The translations under genes and the position numbers were made by a program. Under the pieces are notes generated by a model that saw only the letters and a program-made list of their open reading frames with translations, did not search any database and had not been told where the DNA came from. Shown one piece after another: positions 1-43,084 of a stretch of DNA of 43,084 nt (the first letter of the stretch is position 1; every line of letters begins with the position of its first letter). The stretch comes from Cyanobacteria bacterium QS_4_48_99 (GTDB lineage: Bacteria > Cyanobacteriota > Cyanobacteriia > Cyanobacteriales > Rubidibacteraceae). The stretch spans positions 1-43,084 of the forward strand of contig PXPT01000115.1 of assembly GCA_003021505.1 (NCBI GenBank), read 5' to 3'.

Positions 1-1
1 T

Positions 2-106
2 TCATCTCAAAGAGATTACATCCATGAGTGGCGGGGTTCTCAGTATTGGTGGCGCAGGGGTAGTTTGATAGCATTGCCTTATGTGGATGGTTTGCCCTGC
101 TGCTAA
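2..106 (+). CDS. possible 3' end of an upstream gene, truncated by window edge
   Basis: A frame is open from the first bases of the window to a TAA at 104-106 and reads as 34 residues rich in Trp, Arg and Tyr (for example YIHEWRGSQYWWRRG). It would end 16 bp before the stop of the convergent gene that follows. The length is too short to prove coding and I do not recognise a family. It could equally be chance. Only the sequence upstream of this window can settle it. Confidence 0.3.
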   Translation, partial: SSQRDYIHEWRGSQYWWRRGSLIALPYVDGLPCC

Positions 107-122
107 CTAAAGGGGATGGTAG

Positions 123-1493
123 CTACTCGAACAAGATTTTGAAACTGAAATTAGGCGCATCTGAGGTGAGTGCCACGCCAGAATAAGTCCCGCGTAATTG
201 CAATCCTCCCAAGAATTCCGGAGTTGTGATCGAGGCGATCGCGCCTGATCCCAGCGAACCGCTCCCATAGCCAATTTCCCATTTCCAAGCGGAGAGCTCC
301 GAGGAAGGCTCTCGGCGATGAGTCCAACTGATCACTGTTAAATTGCCCTCCTCAGATCGCTTACTGAAGCTTTGGTGGCGGATATCGATCTGCTCTTTAT
401 CGTCCTCTGTGGGCGTGTAAGAAAGTTTTAAGGTGTACTTAGAAGCATTTCTGCGGCGATCACTGCTTAACCAGCCCTGGATCTCCACTTCGCCTAGCCC
501 CAGGTGTGATTTCCAGCGAGAGCGCCCCACGCTATTGACTTTGCTCTCCACTGAAGCAGAGAAATCCCCTTCTTGCCAAGATAGTTTGGTATCTAGGATT
601 TGCTTATCATCCCCACTATCGGGGTTTTGCAGTTTAGCAGTTGTTGCCATCTTCAACTCCTGCCAAAGAAGAAACTCCAACTCCATCTCTGCTGCAGTTC
701 CCTGGTTATCCCAACTGCCTTGTAATTCCAAACCTGTAAACGGTTCGTATTTGGCAAACAGACGGTTGCGATCGCGATTCCCTTTGAAATTGAGGCGGAA
801 CTCCGACGAAGGTTTGAATTTCAGCTTGTGAACTAAGTTCCCATATTTTTCCTCTTCGGCAGCTTTAGCCCGGAAAGACATTTGTAGCGGTAAGCCGGGA
901 CTCTCAAAAGAAACTTTGCCCACTTTTTGTAGAAACTGGTTGAAGTGGGCACCGCCTTGGAGGCGTGAGAAATCCCCAGTAAGATTGCTTTCTTTTCTCG
1001 AAGAGAGGAGACGCTGCCACTGGTGGGAGTCAATTGTAGAGTTCTCCAAGGCAGAGTTAGTATTCTGCTCGGTGATTTTGAGCCTAGATTGAGCAAAGGA
1101 GAGCGAATTGTCGAACTCGATTTTTCCTTGTTCTATCTTGATGTCGATAGGTAAAAGCGGAGCAGCTTTTTTGCTGATTAAGGGCTGAGGGTTGGTATTA
1201 ATTTTGCATGCCACTTCCTCAGGCTCTTGTAACTCAACCAAGCTGGAGACTGGAGGCGACTCGGAAGGCGAGAGGCGCAAGACGAAAGGCGAGAGGCGCA
1301 AGACGAAAGGCGAAAGGAGTGATGGTAAACTTTTGCCTTTTGCCGTTTGCCATTTGCCTTCGTTTTCAAGGCTGGTATCCTTATCAAGGACGATGGGACT
1401 ATTCGGCTGTAATAATTGGCTAGCATCTGGTCGTGCAGCCAAATAAGGGAGCAAACCAAAGGCGGCTGCCAAACAACCAACATCAACAAACAA
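123..1493 (-). CDS. hypothetical exported beta-rich protein
   Basis: A 456-residue protein that I do not recognise. The N-terminus (MFVDVGCLAAAFGLLPYLAA) looks like a short hydrophobic export signal. From about residue 110 onward the sequence alternates polar and hydrophobic residues with many Trp, Leu and Gly, as in beta-sheet or outer-membrane barrel proteins, and it ends in a run closing with Phe-Glu rather than the classic terminal Phe. Residues of about 45-81 are encoded by low-complexity, repeat-derived DNA including two copies of SPFVLRL, so this part is probably an inserted linker. It is convergent with whatever lies to the left and divergent from the ABC transporter. A cell-envelope role is inference only. 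Confidence 0.6.
   Translation of the reverse strand: MFVDVGCLAAAFGLLPYLAARPDASQLLQPNSPIVLDKDTSLENEGKWQTAKGKSLPSLLSPFVLRLSPFVLRLSPSESPPVSSLVELQEPEEVACKINTNPQPLISKKAAPLLPIDIKIEQGKIEFDNSLSFAQSRLKITEQNTNSALENSTIDSHQWQRLLSSRKESNLTGDFSRLQGGAHFNQFLQKVGKVSFESPGLPLQMSFRAKAAEEEKYGNLVHKLKFKPSSEFRLNFKGNRDRNRLFAKYEPFTGLELQGSWDNQGTAAEMELEFLLWQELKMATTAKLQNPDSGDDKQILDTKLSWQEGDFSASVESKVNSVGRSRWKSHLGLGEVEIQGWLSSDRRRNASKYTLKLSYTPTEDDKEQIDIRHQSFSKRSEEGNLTVISWTHRREPSSELSAWKWEIGYGSGSLGSGAIASITTPEFLGGLQLRGTYSGVALTSDAPNFSFKILFE
1267..1308. repeat. two tandem 21-bp units inside a coding region
   Basis: The unit starting ggcgagaggcgcaagac occurs twice head to tail and then starts a third, partial copy. It lies within purine-biased low-complexity DNA (about 1250-1380) that also contains aggcaaaagg-like runs typical of cyanobacterial spacers. 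The unit is a multiple of three, so it repeats the heptapeptide SPFVLRL in the minus-strand protein without breaking the frame. Confidence 0.8.
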
Positions 1494-1605
1494 GGTGTAG
1501 GGTGAGGAGAGCGCGACTTAACAGGATCTTACCCATAACCTGCTAGAAAACGCTCACTGCTAAATTTGAACAAGGCAGTGCGTTTGAGCATTTAGGTTAA
1601 AGTTA

Positions 1606-3408
1606 GTGTCAAAAAAGCGGAAGCGGGCAGAATCAAAGCATCCTCTCGGGCGTTTATTGCGGTACGCGCGCAACTATCGGGTTTTAGTGTGGCAGGCGAT
1701 CGCTTGCTCCATTGTTAACAAAATCTTTGACCTTGCTCCACCTGTCTTAATTGGCGCGGCTGTGGATGTGGTGGTGCAGCCGCAGGATTCTATCATTGCT
1801 CGCTTGGGCATCACGAATACCTTTTCCCAACTACTCGTTCTCTCTGTTGCGAGCCTGATTATCTGGGGGCTAGAATCGGCTTTTCAGTATGCCTATGAGT
1901 GGTTGTGGCGCGGACTAGCTCAGAGCGTTCAGCATGACTTACGTTTGGATGCCTACGCTCATCTTCAGGAATTAGACTTGACTTACTTTGAGGAGCAAAG
2001 TACCGGTAAGCTGCTATCTATACTGAATGACGATATTAATCAGCTAGAGCGTTTCCTGGATATCGGCGCGAATGAAATTCTCCAAGTGATCACCACCGTG
2101 GTGATTATTAGCGCTGCCTTTTTTGTCCTTGCGCCTAGTGTTGCCTGGATGGCGATGCTTCCCATTCCTTTTATTATTTGGGGTTCGATCGCGTTTCAAC
2201 GTCGCCTTGCTCCCCGTTATGCCCAGGTGCGAGAAAAGGTGAGCCTGCTCAACAGTCGGCTTGCCAATAATCTCAATGGGATAAAAACGATCAAAAGCTT
2301 TACCACCGAAGCATACGAAATCCAACGACTGCATCGGGAAAGTGAAGCTTATAGTCAGAGTAACAGACGCGCAATCGCTCTCTCGGCTGCGTTTGTCCCC
2401 TTGATTCGGATTGTGATTTTAGTCGGCTTTACTGCCACACTTCTATTTGGGGGAATGGCAGTGGTAGAAGGCAGCCTAGCAGTGGGAACTTACAGTGTAT
2501 TAGTTTTCCTCACCCAACGGTTACTTTGGCCCCTAACGCGCCTCGGGCAAACCCTGGATTTGTATCAACGGGCGATGGCTTCTACTAACCGGGTGATGAA
2601 TTTGTTGAATACTGCCATTACTATTCCTTCGGGACACATTTCACTCCCAGTGGAATCGGTGCGTGGCGAGTTGGCGCTACAAAATGTCACTTTTGCCTAT
2701 CAGGGCGGAGAAGCTGTTTTAGAAAATTTCTCTTTGCACATCCCTGCTGGCAATACTATCGCCATTGTGGGATCGACTGGTTCGGGTAAAAGCACGTTAG
2801 TGAAGCTGCTATTACGGCTCTACGAAGTGCAAGCCGGAAAGATTACCCTCGACGGCATCGATCTACGGAATCTCAAAGTTAAGGATTTGCGCCAAGCGAT
2901 TGGTTTAGTCAGTCAGGATGTATTTCTGTTTTATGGCAGCGTGAGAGAAAACATTGCCTACGGCAGCGCAGAAGCAAGCTTTGAGGAAGTCGTGGAGGCG
3001 GCTCAAATTGCCGAAGCACACGATTTTATTCTGCAACTGCCTCAAGGCTACGAAACTATTGTAGGGGAACGGGGACAAAAATTGTCCGGTGGGCAACGGC
3101 AACGACTCGCGATCGCGCGGGCAATCTTGAAAAATCCCCCGATTTTGATTCTCGATGAAGCCACCTCAGCGGTAGATAATGAGACTGAAGCTGCCATTCA
3201 ACGCTCGCTGGAGCGCATCACCCTCAATCGTACCACCATTGCGATCGCCCATCGCCTCTCCACAGTCCGCAATGCCGATTGCATCTACGTGATAGAGCAA
3301 GGCAGAATCATCGAGCAAGGGCAGCATGAACAATTACTGAAAAAACAGGGCATTTATGCCAGCCTCTGGCGTGTTCAGACAGGTTTAAGCGCAGTGCAAG
3401 GTTTCTAG
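1606..3408 (+). CDS. ABC exporter, fused permease and ATPase
   Basis: A 600-residue half-size ABC exporter of the MsbA/LmrA type that would work as a homodimer in the inner membrane. An ABC transmembrane domain covers about residues 25-310 and a nucleotide-binding domain about 350-590. Visible motifs are Walker [10 protein letters not shown] at 389-397, the signature LSGGQ at 493-497, Walker B ILILDEAT at about 513-520, and the switch His in the IAIAHRLST stretch. The start is a GTG at 1606, supported by the basic N-terminus SKKRKR that commonly precedes the first helix. The substrate cannot be read from sequence; lipid or drug export is typical of the family. No co-transcribed partner is seen. 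Confidence 0.93.
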
Positions 3409-3831
3409 AGAAACCATTTTTTTCTATACCTGAGAGGGATAAAATTAGGCGCTCAGGTAATTAGAGGATACATCCTCATCACCTCACTTTTACCTTTTTT
3501 TCATCACGCGATCACTGCTGTGCGATGGAATAGCAATACCGTTCTGGAGAGTCATGACTCCTCAGTACAAACGTTGCATGCAACGCAACGTTTCTTCTCT
3601 TTGTTCACCTACTTCCCTCGCTCCCTGTCCCCTAAAAACTACACGCCTTGAGCGCAACTAAGTAGGAGTGGAATGCTGCAAGTACAACTTTAAAAACAAC
3701 TCACTTAATTATCACCCACTTTTAAAATACTAATTGCTCACTTCATCAATAACTTTATATCACCGTCAGCCTGGATAATGCAGGTTATTCTTGCTTTTAA
3801 ATAGCTTAATTTGAAAAAGAAATATATACGA
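3409..3831. other. 423-bp spacer with one hairpin, no gene
   Basis: No convincing reading frame. It changes from mixed composition near the ABC gene to AT-rich DNA before the glycosyltransferase. The only structured element I see is the hairpin at 3571-3591. A promoter for the downstream AT-rich genes is expected here but I cannot assign its boxes. Confidence 0.6.
3571..3591 (+). terminator. hairpin, possible terminator
   Basis: A 7-bp perfect stem ACGTTGC / GCAACGT with a 7-base loop, followed by a pyrimidine run beginning TTTCTTCTC. An alternative fold is the overlapping perfect 14-bp palindrome CGTTGCATGCAACG. It lies 160 bp after the ABC exporter stop, so it could terminate that transcript, but the T-tract is interrupted and a protein-binding palindrome is equally possible. 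Confidence 0.4.
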
Positions 3832-5055
3832 ATGAATAGAAATAAATTAGATGTACTGTTTCTAATTCCGCATCCCTTTTACCAGGATCGCGGTTCCCCA
3901 ATTGCGGATGAAATGGTTTTAAGAGTATTGTCTGAGCGAGGCAACGAAGTCGATGTGGTGACTTATTCAGAAGGTAAAGACATCCGTTATGACAATATCA
4001 CTTTATATCGAACAATTAATTTGCCGTGGGTTAACAATGTTAGTCCCGGATTCTCTTGGAAAAAAATTATATACGATTTTTTGATGTTAATCGAAGCGAT
4101 TCGCCTCGCTTCTAAAAAGAAGTATAATTTAGTTCATGCCGTAGAAGAATCAGTTTTCATGGCGCTCCTGCTAAAACTCCTGTTTCAGATTCCTTACTTA
4201 TATGACATGGATTCCTCTTTGGCTCAACAAATGGTGGAAAAATATCCTTTTCTATCCAGATTTAAAATTGTACTAAATTACCTGGAAAAGCTTGCTGTTA
4301 AAAATGCAAAAGCAGTAATCCCCGTTTGTAAAACACTGGCTGATGATATAGCAGTTTACCGACCTAAGAAGGTTGCGGTTTTACCGGATGTTTCCCTTTT
4401 AAATAGCGAAAAATATAAACATCAAGAAAATTTAAAATCAAATTTAAATATTAGCAACTTGATGCTGATGTATGTAGGCAATCTGGAAAGCTATCAAGGA
4501 ATTGATTTACTCCTAGAAAGTTTTTATTTCGCACTCCAGGAAACCGAACAACTCGATCTAGTAATTGTGGGAGGCAAATCTTCGGATATCAAAAAAAATC
4601 AAGAAAAAGCCAATCAGCTCAACATAGGCAAGAGGGTACATTTTTTAGGAACAAAACCCGTCAAGAGTTTAAAATCATACCTCTCGCAAGCTGATATCTT
4701 GCTTTCTCCCCGAACCACAGGTAAGAATACGCCCATGAAAATCTATTCCTATCTCGATAGTGGCCAACCTGTACTGGCAACGGATATTCCTAGCCACAAC
4801 CAGGTACTTGATCGCAAAGTTGCTATGCTTTGCCAGCCCACGCCAGAAGAGTTTTCTAAAGGGATAAACTCTCTAGTAAGAGATAAAGATTTGAGGTTAA
4901 AACTAGGCACGGAAGGAAGAAAATTAGTTCAGGAAAACCATAGCTATAGTGCTTTTCGCAAACAGTTAAATAGTCTTTATGACTGGGTGAGCAGTGAAAC
5001 TTTTCCACCTTCTGATGTGGTTATCGGTAAATCAAATTACAAATCAATGCCATAA
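3832..5055 (+). CDS. glycosyltransferase family 4
   Basis: A 407-residue GT-B fold glycosyltransferase of the GT4 type, which transfers a sugar from a nucleotide donor. The N-terminal acceptor half opens with LDVLFLIPHPFYQDRGSP, and the C-terminal donor half holds MYVGNLESYQGIDLL, the VIVGG strand and the donor-site region MKIYSYLDSGQPVLAT near residues 306-321. I start at the ATG at 3832; a TTG seven codons upstream is in frame but less likely. Base composition is clearly AT-richer than the housekeeping genes in this window, suggesting acquisition. It is followed by a GlpD remnant, an intact GlpD-like gene and two methyltransferases. Sugar and acceptor are unknown. Confidence 0.88.
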   Translation: MNRNKLDVLFLIPHPFYQDRGSPIADEMVLRVLSERGNEVDVVTYSEGKDIRYDNITLYRTINLPWVNNVSPGFSWKKIIYDFLMLIEAIRLASKKKYNLVHAVEESVFMALLLKLLFQIPYLYDMDSSLAQQMVEKYPFLSRFKIVLNYLEKLAVKNAKAVIPVCKTLADDIAVYRPKKVAVLPDVSLLNSEKYKHQENLKSNLNISNLMLMYVGNLESYQGIDLLLESFYFALQETEQLDLVIVGGKSSDIKKNQEKANQLNIGKRVHFLGTKPVKSLKSYLSQADILLSPRTTGKNTPMKIYSYLDSGQPVLATDIPSHNQVLDRKVAMLCQPTPEEFSKGINSLVRDKDLRLKLGTEGRKLVQENHSYSAFRKQLNSLYDWVSSETFPPSDVVIGKSNYKSMP

Positions 5056-5067
5056 CAGCGTTACGGG

Positions 5068-5199
5068 CGGTATTCAAGAAACCTCGCAGTTGCACACCGT
5101 CGAACTGAGTTGAGACGTGAAGATAATCACATCACAGGCATCGAAGTTAAAGACGTGCTAGACACGCAATGTGTGATCGCTATTGATGAGACAACATGA
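5068..5199 (+). pseudogene. remnant of a second GlpD-like gene
   Basis: The frame beginning at 5068 stays open to a TGA at 5197-5199. At 5119-5163 it reads EDNHITGIEVKDVLD, which closely matches ENNRVTGVEVKDVLA inside the intact GlpD-like protein that starts at 5196. The codons upstream (ending HRRTELRR) resemble that family only weakly, and the FAD-binding N-terminus and the rest of the protein are absent. The simplest reading is a relic of a duplicated or replaced glpD copy. The intact gene's ATG overlaps the relic's stop. Confidence 0.7.
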
Positions 5200-6914
5200 A
5201 AAGGAATTTAACCGAACTAACAAACAATTACTATGACTTGCTGATTATTGGTGGTGGAATCTATGGCGCTTGTTTAGCTTGGGAAGCCACTCTCGGTGGG
5301 CTATCAGTTGCGCTGGTGGAAAAAGCAGATTTCGGTGCCGCTACCTCGGCCAACAGCTTAAAAACCATTCACGGCGGCTTACGCTATCTCCAAAATGCCG
5401 ACTTGAAGCGGATGCGGGAGTCCATTCACGAACGCACTACCCTAATGCGAATTGCGCCGCATTTAGTCCATCCCCTGCCAGTGTTGATTCCCACGTACGG
5501 GCACGGGATAAAAGGAAAAGAAGCGCTCTCGGTGGCACTAACCCTTAATGACATTATCAGTTGCGATCGCAATCGACTCCAAGATCCACAAAAACACATT
5601 CCCAATGGTTGCATAGTTTCCAAACGGGAGTGCCAACAGATGCTTCCAGGGATTCCCAACCAGGAACTAACTGGAGGAGCAATCTTCTACGATGCCCAAG
5701 TTTACAACTCAGAACGGCTTACCCTTTCGTTTCTGCACTCAGCAGAGCAAGCTGGCGCAACTTTAGCCAACTATGTGGAAGTCACGGGATTTCTCCAAGA
5801 AAATAATCGCGTCACGGGTGTTGAAGTTAAAGATGTGCTAGCTAAGAATCAGTTCAATATCGGCGCCAAGACAGTAGTGAACACTAGTGGTCCCTGGATT
5901 AATCGCATTCTGGGCTTGCTCAAAGGGCAGCAGCAACCAAGCATTCCTTTTGCCAAAGCAATGAATTTAGTAACCCGCCGTCCCCTGTTCGAGAAGCACG
6001 CTGTTGGTATTTCTAGTCATAGTGAGGCTCAAGATTCCGGTGGAACTAACAAAGGCAGCCGCTTTTTCTTTATCGCGCCCTGGCGCGGCAAATCGATGAT
6101 TGGCACTTCCTACGCTGTTTGCGATGAAAACCCGGATGATTTCCAAGTCACCGAAGCTGACATTCAAGGCTTTCTCCACGAAATCAACCAGGCATACCCA
6201 TCAGCGAACCTGAAACGGGAAGACATTGCAACTGTTCATAGTGGTCTTCTCCCTAGCTCAGGCATTGACCACAATACTGGGGAGCCAGCGTTAGCTAAAC
6301 ACTACCACATCCACGAACACTCCAAGGAAGGACTTCAAGGACTAATTTCGGTGACAGGCGTGAAGTATACCACTGCTAGGGATGTAGCCGAAAAAGTTGT
6401 TGACCGAATATTGAAGTTACGGGGGGAAAGCCGCCCATCGCTTTCATCGCTCACACCAGTTTATGGCGGACAAATCGAAGCATTTGAAACCTTCCTGGAC
6501 GCAGCAATTAACAACCCACCCGAAGGATTAGGAAAGGAGGTAATGCGCCGCCTAGTTTATAACTACGGTTCTGCCTATCCAGAAGTGCTGCGTTATTTAG
6601 ATCAACATTCTACTAGCTCCATTCTCCAAGCTGAAGTCCTTCATGCCGTCCGTAAAGAGATGGCACAGAAATTGAGTGATGTAGTTTTCCGACGGACAGA
6701 ACTCGCTAGTGCTGGTCATCCCGGAAACGAAGTACTCAGAACCTGTGCTGAGATTATGAGTGCAGAACTGGGATGGAGTCGGTCAAAAACCGAGGCAGAG
6801 CTGCAAGACACTAACAACATTTTGGCTTACAAACATGCATTTGGCGAGGAGAGGAACAATGGACTAAAACTAGTCGATGTTGCAGTTTATTCAAAAAATA
6901 CTGAAGCTAAGTAG
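5196..6914 (+). CDS. FAD-dependent glycerol-3-phosphate dehydrogenase-like enzyme (GlpD/GlpA family)
   Basis: A 572-residue flavoprotein. The N-terminal Rossmann motif IIGGGIYGA (17-25) binds the FAD ADP moiety, followed by VALVEKADFGAATSAN and the family motif KTIHGGLRYLQ. A C-terminal alpha-helical DAO_C-like domain occupies roughly residues 410-550. The family oxidises sn-glycerol 3-phosphate to dihydroxyacetone phosphate and passes electrons to membrane quinone. The motif IYGA where GlpD proteins usually have INGA, and the setting beside a glycosyltransferase and two methyltransferases, leave open a related polyol-phosphate substrate. I do not assign glpD as a symbol for that reason. Composition is closer to the chromosome average than its two neighbours. 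Confidence 0.85.
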   Translation: MKRNLTELTNNYYDLLIIGGGIYGACLAWEATLGGLSVALVEKADFGAATSANSLKTIHGGLRYLQNADLKRMRESIHERTTLMRIAPHLVHPLPVLIPTYGHGIKGKEALSVALTLNDIISCDRNRLQDPQKHIPNGCIVSKRECQQMLPGIPNQELTGGAIFYDAQVYNSERLTLSFLHSAEQAGATLANYVEVTGFLQENNRVTGVEVKDVLAKNQFNIGAKTVVNTSGPWINRILGLLKGQQQPSIPFAKAMNLVTRRPLFEKHAVGISSHSEAQDSGGTNKGSRFFFIAPWRGKSMIGTSYAVCDENPDDFQVTEADIQGFLHEINQAYPSANLKREDIATVHSGLLPSSGIDHNTGEPALAKHYHIHEHSKEGLQGLISVTGVKYTTARDVAEKVVDRILKLRGESRPSLSSLTPVYGGQIEAFETFLDAAINNPPEGLGKEVMRRLVYNYGSAYPEVLRYLDQHSTSSILQAEVLHAVRKEMAQKLSDVVFRRTELASAGHPGNEVLRTCAEIMSAELGWSRSKTEAELQDTNNILAYKHAFGEERNNGLKLVDVAVYSKNTEAK

Positions 6915-7098
6915 ATAACTTAGATAGACTTATTTCTATTTCATTTGGCAACTTTTTTTGAATTTATAATGCCCTCTGGACAAAACAGATGTTATCTAGT
7001 TACACTTTTTTCTGCCATGACAACCTAACTAAAATATATTTATTTTGCCCCTAGCGAGTATTTGATAATCAAAACCAGTGAAGTTTTCAATTACAGAT

Positions 7099-7130
7099 AT
7101 GAGTTTAGAGAAATATGAGTTTAGAGAAAA
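7099..7130 (+). repeat. 16-bp tandem duplication over a start codon
   Basis: The string atgagtttagagaaat occurs at 7099 and again from 7115, giving two ATG codons 16 bp apart and therefore in different frames. Only the second ATG opens the methyltransferase frame; the first encodes about 20 codons before a stop. Confidence 0.85.
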
Positions 7131-7924
7131 TAGAAAAAATGGATCAAAATTGGTCAGTTTTACTGTTTAGCAAATCAGTTCTAAAGCAACGGAAGTTTCA
7201 AGAAATTACAGAGTTTTTAGGAGAAACGAATGACTTGCACTGTCTTGACATTGGCTCGGACAACGGTGTAATTAGTTATCTCCTTCGAAAAAGAGGCGGA
7301 AGTTGGAAAAGTGCTGACCTCGATGAGCAAACAGTTGCTTCTATCAGAGGACTGGTTAAACACGATGCGTTTCAGATTAATGGTCGTAGTACACCTTTTG
7401 CAGATAATGAATTTGACCGAGTGGCTATTGTCGATTTTCTAGAACATATTGAAACAGATAAAGCGTTTGTTGAGGAGTTATTCAGAATTATTAAACCAGG
7501 CGGAGAGCTGATTATTAACGTGCCGCATGTAAAAAACAGCCCGCTGCGAAAGTTCCGGTTAGCTATTGGGCAAACAGACGAAAAGCACGGGCATGTAAGA
7601 CCTGGTTACACAGTTGATGGTTTAGCGTCCTTGTTAATTGGAAAGTTCAAAATTATTACTCACAAAACCTACTCTAAATTTTTCTCAGAAGTCATCGATA
7701 CTTTGATGACTTTAGCACTTGATTTACTAAAGCGAGGTGGAAAAGAGTCTCAAAAGGGTCGGATTGTAACAGGAAAAGACATGAAACAATATCGCAAAAT
7801 GTTCAAAGTTTACTCATTATTATATCCTGTTGTATGGGGGGTTTCCAAGCTAGATAACTTGTTACTATCCGTGAGCGGTTACATGCTTATTGTTAAAACA
7901 AAAGTTGATAAAAGTTGGTCATAA
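7115..7924 (+). CDS. class I SAM-dependent methyltransferase
   Basis: A 269-residue methyltransferase. The SAM-binding motif I is LHCLDIGSDNGVIS near residues 41-54, the acidic strand is SADLDEQT, and the post-motif region is VAIVDFLEHIE followed by FRIIKPGGELIINVPH. The C-terminal 60 residues contain a hydrophobic segment (VYSLLYPVVWGVSK) that could seat it at a membrane. It is AT-rich and is followed after 12 bp by a second methyltransferase, so the two are probably co-transcribed. The target may be the product of the neighbouring glycosyltransferase, but this is inference. The start is the second of two duplicated ATGs because only that one is in frame. Confidence 0.85.
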   Translation: MSLEKIEKMDQNWSVLLFSKSVLKQRKFQEITEFLGETNDLHCLDIGSDNGVISYLLRKRGGSWKSADLDEQTVASIRGLVKHDAFQINGRSTPFADNEFDRVAIVDFLEHIETDKAFVEELFRIIKPGGELIINVPHVKNSPLRKFRLAIGQTDEKHGHVRPGYTVDGLASLLIGKFKIITHKTYSKFFSEVIDTLMTLALDLLKRGGKESQKGRIVTGKDMKQYRKMFKVYSLLYPVVWGVSKLDNLLLSVSGYMLIVKTKVDKSWS

Positions 7925-7936
7925 AAAATAGTAAAA

Positions 7937-8665
7937 ATGGTTTCTACAGGTGATTTTTCCGAAACAGCAGATATTGAAACATCTTCCGATGATTATGCAG
8001 CGCGTTTTGCTGGAGAGATTGGCGCTTGGCTTTTAAAAGTACAAGAAGAAGCGACTTTACGGATGCTAGCTGCTTACCCCAATGCCAAAATTTTAGATGT
8101 AGGCGGAGGGCATGGTCAACTCACAGGAGCGCTAATTAAACATGGCTACCAAGTTACTGTTCTCGGAAGTGCGGAAATTTGCAAAGCACGCATTCAGAAT
8201 TTTGTTGATGCCAATCTTTGCTCGTTTCAAGTTGGCAATATTCTGGAGTTACCCTACCCGAATCGAGCCTTTGATGTGGTGATAAGCTATCGACTTCTTC
8301 CTCACGTGAGTCAATGGAAACCATTTCTAGCTGAACTAGATCGAGTGGCAGATAAAGCTGTAATTGTGGACTATCCAACTGTTAGAAGCGTAAACGCGAT
8401 CGCACCATACCTATTTAAACTAAAAAAAAGCTTAGAAGGTAATACGCGATCATTTACCTGTTTCCAGGAATCTGAATTGCTAGATTTTTTTCAATCCCTC
8501 GATGTCATTCCTACCGAACGCTATCCTCAATTTTTTCTACCTGTGGTACTCCATCGTGCCGGAAAATCGCCCAGAATCTCGTCATTTATGGAAAACTTGT
8601 TTCGACTATTAGGAGTCACGAATGTATTGGGTTCGCCAGTGATCTTGAAACTCACCAAAGATTGA
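7937..8665 (+). CDS. class I SAM-dependent methyltransferase
   Basis: A 242-residue protein with motif I AKILDVGGGHGQLTG near residues 50-64, then LGSAEICKAR where the acidic ribose-binding residue usually sits, and the FDVVISYRLLPHV segment. It belongs to the Methyltransf_11/25-like group, which methylates small molecules, lipids or sugars. It lies 12 bp after the preceding methyltransferase. The replacement of the usual acidic residue at the end of strand 2 by Gly-Ser is worth noting but does not by itself exclude activity. Confidence 0.82.
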   Translation: MVSTGDFSETADIETSSDDYAARFAGEIGAWLLKVQEEATLRMLAAYPNAKILDVGGGHGQLTGALIKHGYQVTVLGSAEICKARIQNFVDANLCSFQVGNILELPYPNRAFDVVISYRLLPHVSQWKPFLAELDRVADKAVIVDYPTVRSVNAIAPYLFKLKKSLEGNTRSFTCFQESELLDFFQSLDVIPTERYPQFFLPVVLHRAGKSPRISSFMENLFRLLGVTNVLGSPVILKLTKD

Positions 8666-8821
8666 GCAGGTGATGGAAAACAAATTGAGTGAGTTACTAA
8701 GCCGCAGTAAGTAATATACGAGGTTATTATACTTGGCTTGAAATAATTTTGAAAAATGCTCATCATTAGTAAAATTAGGGACGTTCAATCGGATTAGAAG
8801 TGAACAGAGTTTTTCTAGCTT

Positions 8822-8845
8822 CGCCTCGTTGAACGCCTCGTTGAA
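8822..8845. repeat. 12-bp tandem repeat in a spacer
   Basis: Two exact copies of cgcctcgttgaa in the 267-bp spacer between the methyltransferase and the ABC-F gene. A related string, cgcctcgttcaa, occurs once more in the spacer near 21620. No gene is seen in this spacer. Confidence 0.7.
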
Positions 8846-8932
8846 CAAAGTTTTCCAGTTTGGGGGCATCGCGTACCAGTCACTTCCCAGGTTCAGTTGG
8901 TATCATTAGACTAAGCCCAGAGACTATTCTTT

Positions 8933-10633
8933 ATGCTGCGACTCGAACACATCAGCAAGATCTACCCCAACAATCACGTCCTCAAAGATGTCAACTGGGA
9001 AGTCAAGCCTGGTGATCGCATTGGCTTAGTGGGCGTTAACGGTGCTGGCAAATCGACCCAACTCAAGATTATCACCGGCGAAACCCAACCCACCACAGGA
9101 GAAGTGGTTCGTCCCAACAATTTCCGCATTGCCTACCTCACCCAAGAATTTGAAGTTAATCCCAAGCGTACTGTGCGCGAGGAGTTCTGGACAGTCTTTG
9201 GCGAAGCCAACCAGGCGCAGCAGGATCTAGCGCAGCTCCAGCAAGAGATGGAGACAGCAGAACCAGAAGAACTCGACCGATTAATCAAAAAATTAGACCG
9301 CCTACAGCGCCAATTTGAATCCCTCGATGGCTATGCCTTAGAAGCGCAAATCGAGAAAATTATGCCCGAGATGGGCTTTTCCCTCGAAGATGGTGATCGC
9401 TTAGTCAGTTCCTTCAGTGGCGGCTGGCAAATGCGGATGAGTTTGGGTAAAATTCTGCTACAAAGCCCGGATATCCTTCTCCTTGACGAGCCTACTAACC
9501 ACATCGACTTAGAAACCATTGAGTGGCTAGAAACCTATCTCAAAGGGCTAAAAACCCCGATGGTAATCGTTTCTCATGATCGGGAATTCCTGGATCGCCT
9601 CTGCACACAAATGGTGGAAACCGAGCGCGGTGTCTCCACCACCTACCTAGGTAACTACTCCGCCTACGTTCAACAAAAAGCCGAGGCACAGGAAGCGCAA
9701 CTTGCCACGTATGAACGTCAGCAAAAAGAACTTGAGAAGCAGCAGGCATTTATTGAGCGTTTTCGTGCCAGTGCCACCCGCAGCACCCAAGCCAAAAGTC
9801 GGGAAAAACAACTGAATAAAATGGAGTGGGCAGAGGCTCCCACCGCTAACCTTAAAAAACCGCGCTTTCATTTTCCTCCCTCGCCTCGCAGTGGTCGTGA
9901 GGTAGTCAACATTCAAGATTTAGTGCATAGCTATGACGACAAGCTCCTCTTTTTAGGCGCAAATCTGTTCATTGAACGGGGCGATCGCGTTGCTTTCCTA
10001 GGTTCCAATGGTGCTGGCAAATCCACCCTTCTGCGCCTCATGATGGGCATGGAAAAGCCTGATGAAGGCACTATTAAACTGGGTTCTCACAACGTCATCC
10101 CCAGTTACTTCGAGCAAAATCAGGCAGAAGCCCTCGATAGGCACAAAACTGTCATAGAAACCATCCACGACGAAGTGCCAGACTGGAAGAATCAGGAAGT
10201 CCGCACCCTGTTGGGGCAATTCCTTTTCAGTGGCGATACAGTCTTTAAGCAGGTTGTGGATCTCAGTGGCGGCGAAAAAGCCCGCCTCGCCTTGGCAAAA
10301 ATGCTGCTGCGTCCGACTAATCTCCTGCTTTTAGATGAGCCTACCAACCACCTTGATATCCCTGCAAAAGAGATGCTCGAAGAAGCGCTTCAGGAATACG
10401 AAGGCACAGTGGCGATCGCCTCTCATGATCGCTATTTGATCTCGAAAGTTGCTAACAAAATCGTGGAAGTTCGTGAAGGTGAGCTAATAACTTATCAGGG
10501 TGACTATCACTACTATCTAGGCAAACTAGAGGAAGAGAAAGAGAAGAAGCGTCAAGAGGAGGAAGCAGCGAAAAAAGCGGCTAAGAAAAAGAAAAAAGCT
10601 GCTGGGAAGAAAGGTAAGTCGCTTCGCTCCTGA
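8933..10633 (+). CDS. ABC-F family ATPase
   Basis: A 566-residue soluble protein with two ATPase domains and no membrane segments, as in the translation-associated ABC-F family (Uup/EttA/YheS group). The first domain has Walker A GVNGAGKST at 34-42, signature FSGGWQ and LLLDEPTNHID; the second has GSNGAGKST at 357-365, signature LSGGEKAR and LLLDEPTNHLD. The charged linker between them (about 230-300) is the segment that reaches into the ribosome in studied members. The C-terminal 35 residues are nearly all Lys, Glu and Ala. It appears to be a single-gene unit. Which ABC-F subgroup it belongs to cannot be fixed here. Confidence 0.92.
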   Translation: MLRLEHISKIYPNNHVLKDVNWEVKPGDRIGLVGVNGAGKSTQLKIITGETQPTTGEVVRPNNFRIAYLTQEFEVNPKRTVREEFWTVFGEANQAQQDLAQLQQEMETAEPEELDRLIKKLDRLQRQFESLDGYALEAQIEKIMPEMGFSLEDGDRLVSSFSGGWQMRMSLGKILLQSPDILLLDEPTNHIDLETIEWLETYLKGLKTPMVIVSHDREFLDRLCTQMVETERGVSTTYLGNYSAYVQQKAEAQEAQLATYERQQKELEKQQAFIERFRASATRSTQAKSREKQLNKMEWAEAPTANLKKPRFHFPPSPRSGREVVNIQDLVHSYDDKLLFLGANLFIERGDRVAFLGSNGAGKSTLLRLMMGMEKPDEGTIKLGSHNVIPSYFEQNQAEALDRHKTVIETIHDEVPDWKNQEVRTLLGQFLFSGDTVFKQVVDLSGGEKARLALAKMLLRPTNLLLLDEPTNHLDIPAKEMLEEALQEYEGTVAIASHDRYLISKVANKIVEVREGELITYQGDYHYYLGKLEEEKEKKRQEEEAAKKAAKKKKKAAGKKGKSLRS

Positions 10634-10837
10634 GGCGGCGATGCGGAGAGGAGGAGACGCGGAGAGTAGCAATGAGGGGTGCGGAGTGAGGAGGTAGATG
10701 GGCTTGTTTGATAGAACAATTTATTTCTATTTCCAACACTCTCACGCACTCATGCTTTCACGCTCTCACTTCTTTCCCGCGTCCCCGTTTCCCCGCGTCC
10801 TAGAGTCTTCTAATGTTGGACCACCTAACTTAAAAAT
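10634..10837. repeat. purine-rich low-complexity spacer
   Basis: The spacer after the ABC-F gene is built of short variants such as gcggagaggaggagacgcggagag, followed by the pyrimidine-rich counterpart ccccgtttccccgcgtcc. Similar strings recur near 23250 and 27900-28140 in this window. This is a dispersed spacer repeat, not a gene. Confidence 0.6.
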
Positions 10838-11644
10838 ATGGCTCCTACAGTATTGATTACAGGCGCTTCCCAAGGTATGGGCAAGGCAACTGCTCAGTTA
10901 TTTGCTCAGAAGGGTTACGATGTTGTTCTGGCAGCACGCGAAGCTGATCGTCTCCATAGCGTAGCGCAAGAGATTCGAGAGCAAAGTTGCCAAGCCTTGG
11001 CAGTTCCCACCGATGTCAGCGACAGCCAACAGGTTAATGCACTGGTAGAAAAAGCGCTAGACGCTTACACTCGCATTGATGTCCTCGTCAATAATGCAGG
11101 AATTTGCATGACTGCACCGATGGCAAAGACAACCCAACAAGACTGGCAGGACATTATTAACGTTAATCTCTGGGGCTATATCTACACCATTCAGGCGCTA
11201 CTTCCCCATTTCCTAGAACAAAAAAGCGGCACAATAGTTAATGTTGGCTCCTTTGGCGGTAAAGTTCCCTTACCAAACATGACTGCCTACTGTACGAGCA
11301 AATACGCCGTGACGGGATTAACCGAAACGCTGCGCTTGGAATTGGAACCGCAAGGCATTCAAGTATGTGGCGTGCATCCCAGCGTCACCAACAGCGACTT
11401 TCTCGAACGAGCAGTTTTTCGCAGCGAGGCAACCTCAGACACAGAAAACCAACGTCAGCAGATGGGAGAAATTTTGAAAAGTCCTGTTGCTAGTCAACCC
11501 CAAGATGTTGCCCAAGCAGTATGGGATGTCGTGCAGCATCCCCAAGCAGAAGTCGTCGTAGGTACGGGCGCGATCGCCACCACTGCCCATCGTTTCGCTC
11601 CCAGCCTAACCCAGTGGCTCCTCCAGCGTTCCTTCTCTAACTAA
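10838..11644 (+). CDS. short-chain dehydrogenase/reductase
   Basis: A 268-residue classical SDR. The cofactor motif TGASQGMG lies at 8-15, the NNAG motif near residue 87, and the catalytic Tyr151-x3-Lys155 in YCTSK, with the catalytic Ser in NVGSFGG just before. The AAREADRL segment after strand 2 suggests NADP(H). The family reduces or oxidises hydroxyl/keto groups on many small substrates, so the substrate is not predictable. It stands alone between spacers rich in repeats. Confidence 0.9.
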   Translation: MAPTVLITGASQGMGKATAQLFAQKGYDVVLAAREADRLHSVAQEIREQSCQALAVPTDVSDSQQVNALVEKALDAYTRIDVLVNNAGICMTAPMAKTTQQDWQDIINVNLWGYIYTIQALLPHFLEQKSGTIVNVGSFGGKVPLPNMTAYCTSKYAVTGLTETLRLELEPQGIQVCGVHPSVTNSDFLERAVFRSEATSDTENQRQQMGEILKSPVASQPQDVAQAVWDVVQHPQAEVVVGTGAIATTAHRFAPSLTQWLLQRSFSN

Positions 11645-11897
11645 AGCCGCCACCCCGCAAGCCTCCTTTTCTCCCCTCCGTGTTCTCTGTGGTTCGTTTT
11701 TAAAGCGTTGCCCAACTGAGGGATGATAGTAAATGCAGATTGAGAAATTGTAGATTATGAGTTGACCAGGGCTGGTGTTTCTCCTCTGCTCCTCCGCCCC
11801 TCCGCCCCTGGAGAAGCCTTAACCATCTCATTATTGTGCAACACCATTTCTAATCCACCTGAGCTGGAAACCGCAAATTTATGTCAAGATAGCAAGC

Positions 11898-12905
11898 GTG
11901 TGGATTACATCATCAACCGCCAAAGCCCGAACTCCCACCGTGATCGCGCTCGGTAACTTTGATGGCGTTCATCGCGGGCATCAACAGGTTATGCAGCCCA
12001 TTTTGCCCACAGCAGAAACGTTTCAGCGGCTTCGGGCAGCGGCATCCCAGGTTGAGGACTTTTATCCCCCCAACCTGGAAAAAACTGAGCTTCCCCATGC
12101 TAGCGTCGTTACTTTTAATCCCCATCCTCAAGAATTTTTTACTGGTCAAACCAGAAAGCTCTTAACGCCCCTAGAAGAAAAAGTCCCACTCCTAAAGGAG
12201 CTAGGCATTGAGCAACTGGTGCTTTTGACCTTTGATCGAGAACTTGCCTCCCTTAGTCCCTGGCAGTTTGTCGAAGAGATTTTAGTGCAGCAGTTGAGAG
12301 CAACTTACATTAGTGTGGGAGAAGACTTTCGCTTTGGACGCGAGCGAGCCGGAACCTCAGCAGACTTAAGCGCGATCGCAGCTCACTTTGGCGTTGAAGT
12401 CAGCATTGCCTCCTTGCAAACCGATCAAGATGAGCGCATTAGCAGCTCCCAAATTCGCCAGGCACTAGAGCAAGGTGAAATCAGCCAAGCCAACCGACTA
12501 CTTGGGCGTTCCTATACTCTCACTGGAACAGTAGAAGTGGGAGAAAAGCGCGGCAGAACGATGGGATTTCCCACCGCTAACCTCCAATTGCCCCCAGCAA
12601 AACTCCTCCCCCGGCAAGGCGTTTACTACGTCCGCGTTTCCAGTCCGACACAGCTCCCACCCACTTCTCCCCAAGACGGCGTTATGAACATTGGCTATCG
12701 CCCCACCGTAGACGGCACGATCCCCACAGTAGAGGTACATCTGCTAGATTGGTCTGGAGATTTATATGGTCAAACCCTTACTGTCAGCTTAGAAACCTTT
12801 CTGCGCTCTGAACAGAAATTTTCCTCCCTAGATGCTCTCAAAGCGCAAATAACCGCTGATTGCGAAGCCGCTAAGCGCTATGCCCAGCAGAAGTCGCACG
12901 ATTGA
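11898..12905 (+). CDS. ribF: bifunctional riboflavin kinase / FAD synthetase
   Basis: A 335-residue RibF. The N-terminal FAD synthetase (adenylyltransferase) domain shows ALGNFDGVHRGHQ near residues 17-29 and FTFNPHP-like TFNPHPQEF; the C-terminal riboflavin kinase domain shows GRTMGFPTANL near 217-227 and the NIGYRPTVDG segment. It converts riboflavin to FMN and then FAD in the cytoplasm. I use the GTG start at 11898 because the resulting MWITSS N-terminus matches what I recall of cyanobacterial RibF proteins. It would feed the flavoproteins of this window, though no operon link is visible. Confidence 0.93.
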   Translation: MWITSSTAKARTPTVIALGNFDGVHRGHQQVMQPILPTAETFQRLRAAASQVEDFYPPNLEKTELPHASVVTFNPHPQEFFTGQTRKLLTPLEEKVPLLKELGIEQLVLLTFDRELASLSPWQFVEEILVQQLRATYISVGEDFRFGRERAGTSADLSAIAAHFGVEVSIASLQTDQDERISSSQIRQALEQGEISQANRLLGRSYTLTGTVEVGEKRGRTMGFPTANLQLPPAKLLPRQGVYYVRVSSPTQLPPTSPQDGVMNIGYRPTVDGTIPTVEVHLLDWSGDLYGQTLTVSLETFLRSEQKFSSLDALKAQITADCEAAKRYAQQKSHD

Positions 12906-13108
12906 ATAAGTTATTCTCGTGCAGTGCAGTAACAAATTTGAACTTTTACAGTAGTTTCTACGTCAACACGGCACAAGTGTCAAAGGGGTTACAATTCCAT
13001 AGCTGAATTGCCCTTCTGCCTTCTGGAGGGATGGTGATGCGAGGAATCCTTATGCACCCTTGAGAACCCCGTCCCTCTGCCTTCCTTGAATTGCTTCGAC
13101 TAATTAGT

Positions 13109-13627
13109 ATGACTAACAACGTTATTCGAGCATTGCTTCTGCTGCTGGTAAGCTTCCCCTTGTTTTTTTCTCAGTTGGCATCAGCCCAAACTTCCTCCTC
13201 CTTCTCCACTTCCTGTCTGACAGCGAGCGAGTCAGCTCGGTTGAAAGAGAAAGGAAAACCCTCTAAGGATAAAGTTGTCACTGCTAATACCATTTCTCAA
13301 ACAGGAGTCACCCTCCCTAGCCTTTGGTGGGCGAAAGAACGGCTCGCTCCTTTTGAAGGAAAGCTGATCGCCAACTGGATAGCCAACCAAGACAAAAAAC
13401 ACATCAATTTAGTAGTTAATGACCAACTCTGGTCGCTCCTCGATTACATCGAGCGTTATAGTTTTATCAATGAATTTGGGGCAGTGGCAAGAGAGTACAA
13501 CTACAATCTGAGCATCTCCACTCAACAACAAGACTGTTTAGCCACCTATAACTGCAACTTCAGCACTGTTCCCCCTCGCTGTGAGATTGATTTTCGCCGC
13601 GAGGATTCAGACAGCTTACGAATGTAG
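13109..13627 (+). CDS. hypothetical secreted protein
   Basis: A 172-residue protein with a clear Sec signal peptide: a hydrophobic core LLLLLVSFPLFFSQ followed by an Ala-x-Ala-like cleavage site at LASAQT. The mature part has a central region with several Trp and Leu residues and paired cysteines near the end (DCLATYNCN). I do not recognise a named family, but it looks like a conserved periplasmic cyanobacterial protein. The ATG at 13109 is preferred over an in-frame TTG six codons upstream because it places the signal peptide at the start. Confidence 0.65.
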   Translation: MTNNVIRALLLLLVSFPLFFSQLASAQTSSSFSTSCLTASESARLKEKGKPSKDKVVTANTISQTGVTLPSLWWAKERLAPFEGKLIANWIANQDKKHINLVVNDQLWSLLDYIERYSFINEFGAVAREYNYNLSISTQQQDCLATYNCNFSTVPPRCEIDFRREDSDSLRM

Positions 13628-13803
13628 CCCCCCAGGTACAGCGCTTTACCTCGAGTGGGAAGTACGCCGTTTCACTCAGAGGGCAAAGGTTAAAGGTTCA
13701 AGGGAAAATTCCATTCCTTTACCCCTTACCCCTTACCCTTTTCCCAAATCCGCTGTTTTCACCAAAGTGAACCTCAAGTCGTCGAAAACTGCCGTAAATG
13801 CTG

Positions 13804-14940
13804 CTATGTTCTCATTTCTCGCCACAAAGATTGGTATTGCTCGAAAATAGACTCGGAAAGCGGGTGGAGAAAATCACTTTTTTCGAGAATTTGCGGATCG
13901 GGGAAGAGGAGAGGGTGCTCCCGGAGGTCTTGCGGGAGTTCAGCCGGGTTCATGGTTAGGATAATTGGGGAAGCGGCATGGCTGAGTACTGAAATTTGAG
14001 TGGCTGGTTGGGGTTGCCAACAAAAATTGATCCACTGCTGCAATAGCGAGAGAGAATCTGGGACTTTGCTCTTTTGGGAATTGGTTGTCTTAGAGCTTGG
14101 TTGTACCCACAAGTCTGCCCAGAGCGCTGTTCCTGGGTGAGGCATTAAGACTTCGATTTGCGGATAGCGTGCTTGTACGGGCAAAAGATCATTAGACCAA
14201 CCCACCGCTAACCAAGTATCTCCTAGAATCAGGGGTTGTAAATAGGAATCAGAGCTATAAAATTTTGCCTGTTTATTGAGTGCTAGCAGTTCTTGTTCTA
14301 GGTTAGGTACAGAGTTGAGATCGCGGGTATTATAGGAGAAACCCAGCTTTTTTAGGGTTAAGCCAATTACTTCTCGCGGCTGGTTGAGCAGAGAAATGCG
14401 ATCGCGCAGTTCCTCACGCCACAAATCGCTCCAATCAGTAGGAGTCCAGCCTAGAGACTCAAATTGTTCGCGGCGATAGGCGATCGCCGTGCAGCCCCAG
14501 CGGTAAGGTGCTCCCCAAATGGGACCAGAATCATCTAGTTGACCTTGGTGATCGCGCTGGACTAAACTTTTCCAGCGTGGAGGTAATCTTTGCCAACCGG
14601 AAAGCTGTTTGAGATCTAGGGGTTGAACAAGCTCCTCGCTGATGGCTGAGGCTAACCAGTAGTCTCCCAAAGTTACTAAGTCGGCAGCGCCATTTTGGTC
14701 TTGGCTGGCATTCTCTTGCCAAGCTTGCAAGCGATTCCATATCCCCTTAAGCTTTGCTTCTGGTTCAAAGGCAAGTGCTACCGATTGAGCGATTTCCTGA
14801 CGAAATCCCCCCAACACCCGAGACGGAAGTGAATCTTTCAGCAACCGCACTCTTAGATCTGCTGGAAGGCTGCTGCATCCCGAGGCGAGCTGCGCCAGTG
14901 CCAGTGCCCCTACCCATAAAAATTCACGACGGTTGAACAT
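13804..14940 (-). CDS. ABC-type solute-binding lipoprotein, polyamine-binding (PotD) like
   Basis: A 378-residue periplasmic binding protein of the group that takes up spermidine/putrescine or iron-like ligands. The N-terminus MFNRREFLWVGALALAQ ends in the lipobox LASGC with Cys22 as the lipidation site; the twin Arg before the hydrophobic stretch would also allow Tat export. Body motifs include LVTLGDYWLASAI and WGAPYRWGCTAIAYRRE, typical of PotD-like folds. No permease or ATPase lies beside it, so its transporter partner must be elsewhere. The ligand is inferred from family likeness only. Confidence 0.75.
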   Translation of the reverse strand: MFNRREFLWVGALALAQLASGCSSLPADLRVRLLKDSLPSRVLGGFRQEIAQSVALAFEPEAKLKGIWNRLQAWQENASQDQNGAADLVTLGDYWLASAISEELVQPLDLKQLSGWQRLPPRWKSLVQRDHQGQLDDSGPIWGAPYRWGCTAIAYRREQFESLGWTPTDWSDLWREELRDRISLLNQPREVIGLTLKKLGFSYNTRDLNSVPNLEQELLALNKQAKFYSSDSYLQPLILGDTWLAVGWSNDLLPVQARYPQIEVLMPHPGTALWADLWVQPSSKTTNSQKSKVPDSLSLLQQWINFCWQPQPATQISVLSHAASPIILTMNPAELPQDLREHPLLFPDPQILEKSDFLHPLSESIFEQYQSLWREMRT

Positions 14941-14960
14941 ACTACTTTCAATGTTAAGTA

Positions 14961-15092
14961 TAGTCGTTAGTCATTGGTCATTCGTCATTAGTAAAGTCTG
15001 GTGAGCGTTAGCCCAAACAGGACAAATTAGTCGTTGGTCATTAGTCATTCGTCATTACTGCTAACTTGACAGCGCTTTAGCCAAAACAGGAC
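14961..15092. repeat. heptamer-like short repeats in two imperfect ~65-bp copies
   Basis: Variants of ttagtcattggtcattcgtcatt are packed here. The segment 14961-15025 (tagtcg..., ending ttagcccaaacaggac) is repeated imperfectly from about 15027 to 15092 (ending tttagccaaaacaggac). This is the short tandemly repeated (STRR-like) DNA common in cyanobacterial spacers. The rest of the 310-bp gap to 15250 holds no gene that I can see. Confidence 0.75.
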
Positions 15093-15250
15093 TATGGACT
15101 AAGAACTAAGGACTGCCGGAGAAGGGACGCGGACTGTGGACTAATGACTGCCCCTTTGGGGCGAGGAAAAATTAAATGAATCAGGAATATTGCCGGCTTT
15201 TGGGATCGCGCCCATAGCATAAAAATAAAGCGACTGAAATTGGGACTCCT

Positions 15251-15619
15251 ATGGATCAGATTCAAGAGCAAATTACCGTACTCGACCAAAAAATTGAGCG
15301 ACTCTACCAAATTGTCGAGCAGCTCAGCCACCAGATTGCTGAAAGTCGATTAGAACAACAAGACAATCCAGTTAGGGGAAGCGAACAGGCTTCTATCGTT
15401 GCTCAACATCAGCAAGACTTTGATCGGGAAAGTCTCGACTCAGCGATGAAACACAAGGACATTCTTAGTGATCGCAGCGATAGCAAAAGCAATGCTAACT
15501 ACGACTCGGAAGTGTCTAGCGAGATTCAAATCCGACGGCTCCATGCCCAGCTTACAGCAGCATACAACCGCATTGCGACTCTAGAAGAACAACTCCTAGC
15601 TTGCAAAATCCATTTTTAA
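15251..15619 (+). CDS. small coiled-coil protein of unknown function
   Basis: A 122-residue acidic protein with predicted coiled coils at both ends: about residues 3-35 (MDQIQEQITVLDQKIERL heptad pattern) and 95-118 (LHAQLTAAYNRIATLEEQLL), joined by a polar linker rich in Ser, Asp and Gln. It has no signal peptide or membrane segment. Its stop overlaps by four bases the stop of the convergent cobT-like gene. It resembles hypothetical proteins in cyanobacteria, but I cannot name a family. Confidence 0.6.
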   Translation: MDQIQEQITVLDQKIERLYQIVEQLSHQIAESRLEQQDNPVRGSEQASIVAQHQQDFDRESLDSAMKHKDILSDRSDSKSNANYDSEVSSEIQIRRLHAQLTAAYNRIATLEEQLLACKIHF

Positions 15620-16722
15620 CTCTCTCCTGAATAGCGCGCCACTAACCCCTCAATCGTTTCGAGTAACTGCGGCTGACTCCAGCCTCGCTCAAGATGGGCA
15701 GCGATCGCACATCCTCCAGCACCAACGCCTTCCTTAACATATCCTTGTTCATAGGCGCGTAGCTGCGGGTAACGAGAGGCAGCCAAACTGAGTTGAGTTG
15801 CTAAAAGTGGCACTCCTGTTAAGTTTCTCGCGAGTCCCACTGTATCGCCTGTTGGGTCTTCGGCAACCCAGCGGGTGGTTCCCACCACTACCTGGTGGGG
15901 TTTTCCAAACACGCCATAGTAATGCATGATCGCTTGCATGAGGGCATACACTGCCAGCATTTGTGTCCCGCCAGCCAGCAATACCCCACTTTTGCGACTC
16001 GCTGCGATCGCCATTCCTGCTGCGACAACTTGCATGGGATCGCCTACCGCAGCAACTAACGCTAGGGGATCGACTGTCTCTGGTAGTGGCAAGAAACCAG
16101 CACGCTTTAACCCCAAAGTCACAACTTCCTGCTTCTGAGTGTGATTGCAGTGAGTATGGCTGCTGTTAACTTGATTAGTTGCGGCAATTCCTAAGCCAGT
16201 TAGGAGGGAGAGAGCGGTTGTCGTTCCGCCCACGACGCATTCGCTAATAAGCAGATATCCCTGATTAGCCTCCGCCCCCAATTTTTCTCCCCAATCTAAG
16301 CCTTGGGCAAAGAGTTGTTTAACCACTGCCAGCGGTAAAGCCTTACCCGAGGTGAGACAGTGGGCGGGAACCCCGGCAAGATCGATAGCTGCAGATGCAG
16401 GGGATTGGGGTAAACCCGCGTTAAACAAATAAACTGGAAGATCCAGGGCTTCCACGATCGCCCGCGAAATCAGAGTTGGTGATGCCCCTGCTTCTAGCAG
16501 TGGTAAAGGATATTTGGGGGTAGGCTGGGGACCATTGACAAGAAATTCCGCATCTGCAATCGCGGTATATTGCCGTTCGGCAGGGGTTGCCCCAGCAGCC
16601 GAAATCCCAGGGATTAAACCTGTGGCAGTAAATCCTAAAATGCAAGCAAAGATTGGCTGGCATCCTTGATATTGCCGCAACCAGTGCTGTCCCTGTTGGA
16701 GCTGAGTATAAATCTGAATCAC
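15616..16722 (-). CDS. cobT: nicotinate-nucleotide-dependent phosphoribosyltransferase (TIGR00303-type CobT)
   Basis: A 368-residue protein of the CobT-like group found in cyanobacteria and archaea. The known reaction of CobT is transfer of ribose phosphate from nicotinate mononucleotide to the lower-ligand base in cobamide assembly. Gly-rich segments such as LISECVVGGTTTALSLLTGLG (split here as ISECVVGGTT) and AGGTQMLAVYAL are visible. Most cyanobacteria make pseudocobalamin, with adenine as lower ligand, so the base used may not be dimethylbenzimidazole. No cobalamin riboswitch is seen in the 154-bp upstream spacer, and there are no other cob genes beside it. Confidence 0.82.
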   Translation of the reverse strand: MIQIYTQLQQGQHWLRQYQGCQPIFACILGFTATGLIPGISAAGATPAERQYTAIADAEFLVNGPQPTPKYPLPLLEAGASPTLISRAIVEALDLPVYLFNAGLPQSPASAAIDLAGVPAHCLTSGKALPLAVVKQLFAQGLDWGEKLGAEANQGYLLISECVVGGTTTALSLLTGLGIAATNQVNSSHTHCNHTQKQEVVTLGLKRAGFLPLPETVDPLALVAAVGDPMQVVAAGMAIAASRKSGVLLAGGTQMLAVYALMQAIMHYYGVFGKPHQVVVGTTRWVAEDPTGDTVGLARNLTGVPLLATQLSLAASRYPQLRAYEQGYVKEGVGAGGCAIAAHLERGWSQPQLLETIEGLVARYSGES

Positions 16723-16876
16723 TATAGTTCTTAATTCCTAATTTGTAATTCGCAATGGAACTTAATCAACTGAACAAATTCCTATCACCAACACCTTGGA
16801 AGTTGAAAAAAAGAACTACGAACCGACCCGCAGAAATTTTTAATTTCGAGCATCGATCAATTACGAATTGGAAATT

Positions 16877-17656
16877 TTAATTATCATCATCCCACAAAAC
16901 TTGTACCCAGTTGGGGGCGGGAGGAATCGGGTTGCCAAGGCGAGTGAGGATTAGTGAAGACACCACATGAACCACAAACAGATAAATAACATTGTTGAAG
17001 ACAATCATAACCAGTGCGATCACCTGAATTAGCGCTAAACTGGGCACAGCAAGTAAACCTAGCTTCAGCAATCCCCACTCCACAAATTCTGCAACTTGGG
17101 CGATTACGTAACTCCAGAGGTCTTCCCCCAAAAAAATTGAAAGCAGCCAAAAGCGAAAAAATACGCCGAATGTCCCAATTAAAGTCCCAATACTAATGGA
17201 AAAAAGCCAGCTTGCCCCACCTTTCCACAAAGCACCCAACTGAATGCCCATTAAACCATAAGGGATGAGATAAAGAAGGCTGCGGGGCGGTCCCATCAGC
17301 ACCGACAGTAGTAGACCCGCCGTTAATGCCGCCATCCCAGAAGCGCGATTTCCCCTTCGCAGGTAAGCTAACGCAATGGGCACTGGAAACAAAATTCGCA
17401 GCAGTGGTCCTGGCGGAAAATAGAAATTAATCAACCAAATCAAGCTCGCCGTACTAGCGAGGAAAGCCGTTTCTACCATGACCACCGAAGCACGGTTGGG
17501 GGAGTAATAGGATGGTTTGGGTTGTGAGGCTTGAGCGGATGGGGTCACTTCCCCTTCGCCTGCATCTACCCAGTTAGTATCATCTAGCGAAACTTCATTT
17601 TCATGCTCGTTATCCTCAGAAGAAGTAGAACGAGAGGCTTTATCATCTTGATTCAT
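16877..17656 (-). CDS. DUF2232 family membrane protein
   Basis: A 259-residue membrane protein. The first 65 residues are acidic, polar and probably cytoplasmic; then come six or so hydrophobic segments (for example MVETAFLASTASLIWLI, GMAALTAGLLLSVLM, ALIQVIALVMIVFNNV). The pattern and the LLRILFPVPIALAYLR stretch fit the DUF2232 family of cyanobacteria and Firmicutes, which is related to energy-coupling-factor S components; a transport role is only inferred. It is transcribed toward cobT, 154 bp away, so co-transcription is possible. Confidence 0.72.
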   Translation of the reverse strand: MNQDDKASRSTSSEDNEHENEVSLDDTNWVDAGEGEVTPSAQASQPKPSYYSPNRASVVMVETAFLASTASLIWLINFYFPPGPLLRILFPVPIALAYLRRGNRASGMAALTAGLLLSVLMGPPRSLLYLIPYGLMGIQLGALWKGGASWLFSISIGTLIGTFGVFFRFWLLSIFLGEDLWSYVIAQVAEFVEWGLLKLGLLAVPSLALIQVIALVMIVFNNVIYLFVVHVVSSLILTRLGNPIPPAPNWVQVLWDDDN

Positions 17657-17855
17657 AATTTTTCATTACAGGTTACAGGTGTAATCCCGAATTCCGCGAT
17701 TCTCTGGCTTTCACAGTGAGGTGTGAGATATGTGAGGGGATTTTCGCCATCACTGATGCATCAATTTCAGTTCCTTACTTTCCCTTTACTCCTCACTTGC
17801 TTTCTGCGCCTCGGTTCCCCACTCCGAACTCTGAATTTTGATTGCCCTTTTCTCC

Positions 17856-18560
17856 TTAGGCAACAATCTCCTCCAAGGCTGACACATCAGGAATGCAAAG
17901 GATATGTTGCTTTCGCCGAATCAGCCCCCTCCTCTCCAGCTTAGTCAACACCCGAGTTACTGTCTCTCGCGCTAAACCGCTAAGGTTACTCAATTCTCGA
18001 TGGGACAAATTCGGAATTTCTATGCCTTGCTGTAGGGTCTTTCCCTGTCCTTCCACCAAAAACAGGAGTATATCTGCTACGCGAGAGATACTATCTGCTT
18101 CCCGCAGCCGCAGTTGTCGATTACACAGGCGCAGACGTTTTGCCATCAGTTGCGTTAGACGTACCCCCGCTAAGGGTTCTGAGCGAATAAGCTCAATAAA
18201 ATCCTGGGCTGGAATACTAGCAATTTTCGTAGAGGTTAAGCTCATCACATCGGTGGAACGAGGCACTCGATCAATCGCTGCCATCTCACCAAATAGCTCT
18301 CCTGGACCGATAATATTAAGTGTTACCTCTTTGCCAGCTTGGTTATAGGTGCGAATCTTGACCCAGCCCTCCAAGATGAAATACACTGAGCCGCCCCAGT
18401 CATTTTCCAGCAAAATCACTTGGTTGGGAGGATGGTTTCGCATCACCACATGGCGAGTGGCTTTCTCCAAACTTGCCTGAGGCAAGCCATGGAAAAAAAT
18501 TGTTGAACTGATGGACTGATAGAGATCAAAGGTTGCTTCGCGGCTGTGTCGGTCTTCCAT
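17856..18560 (-). CDS. Crp/Fnr family transcriptional regulator
   Basis: A 234-residue regulator with an N-terminal cyclic-nucleotide-binding-type beta roll (about 25-140: ILLENDWGGSVYFILEGWVK and IIGPGELFGEMAA) and a C-terminal winged helix. The recognition helix region is LSHRELSNLSGLARETVTRV near 185-204. No Cys cluster for an Fe-S centre is present, so it is not an Fnr oxygen sensor. It lacks NtcA's usual setting and I do not call it ntcA. The ligand is unknown. It is followed upstream, in the same direction, by a LivH-type permease 58 bp away, so joint transcription with that gene is plausible. Confidence 0.88.
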   Translation of the reverse strand: MEDRHSREATFDLYQSISSTIFFHGLPQASLEKATRHVVMRNHPPNQVILLENDWGGSVYFILEGWVKIRTYNQAGKEVTLNIIGPGELFGEMAAIDRVPRSTDVMSLTSTKIASIPAQDFIELIRSEPLAGVRLTQLMAKRLRLCNRQLRLREADSISRVADILLFLVEGQGKTLQQGIEIPNLSHRELSNLSGLARETVTRVLTKLERRGLIRRKQHILCIPDVSALEEIVA

Positions 18561-18618
18561 TCTTTTAGGGATAAGAATATCGGTAGTCTGGCGTTATTGT
18601 TCCAACCGTTGCCCCAAT

Positions 18619-19479
18619 TCATATCGTCCCTTTGAAAAGACCTTGAGGACGGATCAGTAGTATCACCACCATAATCAGCAGTGCCACTCCCAGTTTGTAT
18701 TGGGAACCCAGGAGTGGAACACTGAGTTCCTGGGCGATCCCAATTACTAATGCTCCAGCGATCGCACCATAAGGATTACCGATGCCGCCCAGAATGGTTG
18801 AGGCAAATATGGGCAAAATCAGAAACCAGCCCATTTGCGGACGCAATGCTGTAATTAACCCATACATTACCCCGCCCAAAGCGGTCAAAATTCCGGTAAT
18901 GACCCAACTCCAAATAACAACACGCTCAACGTTAATCCCCGAGACCCGTGCCAAATCGAGATTATCCGCAACTGCCCGCATTGCCTTGCCGATTTTGCTG
19001 TTTTGGAGGAGAAAGTGCAAAGCGACAATTGCCACAATTGCTAAGGCGATCGCAATTAGCCGATAGTAAGCCACGTTGATGCCAAAGATCTCCAAAGCAG
19101 GCATCACTGGCAAATCAAAGGACTGGTTGCTGCCACCCCAAATTAGAAGAATGCCACTGCGGATAAATAAAGCCAAGCCAATGGAGATAATAATGAGGGT
19201 AGTGGGATTGGCACGAGCTTGACGCATGGGTTTCCAAAGCAGTTGCTCGGCAATCAACATCGCCACGACAGTGCCTCCCGCCCCCAGAATGATGGAAATC
19301 CAGAGGTTAACGCCGCTAACGTTCGCAAACCAGCTCACATAAGCGCCCAAAGTCATAAAATCGCCTTGGGCAAAGTTAGGCAATCGCAGAATACCAAAGG
19401 TGAGTGTGAGTCCGACTGCTGCCAGAGCAATGATGCTACCGACTGCAATTCCGTTGACTACCAGTTGCGCTATTTCCAT
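18619..19479 (-). CDS. branched-chain amino-acid ABC transporter permease (LivH/NatD type)
   Basis: A 286-residue inner-membrane permease of the LivH family with about eight hydrophobic helices. Typical features are the N-terminal GIAVGSIIALAAVGLTLTFG followed by LRLPNFAQGDFMTLGAY, and the cytoplasmic loop MRAVADNLDLARVSGINVE. In cyanobacteria such a permease (NatD) serves the N-I neutral amino-acid uptake system. Here it stands without its companion permease, ATPases or binding protein, which is usual in cyanobacteria where the nat genes are scattered. It reads toward the Crp-type regulator. Confidence 0.88.
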   Translation of the reverse strand: MEIAQLVVNGIAVGSIIALAAVGLTLTFGILRLPNFAQGDFMTLGAYVSWFANVSGVNLWISIILGAGGTVVAMLIAEQLLWKPMRQARANPTTLIIISIGLALFIRSGILLIWGGSNQSFDLPVMPALEIFGINVAYYRLIAIALAIVAIVALHFLLQNSKIGKAMRAVADNLDLARVSGINVERVVIWSWVITGILTALGGVMYGLITALRPQMGWFLILPIFASTILGGIGNPYGAIAGALVIGIAQELSVPLLGSQYKLGVALLIMVVILLIRPQGLFKGTI

Positions 19480-19581
19480 TCCATTCTCCGCATCGGAACA
19501 CCTGCGTGCCTATGATACAGGGAAAGGAATTTCGGGAGGCGATCGCGCTTTGCTAAGATAGCGCTAAAAATAAGGATTGAG

Positions 19582-20001
19582 ATGAGTGACCAGCAAAATA
19601 CCGAGCAAACTTCTGTTCAGCCCTCCAATTTGGCATCGGCAATGACCAAAATGCGACCTTGGGGGACTGTTACAGTCTTAGAAAAGGGGGAAAGGCACAG
19701 GATCAATCGCATTGAGGTCAATCCAGAGCATCATATCAGTACCCAACTGCACTACCATCGCAGCGAACATTGGATTGTCGTCTCTGGCACAGCTAGAGTC
19801 ATCTTTAACGGCGAGGAACATATTCTCATGCAAAAACAATCCACGTATGTTCCCATGAATACTGCCCACCGCGTTGAGAATCCGGGCGTGATTCCCCTAG
19901 TCATGATTGAAGTGCAAAACGGCGAGTATCTCGGCGAAGATGATATCATTCGCTTTGAAGATGCCCAGACTGAATCCACTCAAACGCCCAGTGCTGAATA
20001 A
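19582..20001 (+). CDS. cupin-domain protein, mannose-6-phosphate isomerase type II-like
   Basis: A 139-residue single-domain cupin resembling the C-terminal isomerase half of bifunctional GDP-mannose pyrophosphorylase/phosphomannose isomerase. It shows RPWGTVTVLEKGERHRI, the metal-ligand cluster QLHYHRSEHWIVVSG and the second cupin motif MNTAHRVENPG. As a stand-alone cupin it could interconvert mannose 6-phosphate and fructose 6-phosphate or bind a related sugar phosphate. It is divergent from the LivH permease across a 102-bp spacer. Activity is inferred from the fold only. Confidence 0.82.
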   Translation: MSDQQNTEQTSVQPSNLASAMTKMRPWGTVTVLEKGERHRINRIEVNPEHHISTQLHYHRSEHWIVVSGTARVIFNGEEHILMQKQSTYVPMNTAHRVENPGVIPLVMIEVQNGEYLGEDDIIRFEDAQTESTQTPSAE

Positions 20002-20013
20002 CGCTCACAATGC

Positions 20014-20047
20014 TAAAAAAGAGGGACGCAACCTCTTCTTTGCGTCC
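20014..20047 (-). terminator. rho-independent terminator of rpmF
   Basis: On the minus strand a perfect 8-bp stem GGACGCAA / TTGCGTCC with an 8-base loop is followed by CTCTTTTTTAG. It lies about 100 bp after the rpmF stop and immediately past the cupin gene's stop on the other strand. Confidence 0.75.
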
Positions 20048-20150
20048 TTCGCTACGGACATCTCACGGCGGGGAATTAAGCGGTTCCGCCGGCTCGCCCT
20101 TACAGGCATCCGTGTCCTCGTCTTTGCGGTTATCTCTCCACTCCTGGGGA

Positions 20151-20330
20151 CTATTGTTGCTCTTCCTCTTCTTCCTCTTCACTCGGATAGACAAAGCTCT
20201 TAGAGCGTCCAGTAAGCACCGACTTACCCAAAGAAAGGGCTTTCTCTGCCTCGATAGCAGCCTTCCCCTTCCAAACTGCTCTACGCATGTTGCGCCTTGA
20301 TTTCGACTTTTTCTTCTTCGGAACAGCCAT
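20151..20330 (-). CDS. rpmF: 50S ribosomal protein L32
   Basis: A 59-residue ribosomal protein. The N-terminus [20 protein letters not shown] is the L32 signature, and the chain ends in an acidic tail of seven Glu and two Gln. It has no Cys pairs, so it is the zinc-free form. It is a small basic component of the large ribosomal subunit. The reading frame was derived by hand from the reverse strand, from an ATG at 20330 to a TAG at 20151. A strong terminator follows at 20014-20047. Confidence 0.95.
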
Positions 20331-20429
20331 AATTCTTGTTTAGACTCTCTTGCTACTCTAAATCCCTGGTAGGATTATAGCGCGAGGTTCTCTCTCTGCA
20401 AGCCGACTTGCTTGAACTAGCCCCCATAT

Positions 20430-20819
20430 CTAGTTAGCACTTTCGGCTGCGAAGATAGGTTTGTAATCCTCGGAAAGATTAGCACAAATATCGTCAAACT
20501 CGCCGGAAGTGGCAGCTTCGTTCGCAACTGCCATTACAACAAGGACATGATGCGCTGCAGTGTAGGGTTCTACGTGTTCTTTTTTACTAACACGGTCATA
20601 AAATTCTTGCAGTGAAAAAGAGTTACCCTTTTCTCCTTCTCGTCCTCGGAGATACTTGCCAATTTCTTCTGGAAGTTGCTCGGCCAGATTACTCGCTTCA
20701 TCTCCGACAATTCGCTCTGCCAGGGTTTCCAGTGTTGCCTTGATAGCGACTTCTGTTTCTCCGCGCGAACTAATTTGGGCACGATTTTGAACCTGGTTAA
20801 CAAATTGGTTGTATTTCAT
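20430..20819 (-). CDS. DUF2267 family protein
   Basis: A 129-residue soluble alpha-helical protein. Recognisable DUF2267 features are MKYNQFVNQVQNRAQISSR at the start, the KATLETLAERI helix, and the central LAEQLPEEIGKYL segment. The biochemical function of the family is not known; members are often found near stress proteins. It is divergent from the acidic DUF6335-like gene, sharing a 207-bp spacer with it. Confidence 0.85.
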   Translation of the reverse strand: MKYNQFVNQVQNRAQISSRGETEVAIKATLETLAERIVGDEASNLAEQLPEEIGKYLRGREGEKGNSFSLQEFYDRVSKKEHVEPYTAAHHVLVVMAVANEAATSGEFDDICANLSEDYKPIFAAESAN

Positions 20820-21026
20820 AATGACTTTATACCCTGTAAAAAAAATTACTACTGCTTAGTTTGATCGCGTAGCTATTTATCAAAACTAATTCCTCCTTCT
20901 CAAGCATATGTATTGCCTAGCTCCATTCTCTTCATCCTCAAGAGGTAAATTCAGTTTCGCTCTCAAGTAAGAGAACAAACTTCGTTCTTAAGCGCTAACC
21001 TGGACATGCAGCAAGGAATAAGCATT

Positions 21027-21506
21027 ATGGCAGAGCAACCAGAGCAAGAAGCTGCAAACGACAACGAAGCAATTGAGGAACTCGAAGCTGAGGCTCCTCT
21101 ACCCCCAGAGGTTACGGAAGAGGAAGACGCGGAAACAGGTTTTCGAGGCGTTGGCGAGGCAATCCCTTCCGAAAATGTCCCCAATGAACGGGAAGAATTG
21201 GCTTCTCGCAACACCGGCGGCGGAGAAAAGCTAGAGGAGTTGGACACTCGCATGGCAACAGGTTCGGACCCCACAGGCGGCGACACCGACGCTGATGCTT
21301 ACCAGGCAAAAGTGATGGGTGAAGAGGCAGTGGGCGGACTTGCCCCAACCCCAGAGCAAAATGTAACTGAAGATTTACAAGAAGCGACTGGGATTGAGAC
21401 AACAGAGAGAGAAATTGTACACACCGAAGAAAAATTAGAGTGGCGCGACCAACATCGCTGGCAACTCGACCCCGAGTCTTCTGAAGACTACGAGGAGCGC
21501 CCTTAA
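21027..21506 (+). CDS. acidic protein, probably DUF6335 family
   Basis: A 159-residue, very acidic, probably disordered protein. The C-terminal half has the run TGGDTDADAYQAKVMGEEA, then VGGLAPTPEQNV and the end HRWQLDPESSEDYEE, which matches my memory of the cyanobacterial DUF6335 family. I prefer the ATG at 21027, preceded by a purine-rich aagga, over the ATG at 21006. The function is unknown. It is divergent from the DUF2267 gene, and both families are common in desiccation- or stress-tolerant cyanobacteria, but that link is inference. Confidence 0.7.
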   Translation: MAEQPEQEAANDNEAIEELEAEAPLPPEVTEEEDAETGFRGVGEAIPSENVPNEREELASRNTGGGEKLEELDTRMATGSDPTGGDTDADAYQAKVMGEEAVGGLAPTPEQNVTEDLQEATGIETTEREIVHTEEKLEWRDQHRWQLDPESSEDYEERP

Positions 21507-21925
21507 CCAAACAACTAACAACTCGCAATTCGCCATTGCGACCCTAGATCAGCTCTCGCACCTTGTCCGACAACACCGTGAGGGCAATCTGTTCGTGGTT
21601 AGGCTCACCTCTTGAGGTTCGCCTCGTTCAAACGCGACAAGATTGTTCACACTCAGGTATGGAAGCGATCGCTACAAGAAATCGCGATCAAGTGGCGAAA
21701 ATTACGTAGAATCGAGGAGGAGGTGAAGAAGCTACTACTCATCTCCTCATACTTGGATAAGCTCAGGCATAAATCCCCTTAATCTTTTTGAGGTGCAAGA
21801 GGTTCAATTCCCGCTTGATTAGGCTTTCAGAATGCTTGTCACCCCTCCAGGCTATCACTATATTCCTCTTCTGCCAGAGTGGTTAAAACCTAAATTTCTC
21901 GTGGGCTAAAACAAGGCGGGATTGC
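21507..21925. other. 419-bp spacer with a possible minus-strand gene relic
   Basis: No intact gene. On the minus strand, about 21550-21612, a frame reads GEPNHEQIALTVLSDKVREL and then Ile and a TAG stop, which looks like the natural C-terminus of a lost protein; I cannot name it. The rest is mixed sequence with one GCGATCGC and no further frame. Confidence 0.4.
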
Positions 21926-22714
21926 TTAAATATTTCCAACCATTACTAATTCATCCCCAACTTCTAACCCTTTACCCGCCTCTTCGGTGGGGATTTTGGT
22001 GTTCACGCTCAGGCGAAAAAAGTGATTAAAACGCGATGAATTTGCCCAACTGGGCAAGGTTTCTCGACGCTTCCGCATAAAAATCTTTTGGAACTGGGGA
22101 TAAGCCTCGCTGGTGAGAGGGTCTCGCGTGGGAACAACGCAGCGCTGACAGGGATTGATCCCGCCCACCCGCAAGTCTCCTACTTTAAACTCGCAAACTT
22201 CATCTGGGTTAGCAAATAGCTGGTCTTCCCAAAATGCGGGAACATCCTCAATTTCTAGGTTTGCTCGCAGGCGCGATCGCATACTATCTATGCTAATATC
22301 GGGAAACCAGTTAGCAACAGCTTCTAGAGTAGCAGTGCTAATTACCGTTGGTCCAGAAGCATCCGTATCGTCAGGAAAACCACAATGCTTATTCTGGCGC
22401 AAAAATACGTTTTGATCAAAAAAGTGGCTTAACCAGGTTTCTAGTTCGATTTGGTCTTCGCAGAGGTTAAAAACTTCGCTTTGCTCACTTCCCTGAACTT
22501 GTAACGTAATGGTTTGGGCATCGAGGTCAAATGAAGTTCGCAGTAAGTGAACCTTGGCGTTCCGTTTGCCGTTAACAAACTTCCCTTTTTCGTCAAAAAT
22601 GGCAAACTGTCGGTCAAATTCTAGGGAACCGCCTGGAAGGACTGTTGCCCGATTAACTGCTACACCATCGAGAGATTTAATTGGATAAATTAGAATGCGG
22701 GCAAGATAAGGCAC
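21926..22714 (-). CDS. MOSC domain-containing protein
   Basis: A 262-residue protein with an N-terminal MOSC_N beta-barrel domain (ARILIYPIKSLDGVAVNRA, FDRQFAIFDEKGKFVNGKR) and a C-terminal MOSC domain holding the conserved Cys in INPCQRCVVPTRDP near residues 190-203. MOSC proteins bind the molybdenum cofactor or carry its terminal sulphur, as in mARC and molybdenum-cofactor sulphurase tails. It lies directly downstream of a MerR-type regulator gene (34 bp) in the same direction, so the two may be one unit. The substrate is unknown. Confidence 0.88.
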   Translation of the reverse strand: MPYLARILIYPIKSLDGVAVNRATVLPGGSLEFDRQFAIFDEKGKFVNGKRNAKVHLLRTSFDLDAQTITLQVQGSEQSEVFNLCEDQIELETWLSHFFDQNVFLRQNKHCGFPDDTDASGPTVISTATLEAVANWFPDISIDSMRSRLRANLEIEDVPAFWEDQLFANPDEVCEFKVGDLRVGGINPCQRCVVPTRDPLTSEAYPQFQKIFMRKRRETLPSWANSSRFNHFFRLSVNTKIPTEEAGKGLEVGDELVMVGNI

Positions 22715-22748
22715 AATTTCTCATTCGTAAGTCGTAATTAATTACGAT

Positions 22749-23180
22749 TTATTCTTGTGGTTGGATATTAGGGCAAATTGTCCGAGCAACCAGTTCTGCT
22801 GGGGGCTTCTCTTGCCAGCCCGAAAGGATACCTTGCAGTTCAGACTGAAGGATTTCGAGGGCTTCAATCTGTTGTGCGATTTCCTCTTTTTTGTTCACAA
22901 GGCGCTGCTTAACCATGCCACAAGGTAGCTCTCCAGCATCGTGAATCGCTAGAGTTTCTTCAATTTCAGTTAGGTTGAGTCCGAGAGATTGTGCTCGCTT
23001 AATAAAAGCAAGCCGATTGAAAACTTGCTCTCGAAAAAGGCGATATCCTGATTGAGTTCGTTGTACCACTGGAACCAGCAAACCTAGCTCTTCGTAATAA
23101 CGAATTGTTTTGACTGGTAAACCACTTTTAGTAGCAACATCGCCAATTTTTAGCCATTTTTCAGACGCTAGAGTGATCAT
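22749..23180 (-). CDS. MerR family transcriptional regulator, metal-responsive type
   Basis: A 143-residue regulator. An N-terminal winged helix-turn-helix (IGDVATKSGLPVKTIRYYEE, then SGYRLF) is followed by a long dimerisation helix (about 85-115) and a short C-terminal tail containing Cys (TICPN). A second Cys lies in GELPCGMV. Such Cys residues bind Cu, Zn, Hg or similar ligands in CueR/ZntR relatives, but the exact metal cannot be told. MerR proteins twist promoters with long spacers. It is transcribed toward the MOSC gene, 34 bp away, and may control it. Confidence 0.85.
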   Translation of the reverse strand: MITLASEKWLKIGDVATKSGLPVKTIRYYEELGLLVPVVQRTQSGYRLFREQVFNRLAFIKRAQSLGLNLTEIEETLAIHDAGELPCGMVKQRLVNKKEEIAQQIEALEILQSELQGILSGWQEKPPAELVARTICPNIQPQE

Positions 23181-23346
23181 GGAAAGTATTTTCCCTCATA
23201 GCAGCTTAGTAACTATCTCACGTACACTAATTTCTTCCCCTGCTCCCTTTTCCCGCCGTTCCCCGTGTATCCGCGTCCCTGCGTCCCCGCGTCTTCTTTG
23301 ACCTGCTCGTCTCAATAGTAAATTGTCGGTGCATGAAGATAGCGTC

Positions 23347-23640
23347 TTAGTGGGGTGGGCGACGCCTTTCACTCGTCAGTAGGGGTAAGGGAGAGCGGGA
23401 GGAGGCAGACGGCAGAAACCGTTTTGGTACTTCTGTTTTCGAGCCAGGGGGAACCCGTTGAAGTTGCCACCAGCGCAGCAAGAGCGCTCCTAAAGCAACA
23501 GCAATACCAAAGGCAAGCAAGGTGGGGTGATCGCTCACTCCGCCAATCGCTGCATCTACTGCTCCAGCAATTAGTATAAAGCCAGAAATAGGCTCTTTAT
23601 GGTAGGCTACCTTCAAAAACCGAGGCCATAAAATGTTCAT
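23347..23640 (-). CDS. small membrane protein of unknown function
   Basis: A 97-residue protein with two likely membrane helices, about residues 17-35 (GFILIAGAVDAAIGGVS) and 40-58 (LLAFGIAVALGALLLRWW), and a basic, Ser- and Pro-rich tail. It looks like a conserved cyanobacterial hypothetical protein, but I do not recognise a named family. The tail is encoded by repeat-like DNA and may have been extended by loss of an earlier stop. Confidence 0.6.
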   Translation of the reverse strand: MNILWPRFLKVAYHKEPISGFILIAGAVDAAIGGVSDHPTLLAFGIAVALGALLLRWWQLQRVPPGSKTEVPKRFLPSASSRSPLPLLTSERRRPPH

Positions 23641-23752
23641 TGCGCCGCTTTGGTATCTCGATGGTTCGAGTCTAGTCCTAGACTATCTTATCAGCTTCCC
23701 AAGTAGAAGCTCTCTTATTATATAAGTCCTGAACGGGTTTTAATGCAGAAGT

Positions 23753-23923
23753 TTATAGCAAACCCAGCCAGGATAAGACTCCCTGACCTGTTATAAACTC
23801 AATCAGTAAAGTAAGAACGAAGCCGAGCATGGCGGCTCGACCATTCAAACGCTCTGCATAGGGATTGAAGCCAAATTTGGGTTCTTCCTGGTTGGGTGTA
23901 ATGCTAGGTTGGGGTTGTGTCAT
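23753..23923 (-). CDS. high-light-inducible protein (one-helix chlorophyll-binding protein)
   Basis: A 56-residue HLIP/SCP. After a polar N-terminus the protein reads FGFNPYAERLNGRAAMLGF, containing the chlorophyll-binding ExxNGRxAM motif (Glu24, Asn27, Arg29), and then a single membrane helix VLTLLIEFITG ending LSWLGLL. Family members sit in the thylakoid membrane, bind chlorophyll a and carotenoid, and protect photosystem II assembly under strong light. The frame was read by hand on the minus strand, with ATG at 23923 and TAA at 23753. It is divergent from the alanine dehydrogenase gene. Confidence 0.94.
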   Translation of the reverse strand: MTQPQPSITPNQEEPKFGFNPYAERLNGRAAMLGFVLTLLIEFITGQGVLSWLGLL

Positions 23924-24081
23924 CAATTAATTGAGTTTGTATCGGGGAATGGGGCACTTTTTTACTATTTTACTAAGCGTGATCGCTCCTTGGTCAACTC
24001 TGCAAGGCTAGTAGTGGGAAAAAGTAGCCAGAATCTAGATTGTATTCTTAAATCGTGCCGGGAAATAAGTAGAGAGTCAAC

Positions 24082-25170
24082 ATGGAAATTGGCGTTCCCA
24101 GAGAAAGGAAAGACCAAGAATTTCGAGTGGGGTTGAGTCCCAGTAGCGTGCGGACGCTATGCGAGAACAATCACGCTGTTTTTGTTGAGACTAATGCCGG
24201 GATAGGGGCTGGTTTCAGCGATCAAGATTACCAGCAGGTGGGAGCTAAGATTGTCGATCAAGCAGCAGATTCCTGGAATCGAGAGCTAGTCGTTAAAGTT
24301 AAGGAGCCGTTGCCTTCAGAATACCAGTATTTGCAAAAAGAGCAACTGCTGTTTACTTATCTGCACTTAGCAGCAGAGCGCCATTTGAGCGAGAATTTAA
24401 TTAATTCTGGAGCAGTGGCGATCGCTTACGAAACCGTGGAACTCCCCAATGGCAAGCTTCCTCTGCTCAACCCCATGAGCGTAATTGCCGGGCGCTTGTC
24501 TGTACAGTTTGGCGCTCACTATCTAGAGAGGCAGCAAGGCGGACGGGGCGTGCTTCTTGGGGGCTTTCCTGGGGTGCGCTCTGGGCGAGTGACGATTATC
24601 GGCGGCGGAGTTGTCGGCACTGAAGCTGCTCGGGTGGCGCTAGGCATGGGAGCACAAGTGCAAATCATTGATGTCAACATCGAGCGGCTGGCGGAGTTGG
24701 AAAACTTGTTTGGTTCCAGAGTGGAACTGCTCTACAGTAACTCTGCCCAACTCGACGCAGTTGTCCCAGAAGCAGATTTGCTTATTGGTGCTGTTTTGGT
24801 TCCGGGGCGGCGAGCGCCCACTTTAGTGCCCCGAGAGTTAGTGAAAAAAATGCGCCCAGGCTCTGTGATTATTGATGTCGCCGTTGATCAAGGTGGGTGC
24901 GTGGAAACCCTGCAAGCCACATCACACACCCATCCCACCTACGTGGAAGAAGGCGTGATCCACTTCGGAGTTCCCAATATGCCCGGCTCTGTTCCTTGGA
25001 CAGCAACGCAGGCACTTAACAACAGCACGCTTTCCTATGTTCTCAAGCTCGCCCATCATGGTCTCAAGGCGCTAGAAAGGGATGAAGCATTGGCAAGGGG
25101 CTTAAACGTTAAGAACCACCGCCTGGTTCACCCGGCTGTGCAGGAAGTATTTCCAGATTTGGCGCAGTAG
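24082..25170 (+). CDS. ald: alanine dehydrogenase
   Basis: A 362-residue enzyme of the usual length. It begins MEIGVPRERKDQEFRVGLSP, typical of Ald, and has the NAD-binding motif IIGGGVVGTEAARVALGMGA near residues 171-190, the pyruvate-site region ELVVKVKEPL, and VAIAYETVEL. It reversibly deaminates L-alanine to pyruvate and ammonia with NAD. It is transcribed alone and converges with the DUF212 gene, whose stop is three bases past the ald stop. Confidence 0.96.
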   Translation: MEIGVPRERKDQEFRVGLSPSSVRTLCENNHAVFVETNAGIGAGFSDQDYQQVGAKIVDQAADSWNRELVVKVKEPLPSEYQYLQKEQLLFTYLHLAAERHLSENLINSGAVAIAYETVELPNGKLPLLNPMSVIAGRLSVQFGAHYLERQQGGRGVLLGGFPGVRSGRVTIIGGGVVGTEAARVALGMGAQVQIIDVNIERLAELENLFGSRVELLYSNSAQLDAVVPEADLLIGAVLVPGRRAPTLVPRELVKKMRPGSVIIDVAVDQGGCVETLQATSHTHPTYVEEGVIHFGVPNMPGSVPWTATQALNNSTLSYVLKLAHHGLKALERDEALARGLNVKNHRLVHPAVQEVFPDLAQ

Positions 25171-25172
25171 CG

Positions 25173-25628
25173 CTAAATTGCAGGAAATGTCCACAGAGAA
25201 ATCACGATCCCCAAGGCGAAGCCTACTAGCACTTGAAAGGGGGTATGTCCCAGTAATTCTTTCAGCCGCGCTTCGTTAAACTGCTTATGCTCGACAAATA
25301 GCTCATCAATGATTTGATTGAGAATGCGGGCTTGCTTACCTGCGGCTTGACGGACACCAGCAGCATCGTACATCACTATAACCGCAAAAAGGCTAGCGAT
25401 CGCAAATGCTGGCGATGACCATCCTTCTATCTGTCCGACTCCAGTTGCCAGAGAAGCAACTAAGGCTGAGTGGGCGCTAGGCATTCCGCCAGTTGTCACC
25501 ATAGCGCGGAAGTTAACCTTACCGTGTGTCATCAGCTCAATCGCTATCTTTAAAACTTGAGCGATGAAACAGGCAAGGAGAGCAACTAGCAGCACCTTAT
25601 TGTCTAGAACGTCTCCAAAGTCCTGCAT
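25173..25628 (-). CDS. divergent PAP2 family (DUF212) membrane protein
   Basis: A 151-residue membrane protein of the DUF212/divergent PAP2 family. It shows AQVLKIAIELMTHGKVN, then the conserved TGGMPSAHSALVASLATGVG near residues 46-65 and YDAAGVRQAAGKQA. The MPSAHSA segment corresponds to a PAP2 phosphatase active-site motif. Its substrate is unknown, though polyprenyl phosphate is an attractive guess beside crtE. It begins 11 bp after the crtE stop and is surely co-transcribed with it. Confidence 0.88.
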   Translation of the reverse strand: MQDFGDVLDNKVLLVALLACFIAQVLKIAIELMTHGKVNFRAMVTTGGMPSAHSALVASLATGVGQIEGWSSPAFAIASLFAVIVMYDAAGVRQAAGKQARILNQIIDELFVEHKQFNEARLKELLGHTPFQVLVGFALGIVISLWTFPAI

Positions 25629-25639
25629 GGCATAAGGCG

Positions 25640-26563
25640 TTAGTTTTTACGGGTTAAGATTAACTTAGCGATCGCTCGTAGGGGTTCCGCTTTTTCCCCA
25701 TAAACATCAACGAGGGCAACCGCCGCTTCAATACGTTGCTTGGCTTGAGTTTTCGATTCCTCAAGCCCTAAAATACTAGGATAGGTGGATTTTTTTGCCT
25801 GCACGTCCTTTCCGGCTGTTTTTCCCAATTCCTCCTGACTTGCAGTAATATCCAAGATGTCATCGACAATTTGAAATGCTAACCCAATATTTTGAGCATA
25901 CTTAGACAACCGTTGCAAGTCTTGATCCGCAGCACCAGCTAAAATTGCTCCACTCACCACGCAAGTTTCCAATAGCGTCCCCGTTTTATGAGTATGAATG
26001 TAATTGAGTGTTTCGAGGGGAGTCTCGGAGTTGCCCTCCGCTTCCAAGTCCATTACCTGCCCCCCAACTAACCCGGCTGCCCCCACAGCCCTCCCCATCT
26101 GGGCAACCACCTCTAAAACTTGCGATGCTGGCACGTTTTGGGTTTGGGTAGCCACCGATTCAAAGGCGTAAGCCAACAACCCATCCCCAGCGAGAATTGC
26201 CATATCTTCGCCGTAGAGCTTGTGATTGGTGAGCTTGCCGCGCCGATAATCGTCGTTATCCATTGCCGGGAGATCATCGTGAATCAATGACATGGTGTGG
26301 ATCATTTCCAAGGCGCAGGCTGCTGGCATTGCCATCTCCACTGTTCCCCCAGCCAATTCGCAGGTGGCAAGACAAAGAATGGGGCGCAAGCGTTTTCCCC
26401 CCGCCAGCAGGGAGTAGCGCATTGCCTCATAAATCCTTTCCGGCTCTGTGACAAGGAGCGATCGCTCCAAAGCCTCTTCCACCAACGCCTTGCGCTGCTC
26501 TAAGTAAGTCTCTAGATCAAAAGCTGGGGAGTCTTGTTTGGGACTGGGTTGTCCATCTATCAT
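25640..26563 (-). CDS. crtE: geranylgeranyl diphosphate synthase
   Basis: A 307-residue trans-prenyltransferase. The first Asp-rich motif is [10 protein letters not shown] (96-105), the second is VDDILD near residue 232-237, and GGKRLRP at 55-61 binds isopentenyl diphosphate. It makes C20 geranylgeranyl diphosphate for carotenoids and the phytyl chains of chlorophyll, quinones and tocopherol. Gene order folD-crtE-DUF212, as here, is a recurring cyanobacterial arrangement in my memory. A 331-bp spacer separates it from folD. Confidence 0.93.
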
Positions 26564-26894
26564 GATCGCCTCTTGTCACCCTCGAACCAACCAACTGTTA
26601 TGACAAAAGAATTCACGCATTAGAAAATCGCGCTCTTTTCATGTCCACCCACAAGAGTTCGGGACATAGACGCGACCGGGCTTACAGCGTTTCGAGGAGA
26701 CATCGAAACACAGCCGCTCAAATTTCGCGTCTGTTCCAGAGTTAACTTTGGTTCGGGGTTCCTAATTCCGAATTCGAGTTGTACACGTGCGTGCCCGCCT
26801 CGATAGAGTCGGTTTTGAATGTACCATGTTTTTGAGCAGAGTTAACCCTCCCCCTGCGCAATTTATTCCAACTGCTTGCGTGAAGCTCGTTCTT
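26564..26894. other. 331-bp spacer, no gene seen
   Basis: Between folD and crtE. All frames are short and none resembles a known protein. No strong hairpin, tandem repeat or tRNA-like structure was found. It may hold the crtE promoter. Confidence 0.55.
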
Positions 26895-27794
26895 CTAACC
26901 GACGAGAGATTTTTGCGAGGCACGCTGGCTATAGCTCGACACCGTATTTTGCAGTAGCATTGCCACTGTCATCGGACCAACGCCACCAGGAACTGGGGTT
27001 AGAAACTGGGCGATTTCAGCTACCGCCTCAAAATCTACATCGCCAACAATGCGCGATTTTCCGCCTGCCTGGTTGAGGCGACTGATGCCGACATCTACCA
27101 CCACTGCTCCCGGTTTAACCATTTCCTTGGTAATTGCGCCTGGCTGTCCTACCGCTGTCACCAAAATATCAGCATTACGGGTGAGACTCTGCAAGTCCTC
27201 CGCCGAGGTGTAAGAATGAGCCATGCTCACCGTCGCATTCGCTTCTAGCAGCATCAGCGACATCGGTTTGCCCACCAAAATACTCCGCCCCAGGACTACT
27301 GCTCGTTTACCAGGCAAATCAATTTGGTATTCCTGTAGAAGCCGCATCACCCCAGCCGGAGTACAGCTACGCCACCCCATTTCCGATCGCACGAGCCGCC
27401 CGAAGTTCGCGGGATGGAGTCCATCAACGTCTTTATCCGGGTCGATTCTGTACAGCAGCGTAGATGCATCTAAGTGGTCAGGCAGGGGTAGCTGGAGAAG
27501 AATGCCATCAACGCGCTCATCTTGATTGAGTTCATCAATGAATCGCTCCAGTTCTTGCTGTGGCGTGTCCGTAGGAAAATGCCGTCCAAAGGTAGTAATC
27601 CCTGTTTCTGAGCAAATGCGCTCTTTTTTGCGGACATAAATCGCACTGGCGGGGTCTTCTCCTACCATCAGCACCGCCAATCCTGGTGGACGTCCAAATT
27701 GGGCTTGTAAGCTGGGGATGCGCTCTTTCAGTTCGCTATTGAGCTTCTGAGCTAATGCTTTACCGTCTAATCGCTGGGCAGTTTGAGAAGTCAT
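26895..27794 (-). CDS. folD: methylenetetrahydrofolate dehydrogenase / methenyltetrahydrofolate cyclohydrolase
   Basis: A 299-residue FolD. Visible signatures are [20 protein letters not shown], with the catalytic Tyr and Lys in [15 protein letters not shown], and the C-terminal [14 protein letters not shown]. The NADP site is [13 protein letters not shown]. It interconverts 5,10-methylene- and 10-formyl-tetrahydrofolate for purine and formyl-Met synthesis in the cytoplasm. The last 10 residues beyond the conserved core are variable. It is the upstream gene of the folD-crtE-DUF212 series. Confidence 0.95.
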
Positions 27795-28256
27795 GGAAAC
27801 TAGGCAGTTGCGTTATTCAGTTTGGCAGGATTTGGGGCACGGGGTTGCCTCCGTACTGACATTACGGAGAGTAACACACTGCGCTTTGTGGAGCTACTGG
27901 GGGAAACAAGCAGAGGGGCAGAGGAGCAGGGTAGAAAAAAGCAGAGGAGCAGAGGAGCAGAGAAGAAAGAAGACGCGGGGACACGGGGACACGCGGACGC
28001 GGGGAAATTTCCGGTACATAGCAAGTCTCCGCACGGAGATCTCACGGGATCAAGCGCGTTCCTCGAACCCCGTGTCCTTGTTTCCGCTTCACCCCATCTC
28101 CGCGTCAGGAGCGAAGCGACCGCACCTCTGCACCTCCGCACTCCCTACTACCTTCACCATCTCATGATTATGCCACGCCTGATCTCCCTAGTGCTTTAGC
28201 GATTAAACACCGAAAAACAACAGCAAAAAAACACCTCCATAAAGGAGTAGCACCAG
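27795..28256. other. 462-bp spacer of purine-rich repeats
   Basis: No gene. From about 27900 to 28140 the DNA is built from variants of gcagaggagcagag and gacgcggggacacgg. These are open in several frames by chance, but composition is too simple for real proteins. The last 60 bases carry a possible terminator for the minus-strand exchanger. Confidence 0.65.
28224..28247 (-). terminator. weak terminator-like hairpin after the exchanger gene
   Basis: On the minus strand a short CTCC / GGAG stem with a 5-base loop is followed by GTGTTTTTTTGC, ten bases past the exchanger stop. The T run is good but the stem is short. Confidence 0.4.
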
Positions 28257-29220
28257 TCAACTCTCGAAGCCAATATTTCCAATTCCTCTCCTTTCTCGCC
28301 GCAATAACCCTAATAAAAGAACGCCGCTCATCAGCATAGCTAACGCGAGTACGAAAATCTGAGACTGGGTTAGGGCATGATCAATGGAACCGCCCCGATA
28401 AGCTATGTCAGCGAAAGCCACAAACATCACATCGAAGCTATTGCCACCGAGAATTCCTCCCACAGCCAGGGTGAGCGCTCCCTGTTGCACTGCTGCCACT
28501 GAGGTAACAAGTTCCGGTAGTGACGTTGACACAGCGGTAAATAGACCTCCTACCACCGATTCCGAAAGCCCAGTTTGCTCTGATATGGATACCCCCGATT
28601 CTGCTACTACATAACCTGCCACTCCAGTAATCACTGCCAAGAGAAAGAAACGTAACCACAAACCTGTCAAGCTAGAACCACCGGAAGTGTCTTCTTCCAC
28701 TTCGTCGATGCGCGTGCTAGTAGTGCGTCGTGGGTTCCACATGGGGTGTTCCCGAGCAGCAGAAAGCACTCGAAGTCCAAATATATAGGAACTAAAATGA
28801 CCGCAGAAGCTGGATAAATAGCACAAACACTCACCTGAGGACCTGCCATTGCCAATAGTGAAATTGTCAGGAGGGTAAGTAATAGTGTTCCCTGCGTCAG
28901 ATTGGCAGGTGAAGCCGCCGCGTGTTCTAAGTTAGCTTTGCGGTACACAATGTCGGCCACCGACAGAAATGCAGTTTGGGCAGCTATTCCTCCCAAAGCA
29001 TTGCTAATCGCTAGTTCGGCATAACCACCAGCCGCCGCAGTTACGGAGGTGACAATCCCAGATAAGGAGGTACTGCCTCCCAAAAATAGGGCACCAACTA
29101 CTGCTTCACCGAGACCGGTTTTATCAGCCAGGCGGTCAGTTACCTTTGTCATCCTGGTGCCGATGATCGCAATGACAAAAGCCGCGATTAAAAATATACC
29201 GATATTAATTGCTAAAGAGT
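28257..29220 (-). pseudogene. cation/calcium exchanger, frameshifted
   Basis: Two overlapping minus-strand frames together make one sodium/calcium-exchanger-family membrane protein with two homologous halves. The first half contains ADKTGLGEAVVGALFLGGST and SLSGIVTS; the second contains SESVVGGLFTAVSTSLPELV and ALTLAVGGILGGNSFD. The frame changes at 28781-28787, where the coding strand has a TATATAT run between the codons for VP and FGLRVL; loss of one TA unit or gain of two would rejoin them. No start codon is found in the frame upstream of an ATG at 29152, although the first helix (AINIGIFLIAAFVIAIIG) is encoded before it, so the 5' end also seems damaged. A sequencing slip cannot be excluded. 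Confidence 0.75.
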
Positions 29221-29372
29221 TAAAACCAGGGCACCGAGAGCTGGCAGTAATACTCAGTAAAGCACATTGGTTACGAGAATCAAGTGTACCCGCAGACTGA
29301 AATCTGGCTTCACACTAAGACGCTATCTCGCAACTGACAATTTACAATTCAGACGAGCAGGGGGAGGTAGGG

Positions 29373-29403
29373 AAAGCAGGGGAAGCAGGGGAAGCAGGGG
29401 AAG
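29373..29403. repeat. 9-bp tandem repeat
   Basis: Three to four head-to-tail copies of aagcagggg in the spacer beside tyrA, part of a purine-rich low-complexity stretch. No gene is present between 29300 and 29445. Confidence 0.75.
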
Positions 29404-29445
29404 AAATTAACGTGGGTGAGATAGTCACTAAAACCTGTGCTGACT

Positions 29446-30330
29446 CTATCCCCCAAGGGTAGTATTGCTAGGATTTCCTGTGTGGTGCTTTCTCGAGAAA
29501 AATTGAGGTCGTGCCTGATTGGTTGATTGCAGGAGTTGTTCAAGCGCCTGCCCATCCTCTTGCTCAATGAGTGACATGAGCTGGTCTAGACTCTGACGAT
29601 ATTGCCCAAGCGATCGCAGCAGCTCTTGACGGTTATAACGTGCCATCATTACTCCCAACTCGGGATTGCCCCCGCCAACGCGGCTAGTGTCGTGAAACCC
29701 GAAACTAGCGAGCTGTTGTGCCAATTCTAAAATTGCGGGGTTGCTCTCGCTCCTACAGGCAGCAATTAAACTTGCGCTGACCATCACAGGCAGATGGGAA
29801 ATCCAAGCAACGGCTCTGTCGTGGTCTTGGGGAGGGCAAAAATAAATCTGGGAACCGAGCGATCGCGCCACGGTTTCCACTTGTCTGAGAGCAGCTTTCG
29901 GGGTAGTTTCGGTGGGCGTTAACACATAGGGGGTTTCTGTAAATAACCCGATTTGAGCCGCAGCAATTCCCTGCTCGGCCGTTCCTGTCATGGGATGTCC
30001 GCCCACGAAATTAGACCATTTCGGGCTAACTGTCTCAACCACAGGCATTTTTACCGAGGCAACATCGGTTAGAACCGTCTCAGGATCCAGGTAGGGAAGC
30101 AGTTGTTCCAGTGTCGGCGCGATCACTGCTAGCGGAGTGCAAATAAATACTATCTCTGCGTTTGCCAGTGGCGCCAACTTCGCACTTGCCTCATCCACCG
30201 CCTCTTGTCTGCGAGCCAACTGACAAGTTTCCTCTCGACGAGACACACCGAGAACGTAGTGCCCCAGCGATCGCAATTCCAACCCCAGTGAACCACCAAT
30301 CAGACCCAATCCAACAATTCCCACATTCAT
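29446..30330 (-). CDS. tyrA: arogenate/prephenate dehydrogenase
   Basis: A 294-residue TyrA. The dinucleotide-binding motif IVGLGLIGGSLG is at 5-16, and the following strand ends VSRREE, where Arg favours NADP. FVGGHPMTGTAEQG near residues 108-121 and the SHLPVMVSA helix region are typical. Cyanobacterial TyrA proteins studied so far use arogenate and NADP to make tyrosine, so arogenate dehydrogenase is likely. The C-terminal 25 residues look unrelated to the core and run into repeat DNA. It is divergent from the DinG-like gene. Confidence 0.92.
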   Translation of the reverse strand: MNVGIVGLGLIGGSLGLELRSLGHYVLGVSRREETCQLARRQEAVDEASAKLAPLANAEIVFICTPLAVIAPTLEQLLPYLDPETVLTDVASVKMPVVETVSPKWSNFVGGHPMTGTAEQGIAAAQIGLFTETPYVLTPTETTPKAALRQVETVARSLGSQIYFCPPQDHDRAVAWISHLPVMVSASLIAACRSESNPAILELAQQLASFGFHDTSRVGGGNPELGVMMARYNRQELLRSLGQYRQSLDQLMSLIEQEDGQALEQLLQSTNQARPQFFSRKHHTGNPSNTTLGG

Positions 30331-30478
30331 ACCTTACCTCCATCTACTGCGTGTCTAACCTGTAGGTTGGCATAATAAAAAAACGGCACTCTCATTAAAT
30401 TCAAAATGCAAAATTAAAAATTAGACAGGGGTTCCTCAATATAAAGACGAATAGTGCTTGGAGGTTGATGAGAACACG

Positions 30479-30500
30479 GGTTCCAAGGTTTCTTGGAACC
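30479..30500. promoter_or_regulatory. perfect 9-bp hairpin in the leader of the DinG-like gene
   Basis: GGTTCCAAG / CTTGGAACC with a four-base loop, 64 bp before the DinG-like start. There is no T-tract on either side, so it is not an obvious terminator. It might be an operator or a 5'-leader structure. Confidence 0.4.
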
Positions 30501-30563
30501 ACGAGATTTCCGCTCCGTAATAAATCTACTCTTTTTTTAATTTTGAATTTTTAATTGCTTTCT

Positions 30564-32090
30564 ATGGGTGTAATTGAGGCAGAAGTCCATTCCTCCCTAC
30601 GTGCTTTTCTAAAAGCGCAAGCTCAACCCACCTGGATTCATCATTTAACGATGGCGCGGTTGGTTGCTAGAGCCTTGCGCTTGGGTCGTCCTGCCTTAAT
30701 TCAAACTGGAAGTGCCAGAGCCCGATACGTCCTCAGTTACCTAACGCCTGCTTTGCTCTGGAATGATCCAGTGATTCTGGTGGCTCCTGTAGCAGTTCAA
30801 CAGCGGTTGCTCCAGGTAGAAATCCCGCAGTTGCAGCAGTGGCTAGAGACAAACGCCGAAATCCGAACCGAGGATTCCCCGAGATGGGAAGGCGATTTTG
30901 GGGGAATAATCCTCGCCTCGCCAGCCACTTGGTTAGCTGACCGCCTAGAGAAGCAGGGACGCTTTCCCCAAGGCATTCCCACACTCATCGACTGTGCTGA
31001 AGACCTCGAAGAGTGGACTCGTCAGCAACTAACAGCGAGCATTCAGCCTAAGGATTGGGAAGAGTTGATGCAACAGTTTCCCCACCTTCGCGACTTAATC
31101 CGGGACGTTCGCGTTCAACTCACCAAAGCTATCTTTGAGCATCCCCAAACTCCCTACGAATGTTGTTTACTCGAAGTACGCGAGCAACAGAGCTTACGAA
31201 GTTTATTCAAGACCTTAGAGCAGCATCCTTCCGAGAAGCTTATTCCCAACGCTTTTCGTCAGTTTTGGCATCGGTGGCAAACCGATAATCAGTTCCTATG
31301 GGCATCAGTTGCTAGAGAGCAAGGGCAGTTTACCCTGCACTGCGAACCGGGTTCGGTGGCGAGCGCTTTGAGTCAAGTCTGGCTTCAGCAACCGTTTGTG
31401 TTAATTGGTCGCTATCTTGACCAGGAAAAAAACGCGCCCATTTACCGCCAGCAGCTTGGCTTAGGAGAGTTAACTTGTTTGAAGTTCTCCCCTGAGTACC
31501 AGAGCGACCACATGCAACTGTACTTACCAGACCGCCTCCCCATGCCCAATTCGCCTCAATTTCAAGCTTATCTAATCCCAGAAATCCGAAATCTGGTCAA
31601 TCTGAGCAACCACCTGGAAGGACCTGCGATAGTGCTAATCAAAGATGTTCCGTTAAAGGCACAGGTGGGGACGACAATGGCCGCTGAGTTTGGCTCTCGG
31701 GTGCAGGTAGAAAAGACCAATTTGGGTGAAAACAGCGTCCTAATTAGCAGTTGGGAATTCTGGCAAGAGCATCAAGCGGTTTTGCCTACTCCTCAATTAC
31801 TGGTTATTACCTCTTTGCCAATTCCTTCTTTAGAAAATCCCCGCGTCGCTGGTCAGGTTGCCTACTACAAGCAACAACGCGCCGATTGGTTTCGGCTCTA
31901 TCTCTTGCCGACAGCACTTCGGGAATTACAGCAAGCTGTCATCCCGCTACGCGAATCTCAAGGGATTGTTGCCCTGCTGGATAACCGAGTGAATCACCGC
32001 AGTTATGGTGGCAAAATTCTGGCTGCCTTGGAACCTTGTGCCAGAATTGACTACATTGACCAGAGTGGGATGAAGATGGGACTTTCTTGA
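30564..32090 (+). CDS. DinG-like helicase homologue with degenerate ATPase motifs
   Basis: A 508-residue protein with the overall order of the DinG/XPD helicases. The C-terminal part is best kept: WFRLYLLPTALRELQQAV and GIVALLDNRVNHRSYGGKIL match the motif V-VI region of DinG. The place of Walker A reads IQTGSARARYV rather than a GTGKT form, and the place of DEAH reads LIDCAEDLEEW. No four-Cys iron-sulphur cluster is visible. It is therefore probably unable to hydrolyse ATP, unless my alignment is wrong. The frame is full-length without lesions, which argues for a kept function. The start is the ATG at 30564; an in-frame TTG lies three codons upstream. Confidence 0.7.
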   Translation: MGVIEAEVHSSLRAFLKAQAQPTWIHHLTMARLVARALRLGRPALIQTGSARARYVLSYLTPALLWNDPVILVAPVAVQQRLLQVEIPQLQQWLETNAEIRTEDSPRWEGDFGGIILASPATWLADRLEKQGRFPQGIPTLIDCAEDLEEWTRQQLTASIQPKDWEELMQQFPHLRDLIRDVRVQLTKAIFEHPQTPYECCLLEVREQQSLRSLFKTLEQHPSEKLIPNAFRQFWHRWQTDNQFLWASVAREQGQFTLHCEPGSVASALSQVWLQQPFVLIGRYLDQEKNAPIYRQQLGLGELTCLKFSPEYQSDHMQLYLPDRLPMPNSPQFQAYLIPEIRNLVNLSNHLEGPAIVLIKDVPLKAQVGTTMAAEFGSRVQVEKTNLGENSVLISSWEFWQEHQAVLPTPQLLVITSLPIPSLENPRVAGQVAYYKQQRADWFRLYLLPTALRELQQAVIPLRESQGIVALLDNRVNHRSYGGKILAALEPCARIDYIDQSGMKMGLS

Positions 32091-32186
32091 ATAAAGGCAG
32101 GGAGAGGTCGTTGCAGAATTTAAAGAATTTTGTCCTCTCTGGGCGGCAACGCGCTACGATCTAGGCGTAGCGCAAGGCAAAGCATT

Positions 32187-32402
32187 ATGGGTGAAGCTAA
32201 ACGCCGTAAGGCTGCGTTAGGAGATAAATACGGTCAACAGAAAAAGTTTATTCCCTGGCTCGGACTTAGCAAAGAGCAAGGGGATAAATTTGTCAAATGG
32301 ACAACTCGAGGAGCGTGGATTGGCATCAGTTCTTTAGTGATTTACTGGGTGACTGTTCGAGTGATTGGACCAGCATTCGGTTGGTGGCAACTTAGCAATT
32401 GA
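32187..32402 (+). CDS. DUF2839 family small membrane protein
   Basis: A 71-residue protein. It begins MGEAKRRKAALGDKYGQQ and ends with one membrane helix (AWIGISSLVIYWVTVRVIG) followed by PAFGWWQ, the pattern of the DUF2839 family of cyanobacteria. The function is not known. The ATG at 32187 fits the family start; an upstream in-frame start would add a non-conserved tail. Confidence 0.85.
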   Translation: MGEAKRRKAALGDKYGQQKKFIPWLGLSKEQGDKFVKWTTRGAWIGISSLVIYWVTVRVIGPAFGWWQLSN

Positions 32403-32484
32403 AAAGGCAGAAGGCAGAAAAGGGATCTGATTGAGTTTTGCTGTCCTTTCTCCTGCTTCTCTATCCCCTTTCCTAAAAGCTGAT

Positions 32485-32760
32485 TTATAAAGTAAATCCT
32501 AAGAAGCAAGACCACCCCCGCATAAGCCTCACCATCGCACCATAAATCATCGCTTCACTAAGTTCGGGGAAAAGCTCATCATCCTTGTTCAGGCGGCGAT
32601 AGCGTCCTCAGCAACCCCAGGTTCGCTCCACTACCCACAGTCTCGGTCACACCTGGAACCCAGCCTCGTGCGCGAGGGGGATCTCGAGTTCAGCTCCACA
32701 GAGTTGAGGGTTCGCGTGAGCACGCGCGTTTTCCTGTATATCGATCCACCCCAAAACTGT
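32485..32760 (-). mobile_element. IS5-family transposase remnant
   Basis: On the minus strand one frame reads (with stops) GWIDIQENARA, then ELEIPLAHEAGFQV, stop, PRLWVVERTWGC, stop, GRYRRLNKDDELFPELSEA and MIYGAMVRLM. WVVERTWG-x-GRYRRL-x-KD and SEAMIYGAMVRLM are the C-terminal signature of IS5/IS427-type DDE transposases. Two in-frame TGA codons and loss of the N-terminal part show that it is dead. Its truncated edge runs into the 5' end of the arsN2 homologue. Confidence 0.78.
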
Positions 32761-32787
32761 AACTGCTTTTGGGAGCAGCTCTGTTCC

Positions 32788-33138
32788 ATGAATACTGCTG
32801 CTGCCAAACGGTCTTTTAGATTGGGTTCGGTGACTGCTACTTTCTTCTTAGGGTCGGCTGATTCAAAAGTAGTGGAAATTGGTGGATTAGAAATTTATGA
32901 AAAATGGGGATTGTTGCGTTCCCTTGTCATTGAAACTGCATTCAGAGGTCAAGGATACGGTCAGGCATTCACCAGGGACCTGATTGAGTATGCGAAATTG
33001 AAAGGAGTCAGGGAGATCTATCTTTTGACGACTACGGCAGTGACGTTCTTCACAAAAATCGGATTTGAAATAGTTGAGCGAAGTACAGTTCCTCTAATGA
33101 TCAAAAGTACTAGTCAGTTTACTAGGTCAGTTTACTAG
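32788..33138 (+). pseudogene. arsN2: arsN2-like GNAT acetyltransferase, 5' truncated
   Basis: The frame encodes IGGLEIYEKWGLLRSLVIET, then the acetyl-CoA loop RGQGYGQAFT, and EIYLLTTTAVTFFTKIGFE, which is the characteristic ArsN2 pattern in arsenic operons. ArsN2-type proteins are thought to acetylate arsenicals or related antibiotics. The N-terminal beta-alpha unit of the GNAT fold is missing: the region before the ATG at 32788 is open but coincides with the antisense of the IS5 remnant. A 116-residue product is possible but probably inactive. The next gene of the ars island starts 90 bp downstream. Confidence 0.7.
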
Positions 33139-33228
33139 CTTGTGTCCTGCCTCAGCAGTTTGCCTGCGGAAAGCCATGCCGGAATAAAAATTTAAAGGCG
33201 TTTACAGCCAGCAAAGAGGTCAGTGACA

Positions 33229-34609
33229 ATGACTGATGTATTAATCATTGGCGGAAGCGATGCAGGCATTAGTGCTGCCTTACGGGCAAAAGAGTTAGAG
33301 CCTACAGTCAATGTAACTGTCGTTGTGGCTGACAGCTTTCCCAACTACAGCATCTGTGGTCTACAGTTCTATCTCAGTGGGGAAGTGTCCGATTGGCATT
33401 ACCAGGCTCATCGAACGGTGGAGGAGATTACACACGAAGGCATTCATTGCTTGCTCGACCATACGGCTCAGACCATCAATCCAGCCCAAAAAAGCGTGAG
33501 TGTGGTGAATCGAGAAGGGCAGTTGAAACGCTTGACCTAGGAACGGCTCATCGTGGCTACGGGTGCTGCTCCAACTCAACCTCGTATCACAGGGCTAAAT
33601 CTCGGTGGGGTTTATCCGCTACATTCAATGGCGGACAGCTTTGCTGTTTATCAGCACCTAACGACTCGTAATCCCCAATCAGCCGTCATTATCGGCGGCG
33701 GATACATTGGATTGGATATGCCTGATGCTTTGACTTACCGAAATATCGCCGTCACAGTGGTCGAACATTCAGCATCCGTCCTGAAAACGGTCGATTCGAG
33801 TCTCGGTGAAATTGTTCGCAGGGAACTAGAAAATCATGGCATCCAGGTTGTCAACGGTGTTGCTGTTGAGGCGATCGCACAGCAAGGGACGCAGTTGCTT
33901 CTTACAGGTTCTCAAGGATTTCAGATAGCTACTGACCTAGTGTTAGTCGCGGTTGGCGTTCAGCCTTCAACAGAGCTGGCACAGTCGGCTGGCTTGGCAA
34001 TAGGAGTGCGGGGTGCAATTCGACTGAACCGGGCAATGGCAACCAATGTTCCTGATATTTATGCAGCAGGGGAATGTGTGGGAACCTGGCATCGCCTCCT
34101 CAACCAGCCCACCTATCTTCCTTTGGGAACGACCGCTCATAAGCAAGGTCGGATTGCTGGTGAAAGTGGCTGTGGGCGGGAATCGAGAATTTGCTGGGTT
34201 CCTAGGAACTCAGGTAGTGAAAGTCTTTGATTTGGCGATCGCGCGGACTGGCTTGCGCGAGAAGGAAGCAGAGCAGGCGGAATTCGACGCTCTCACCGTT
34301 GAGATAGATGCCTGGGACCACAAAGCTTATCACCTAGGGGCTCAGAATTTGCGAATTCGTATCACTGGAAAACGTCAGAGCGATCGCCTATTGGGAGCGC
34401 AAATGGTCGGTCTACTATCGCTCAGAGGTCGCCAAACGCATTGATATCTTTGCCACTGCCCTCTTTCATGGCATGAAGGTTGAAGAGTTAAATGACCTTG
34501 ATCCCAGCTACACCCACCTTTTAGTAGTCCCTGGGATCCTGTCCAGATGAGCGCACAAGCCTGGTCAAGGCAAAGTCACAGCATCCTTACCTATCTACGG
34601 TCTAGTTAA
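33229..34609 (+). pseudogene. FAD-dependent pyridine nucleotide-disulphide oxidoreductase of the ars island, multiply broken
   Basis: The fragments together form a CoA-disulphide-reductase/NADH-oxidase-like flavoprotein: VLIIGGSDAGISAALRAKEL (FAD site), NYSICGLQFYLSGE (redox Cys), ERLIVATGAAP, VIIGGGYIGLDM (NAD site), ATNVPDIYAAGE, AVGGNREFAGFLGTQVV, and IDIFATALFHGM. A TAG at 33538-33540 sits where this family has Tyr in YERLIVATGA. The frame then shifts near 34163, again near 34405, and again near 34520, after which the natural end SPWDPVQMSAQAW is readable up to a TAA at 34607. It lies between the arsN2 and arsH remnants. Such genes are often found in cyanobacterial ars clusters. Confidence 0.85.
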
Positions 34610-34624
34610 CACCAGCTAATATCT

Positions 34625-35384
34625 ATGACAACTTTCAATCATCCACCCAGAATTTTGTTTTTATATGGCTCTTTACGAGAGCGCTCCTACAGCCGCTTGT
34701 TAGCTGAAGAAGCCGCTCGCATCATAGAAGGATTTGGGGCAGAGACTCGCTTTTTTGACCCCCGTGAGTTGCCGATCAAAGGTAGTGTTGAAGAGACACC
34801 CCCCAAGGTACAGGAGTTGCGAGAGTTAAGCCTTTGGTCTGAAGGTCAGGTGTGGTCAACTCCTGAGATGCACGGCAACATTACGGGCATTAGCTGTAAT
34901 GCAAGTCAGTGGCGGTTCGCAGTCTTTCAACGCTGTGAATACGCTGCGGCTTCTGGGACGCTGGATGCGAATGTTTACTATTCCTAACCAGTCTTCTGTT
35001 GCCAAAGCCTACAACGAGTTTAACGAAGACGGCACGATGAAAGATTCACGCTACCGTGATCGCGTGGTTGATGTTATAGAAGAATTGCATAAATTTCCCC
35101 TGCTGTTGCGAGACAAAGCTGATTATTACTTTTAAACCAAAGAAGATCACAACAAGCAGCGACGGCCCACTGGTAGATTGCTTGCTGGGTTCGGGGCTAT
35201 GGGGTTCTGGCGTCTGCCCACTCCATGCTTGCTCGCTGCCCAAGTCTCCTTACTATTGTGATCTATATTACTTTAAGAGTAATACCTCACAGATCGTTAT
35301 AGCGAACGCAAGGAAAAGGCTGCCCAGCAAACCCTTCAAGTTGCAAAAAGTGCTACTGAAGTCAACTCTGGCAAAAATAGCTAG
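34625..35384 (+). pseudogene. arsH: arsH, with internal deletion and MITE insertion
   Basis: ArsH is an NADPH-dependent FMN reductase that oxidises trivalent organoarsenicals. The 5' part is excellent Ars[21 protein letters not shown], then [10 protein letters not shown] and [11 protein letters not shown]. After HGNITGI about 25-28 codons and the frame are lost (near 34895), and the protein resumes as [38 protein letters not shown] and [15 protein letters not shown] 159-bp insertion then interrupts the codon for Tyr in ADY at 35126. The C-terminus resumes at 35286 as LTDRYSERKEKAAQQTLQ and ends at a TAG at 35382. The gene cannot make a normal product. Confidence 0.9.
35126..35284. mobile_element. 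159-bp MITE with TA target duplication inside arsH
   Basis: The left end 35124-35152 and the reverse complement of the right end 35256-35284 match at 23 of 29 positions, sharing TATTACT, TTAAA and AGATCACAA. The element is flanked by TA on each side (35124-35125 and 35283-35284). Taking out 35126-35284 leaves GAT TAC CTC ACA GAT CGT, which restores D-Y-L-T-D-R, the expected ArsH sequence. It has no coding capacity; its inside is GC-richer than its ends. TA duplication and short inverted ends suggest mobilisation by an IS630/Tc1-mariner transposase. Confidence 0.85.
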
Positions 35385-35445
35385 ATGCCGAGAAAATCCC
35401 ACAACGATTTACTATTAACGAGAAAGTAACCAAGGATAAATTATC

Positions 35446-35865
35446 ATGAAAGGAGTTATGTTTGCTTGTACGAAAAACTCCTGCCGTTCTCAAATGGCAG
35501 AAGGATTTGCCCGCCAACTGGGAGAAGGCAAAATTGATGTTACCAGTGCGGGATTAGAAGCCAGTCGGGTGCATCCCACAGCAATTAAAGTAATGTCGGA
35601 AATTGGTATTGATATTAGCGATCAAACTTCTAAACCATTGAGTAAGTTCGAGCCAGAAAACTATGATGCCGTGATTTCTCTATGTGGGTGTGGGGTAAAT
35701 TTACCAGAAGAATGGGTGGTTAGGGAAGTCTTTCAAGACTGGCAGCTTGATGATCCCGATGGACAATCGCTAGAAACCTTTCGCCGCGTGCGCGATGAAA
35801 TTAAGGAACGGGTGGAAGAGTTGGTGCGTACGCTTTCAACTAAAAGAGCAAATCTTACTGGTTGA
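35446..35865 (+). CDS. arsC: arsenate reductase, glutathione/glutaredoxin-dependent cyanobacterial type
   Basis: A 139-residue ArsC of the low-molecular-weight phosphatase fold, close to the Synechocystis enzyme. The P-loop is FACTKNSCRSQMAEG with Cys8 as the catalytic thiol, and the resolving pair Cys80 and Cys82 lies in SLCGCGVNLPEEW, the same positions known to be needed in Synechocystis ArsC. It reduces arsenate to arsenite with glutathione and glutaredoxin. Thr9 stands where Lys or Arg is more usual. It is the only intact gene of the ars island; no arsR and no arsenite exporter (arsB/acr3) are present. It converges on the pst operon, and Pst permeases are a route of arsenate entry. Confidence 0.94.
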   Translation: MKGVMFACTKNSCRSQMAEGFARQLGEGKIDVTSAGLEASRVHPTAIKVMSEIGIDISDQTSKPLSKFEPENYDAVISLCGCGVNLPEEWVVREVFQDWQLDDPDGQSLETFRRVRDEIKERVEELVRTLSTKRANLTG

Positions 35866-36242
35866 CTTCTCCTCGCTCCAAAGAAACGAGGATCCTAAGC
35901 TAACACTACGCAGCGGGCTAAAGCCCGTTGCGTCGCCTTTTCTTAGCTGACCAGAGTTTAATTCTCTGGGGACGAGTCAAAGCGCCCTTACACACTCCAC
36001 TAAGGTCTAGCTCTAATGTTGTGCTTACTTTACTGAAACATTTTCAATTTGGAAAGTTGTTTTAGCGGGAACTGAGTTGACAGAATTAGTAACCATAAGA
36101 CTTAGGTAGTTGTTTCAACAAAACATTAGTAATTATCTGGACTTTTGGGATTAACATATAGCGTCTTAGAAATAGAACTCGCTGGAAGTTTCTAAACAGT
36201 TGCCCAGGAGTTGGATCTATTGCAATGAACCCTAATGTCAAC
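35866..36242. other. 377-bp spacer between arsC and pstA; no pstB
   Basis: It holds the arsC hairpin and then AT-rich sequence. On the minus strand after the pstA stop, where pstB normally follows, there is no Walker A, no signature motif and no open frame longer than about 60 codons. No remnant of pstB could be recognised. Confidence 0.6.
35909..35932 (+). terminator. strong hairpin after arsC
   Basis: CGCAGCGGGCT / AGCCCGTTGCG forms an 11-bp stem with one G-T pair and a two-base AA loop, followed by TCGCCTTTTCTTAG. It lies 44 bp past the arsC stop. The core gcgggctaaagcccg is also a widespread cyanobacterial repeat, so it may be a mobile palindrome that serves as terminator. Confidence 0.6.
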
Positions 36243-37175
36243 TTAGAACTTCTGAAATTGATTGCGTAACCAAATTGCTGTTCCATTCATGAGCAATAGC
36301 AGTACCATCAGTACCATAATGCCCGCAGCCGCAGCAGTGTAAAACTCTTCTTGGGGACGGGAAACCCAATTAAAAATTTGGATGGGCATCGCAGTGAAGG
36401 GGGTTTGCAAACCTTCTGGAGACAGTGGTGGCAAAAAAGCAATGAAGGTTAACGCCCCAATTGCGATCAGGGGAGCCGTTTCACCAATCGCACGGGAAAG
36501 GGCAAGGATCATTCCGGTTAAGATACCGGGAAAAGCCAGCGGGAGAACCTGTTCCCGAATCACCTGCCAGGGAGTTGCCCCCAAAGCCAACCCTGCTTGG
36601 CGTAGGCTAGAAGGAACTGCCCGTAGGGCTTCCCTCGTGGCAACAATCACAATCGGAATAATTAATAGGGTTAAGGTCAAAGCACCGGCAAGAATGCCGC
36701 GACCTCCCGTAATTGGCTCCATCACTCTCACGAATACGCTCAGACCGAGTAAGCCATAGATAATTGAAGGAACTGCAGCCAGATTGGCGATGTTAACTTC
36801 AATTACCTTGGCGTACCAAGTATCTGCCGCGAACTCTTCTAAGAAAATGCCTGCGCCCACCCCGAGCGGAAATGAAAATATTGCCGTCAGCACCATTAGC
36901 CAAATTGTCCCCACCAATGCGGACTTCATACCAGCTCGTTTTGGTAGGCGAGAGGGAAATTCGCTGAGCAAGGTCCAGTCCAGGCGCGGTAAACCGTCGA
37001 TGAACACATCGACCAGTAAAACAACCAGGACGGTGAGAGCAATTATGACAGCCGTCCAACTGGCGATGGCAAAGATTCGATCCCATTTACGTCGCCTAGA
37101 GAGAGCAAAATCGAAGTTTGGATTTTCCTGGAAGACTTGATTCTGAGGGCGTTGAGAAGAATTTTGAGTCGTCAT
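36243..37175 (-). CDS. pstA: phosphate ABC transporter permease PstA
   Basis: A 310-residue inner-membrane permease with six hydrophobic helices and the cytoplasmic EAA loop around [20 protein letters not shown] near residues 180-199. Further signatures are [15 protein letters not shown] and [14 protein letters not shown]. It forms the translocation channel with PstC for high-affinity phosphate uptake. The start is the ATG at 37175, which overlaps the pstC stop in an ATGA arrangement, showing translational coupling; a longer in-frame start upstream would lie inside pstC. The ATPase gene pstB is not found downstream. Confidence 0.94.
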
Positions 37176-38116
37176 TCGTATTTCTGTTGAAAGCGACGGA
37201 CAAACCAAAAGCTAAAAACATTTAAAGTTAAGGTAATGACGAACAGGGTCAAGCCGACCACGTAAATGGTCTTGTAGGCGAGAGACCCTGCTGGCGCATC
37301 TCCTAAGCTGACCTGCACGATGTAAGCAGTCATTGTGGCAACGGACACCAAGGGATTGAGGGTGAGATTCGGATTTTGACCAGCGGCAACGGTGACAATC
37401 ATGGTCTCACCGACGGCGCGGGAGATCGCCAGGATAAACGAAGCCACAATTCCTGACAGCGCTCCTGGAAAGACAACTCCTGTGATCACTTCACGCTTGG
37501 TCGCTCCCACGGCATACGCTCCTTGCCGTAGCGTTGAGGGGACAGCATAAATCGCGTCTTCGCTGAGAGAAGCAACCATAGGCAGAATGGCAATCCCCAT
37601 CACCAAACCAGCACTCAACGCATTAAACGGCTCCATCCCAGGGATAAAGGTACGCAAAATGGGTGTTACAAATAGTAGCGCAAAATAGCCATACACAATA
37701 GTAGGCACGCCTGCCAGAATTTCTAGTCCTGGCTTGAGCCAGCGACGTGCTCTTTGCGGCGCGTAATCACTCAAGCAAATGGCAGAGAGCAATCCCAAAG
37801 GTAAGGCAACAGTGATTGCAATCACAGATGTTAAAAACGTCGCACTAATCAAGACGAAGATCCCAAACCGAGCGTCATTGAAAAGCGGCGTCCATTCGGT
37901 ATCAAACAAAAAATCCGCGAGGGGAACTTCCTGAAAGAAAGGGATAGCATCAACAACCAGCGTCAGGACAATACCAAAGGTGGTGAGGACAGAAATTGAG
38001 GCAAACAGCCCAAAAACCACTATCACCCCTCGCTGCACCCATTTATTCAGGGTGCGGTTTGGCTTCCACATCTGGTTTCGAGGCGAATGTTGTGATGGAG
38101 ACGAACCGGTATTCAT
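37172..38116 (-). CDS. pstC: phosphate ABC transporter permease PstC
   Basis: A 314-residue permease. After a polar N-terminus of about 30 residues come six hydrophobic helices; the conserved loop is [21 protein letters not shown] and is followed by [28 protein letters not shown] is also typical. It pairs with PstA in the inner membrane. I use the ATG at 38116, three codons inside the longest frame, which begins at a TTG. It follows pstS after a 75-bp gap and overlaps pstA by four bases. Confidence 0.94.
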
Positions 38117-38191
38117 TACAAGCAATCCTCAGTAAATATGCAGTTGTCAGGCTAGCCATTATAGTGAATGATTCTCTGACTCAGGTTTGGT

Positions 38192-39283
38192 TTATAGAGC
38201 ATCACTCAGATCGACCCCAGCCGTAGAACCCCCTTCGAATACAGTTCCGGTCTTTCGCTCCTTGAAACGAGTTTGCGCTGCTTGGTAGACCGGTTCTGTC
38301 AATGGAATGTAGCCCACCTGACTGACGAGTTCCGAGTTCTGTTGTGACAAATAATAATTAACGAACTCCTGAACTGCTGGGCGCTTTGCTGCTTCTTCTT
38401 TGACATAGATAAAAAGCGGACGAGCAAGGGGTTGATAAGTGCTGTCATTAACAGTTTGCTCACTAGGGCGAACGCAGCCTTCGCCATTACTTGGATTGCC
38501 ATCGTCAATGGCAACAAGCTCCAGTTGCTCCTGGTTTTCCTCGTAATAAGCCAAGCCGAAGTAGCCCAATGCGCCTTGATCGTTGGTAACACCCTGGACA
38601 ATTACGTTGTCATCTTCACTAGCGGTGTAGTCACCTCGGCTAGCACCATCTTCACCGACAATCACTTCTGTGAAATAGTCAAAAGTACCTGAATCTGTGC
38701 CGGGTCCATAAAGGCTGAGTTCGCGATCAGGAAACTCAGAGCGAACTTGGTTCCAGTTGGTGATTTGTCCCTGCGCTTCTGGCCGCCAGATCTTTTTGAG
38801 TTCTTCTGTCGTCAGGCACTCTAACCAGTCATTTTGGGAATTGACCACCACCGAGAGCGCATCATAGGCAACAGGGATTTCGATGTAATCGATCCCTGCT
38901 TGCTGGCAGGCTTCAATTTCTGATGGTTTAATGGGACGGGATGCATCAGAAATGTCAGTTTCGCCATTGCAGAATTTCTTGAAGCCACCACCCGTACCGG
39001 ACACACCTACTGTGACCCTGGCCCCAGAGTTTTCCCGTTGAAACTCTTCTGCCATCGCTTCTGTGATGGGAAACACAGTGCTAGAACCATCGATTGCAAT
39101 AGTGCCATTCAGATTTTGCGAGGTTGTCTCGCTGCTAGCTTTTGTTTCCTCCTGATTGGAGGCTTGGTTACTATTCGAAGCTTGATTACTACCGCCGCCA
39201 CAAGCAGTCAGGGTCAGTGCTAGAGTCACCAAGGACAGGCAGATTGGGAGTCGTTGCCTTGTGATCTGCGTCTTGAAAGTCAT
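38192..39283 (-). CDS. pstS: phosphate-binding lipoprotein PstS
   Basis: A 363-residue periplasmic phosphate-binding protein. The signal peptide ends in the lipobox LTAC with Cys28 lipidated, followed by a Ser/Asn/Gln-rich linker. The mature protein begins [20 protein letters not shown] and has [20 protein letters not shown] and [14 protein letters not shown], all PstS phosphate-site segments. It delivers phosphate to PstC/PstA. It is the first gene of the pstS-pstC-pstA operon and is divergent from phoX; both probably respond to phosphate starvation through the shared upstream region. Confidence 0.95.
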
Positions 39284-39452
39284 AGCTTTTTCCTTAGTCG
39301 TTAGAGAACATTAATGAATCAAGGAGAGCTTTTGCCACTTGTTACTTTCTTAAAGCCATATAAAACAGTATCAAACAAAATTGGTTTGTCAAGGTTTTCC
39401 CCTATAAAAAAGCACAAAAAGCACAGATAAAAATCAAATTGATTTGATATAA

Positions 39453-39482
39453 ATTAACCTTTTGTTAATTTCATTTTTGCTT
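39453..39482 (+). promoter_or_regulatory. Pho box (PhoB/SphR-type direct repeats)
   Basis: Octamers ATTAACCT (39453-39460), GTTAATTT (39464-39471) and a weaker TTTTGCTT (39475-39482) are spaced by exactly three bases. The published cyanobacterial Pho box is direct repeats of (C/T)TTAA(C/T)(C/T)(T/A) with 3-bp gaps; the first two octamers match at 7 of 8. It lies 60-90 bp before phoX and about 170-200 bp before pstS, so it could serve both genes. Confidence 0.65.
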
Positions 39483-39530
39483 CTTCTTTAGGATGCTCTA
39501 CTAATATTTCACTCGGAACAGAGACAGATA

Positions 39531-39541
39531 AAGGAGGGCAC
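39531..39541 (+). promoter_or_regulatory. strong Shine-Dalgarno of phoX
   Basis: AAGGAGGG with an AGGAGG core ends four bases before the ATG at 39542. It fixes the start and suggests efficient translation. Such a perfect site is unusual among the genes of this window. Confidence 0.7.
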
Positions 39542-40912
39542 ATGGCCCTATCGCGCCGTCAATTTTTCGCTTTATCGGGAGCATCTGCTGCCGGAACCTT
39601 CCTGGCAGGTGCTCCATTTAAAAAGCTTTATGCCAGAGAGTTTTTAGGTCAAGCTACTAAAGCGGAAGGGTTTGGTTCCCTGCAACGTGACCCAAACGGC
39701 ATATTTGATTTGCCCCCAGGGTTTCAATATCGCGCTTTTTCTCGCACGGGAGAGACAATGACTGATGGCAACATCGTCCCCAGCTCTCACGATGGCATGG
39801 CATCTTTCGATGGGGGTCGAGGAAAAGTTATTCTCGTTCGCAATCACGAACTGGATCCTGACGAACCGTTTGATAATGGTCCTCAACCTAAGTTCGATCC
39901 AGGAGCTACAGGAGGAACTGTGACGCTCGCAGTCGGTTCTGATCGCCGATTGATTGAGCATTATGCTTCACTTTCAGGAACCATACGGAACTGTGCGGGC
40001 GGTCCCATTAAGAGAAACTCTTCTTCTTCGATGGGATCTTGGCTGAGCTGTGAAGAGACCCTTGCCCTACCAGATTCAACCAACAATCTTCAAAAGCGTC
40101 ACGGCTATGTCTTTGAAGTACCGGCAGATGCTAGAGGAGTCATTGAACCTGTACCGTTAACCGACATGGGGCGTTTCCTTCGCGAAGCAGTTGCTGAAGA
40201 CCCTAATACTGGATTCCTTTATCAGACGAATGATGACTTTGATGAACTAGCTCTCTTCTATCGCTTCCGTCCCAATAAAGTTGGAAATCTCAGAGAAGGT
40301 GGTGTTCTGGAGGCTCTGAAAATCAAAGGGATGCCAGGGGTTATTACCAGTAATAACCCCAACGATGATCCCTCGACCACAATCCCAGTGGGTGAACCCA
40401 TGCCCGTTGAGTGGATTCGCATCGAGCAACCTGATCCTCCTCAAAATGGGGAGCAAAAGATACAACGAGAAGCTATTCCCAAGGGAGCTGCTCAATTCAA
40501 CCGTGGGGAAGGAATTTGGTACGGAGACGGTGACTTTTTCTTTAATTGCACCGATGCCGGTCCTAACAGTAAAGGACAGGTCTGGCGCTATAGCCCGGAG
40601 AATGAAACTCTCGAACTCTTGGCTGAACCTGCCGATCAGACTATCCTAGAAAGTCCTGACAATATTACTGTGGCTCCCTGGGGAGATCTGTTTATTTGTG
40701 AGGATGGCGATGGCACGGATCGCTTACTTGGTCTTACCCAAGATGGCAAATTCTATGAGTTCGGTCGCAACGCACTAAACGATGCAGAAATAGCAGGCGT
40801 AAACTTTTCACCAGATGGTCGGACAATGTTCATCAACGCTCCACATAATGATCCCGGTGTTACACTAGCCGTTTGGGGACCTTGGGACAAAATCAACCGT
40901 AGCCGCGCCTAG
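39542..40912 (+). CDS. phoX: PhoX-type alkaline phosphatase (DUF839), Tat-exported
   Basis: A 456-residue protein with a twin-arginine signal (SRRQFFALSGASAAGTFLAG, Arg5-Arg6) and a DUF839/PhoX beta-propeller. Visible segments are DLPPGFQYRAFSRTGETMTD, VRNHELDPDE, WLSCEETLALPDS, GRFLREAVAEDPNTG, and DNITVAPWGDLFICEDGDGTD, which carry many of the acidic Ca/Fe ligands of PhoX enzymes. PhoX releases phosphate from phosphomonoesters in the periplasm. It is shorter than the classic 600-700-residue PhoX proteins but belongs to a recurring compact group. It is divergent from pstSCA with a Pho box between, fitting a Pho-regulon role. Confidence 0.86.
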   Translation: MALSRRQFFALSGASAAGTFLAGAPFKKLYAREFLGQATKAEGFGSLQRDPNGIFDLPPGFQYRAFSRTGETMTDGNIVPSSHDGMASFDGGRGKVILVRNHELDPDEPFDNGPQPKFDPGATGGTVTLAVGSDRRLIEHYASLSGTIRNCAGGPIKRNSSSSMGSWLSCEETLALPDSTNNLQKRHGYVFEVPADARGVIEPVPLTDMGRFLREAVAEDPNTGFLYQTNDDFDELALFYRFRPNKVGNLREGGVLEALKIKGMPGVITSNNPNDDPSTTIPVGEPMPVEWIRIEQPDPPQNGEQKIQREAIPKGAAQFNRGEGIWYGDGDFFFNCTDAGPNSKGQVWRYSPENETLELLAEPADQTILESPDNITVAPWGDLFICEDGDGTDRLLGLTQDGKFYEFGRNALNDAEIAGVNFSPDGRTMFINAPHNDPGVTLAVWGPWDKINRSRA

Positions 40913-41212
40913 GCTGGTGCTTAGCGAGACTATCAACTTAAGATAAAGCGCGTTTGTTAAGGACGAATAAAGTTGACACTCCAACGGCTTGAACAAAGTG
41001 GAAGCTGTGGGATTCTCATTATTGCTCACTAACTGGTTAGACCCAAATGGCACTCTTCGTGCCATTCGATGGATCACCCTTTTCATTTGCACTTGACACT
41101 CCCCAGCCTAAAGGCGTGGGGATTCTCGCTTCTACGGGAGAGTCTAGAAAGCACGGAACTAAATCCAGATACTTTCCCCGATCTCAAAACCTAAAGGAAG
41201 GGGCTTGAGACC
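40913..41212. mobile_element. IS200/IS605-like end remnants
   Basis: The motif ttgacactcc followed within 50 bp by gggattctc occurs twice, near 40972 and near 41093. The second copy contains the hairpin CCCCAGCCT / AGGCGTGGGG (41101-41121, one bulged G), like the end hairpins of IS605/IS1341-type elements. Another perfect 8-bp hairpin, AATGGCAC / GTGCCATT, lies at 41046-41066. Near 41180-41210 comes the related aaaggaaggggcttgagaccc. No tnpA or tnpB coding sequence remains. Confidence 0.5.
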
Positions 41213-41431
41213 CATGATTTTTGGGTCAATCCCTTTTAGGTAGTGGATCATGATGGGAAACCAGCACCTTACCTAGCCTGGAAAGATACGGTTTTAGTCA
41301 CAGCAGGAGAAATGGTACGCCTTCGCGTCCAGTTTAGCGATTTTTTTGGTAAATCAGTTTATCACTGCCACATTTTGGATCACGAAGAGCTGGGAATGAT
41401 GGGCACGGTAGAAATGCAACAGCTTGGTTAA
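41213..41431 (+). pseudogene. C-terminal fragment of a multicopper oxidase
   Basis: The frame reads HDFWVNPF, a TAG at 41237-41239, then VVDHDGKPAPYLAWKDTVLV, AGEMVRLRVQF and VYHCHILDHEELGMMG to a stop at 41431. HCHILDHEELGMM is the type 1/type 3 copper-site motif at the end of multicopper oxidases. The TAG replaces the Gln expected in NPFQVVDHDG. The rest of the gene is missing and the left edge abuts IS605-like sequence. A 62-residue product from the GTG at 41243 would not fold as an oxidase. Confidence 0.82.
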
Positions 41432-41506
41432 TCGTGAGAATTATGCCAGATAGTTGAGCGCCTGGCAGTCCACCTCAAAAAGCAATAGGATAAGGTACAA
41501 CTCGTA

Positions 41507-41718
41507 CTTAGGAAGTTCCAGAAAGAAAAGATGTCAGGCTCAAACCTATTCCTAAGCTGGTTCGGTTTAATAAAGCAGGACAGCGATCACGCCACGATGA
41601 AAAGGCAGAGCCAGCCGATTTACGCTGGTCGCGGGTGGAGGAATTTTTGCGATCGCGCGAACTCTCAGCTAATCCCATTTTTCGCAAGCAGCGCACTAGG
41701 ATAGATGGGACGGGTTGA
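41507..41718 (+). other. open frame without start codon, unidentified remnant
   Basis: After a TAG the frame is open for about 70 codons to a TGA, reading EVPERKDVRLKPIPKLVRFN and, later, RWSRVEEFLRSRELSANPIF. The composition looks protein-like and basic, but there is no start codon and I do not recognise the family. It may be the 3' end of a gene cut by the adjacent transposon. Confidence 0.35.
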
Positions 41719-41732
41719 GGACCGCGGACGCC

Positions 41733-42648
41733 ATGACCACTGTCTTCAACCTCGAAATCTCAGAATCGCCTCAGCAACTACAGCGCTTGCTTTGCCAGCA
41801 CCAACACGCTCGGGACCGAGATCGCCTGCGTGCCCTGTACCTGCGAAAGACCGGTCAGGTGCGAAGCCGCCGGGAGCTAGCCCAGGGCTGCAACGACTCC
41901 ACCCTCTACCGCTGGTTCTGGCTCTACCAGCAGCAGGGATTGGAAGGACTGCTCGAGCATCGGTTGGGTGCGCTACAAGCTGGGAGCCAAGCTCAAGCGA
42001 GGGCGCAAGCGCTCTCACCAAGCCGACCTGCAGCAGCAGCGACAGTTCAAAAAAAACTCGGCGGCATCATCCCGGTCCTAGAGGGCCACTTCCGGGAGCA
42101 GCGCCCGCTGCGCTACTTCTGCCTGGATGAGTCCCGCTGGGGATTGCGCACTGAGCTGGGGCGGCGCATCACGCTGCCTGGGGTCAACCCCGTTGCTCCA
42201 GTCGTCCAGTGGCATCGCGCCCATTGCTGGCTCTAAGGGGCGGTTGAGGTTCCCACCGGCCAGTCACTGTTCCACGCCTTCTCCCATCTCGAGGCTGTGT
42301 GCTTTCAGTGCTTTTTGGACCGGTGGGCTAGCCACTTCCAAGACAGCTTCAACTTGCTGCAGTTGGACCAGGCGGGGGCTCACATCCCTACCCAGTTGCA
42401 GTGGCCATCAACCTCGTGCCTGTGTTTCAGCCGCCGGCTAGTCCCGAGCGGGGTCCCATCGAGCGTCTCTGGCAGAAGCTCAGGGACCGGTTCCGGGGAC
42501 GCAACTTCGCGACGCTGCAAGAGCTCTAGCAGTGGCTGTTCCATCAACTCCACCATCTTTCAGAACGGACCATCCGCTCGCTCACCAACTGGAAATTCAT
42601 CCGCCGAGCGGTCCGCTCCGCCAAAAAGTGCAATATTATCCGTAATTG
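41733..42648 (+). pseudogene. IS630-family transposase, multiply broken
   Basis: Fragments in several frames make one IS630 transposase: N-terminal helix-turn-helix (RSRRELAQGCNDSTLYRWFW, LYQQQGLEGLLEH), then WVRYKLGAKLKRGRKRSHQA and QQQRQFKKN in a second frame, then the catalytic Asp region RYFCLDESRWGLRTELGRRI, LLQLDQAGAH (second Asp), and, in a third frame, FQPPASPERGPIERLWQKL with the catalytic Glu. Stops occur at 42234-42236 and again after FATLQEL, and part of the DNA-binding domain is deleted. The DNA is markedly GC-richer than the surrounding chromosome. The right edge is near 42649 at a TA dinucleotide; the left inverted repeat is not recognisable. Confidence 0.82.
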
Positions 42649-42649
42649 G

Positions 42650-42790
42650 TATCAGTTTCGCGTTACGATTTCCAGTTCCTCCTCCCGTAGGGAACATCAT
42701 TAATAATTCTTCCTCGGCTGTACGCTCAAATTTATAATCTCGGTTTTGCTGACAGAGCTAAAAAAACTGCTCGTCTGTGAGGTTAATTTT
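42650..42790 (-). pseudogene. Uma2 (DUF820) family endonuclease-like fragment
   Basis: On the minus strand the frame reads KINLTDEQFF, a TAG at 42758-42760, LCQQNRDYKFERTAEEELLM and MFPTGGGTGNRNAKLI before it meets the transposon edge. LTDEQF-x-LCQ-x-NRD-x-KFERT followed by P-TGG-x-TGNRNA is the N-terminal signature of the Uma2 family, which is greatly expanded in cyanobacteria and has a PD-(D/E)XK-like fold. The start is damaged too. The catalytic C-terminal part is not present in the window. Confidence 0.75.
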
Positions 42791-43023
42791 TAAAGAGATA
42801 TAGCGGTTATTAGACTCATAAGGTACAAATTCAGAATGCGATCACTAGTCAGAGTAGACTTCAGGTATACTCCACTTAAGTGAGAACTGCTATACTAGAG
42901 AGCAAATTAACTGTTGTGGCATTCATCGCTATTTCTTTAGACTTTTCTACGCTAAGTATTACTCCAGAACCTAAATAGATTACAGTCAGATGCCTGATAC
43001 TTCACTGGGGATGGCCAAAAGCC

Positions 43024-43084
43024 ATGGCTGAGTTGCTCCGGCCATTGCTGGATTCGGTGCAGATAAGCTCATACCAGCTGCTTG
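43024..43084 (+). CDS. possible start of a gene running off the window
   Basis: An ATG at 43024 opens a frame to the last base, reading MAELLRPLLDSVQISSYQLL. The upstream ggggatgg is a weak ribosome-binding candidate. The stretch 42840-43023 before it holds no gene I can see. No family can be assigned from 20 residues. Confidence 0.25.
   Translation, partial: MAELLRPLLDSVQISSYQLL

Follow-up and report, generated by a model that had tools for sequence, protein, structure and literature searches.

The window, by which we mean the whole stretch of 43,084 nucleotides analysed here, contains a disrupted arsH gene followed by arsC. The downstream arsC is intact, scoring 234 bits against TIGR02689 (cut-off 157.6). 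The arsH gene lies on the plus strand in three parts. Its N-terminal part (34625-34889) precedes an out-of-frame deletion of 68 bp and matches positions 12-112 of TIGR02690 at 34601-34903. The central to C-terminal part (34890-35125) is supported by the alignment and by model positions 128-210 at 34881-35129. The C-terminal tail runs from 35285 to the stop codon at 35384, as delimited by the alignment and by reading across the joined flanks, with its end position counted on the sequence. Between the last two parts sits a 161-bp MITE, which confirms what had been observed from the sequence alone.

The MITE occupies 35124-35284, with no strand assigned to it as a whole; it measures 161 bp with both copies of a TA dinucleotide, 159 bp as a net insertion and 157 bp without either TA. 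The left terminal inverted repeat (TIR; 35124-35152, plus strand) includes the left TA at 35124-35125, and the right one (35256-35284, minus strand) includes the right TA at 35283-35284. These 29-nt arms match at 23 of 29 positions. When the window was scanned for pairs of 29-nt arms that agreed at 23 or more positions and spanned 60-300 bp between their outer limits, this pair was the only one found. Dinucleotide shuffles produced such a pair in 3/200 cases, and in 0/200 did it have TA at each of its outer ends. Arm comparison, window scan and shuffles thus bear out the claim of the sequence-only reading that the ends are inverted repeats at 23/29 positions with TA on both sides. The element is short and TIR-bounded, and it carries no transposase gene beyond a start region.

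Aligning the locus to four intact arsH genes showed the insert as a clean gap at a tyrosine codon (four of the ten loci given were used; only one strand was read and the other six were dropped). TA is present at both ends of the insert, as against a single TA at the site in the four uninterrupted genes, as is the case for a duplicated target. The 159-bp insertion in arsH was therefore upheld. Furthermore, none of 30 arsH homologues scoring above the TIGR02690 cut-off in 60 genomes, the element's own genome included, carried the 159 bp. This count was computed from coordinates, every match spanning exactly three bases per model position; the site was read directly in 22 of the 30, and the other eight did not fit the motif used.

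Joining the flanks from 35125 to 35285 gives GAT TAC CTC ACA GAT CGT, which reads D-Y-L-T-D-R as in intact ArsH, within the protein ...RDKADYLTDRYSERKEKAAQQ.... With the insert present, 53 codons are added to arsH, and the interrupted frame reaches a stop at 35133-35135, inside the MITE and three codons on. The statement that removal of the insert restores the ArsH frame exactly holds locally, for the downstream side, but not upstream, where the gene is 68 bp shorter than its intact counterparts at about 34890, a length not divisible by three. Different frames are used by the N-terminal stretch (34625-34987) and the C-terminal one (34899 onward). Because these 68 bp are also missing, out of frame, removing the insert would not give a working arsH. 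As far as its sequence tells, arsH is a dead gene that was broken twice, the 68-bp deletion being independent of the insert. No ArsH scored above the TIGR02690 cut-off of 292 bits in this genome, where a third match, on contig C32, reached 76.5 bits. The locus is also an example of arsenic locus decay. In another member of the same family (G004), arsH matches only as two fragments (C1:3706303-3706690).

Other genes in the window are also split. Beside arsH, a pyridine nucleotide oxidoreductase gene at 33223-34230 is divided over two frames, and its first part is CoA-disulfide reductase-like at 48.5 bits, far below the cut-off. A sodium/calcium exchanger (PF01699) at 28257-29152 is divided over two overlapping frames, so that arsH is not the only gene touched by breakage or sequence error.

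Sequences related to the MITE were sought in its own genome, which comprises 3.62 Mb in 196 contigs. The right-hand part of the MITE (35156-35284, minus strand, antisense to arsH) corresponds to the 5' end of an IS630-family IS, covering the region upstream of the transposase gene and the start of that gene. It matches the IS on contig C99 (C99:72-199) at 84% over 130 bp, and further IS 5' ends on C15, C106, C78 and C133 at 76-78% over about 100 bp. A search for the end pattern with up to three mismatches returned 10 places in the genome, two of which were the MITE's own ends; the reversed control returned none. Of the other eight, seven are no more than 500 bases from the end of a contig, which would be expected of an assembly that breaks in repeats, and the exception is on C51. 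That contig holds an IS 3' end (L019:62-354) and a 26-bp IS 5' end (3890-3915) with about 3.5 kb between them; the two may belong to a single IS interrupted by other DNA. At all eight IS ends looked at, TA precedes a differing flank.

The presumed parental IS is a composite of two contigs, C99 and C91, which share an exact overlap of 99 bp; it was not seen on a single contig. The joined IS runs over 1,120 bp from TA to TA; its arms match at 23/29 positions and its reading frame is itself broken. The right arm of the MITE matches the 5' end of the composite at 27/29 positions and the left arm its 3' end at 24/29. Over the six best-scoring splits, the MITE corresponds to the first 124-133 bp and the last 28-35 bp of the composite, with 959-962 bp missing between them. 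A plain internal deletion would be the simplest reading of this anatomy, yet the left arm agrees equally well with the 3' end of the IS and with its inverted 5' end, at 24/29 each, so that another kind of rearrangement is possible. A related IS on C28 has both ends on one contig, with arms at 21/28 in a search that demanded TA. As to the full-length IS630 element sharing the 29-bp ends that the sequence-only reading suggested looking for, IS630-family ISs with matching, TA-flanked ends occur in the same genome, and the probable parent was seen as two overlapping contigs.

The transposase pieces were assigned by family models. The N-terminal piece of C99/C91, a fragment, scored 82.6 bits against NF033545 (IS630 family transposase), below the cut-off of 100, and the DDE piece of the related copy on C28 scored 120 bits, above it. 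In Pfam, HTH_33 (PF13592) and other helix-turn-helix models matched the C99/C91 N-terminal piece and DDE_3 (PF13358) matched the C28 piece; C91 carries a DDE_3 match as well. DDE_3 matches in the genome numbered 40, many of them partial or with stops. A transposase search of the genome_contigs collection gave six relatives at 51-56% identity, four of them titled cyanobacteria. IS ends were looked for around five of the six, with TA demanded at both ends, so that TA at these loci is not independent evidence. The arms matched at 21, 19 and 25 of 28 positions at L084, L085 and L087, respectively; L086 had no arms, as the locus ends too soon, and L088 had nothing above 12/28. The window also holds 31 sites of GCGATCGC, a motif that we take to mark cyanobacteria, and these sites together with the titles of the transposase relatives make it likely that the host is a cyanobacterium.

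We consider it about 90% probable that the element is a non-autonomous MITE of the IS630 family (Tc1/mariner superfamily), formed by internal deletion from an IS of the C99/C91 type. The interpretation as an IS630/Tc1-mariner MITE, first proposed from the letters alone, is supported, and its affiliation is borne out by the TA borders, the IS630-family transposase pieces and the matching IS ends in the same genome. In the proposed course of events, about 960 bp would have been lost from the middle of an IS of some 1,120 bp (TA to TA), so that about 128 bp remained at the 5' end and about 32 bp at the opposite one. We infer that the short form then moved: the transposase of a related IS in the same cell would have recognised both ends and excised the element, which would have inserted at the TA of the arsH tyrosine codon with duplication of that TA. 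From then on the ArsH frame would have stopped three codons on, within the element.

Alternatively, a full-length IS630 element may have inserted into arsH and lost its middle in place, the short form never having moved. The anatomy at a single site would be the same in that case, and only one complete copy of the MITE was found in its own genome, few for a MITE, although the assembly is split into 196 contigs. A second copy was found by BLAST in G003, a genome of another genus in the same family (C69:11872-12023, 84% over 152 bp). It has the same junction, and its left arm is identical to that of the window copy at 29/29 positions; its outermost right end is missing, so that TA on both sides is seen for one MITE copy only. 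The look for further copies, which the sequence-only reading had suggested, yielded this one, without its right tip, so that two copies in two genera were observed. Under in-place loss the G003 copy would have to be an independent deletion, against which stand the shared junction, the identical left arm and six columns (of 122) that both MITEs have in common and that are absent from all six IS 5' ends, two of the six columns lying at or past the junction. In addition, a tree of about 130 columns grouped the two MITEs together (support 0.92) beside the C99 IS (0.68). In its 5' part the window MITE shares a little more identity with the C99 IS (83.7%) than with the G003 MITE (81.1%), which fits loss in place. 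On balance we regard loss in place as improbable.

We think it more likely that both MITEs go back to a single founder than that two deletions occurred independently at the same base. Given the identities of the 5' part and the positions of the shared columns, the main support for this common origin comes from the junction, the identical left arm and the tree of about 130 columns; the pairwise identities partly speak against it and lower our confidence. The copy in G003 does not lie in arsH: the sole TIGR02690 match of that genome is on another contig, at 20.6 bits, and around the copy there are two short pieces without a Pfam match. The end pattern occurs at one place only in G003, which also has a diverged IS 5' end of this group on its contig C23. 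It is possible, though the odds are against it, that a MITE lineage confined to a single, probably cyanobacterial, family had one origin in a C99-type IS630 element and then either moved between genera or persisted in both. The two MITEs differ from each other (81% over 122 columns) more than the IS copies on C15, C106, C78 and C133 do among themselves (96-98%); on this reading, sibling ISs may have kept the lineage mobile when its own parent had decayed.

Beyond these two genomes the element was rare. Matches at E <= 0.001 were obtained in 2/60 relatives, 2/388 genomes of the order and 1/388 genomes of the class. These draws overlap, the own genome being in each; the draw from the class lacked the G003 match, and up to two candidates per genome were scored in the draws from order and class. 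Exact matches to the end pattern numbered 0 in genome_contigs and 0 in viral_contigs, and plasmids gave no match to the element; the own genome or very near ones are possibly absent from these collections.

It is very improbable that the insert was kept to serve the ars genes, for instance as a hairpin shaping the arsH-arsC transcript. The RNA fold of the insert is strong (-55.6 kcal/mol, z -3.63, with 0/200 shuffles as good) and arsC downstream is intact, but a hairpin follows from the inverted ends, and arsH is dead through a second lesion too. Between 34900 and 35500 there are four terminator-like sites against 0.5 expected, two of them within the element, but all four are on the minus strand, opposite to arsH and arsC. 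The single promoter-like site lies outside the element, with 0.8 expected, and Rfam had no match in 34500-36000. The regulatory role was rejected, as the promoter and terminator scan, the RNA fold and Rfam gave nothing beyond what inverted ends would; no function of the MITE for the host is indicated. Least probable of all, to the point of being negligible, is a chance repeat or an insert unrelated to transposable elements, since the imperfect arms, though equalled in a few shuffles, were never equalled there together with TA on both sides, the homology of one side to IS ends extends over 130 bp, and arsH is uninterrupted at the site in relatives.

Elements of similar make-up have been described in cyanobacteria. 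ISY100 of Synechocystis, a member of the IS630 family, is reported to insert in vitro almost only into TA, with duplication of it (PMC2170065). The MITE resembles ISY100 in its duplicated TA target and its inverted ends, and its parent in the helix-turn-helix and DDE regions of the transposase; unlike ISY100, the MITE has a length of 161 bp and no transposase gene. Its ends read TATTACT...GATCACAA. Nezha is a small, non-autonomous cyanobacterial element with inverted ends, and the arsH MITE resembles it in these general features. It is a named cyanobacterial MITE (Zhou et al. 2008, as given in an entry in PMC10969869). For Anabaena sp. 90, 147 MITEs are reported, of which 15 lie within disrupted genes; they are described as type II, showing no clear resemblance to the inverted repeats of the genome's ISs (PMC3542288). 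Both kinds are short and cyanobacterial, but the arsH MITE matches ISs of its own genome and belongs with the IS-derived (type I) MITEs of the IS630/Tc1-mariner superfamily. A literature search, which left subscription journals mostly aside, returned no IS630 MITE in a cyanobacterial arsH and no name for the element, in line with the sequence-only reading, which knew of none.

The arsH locus clearly illustrates how a MITE arises when an IS630 element loses its middle, with the probable founder IS, its derivative and the unoccupied site all visible. It adds one MITE family to those known; an event of this kind is well understood, and knowledge of MITEs is otherwise unchanged. At the end of the window, the 3' end of another IS of the MITE's parental group lies on the minus strand at 42957-43084, where it is cut off by the end of the window and contig; it is 74% identical to the 3' end on C121 over 113 bp and 77% identical to the C91 IS over 117 bp. 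The remnant of a different IS630-like transposase was observed at 41715-42526, with two family matches of 32.8 and 23.5 bits, both below their cut-offs.
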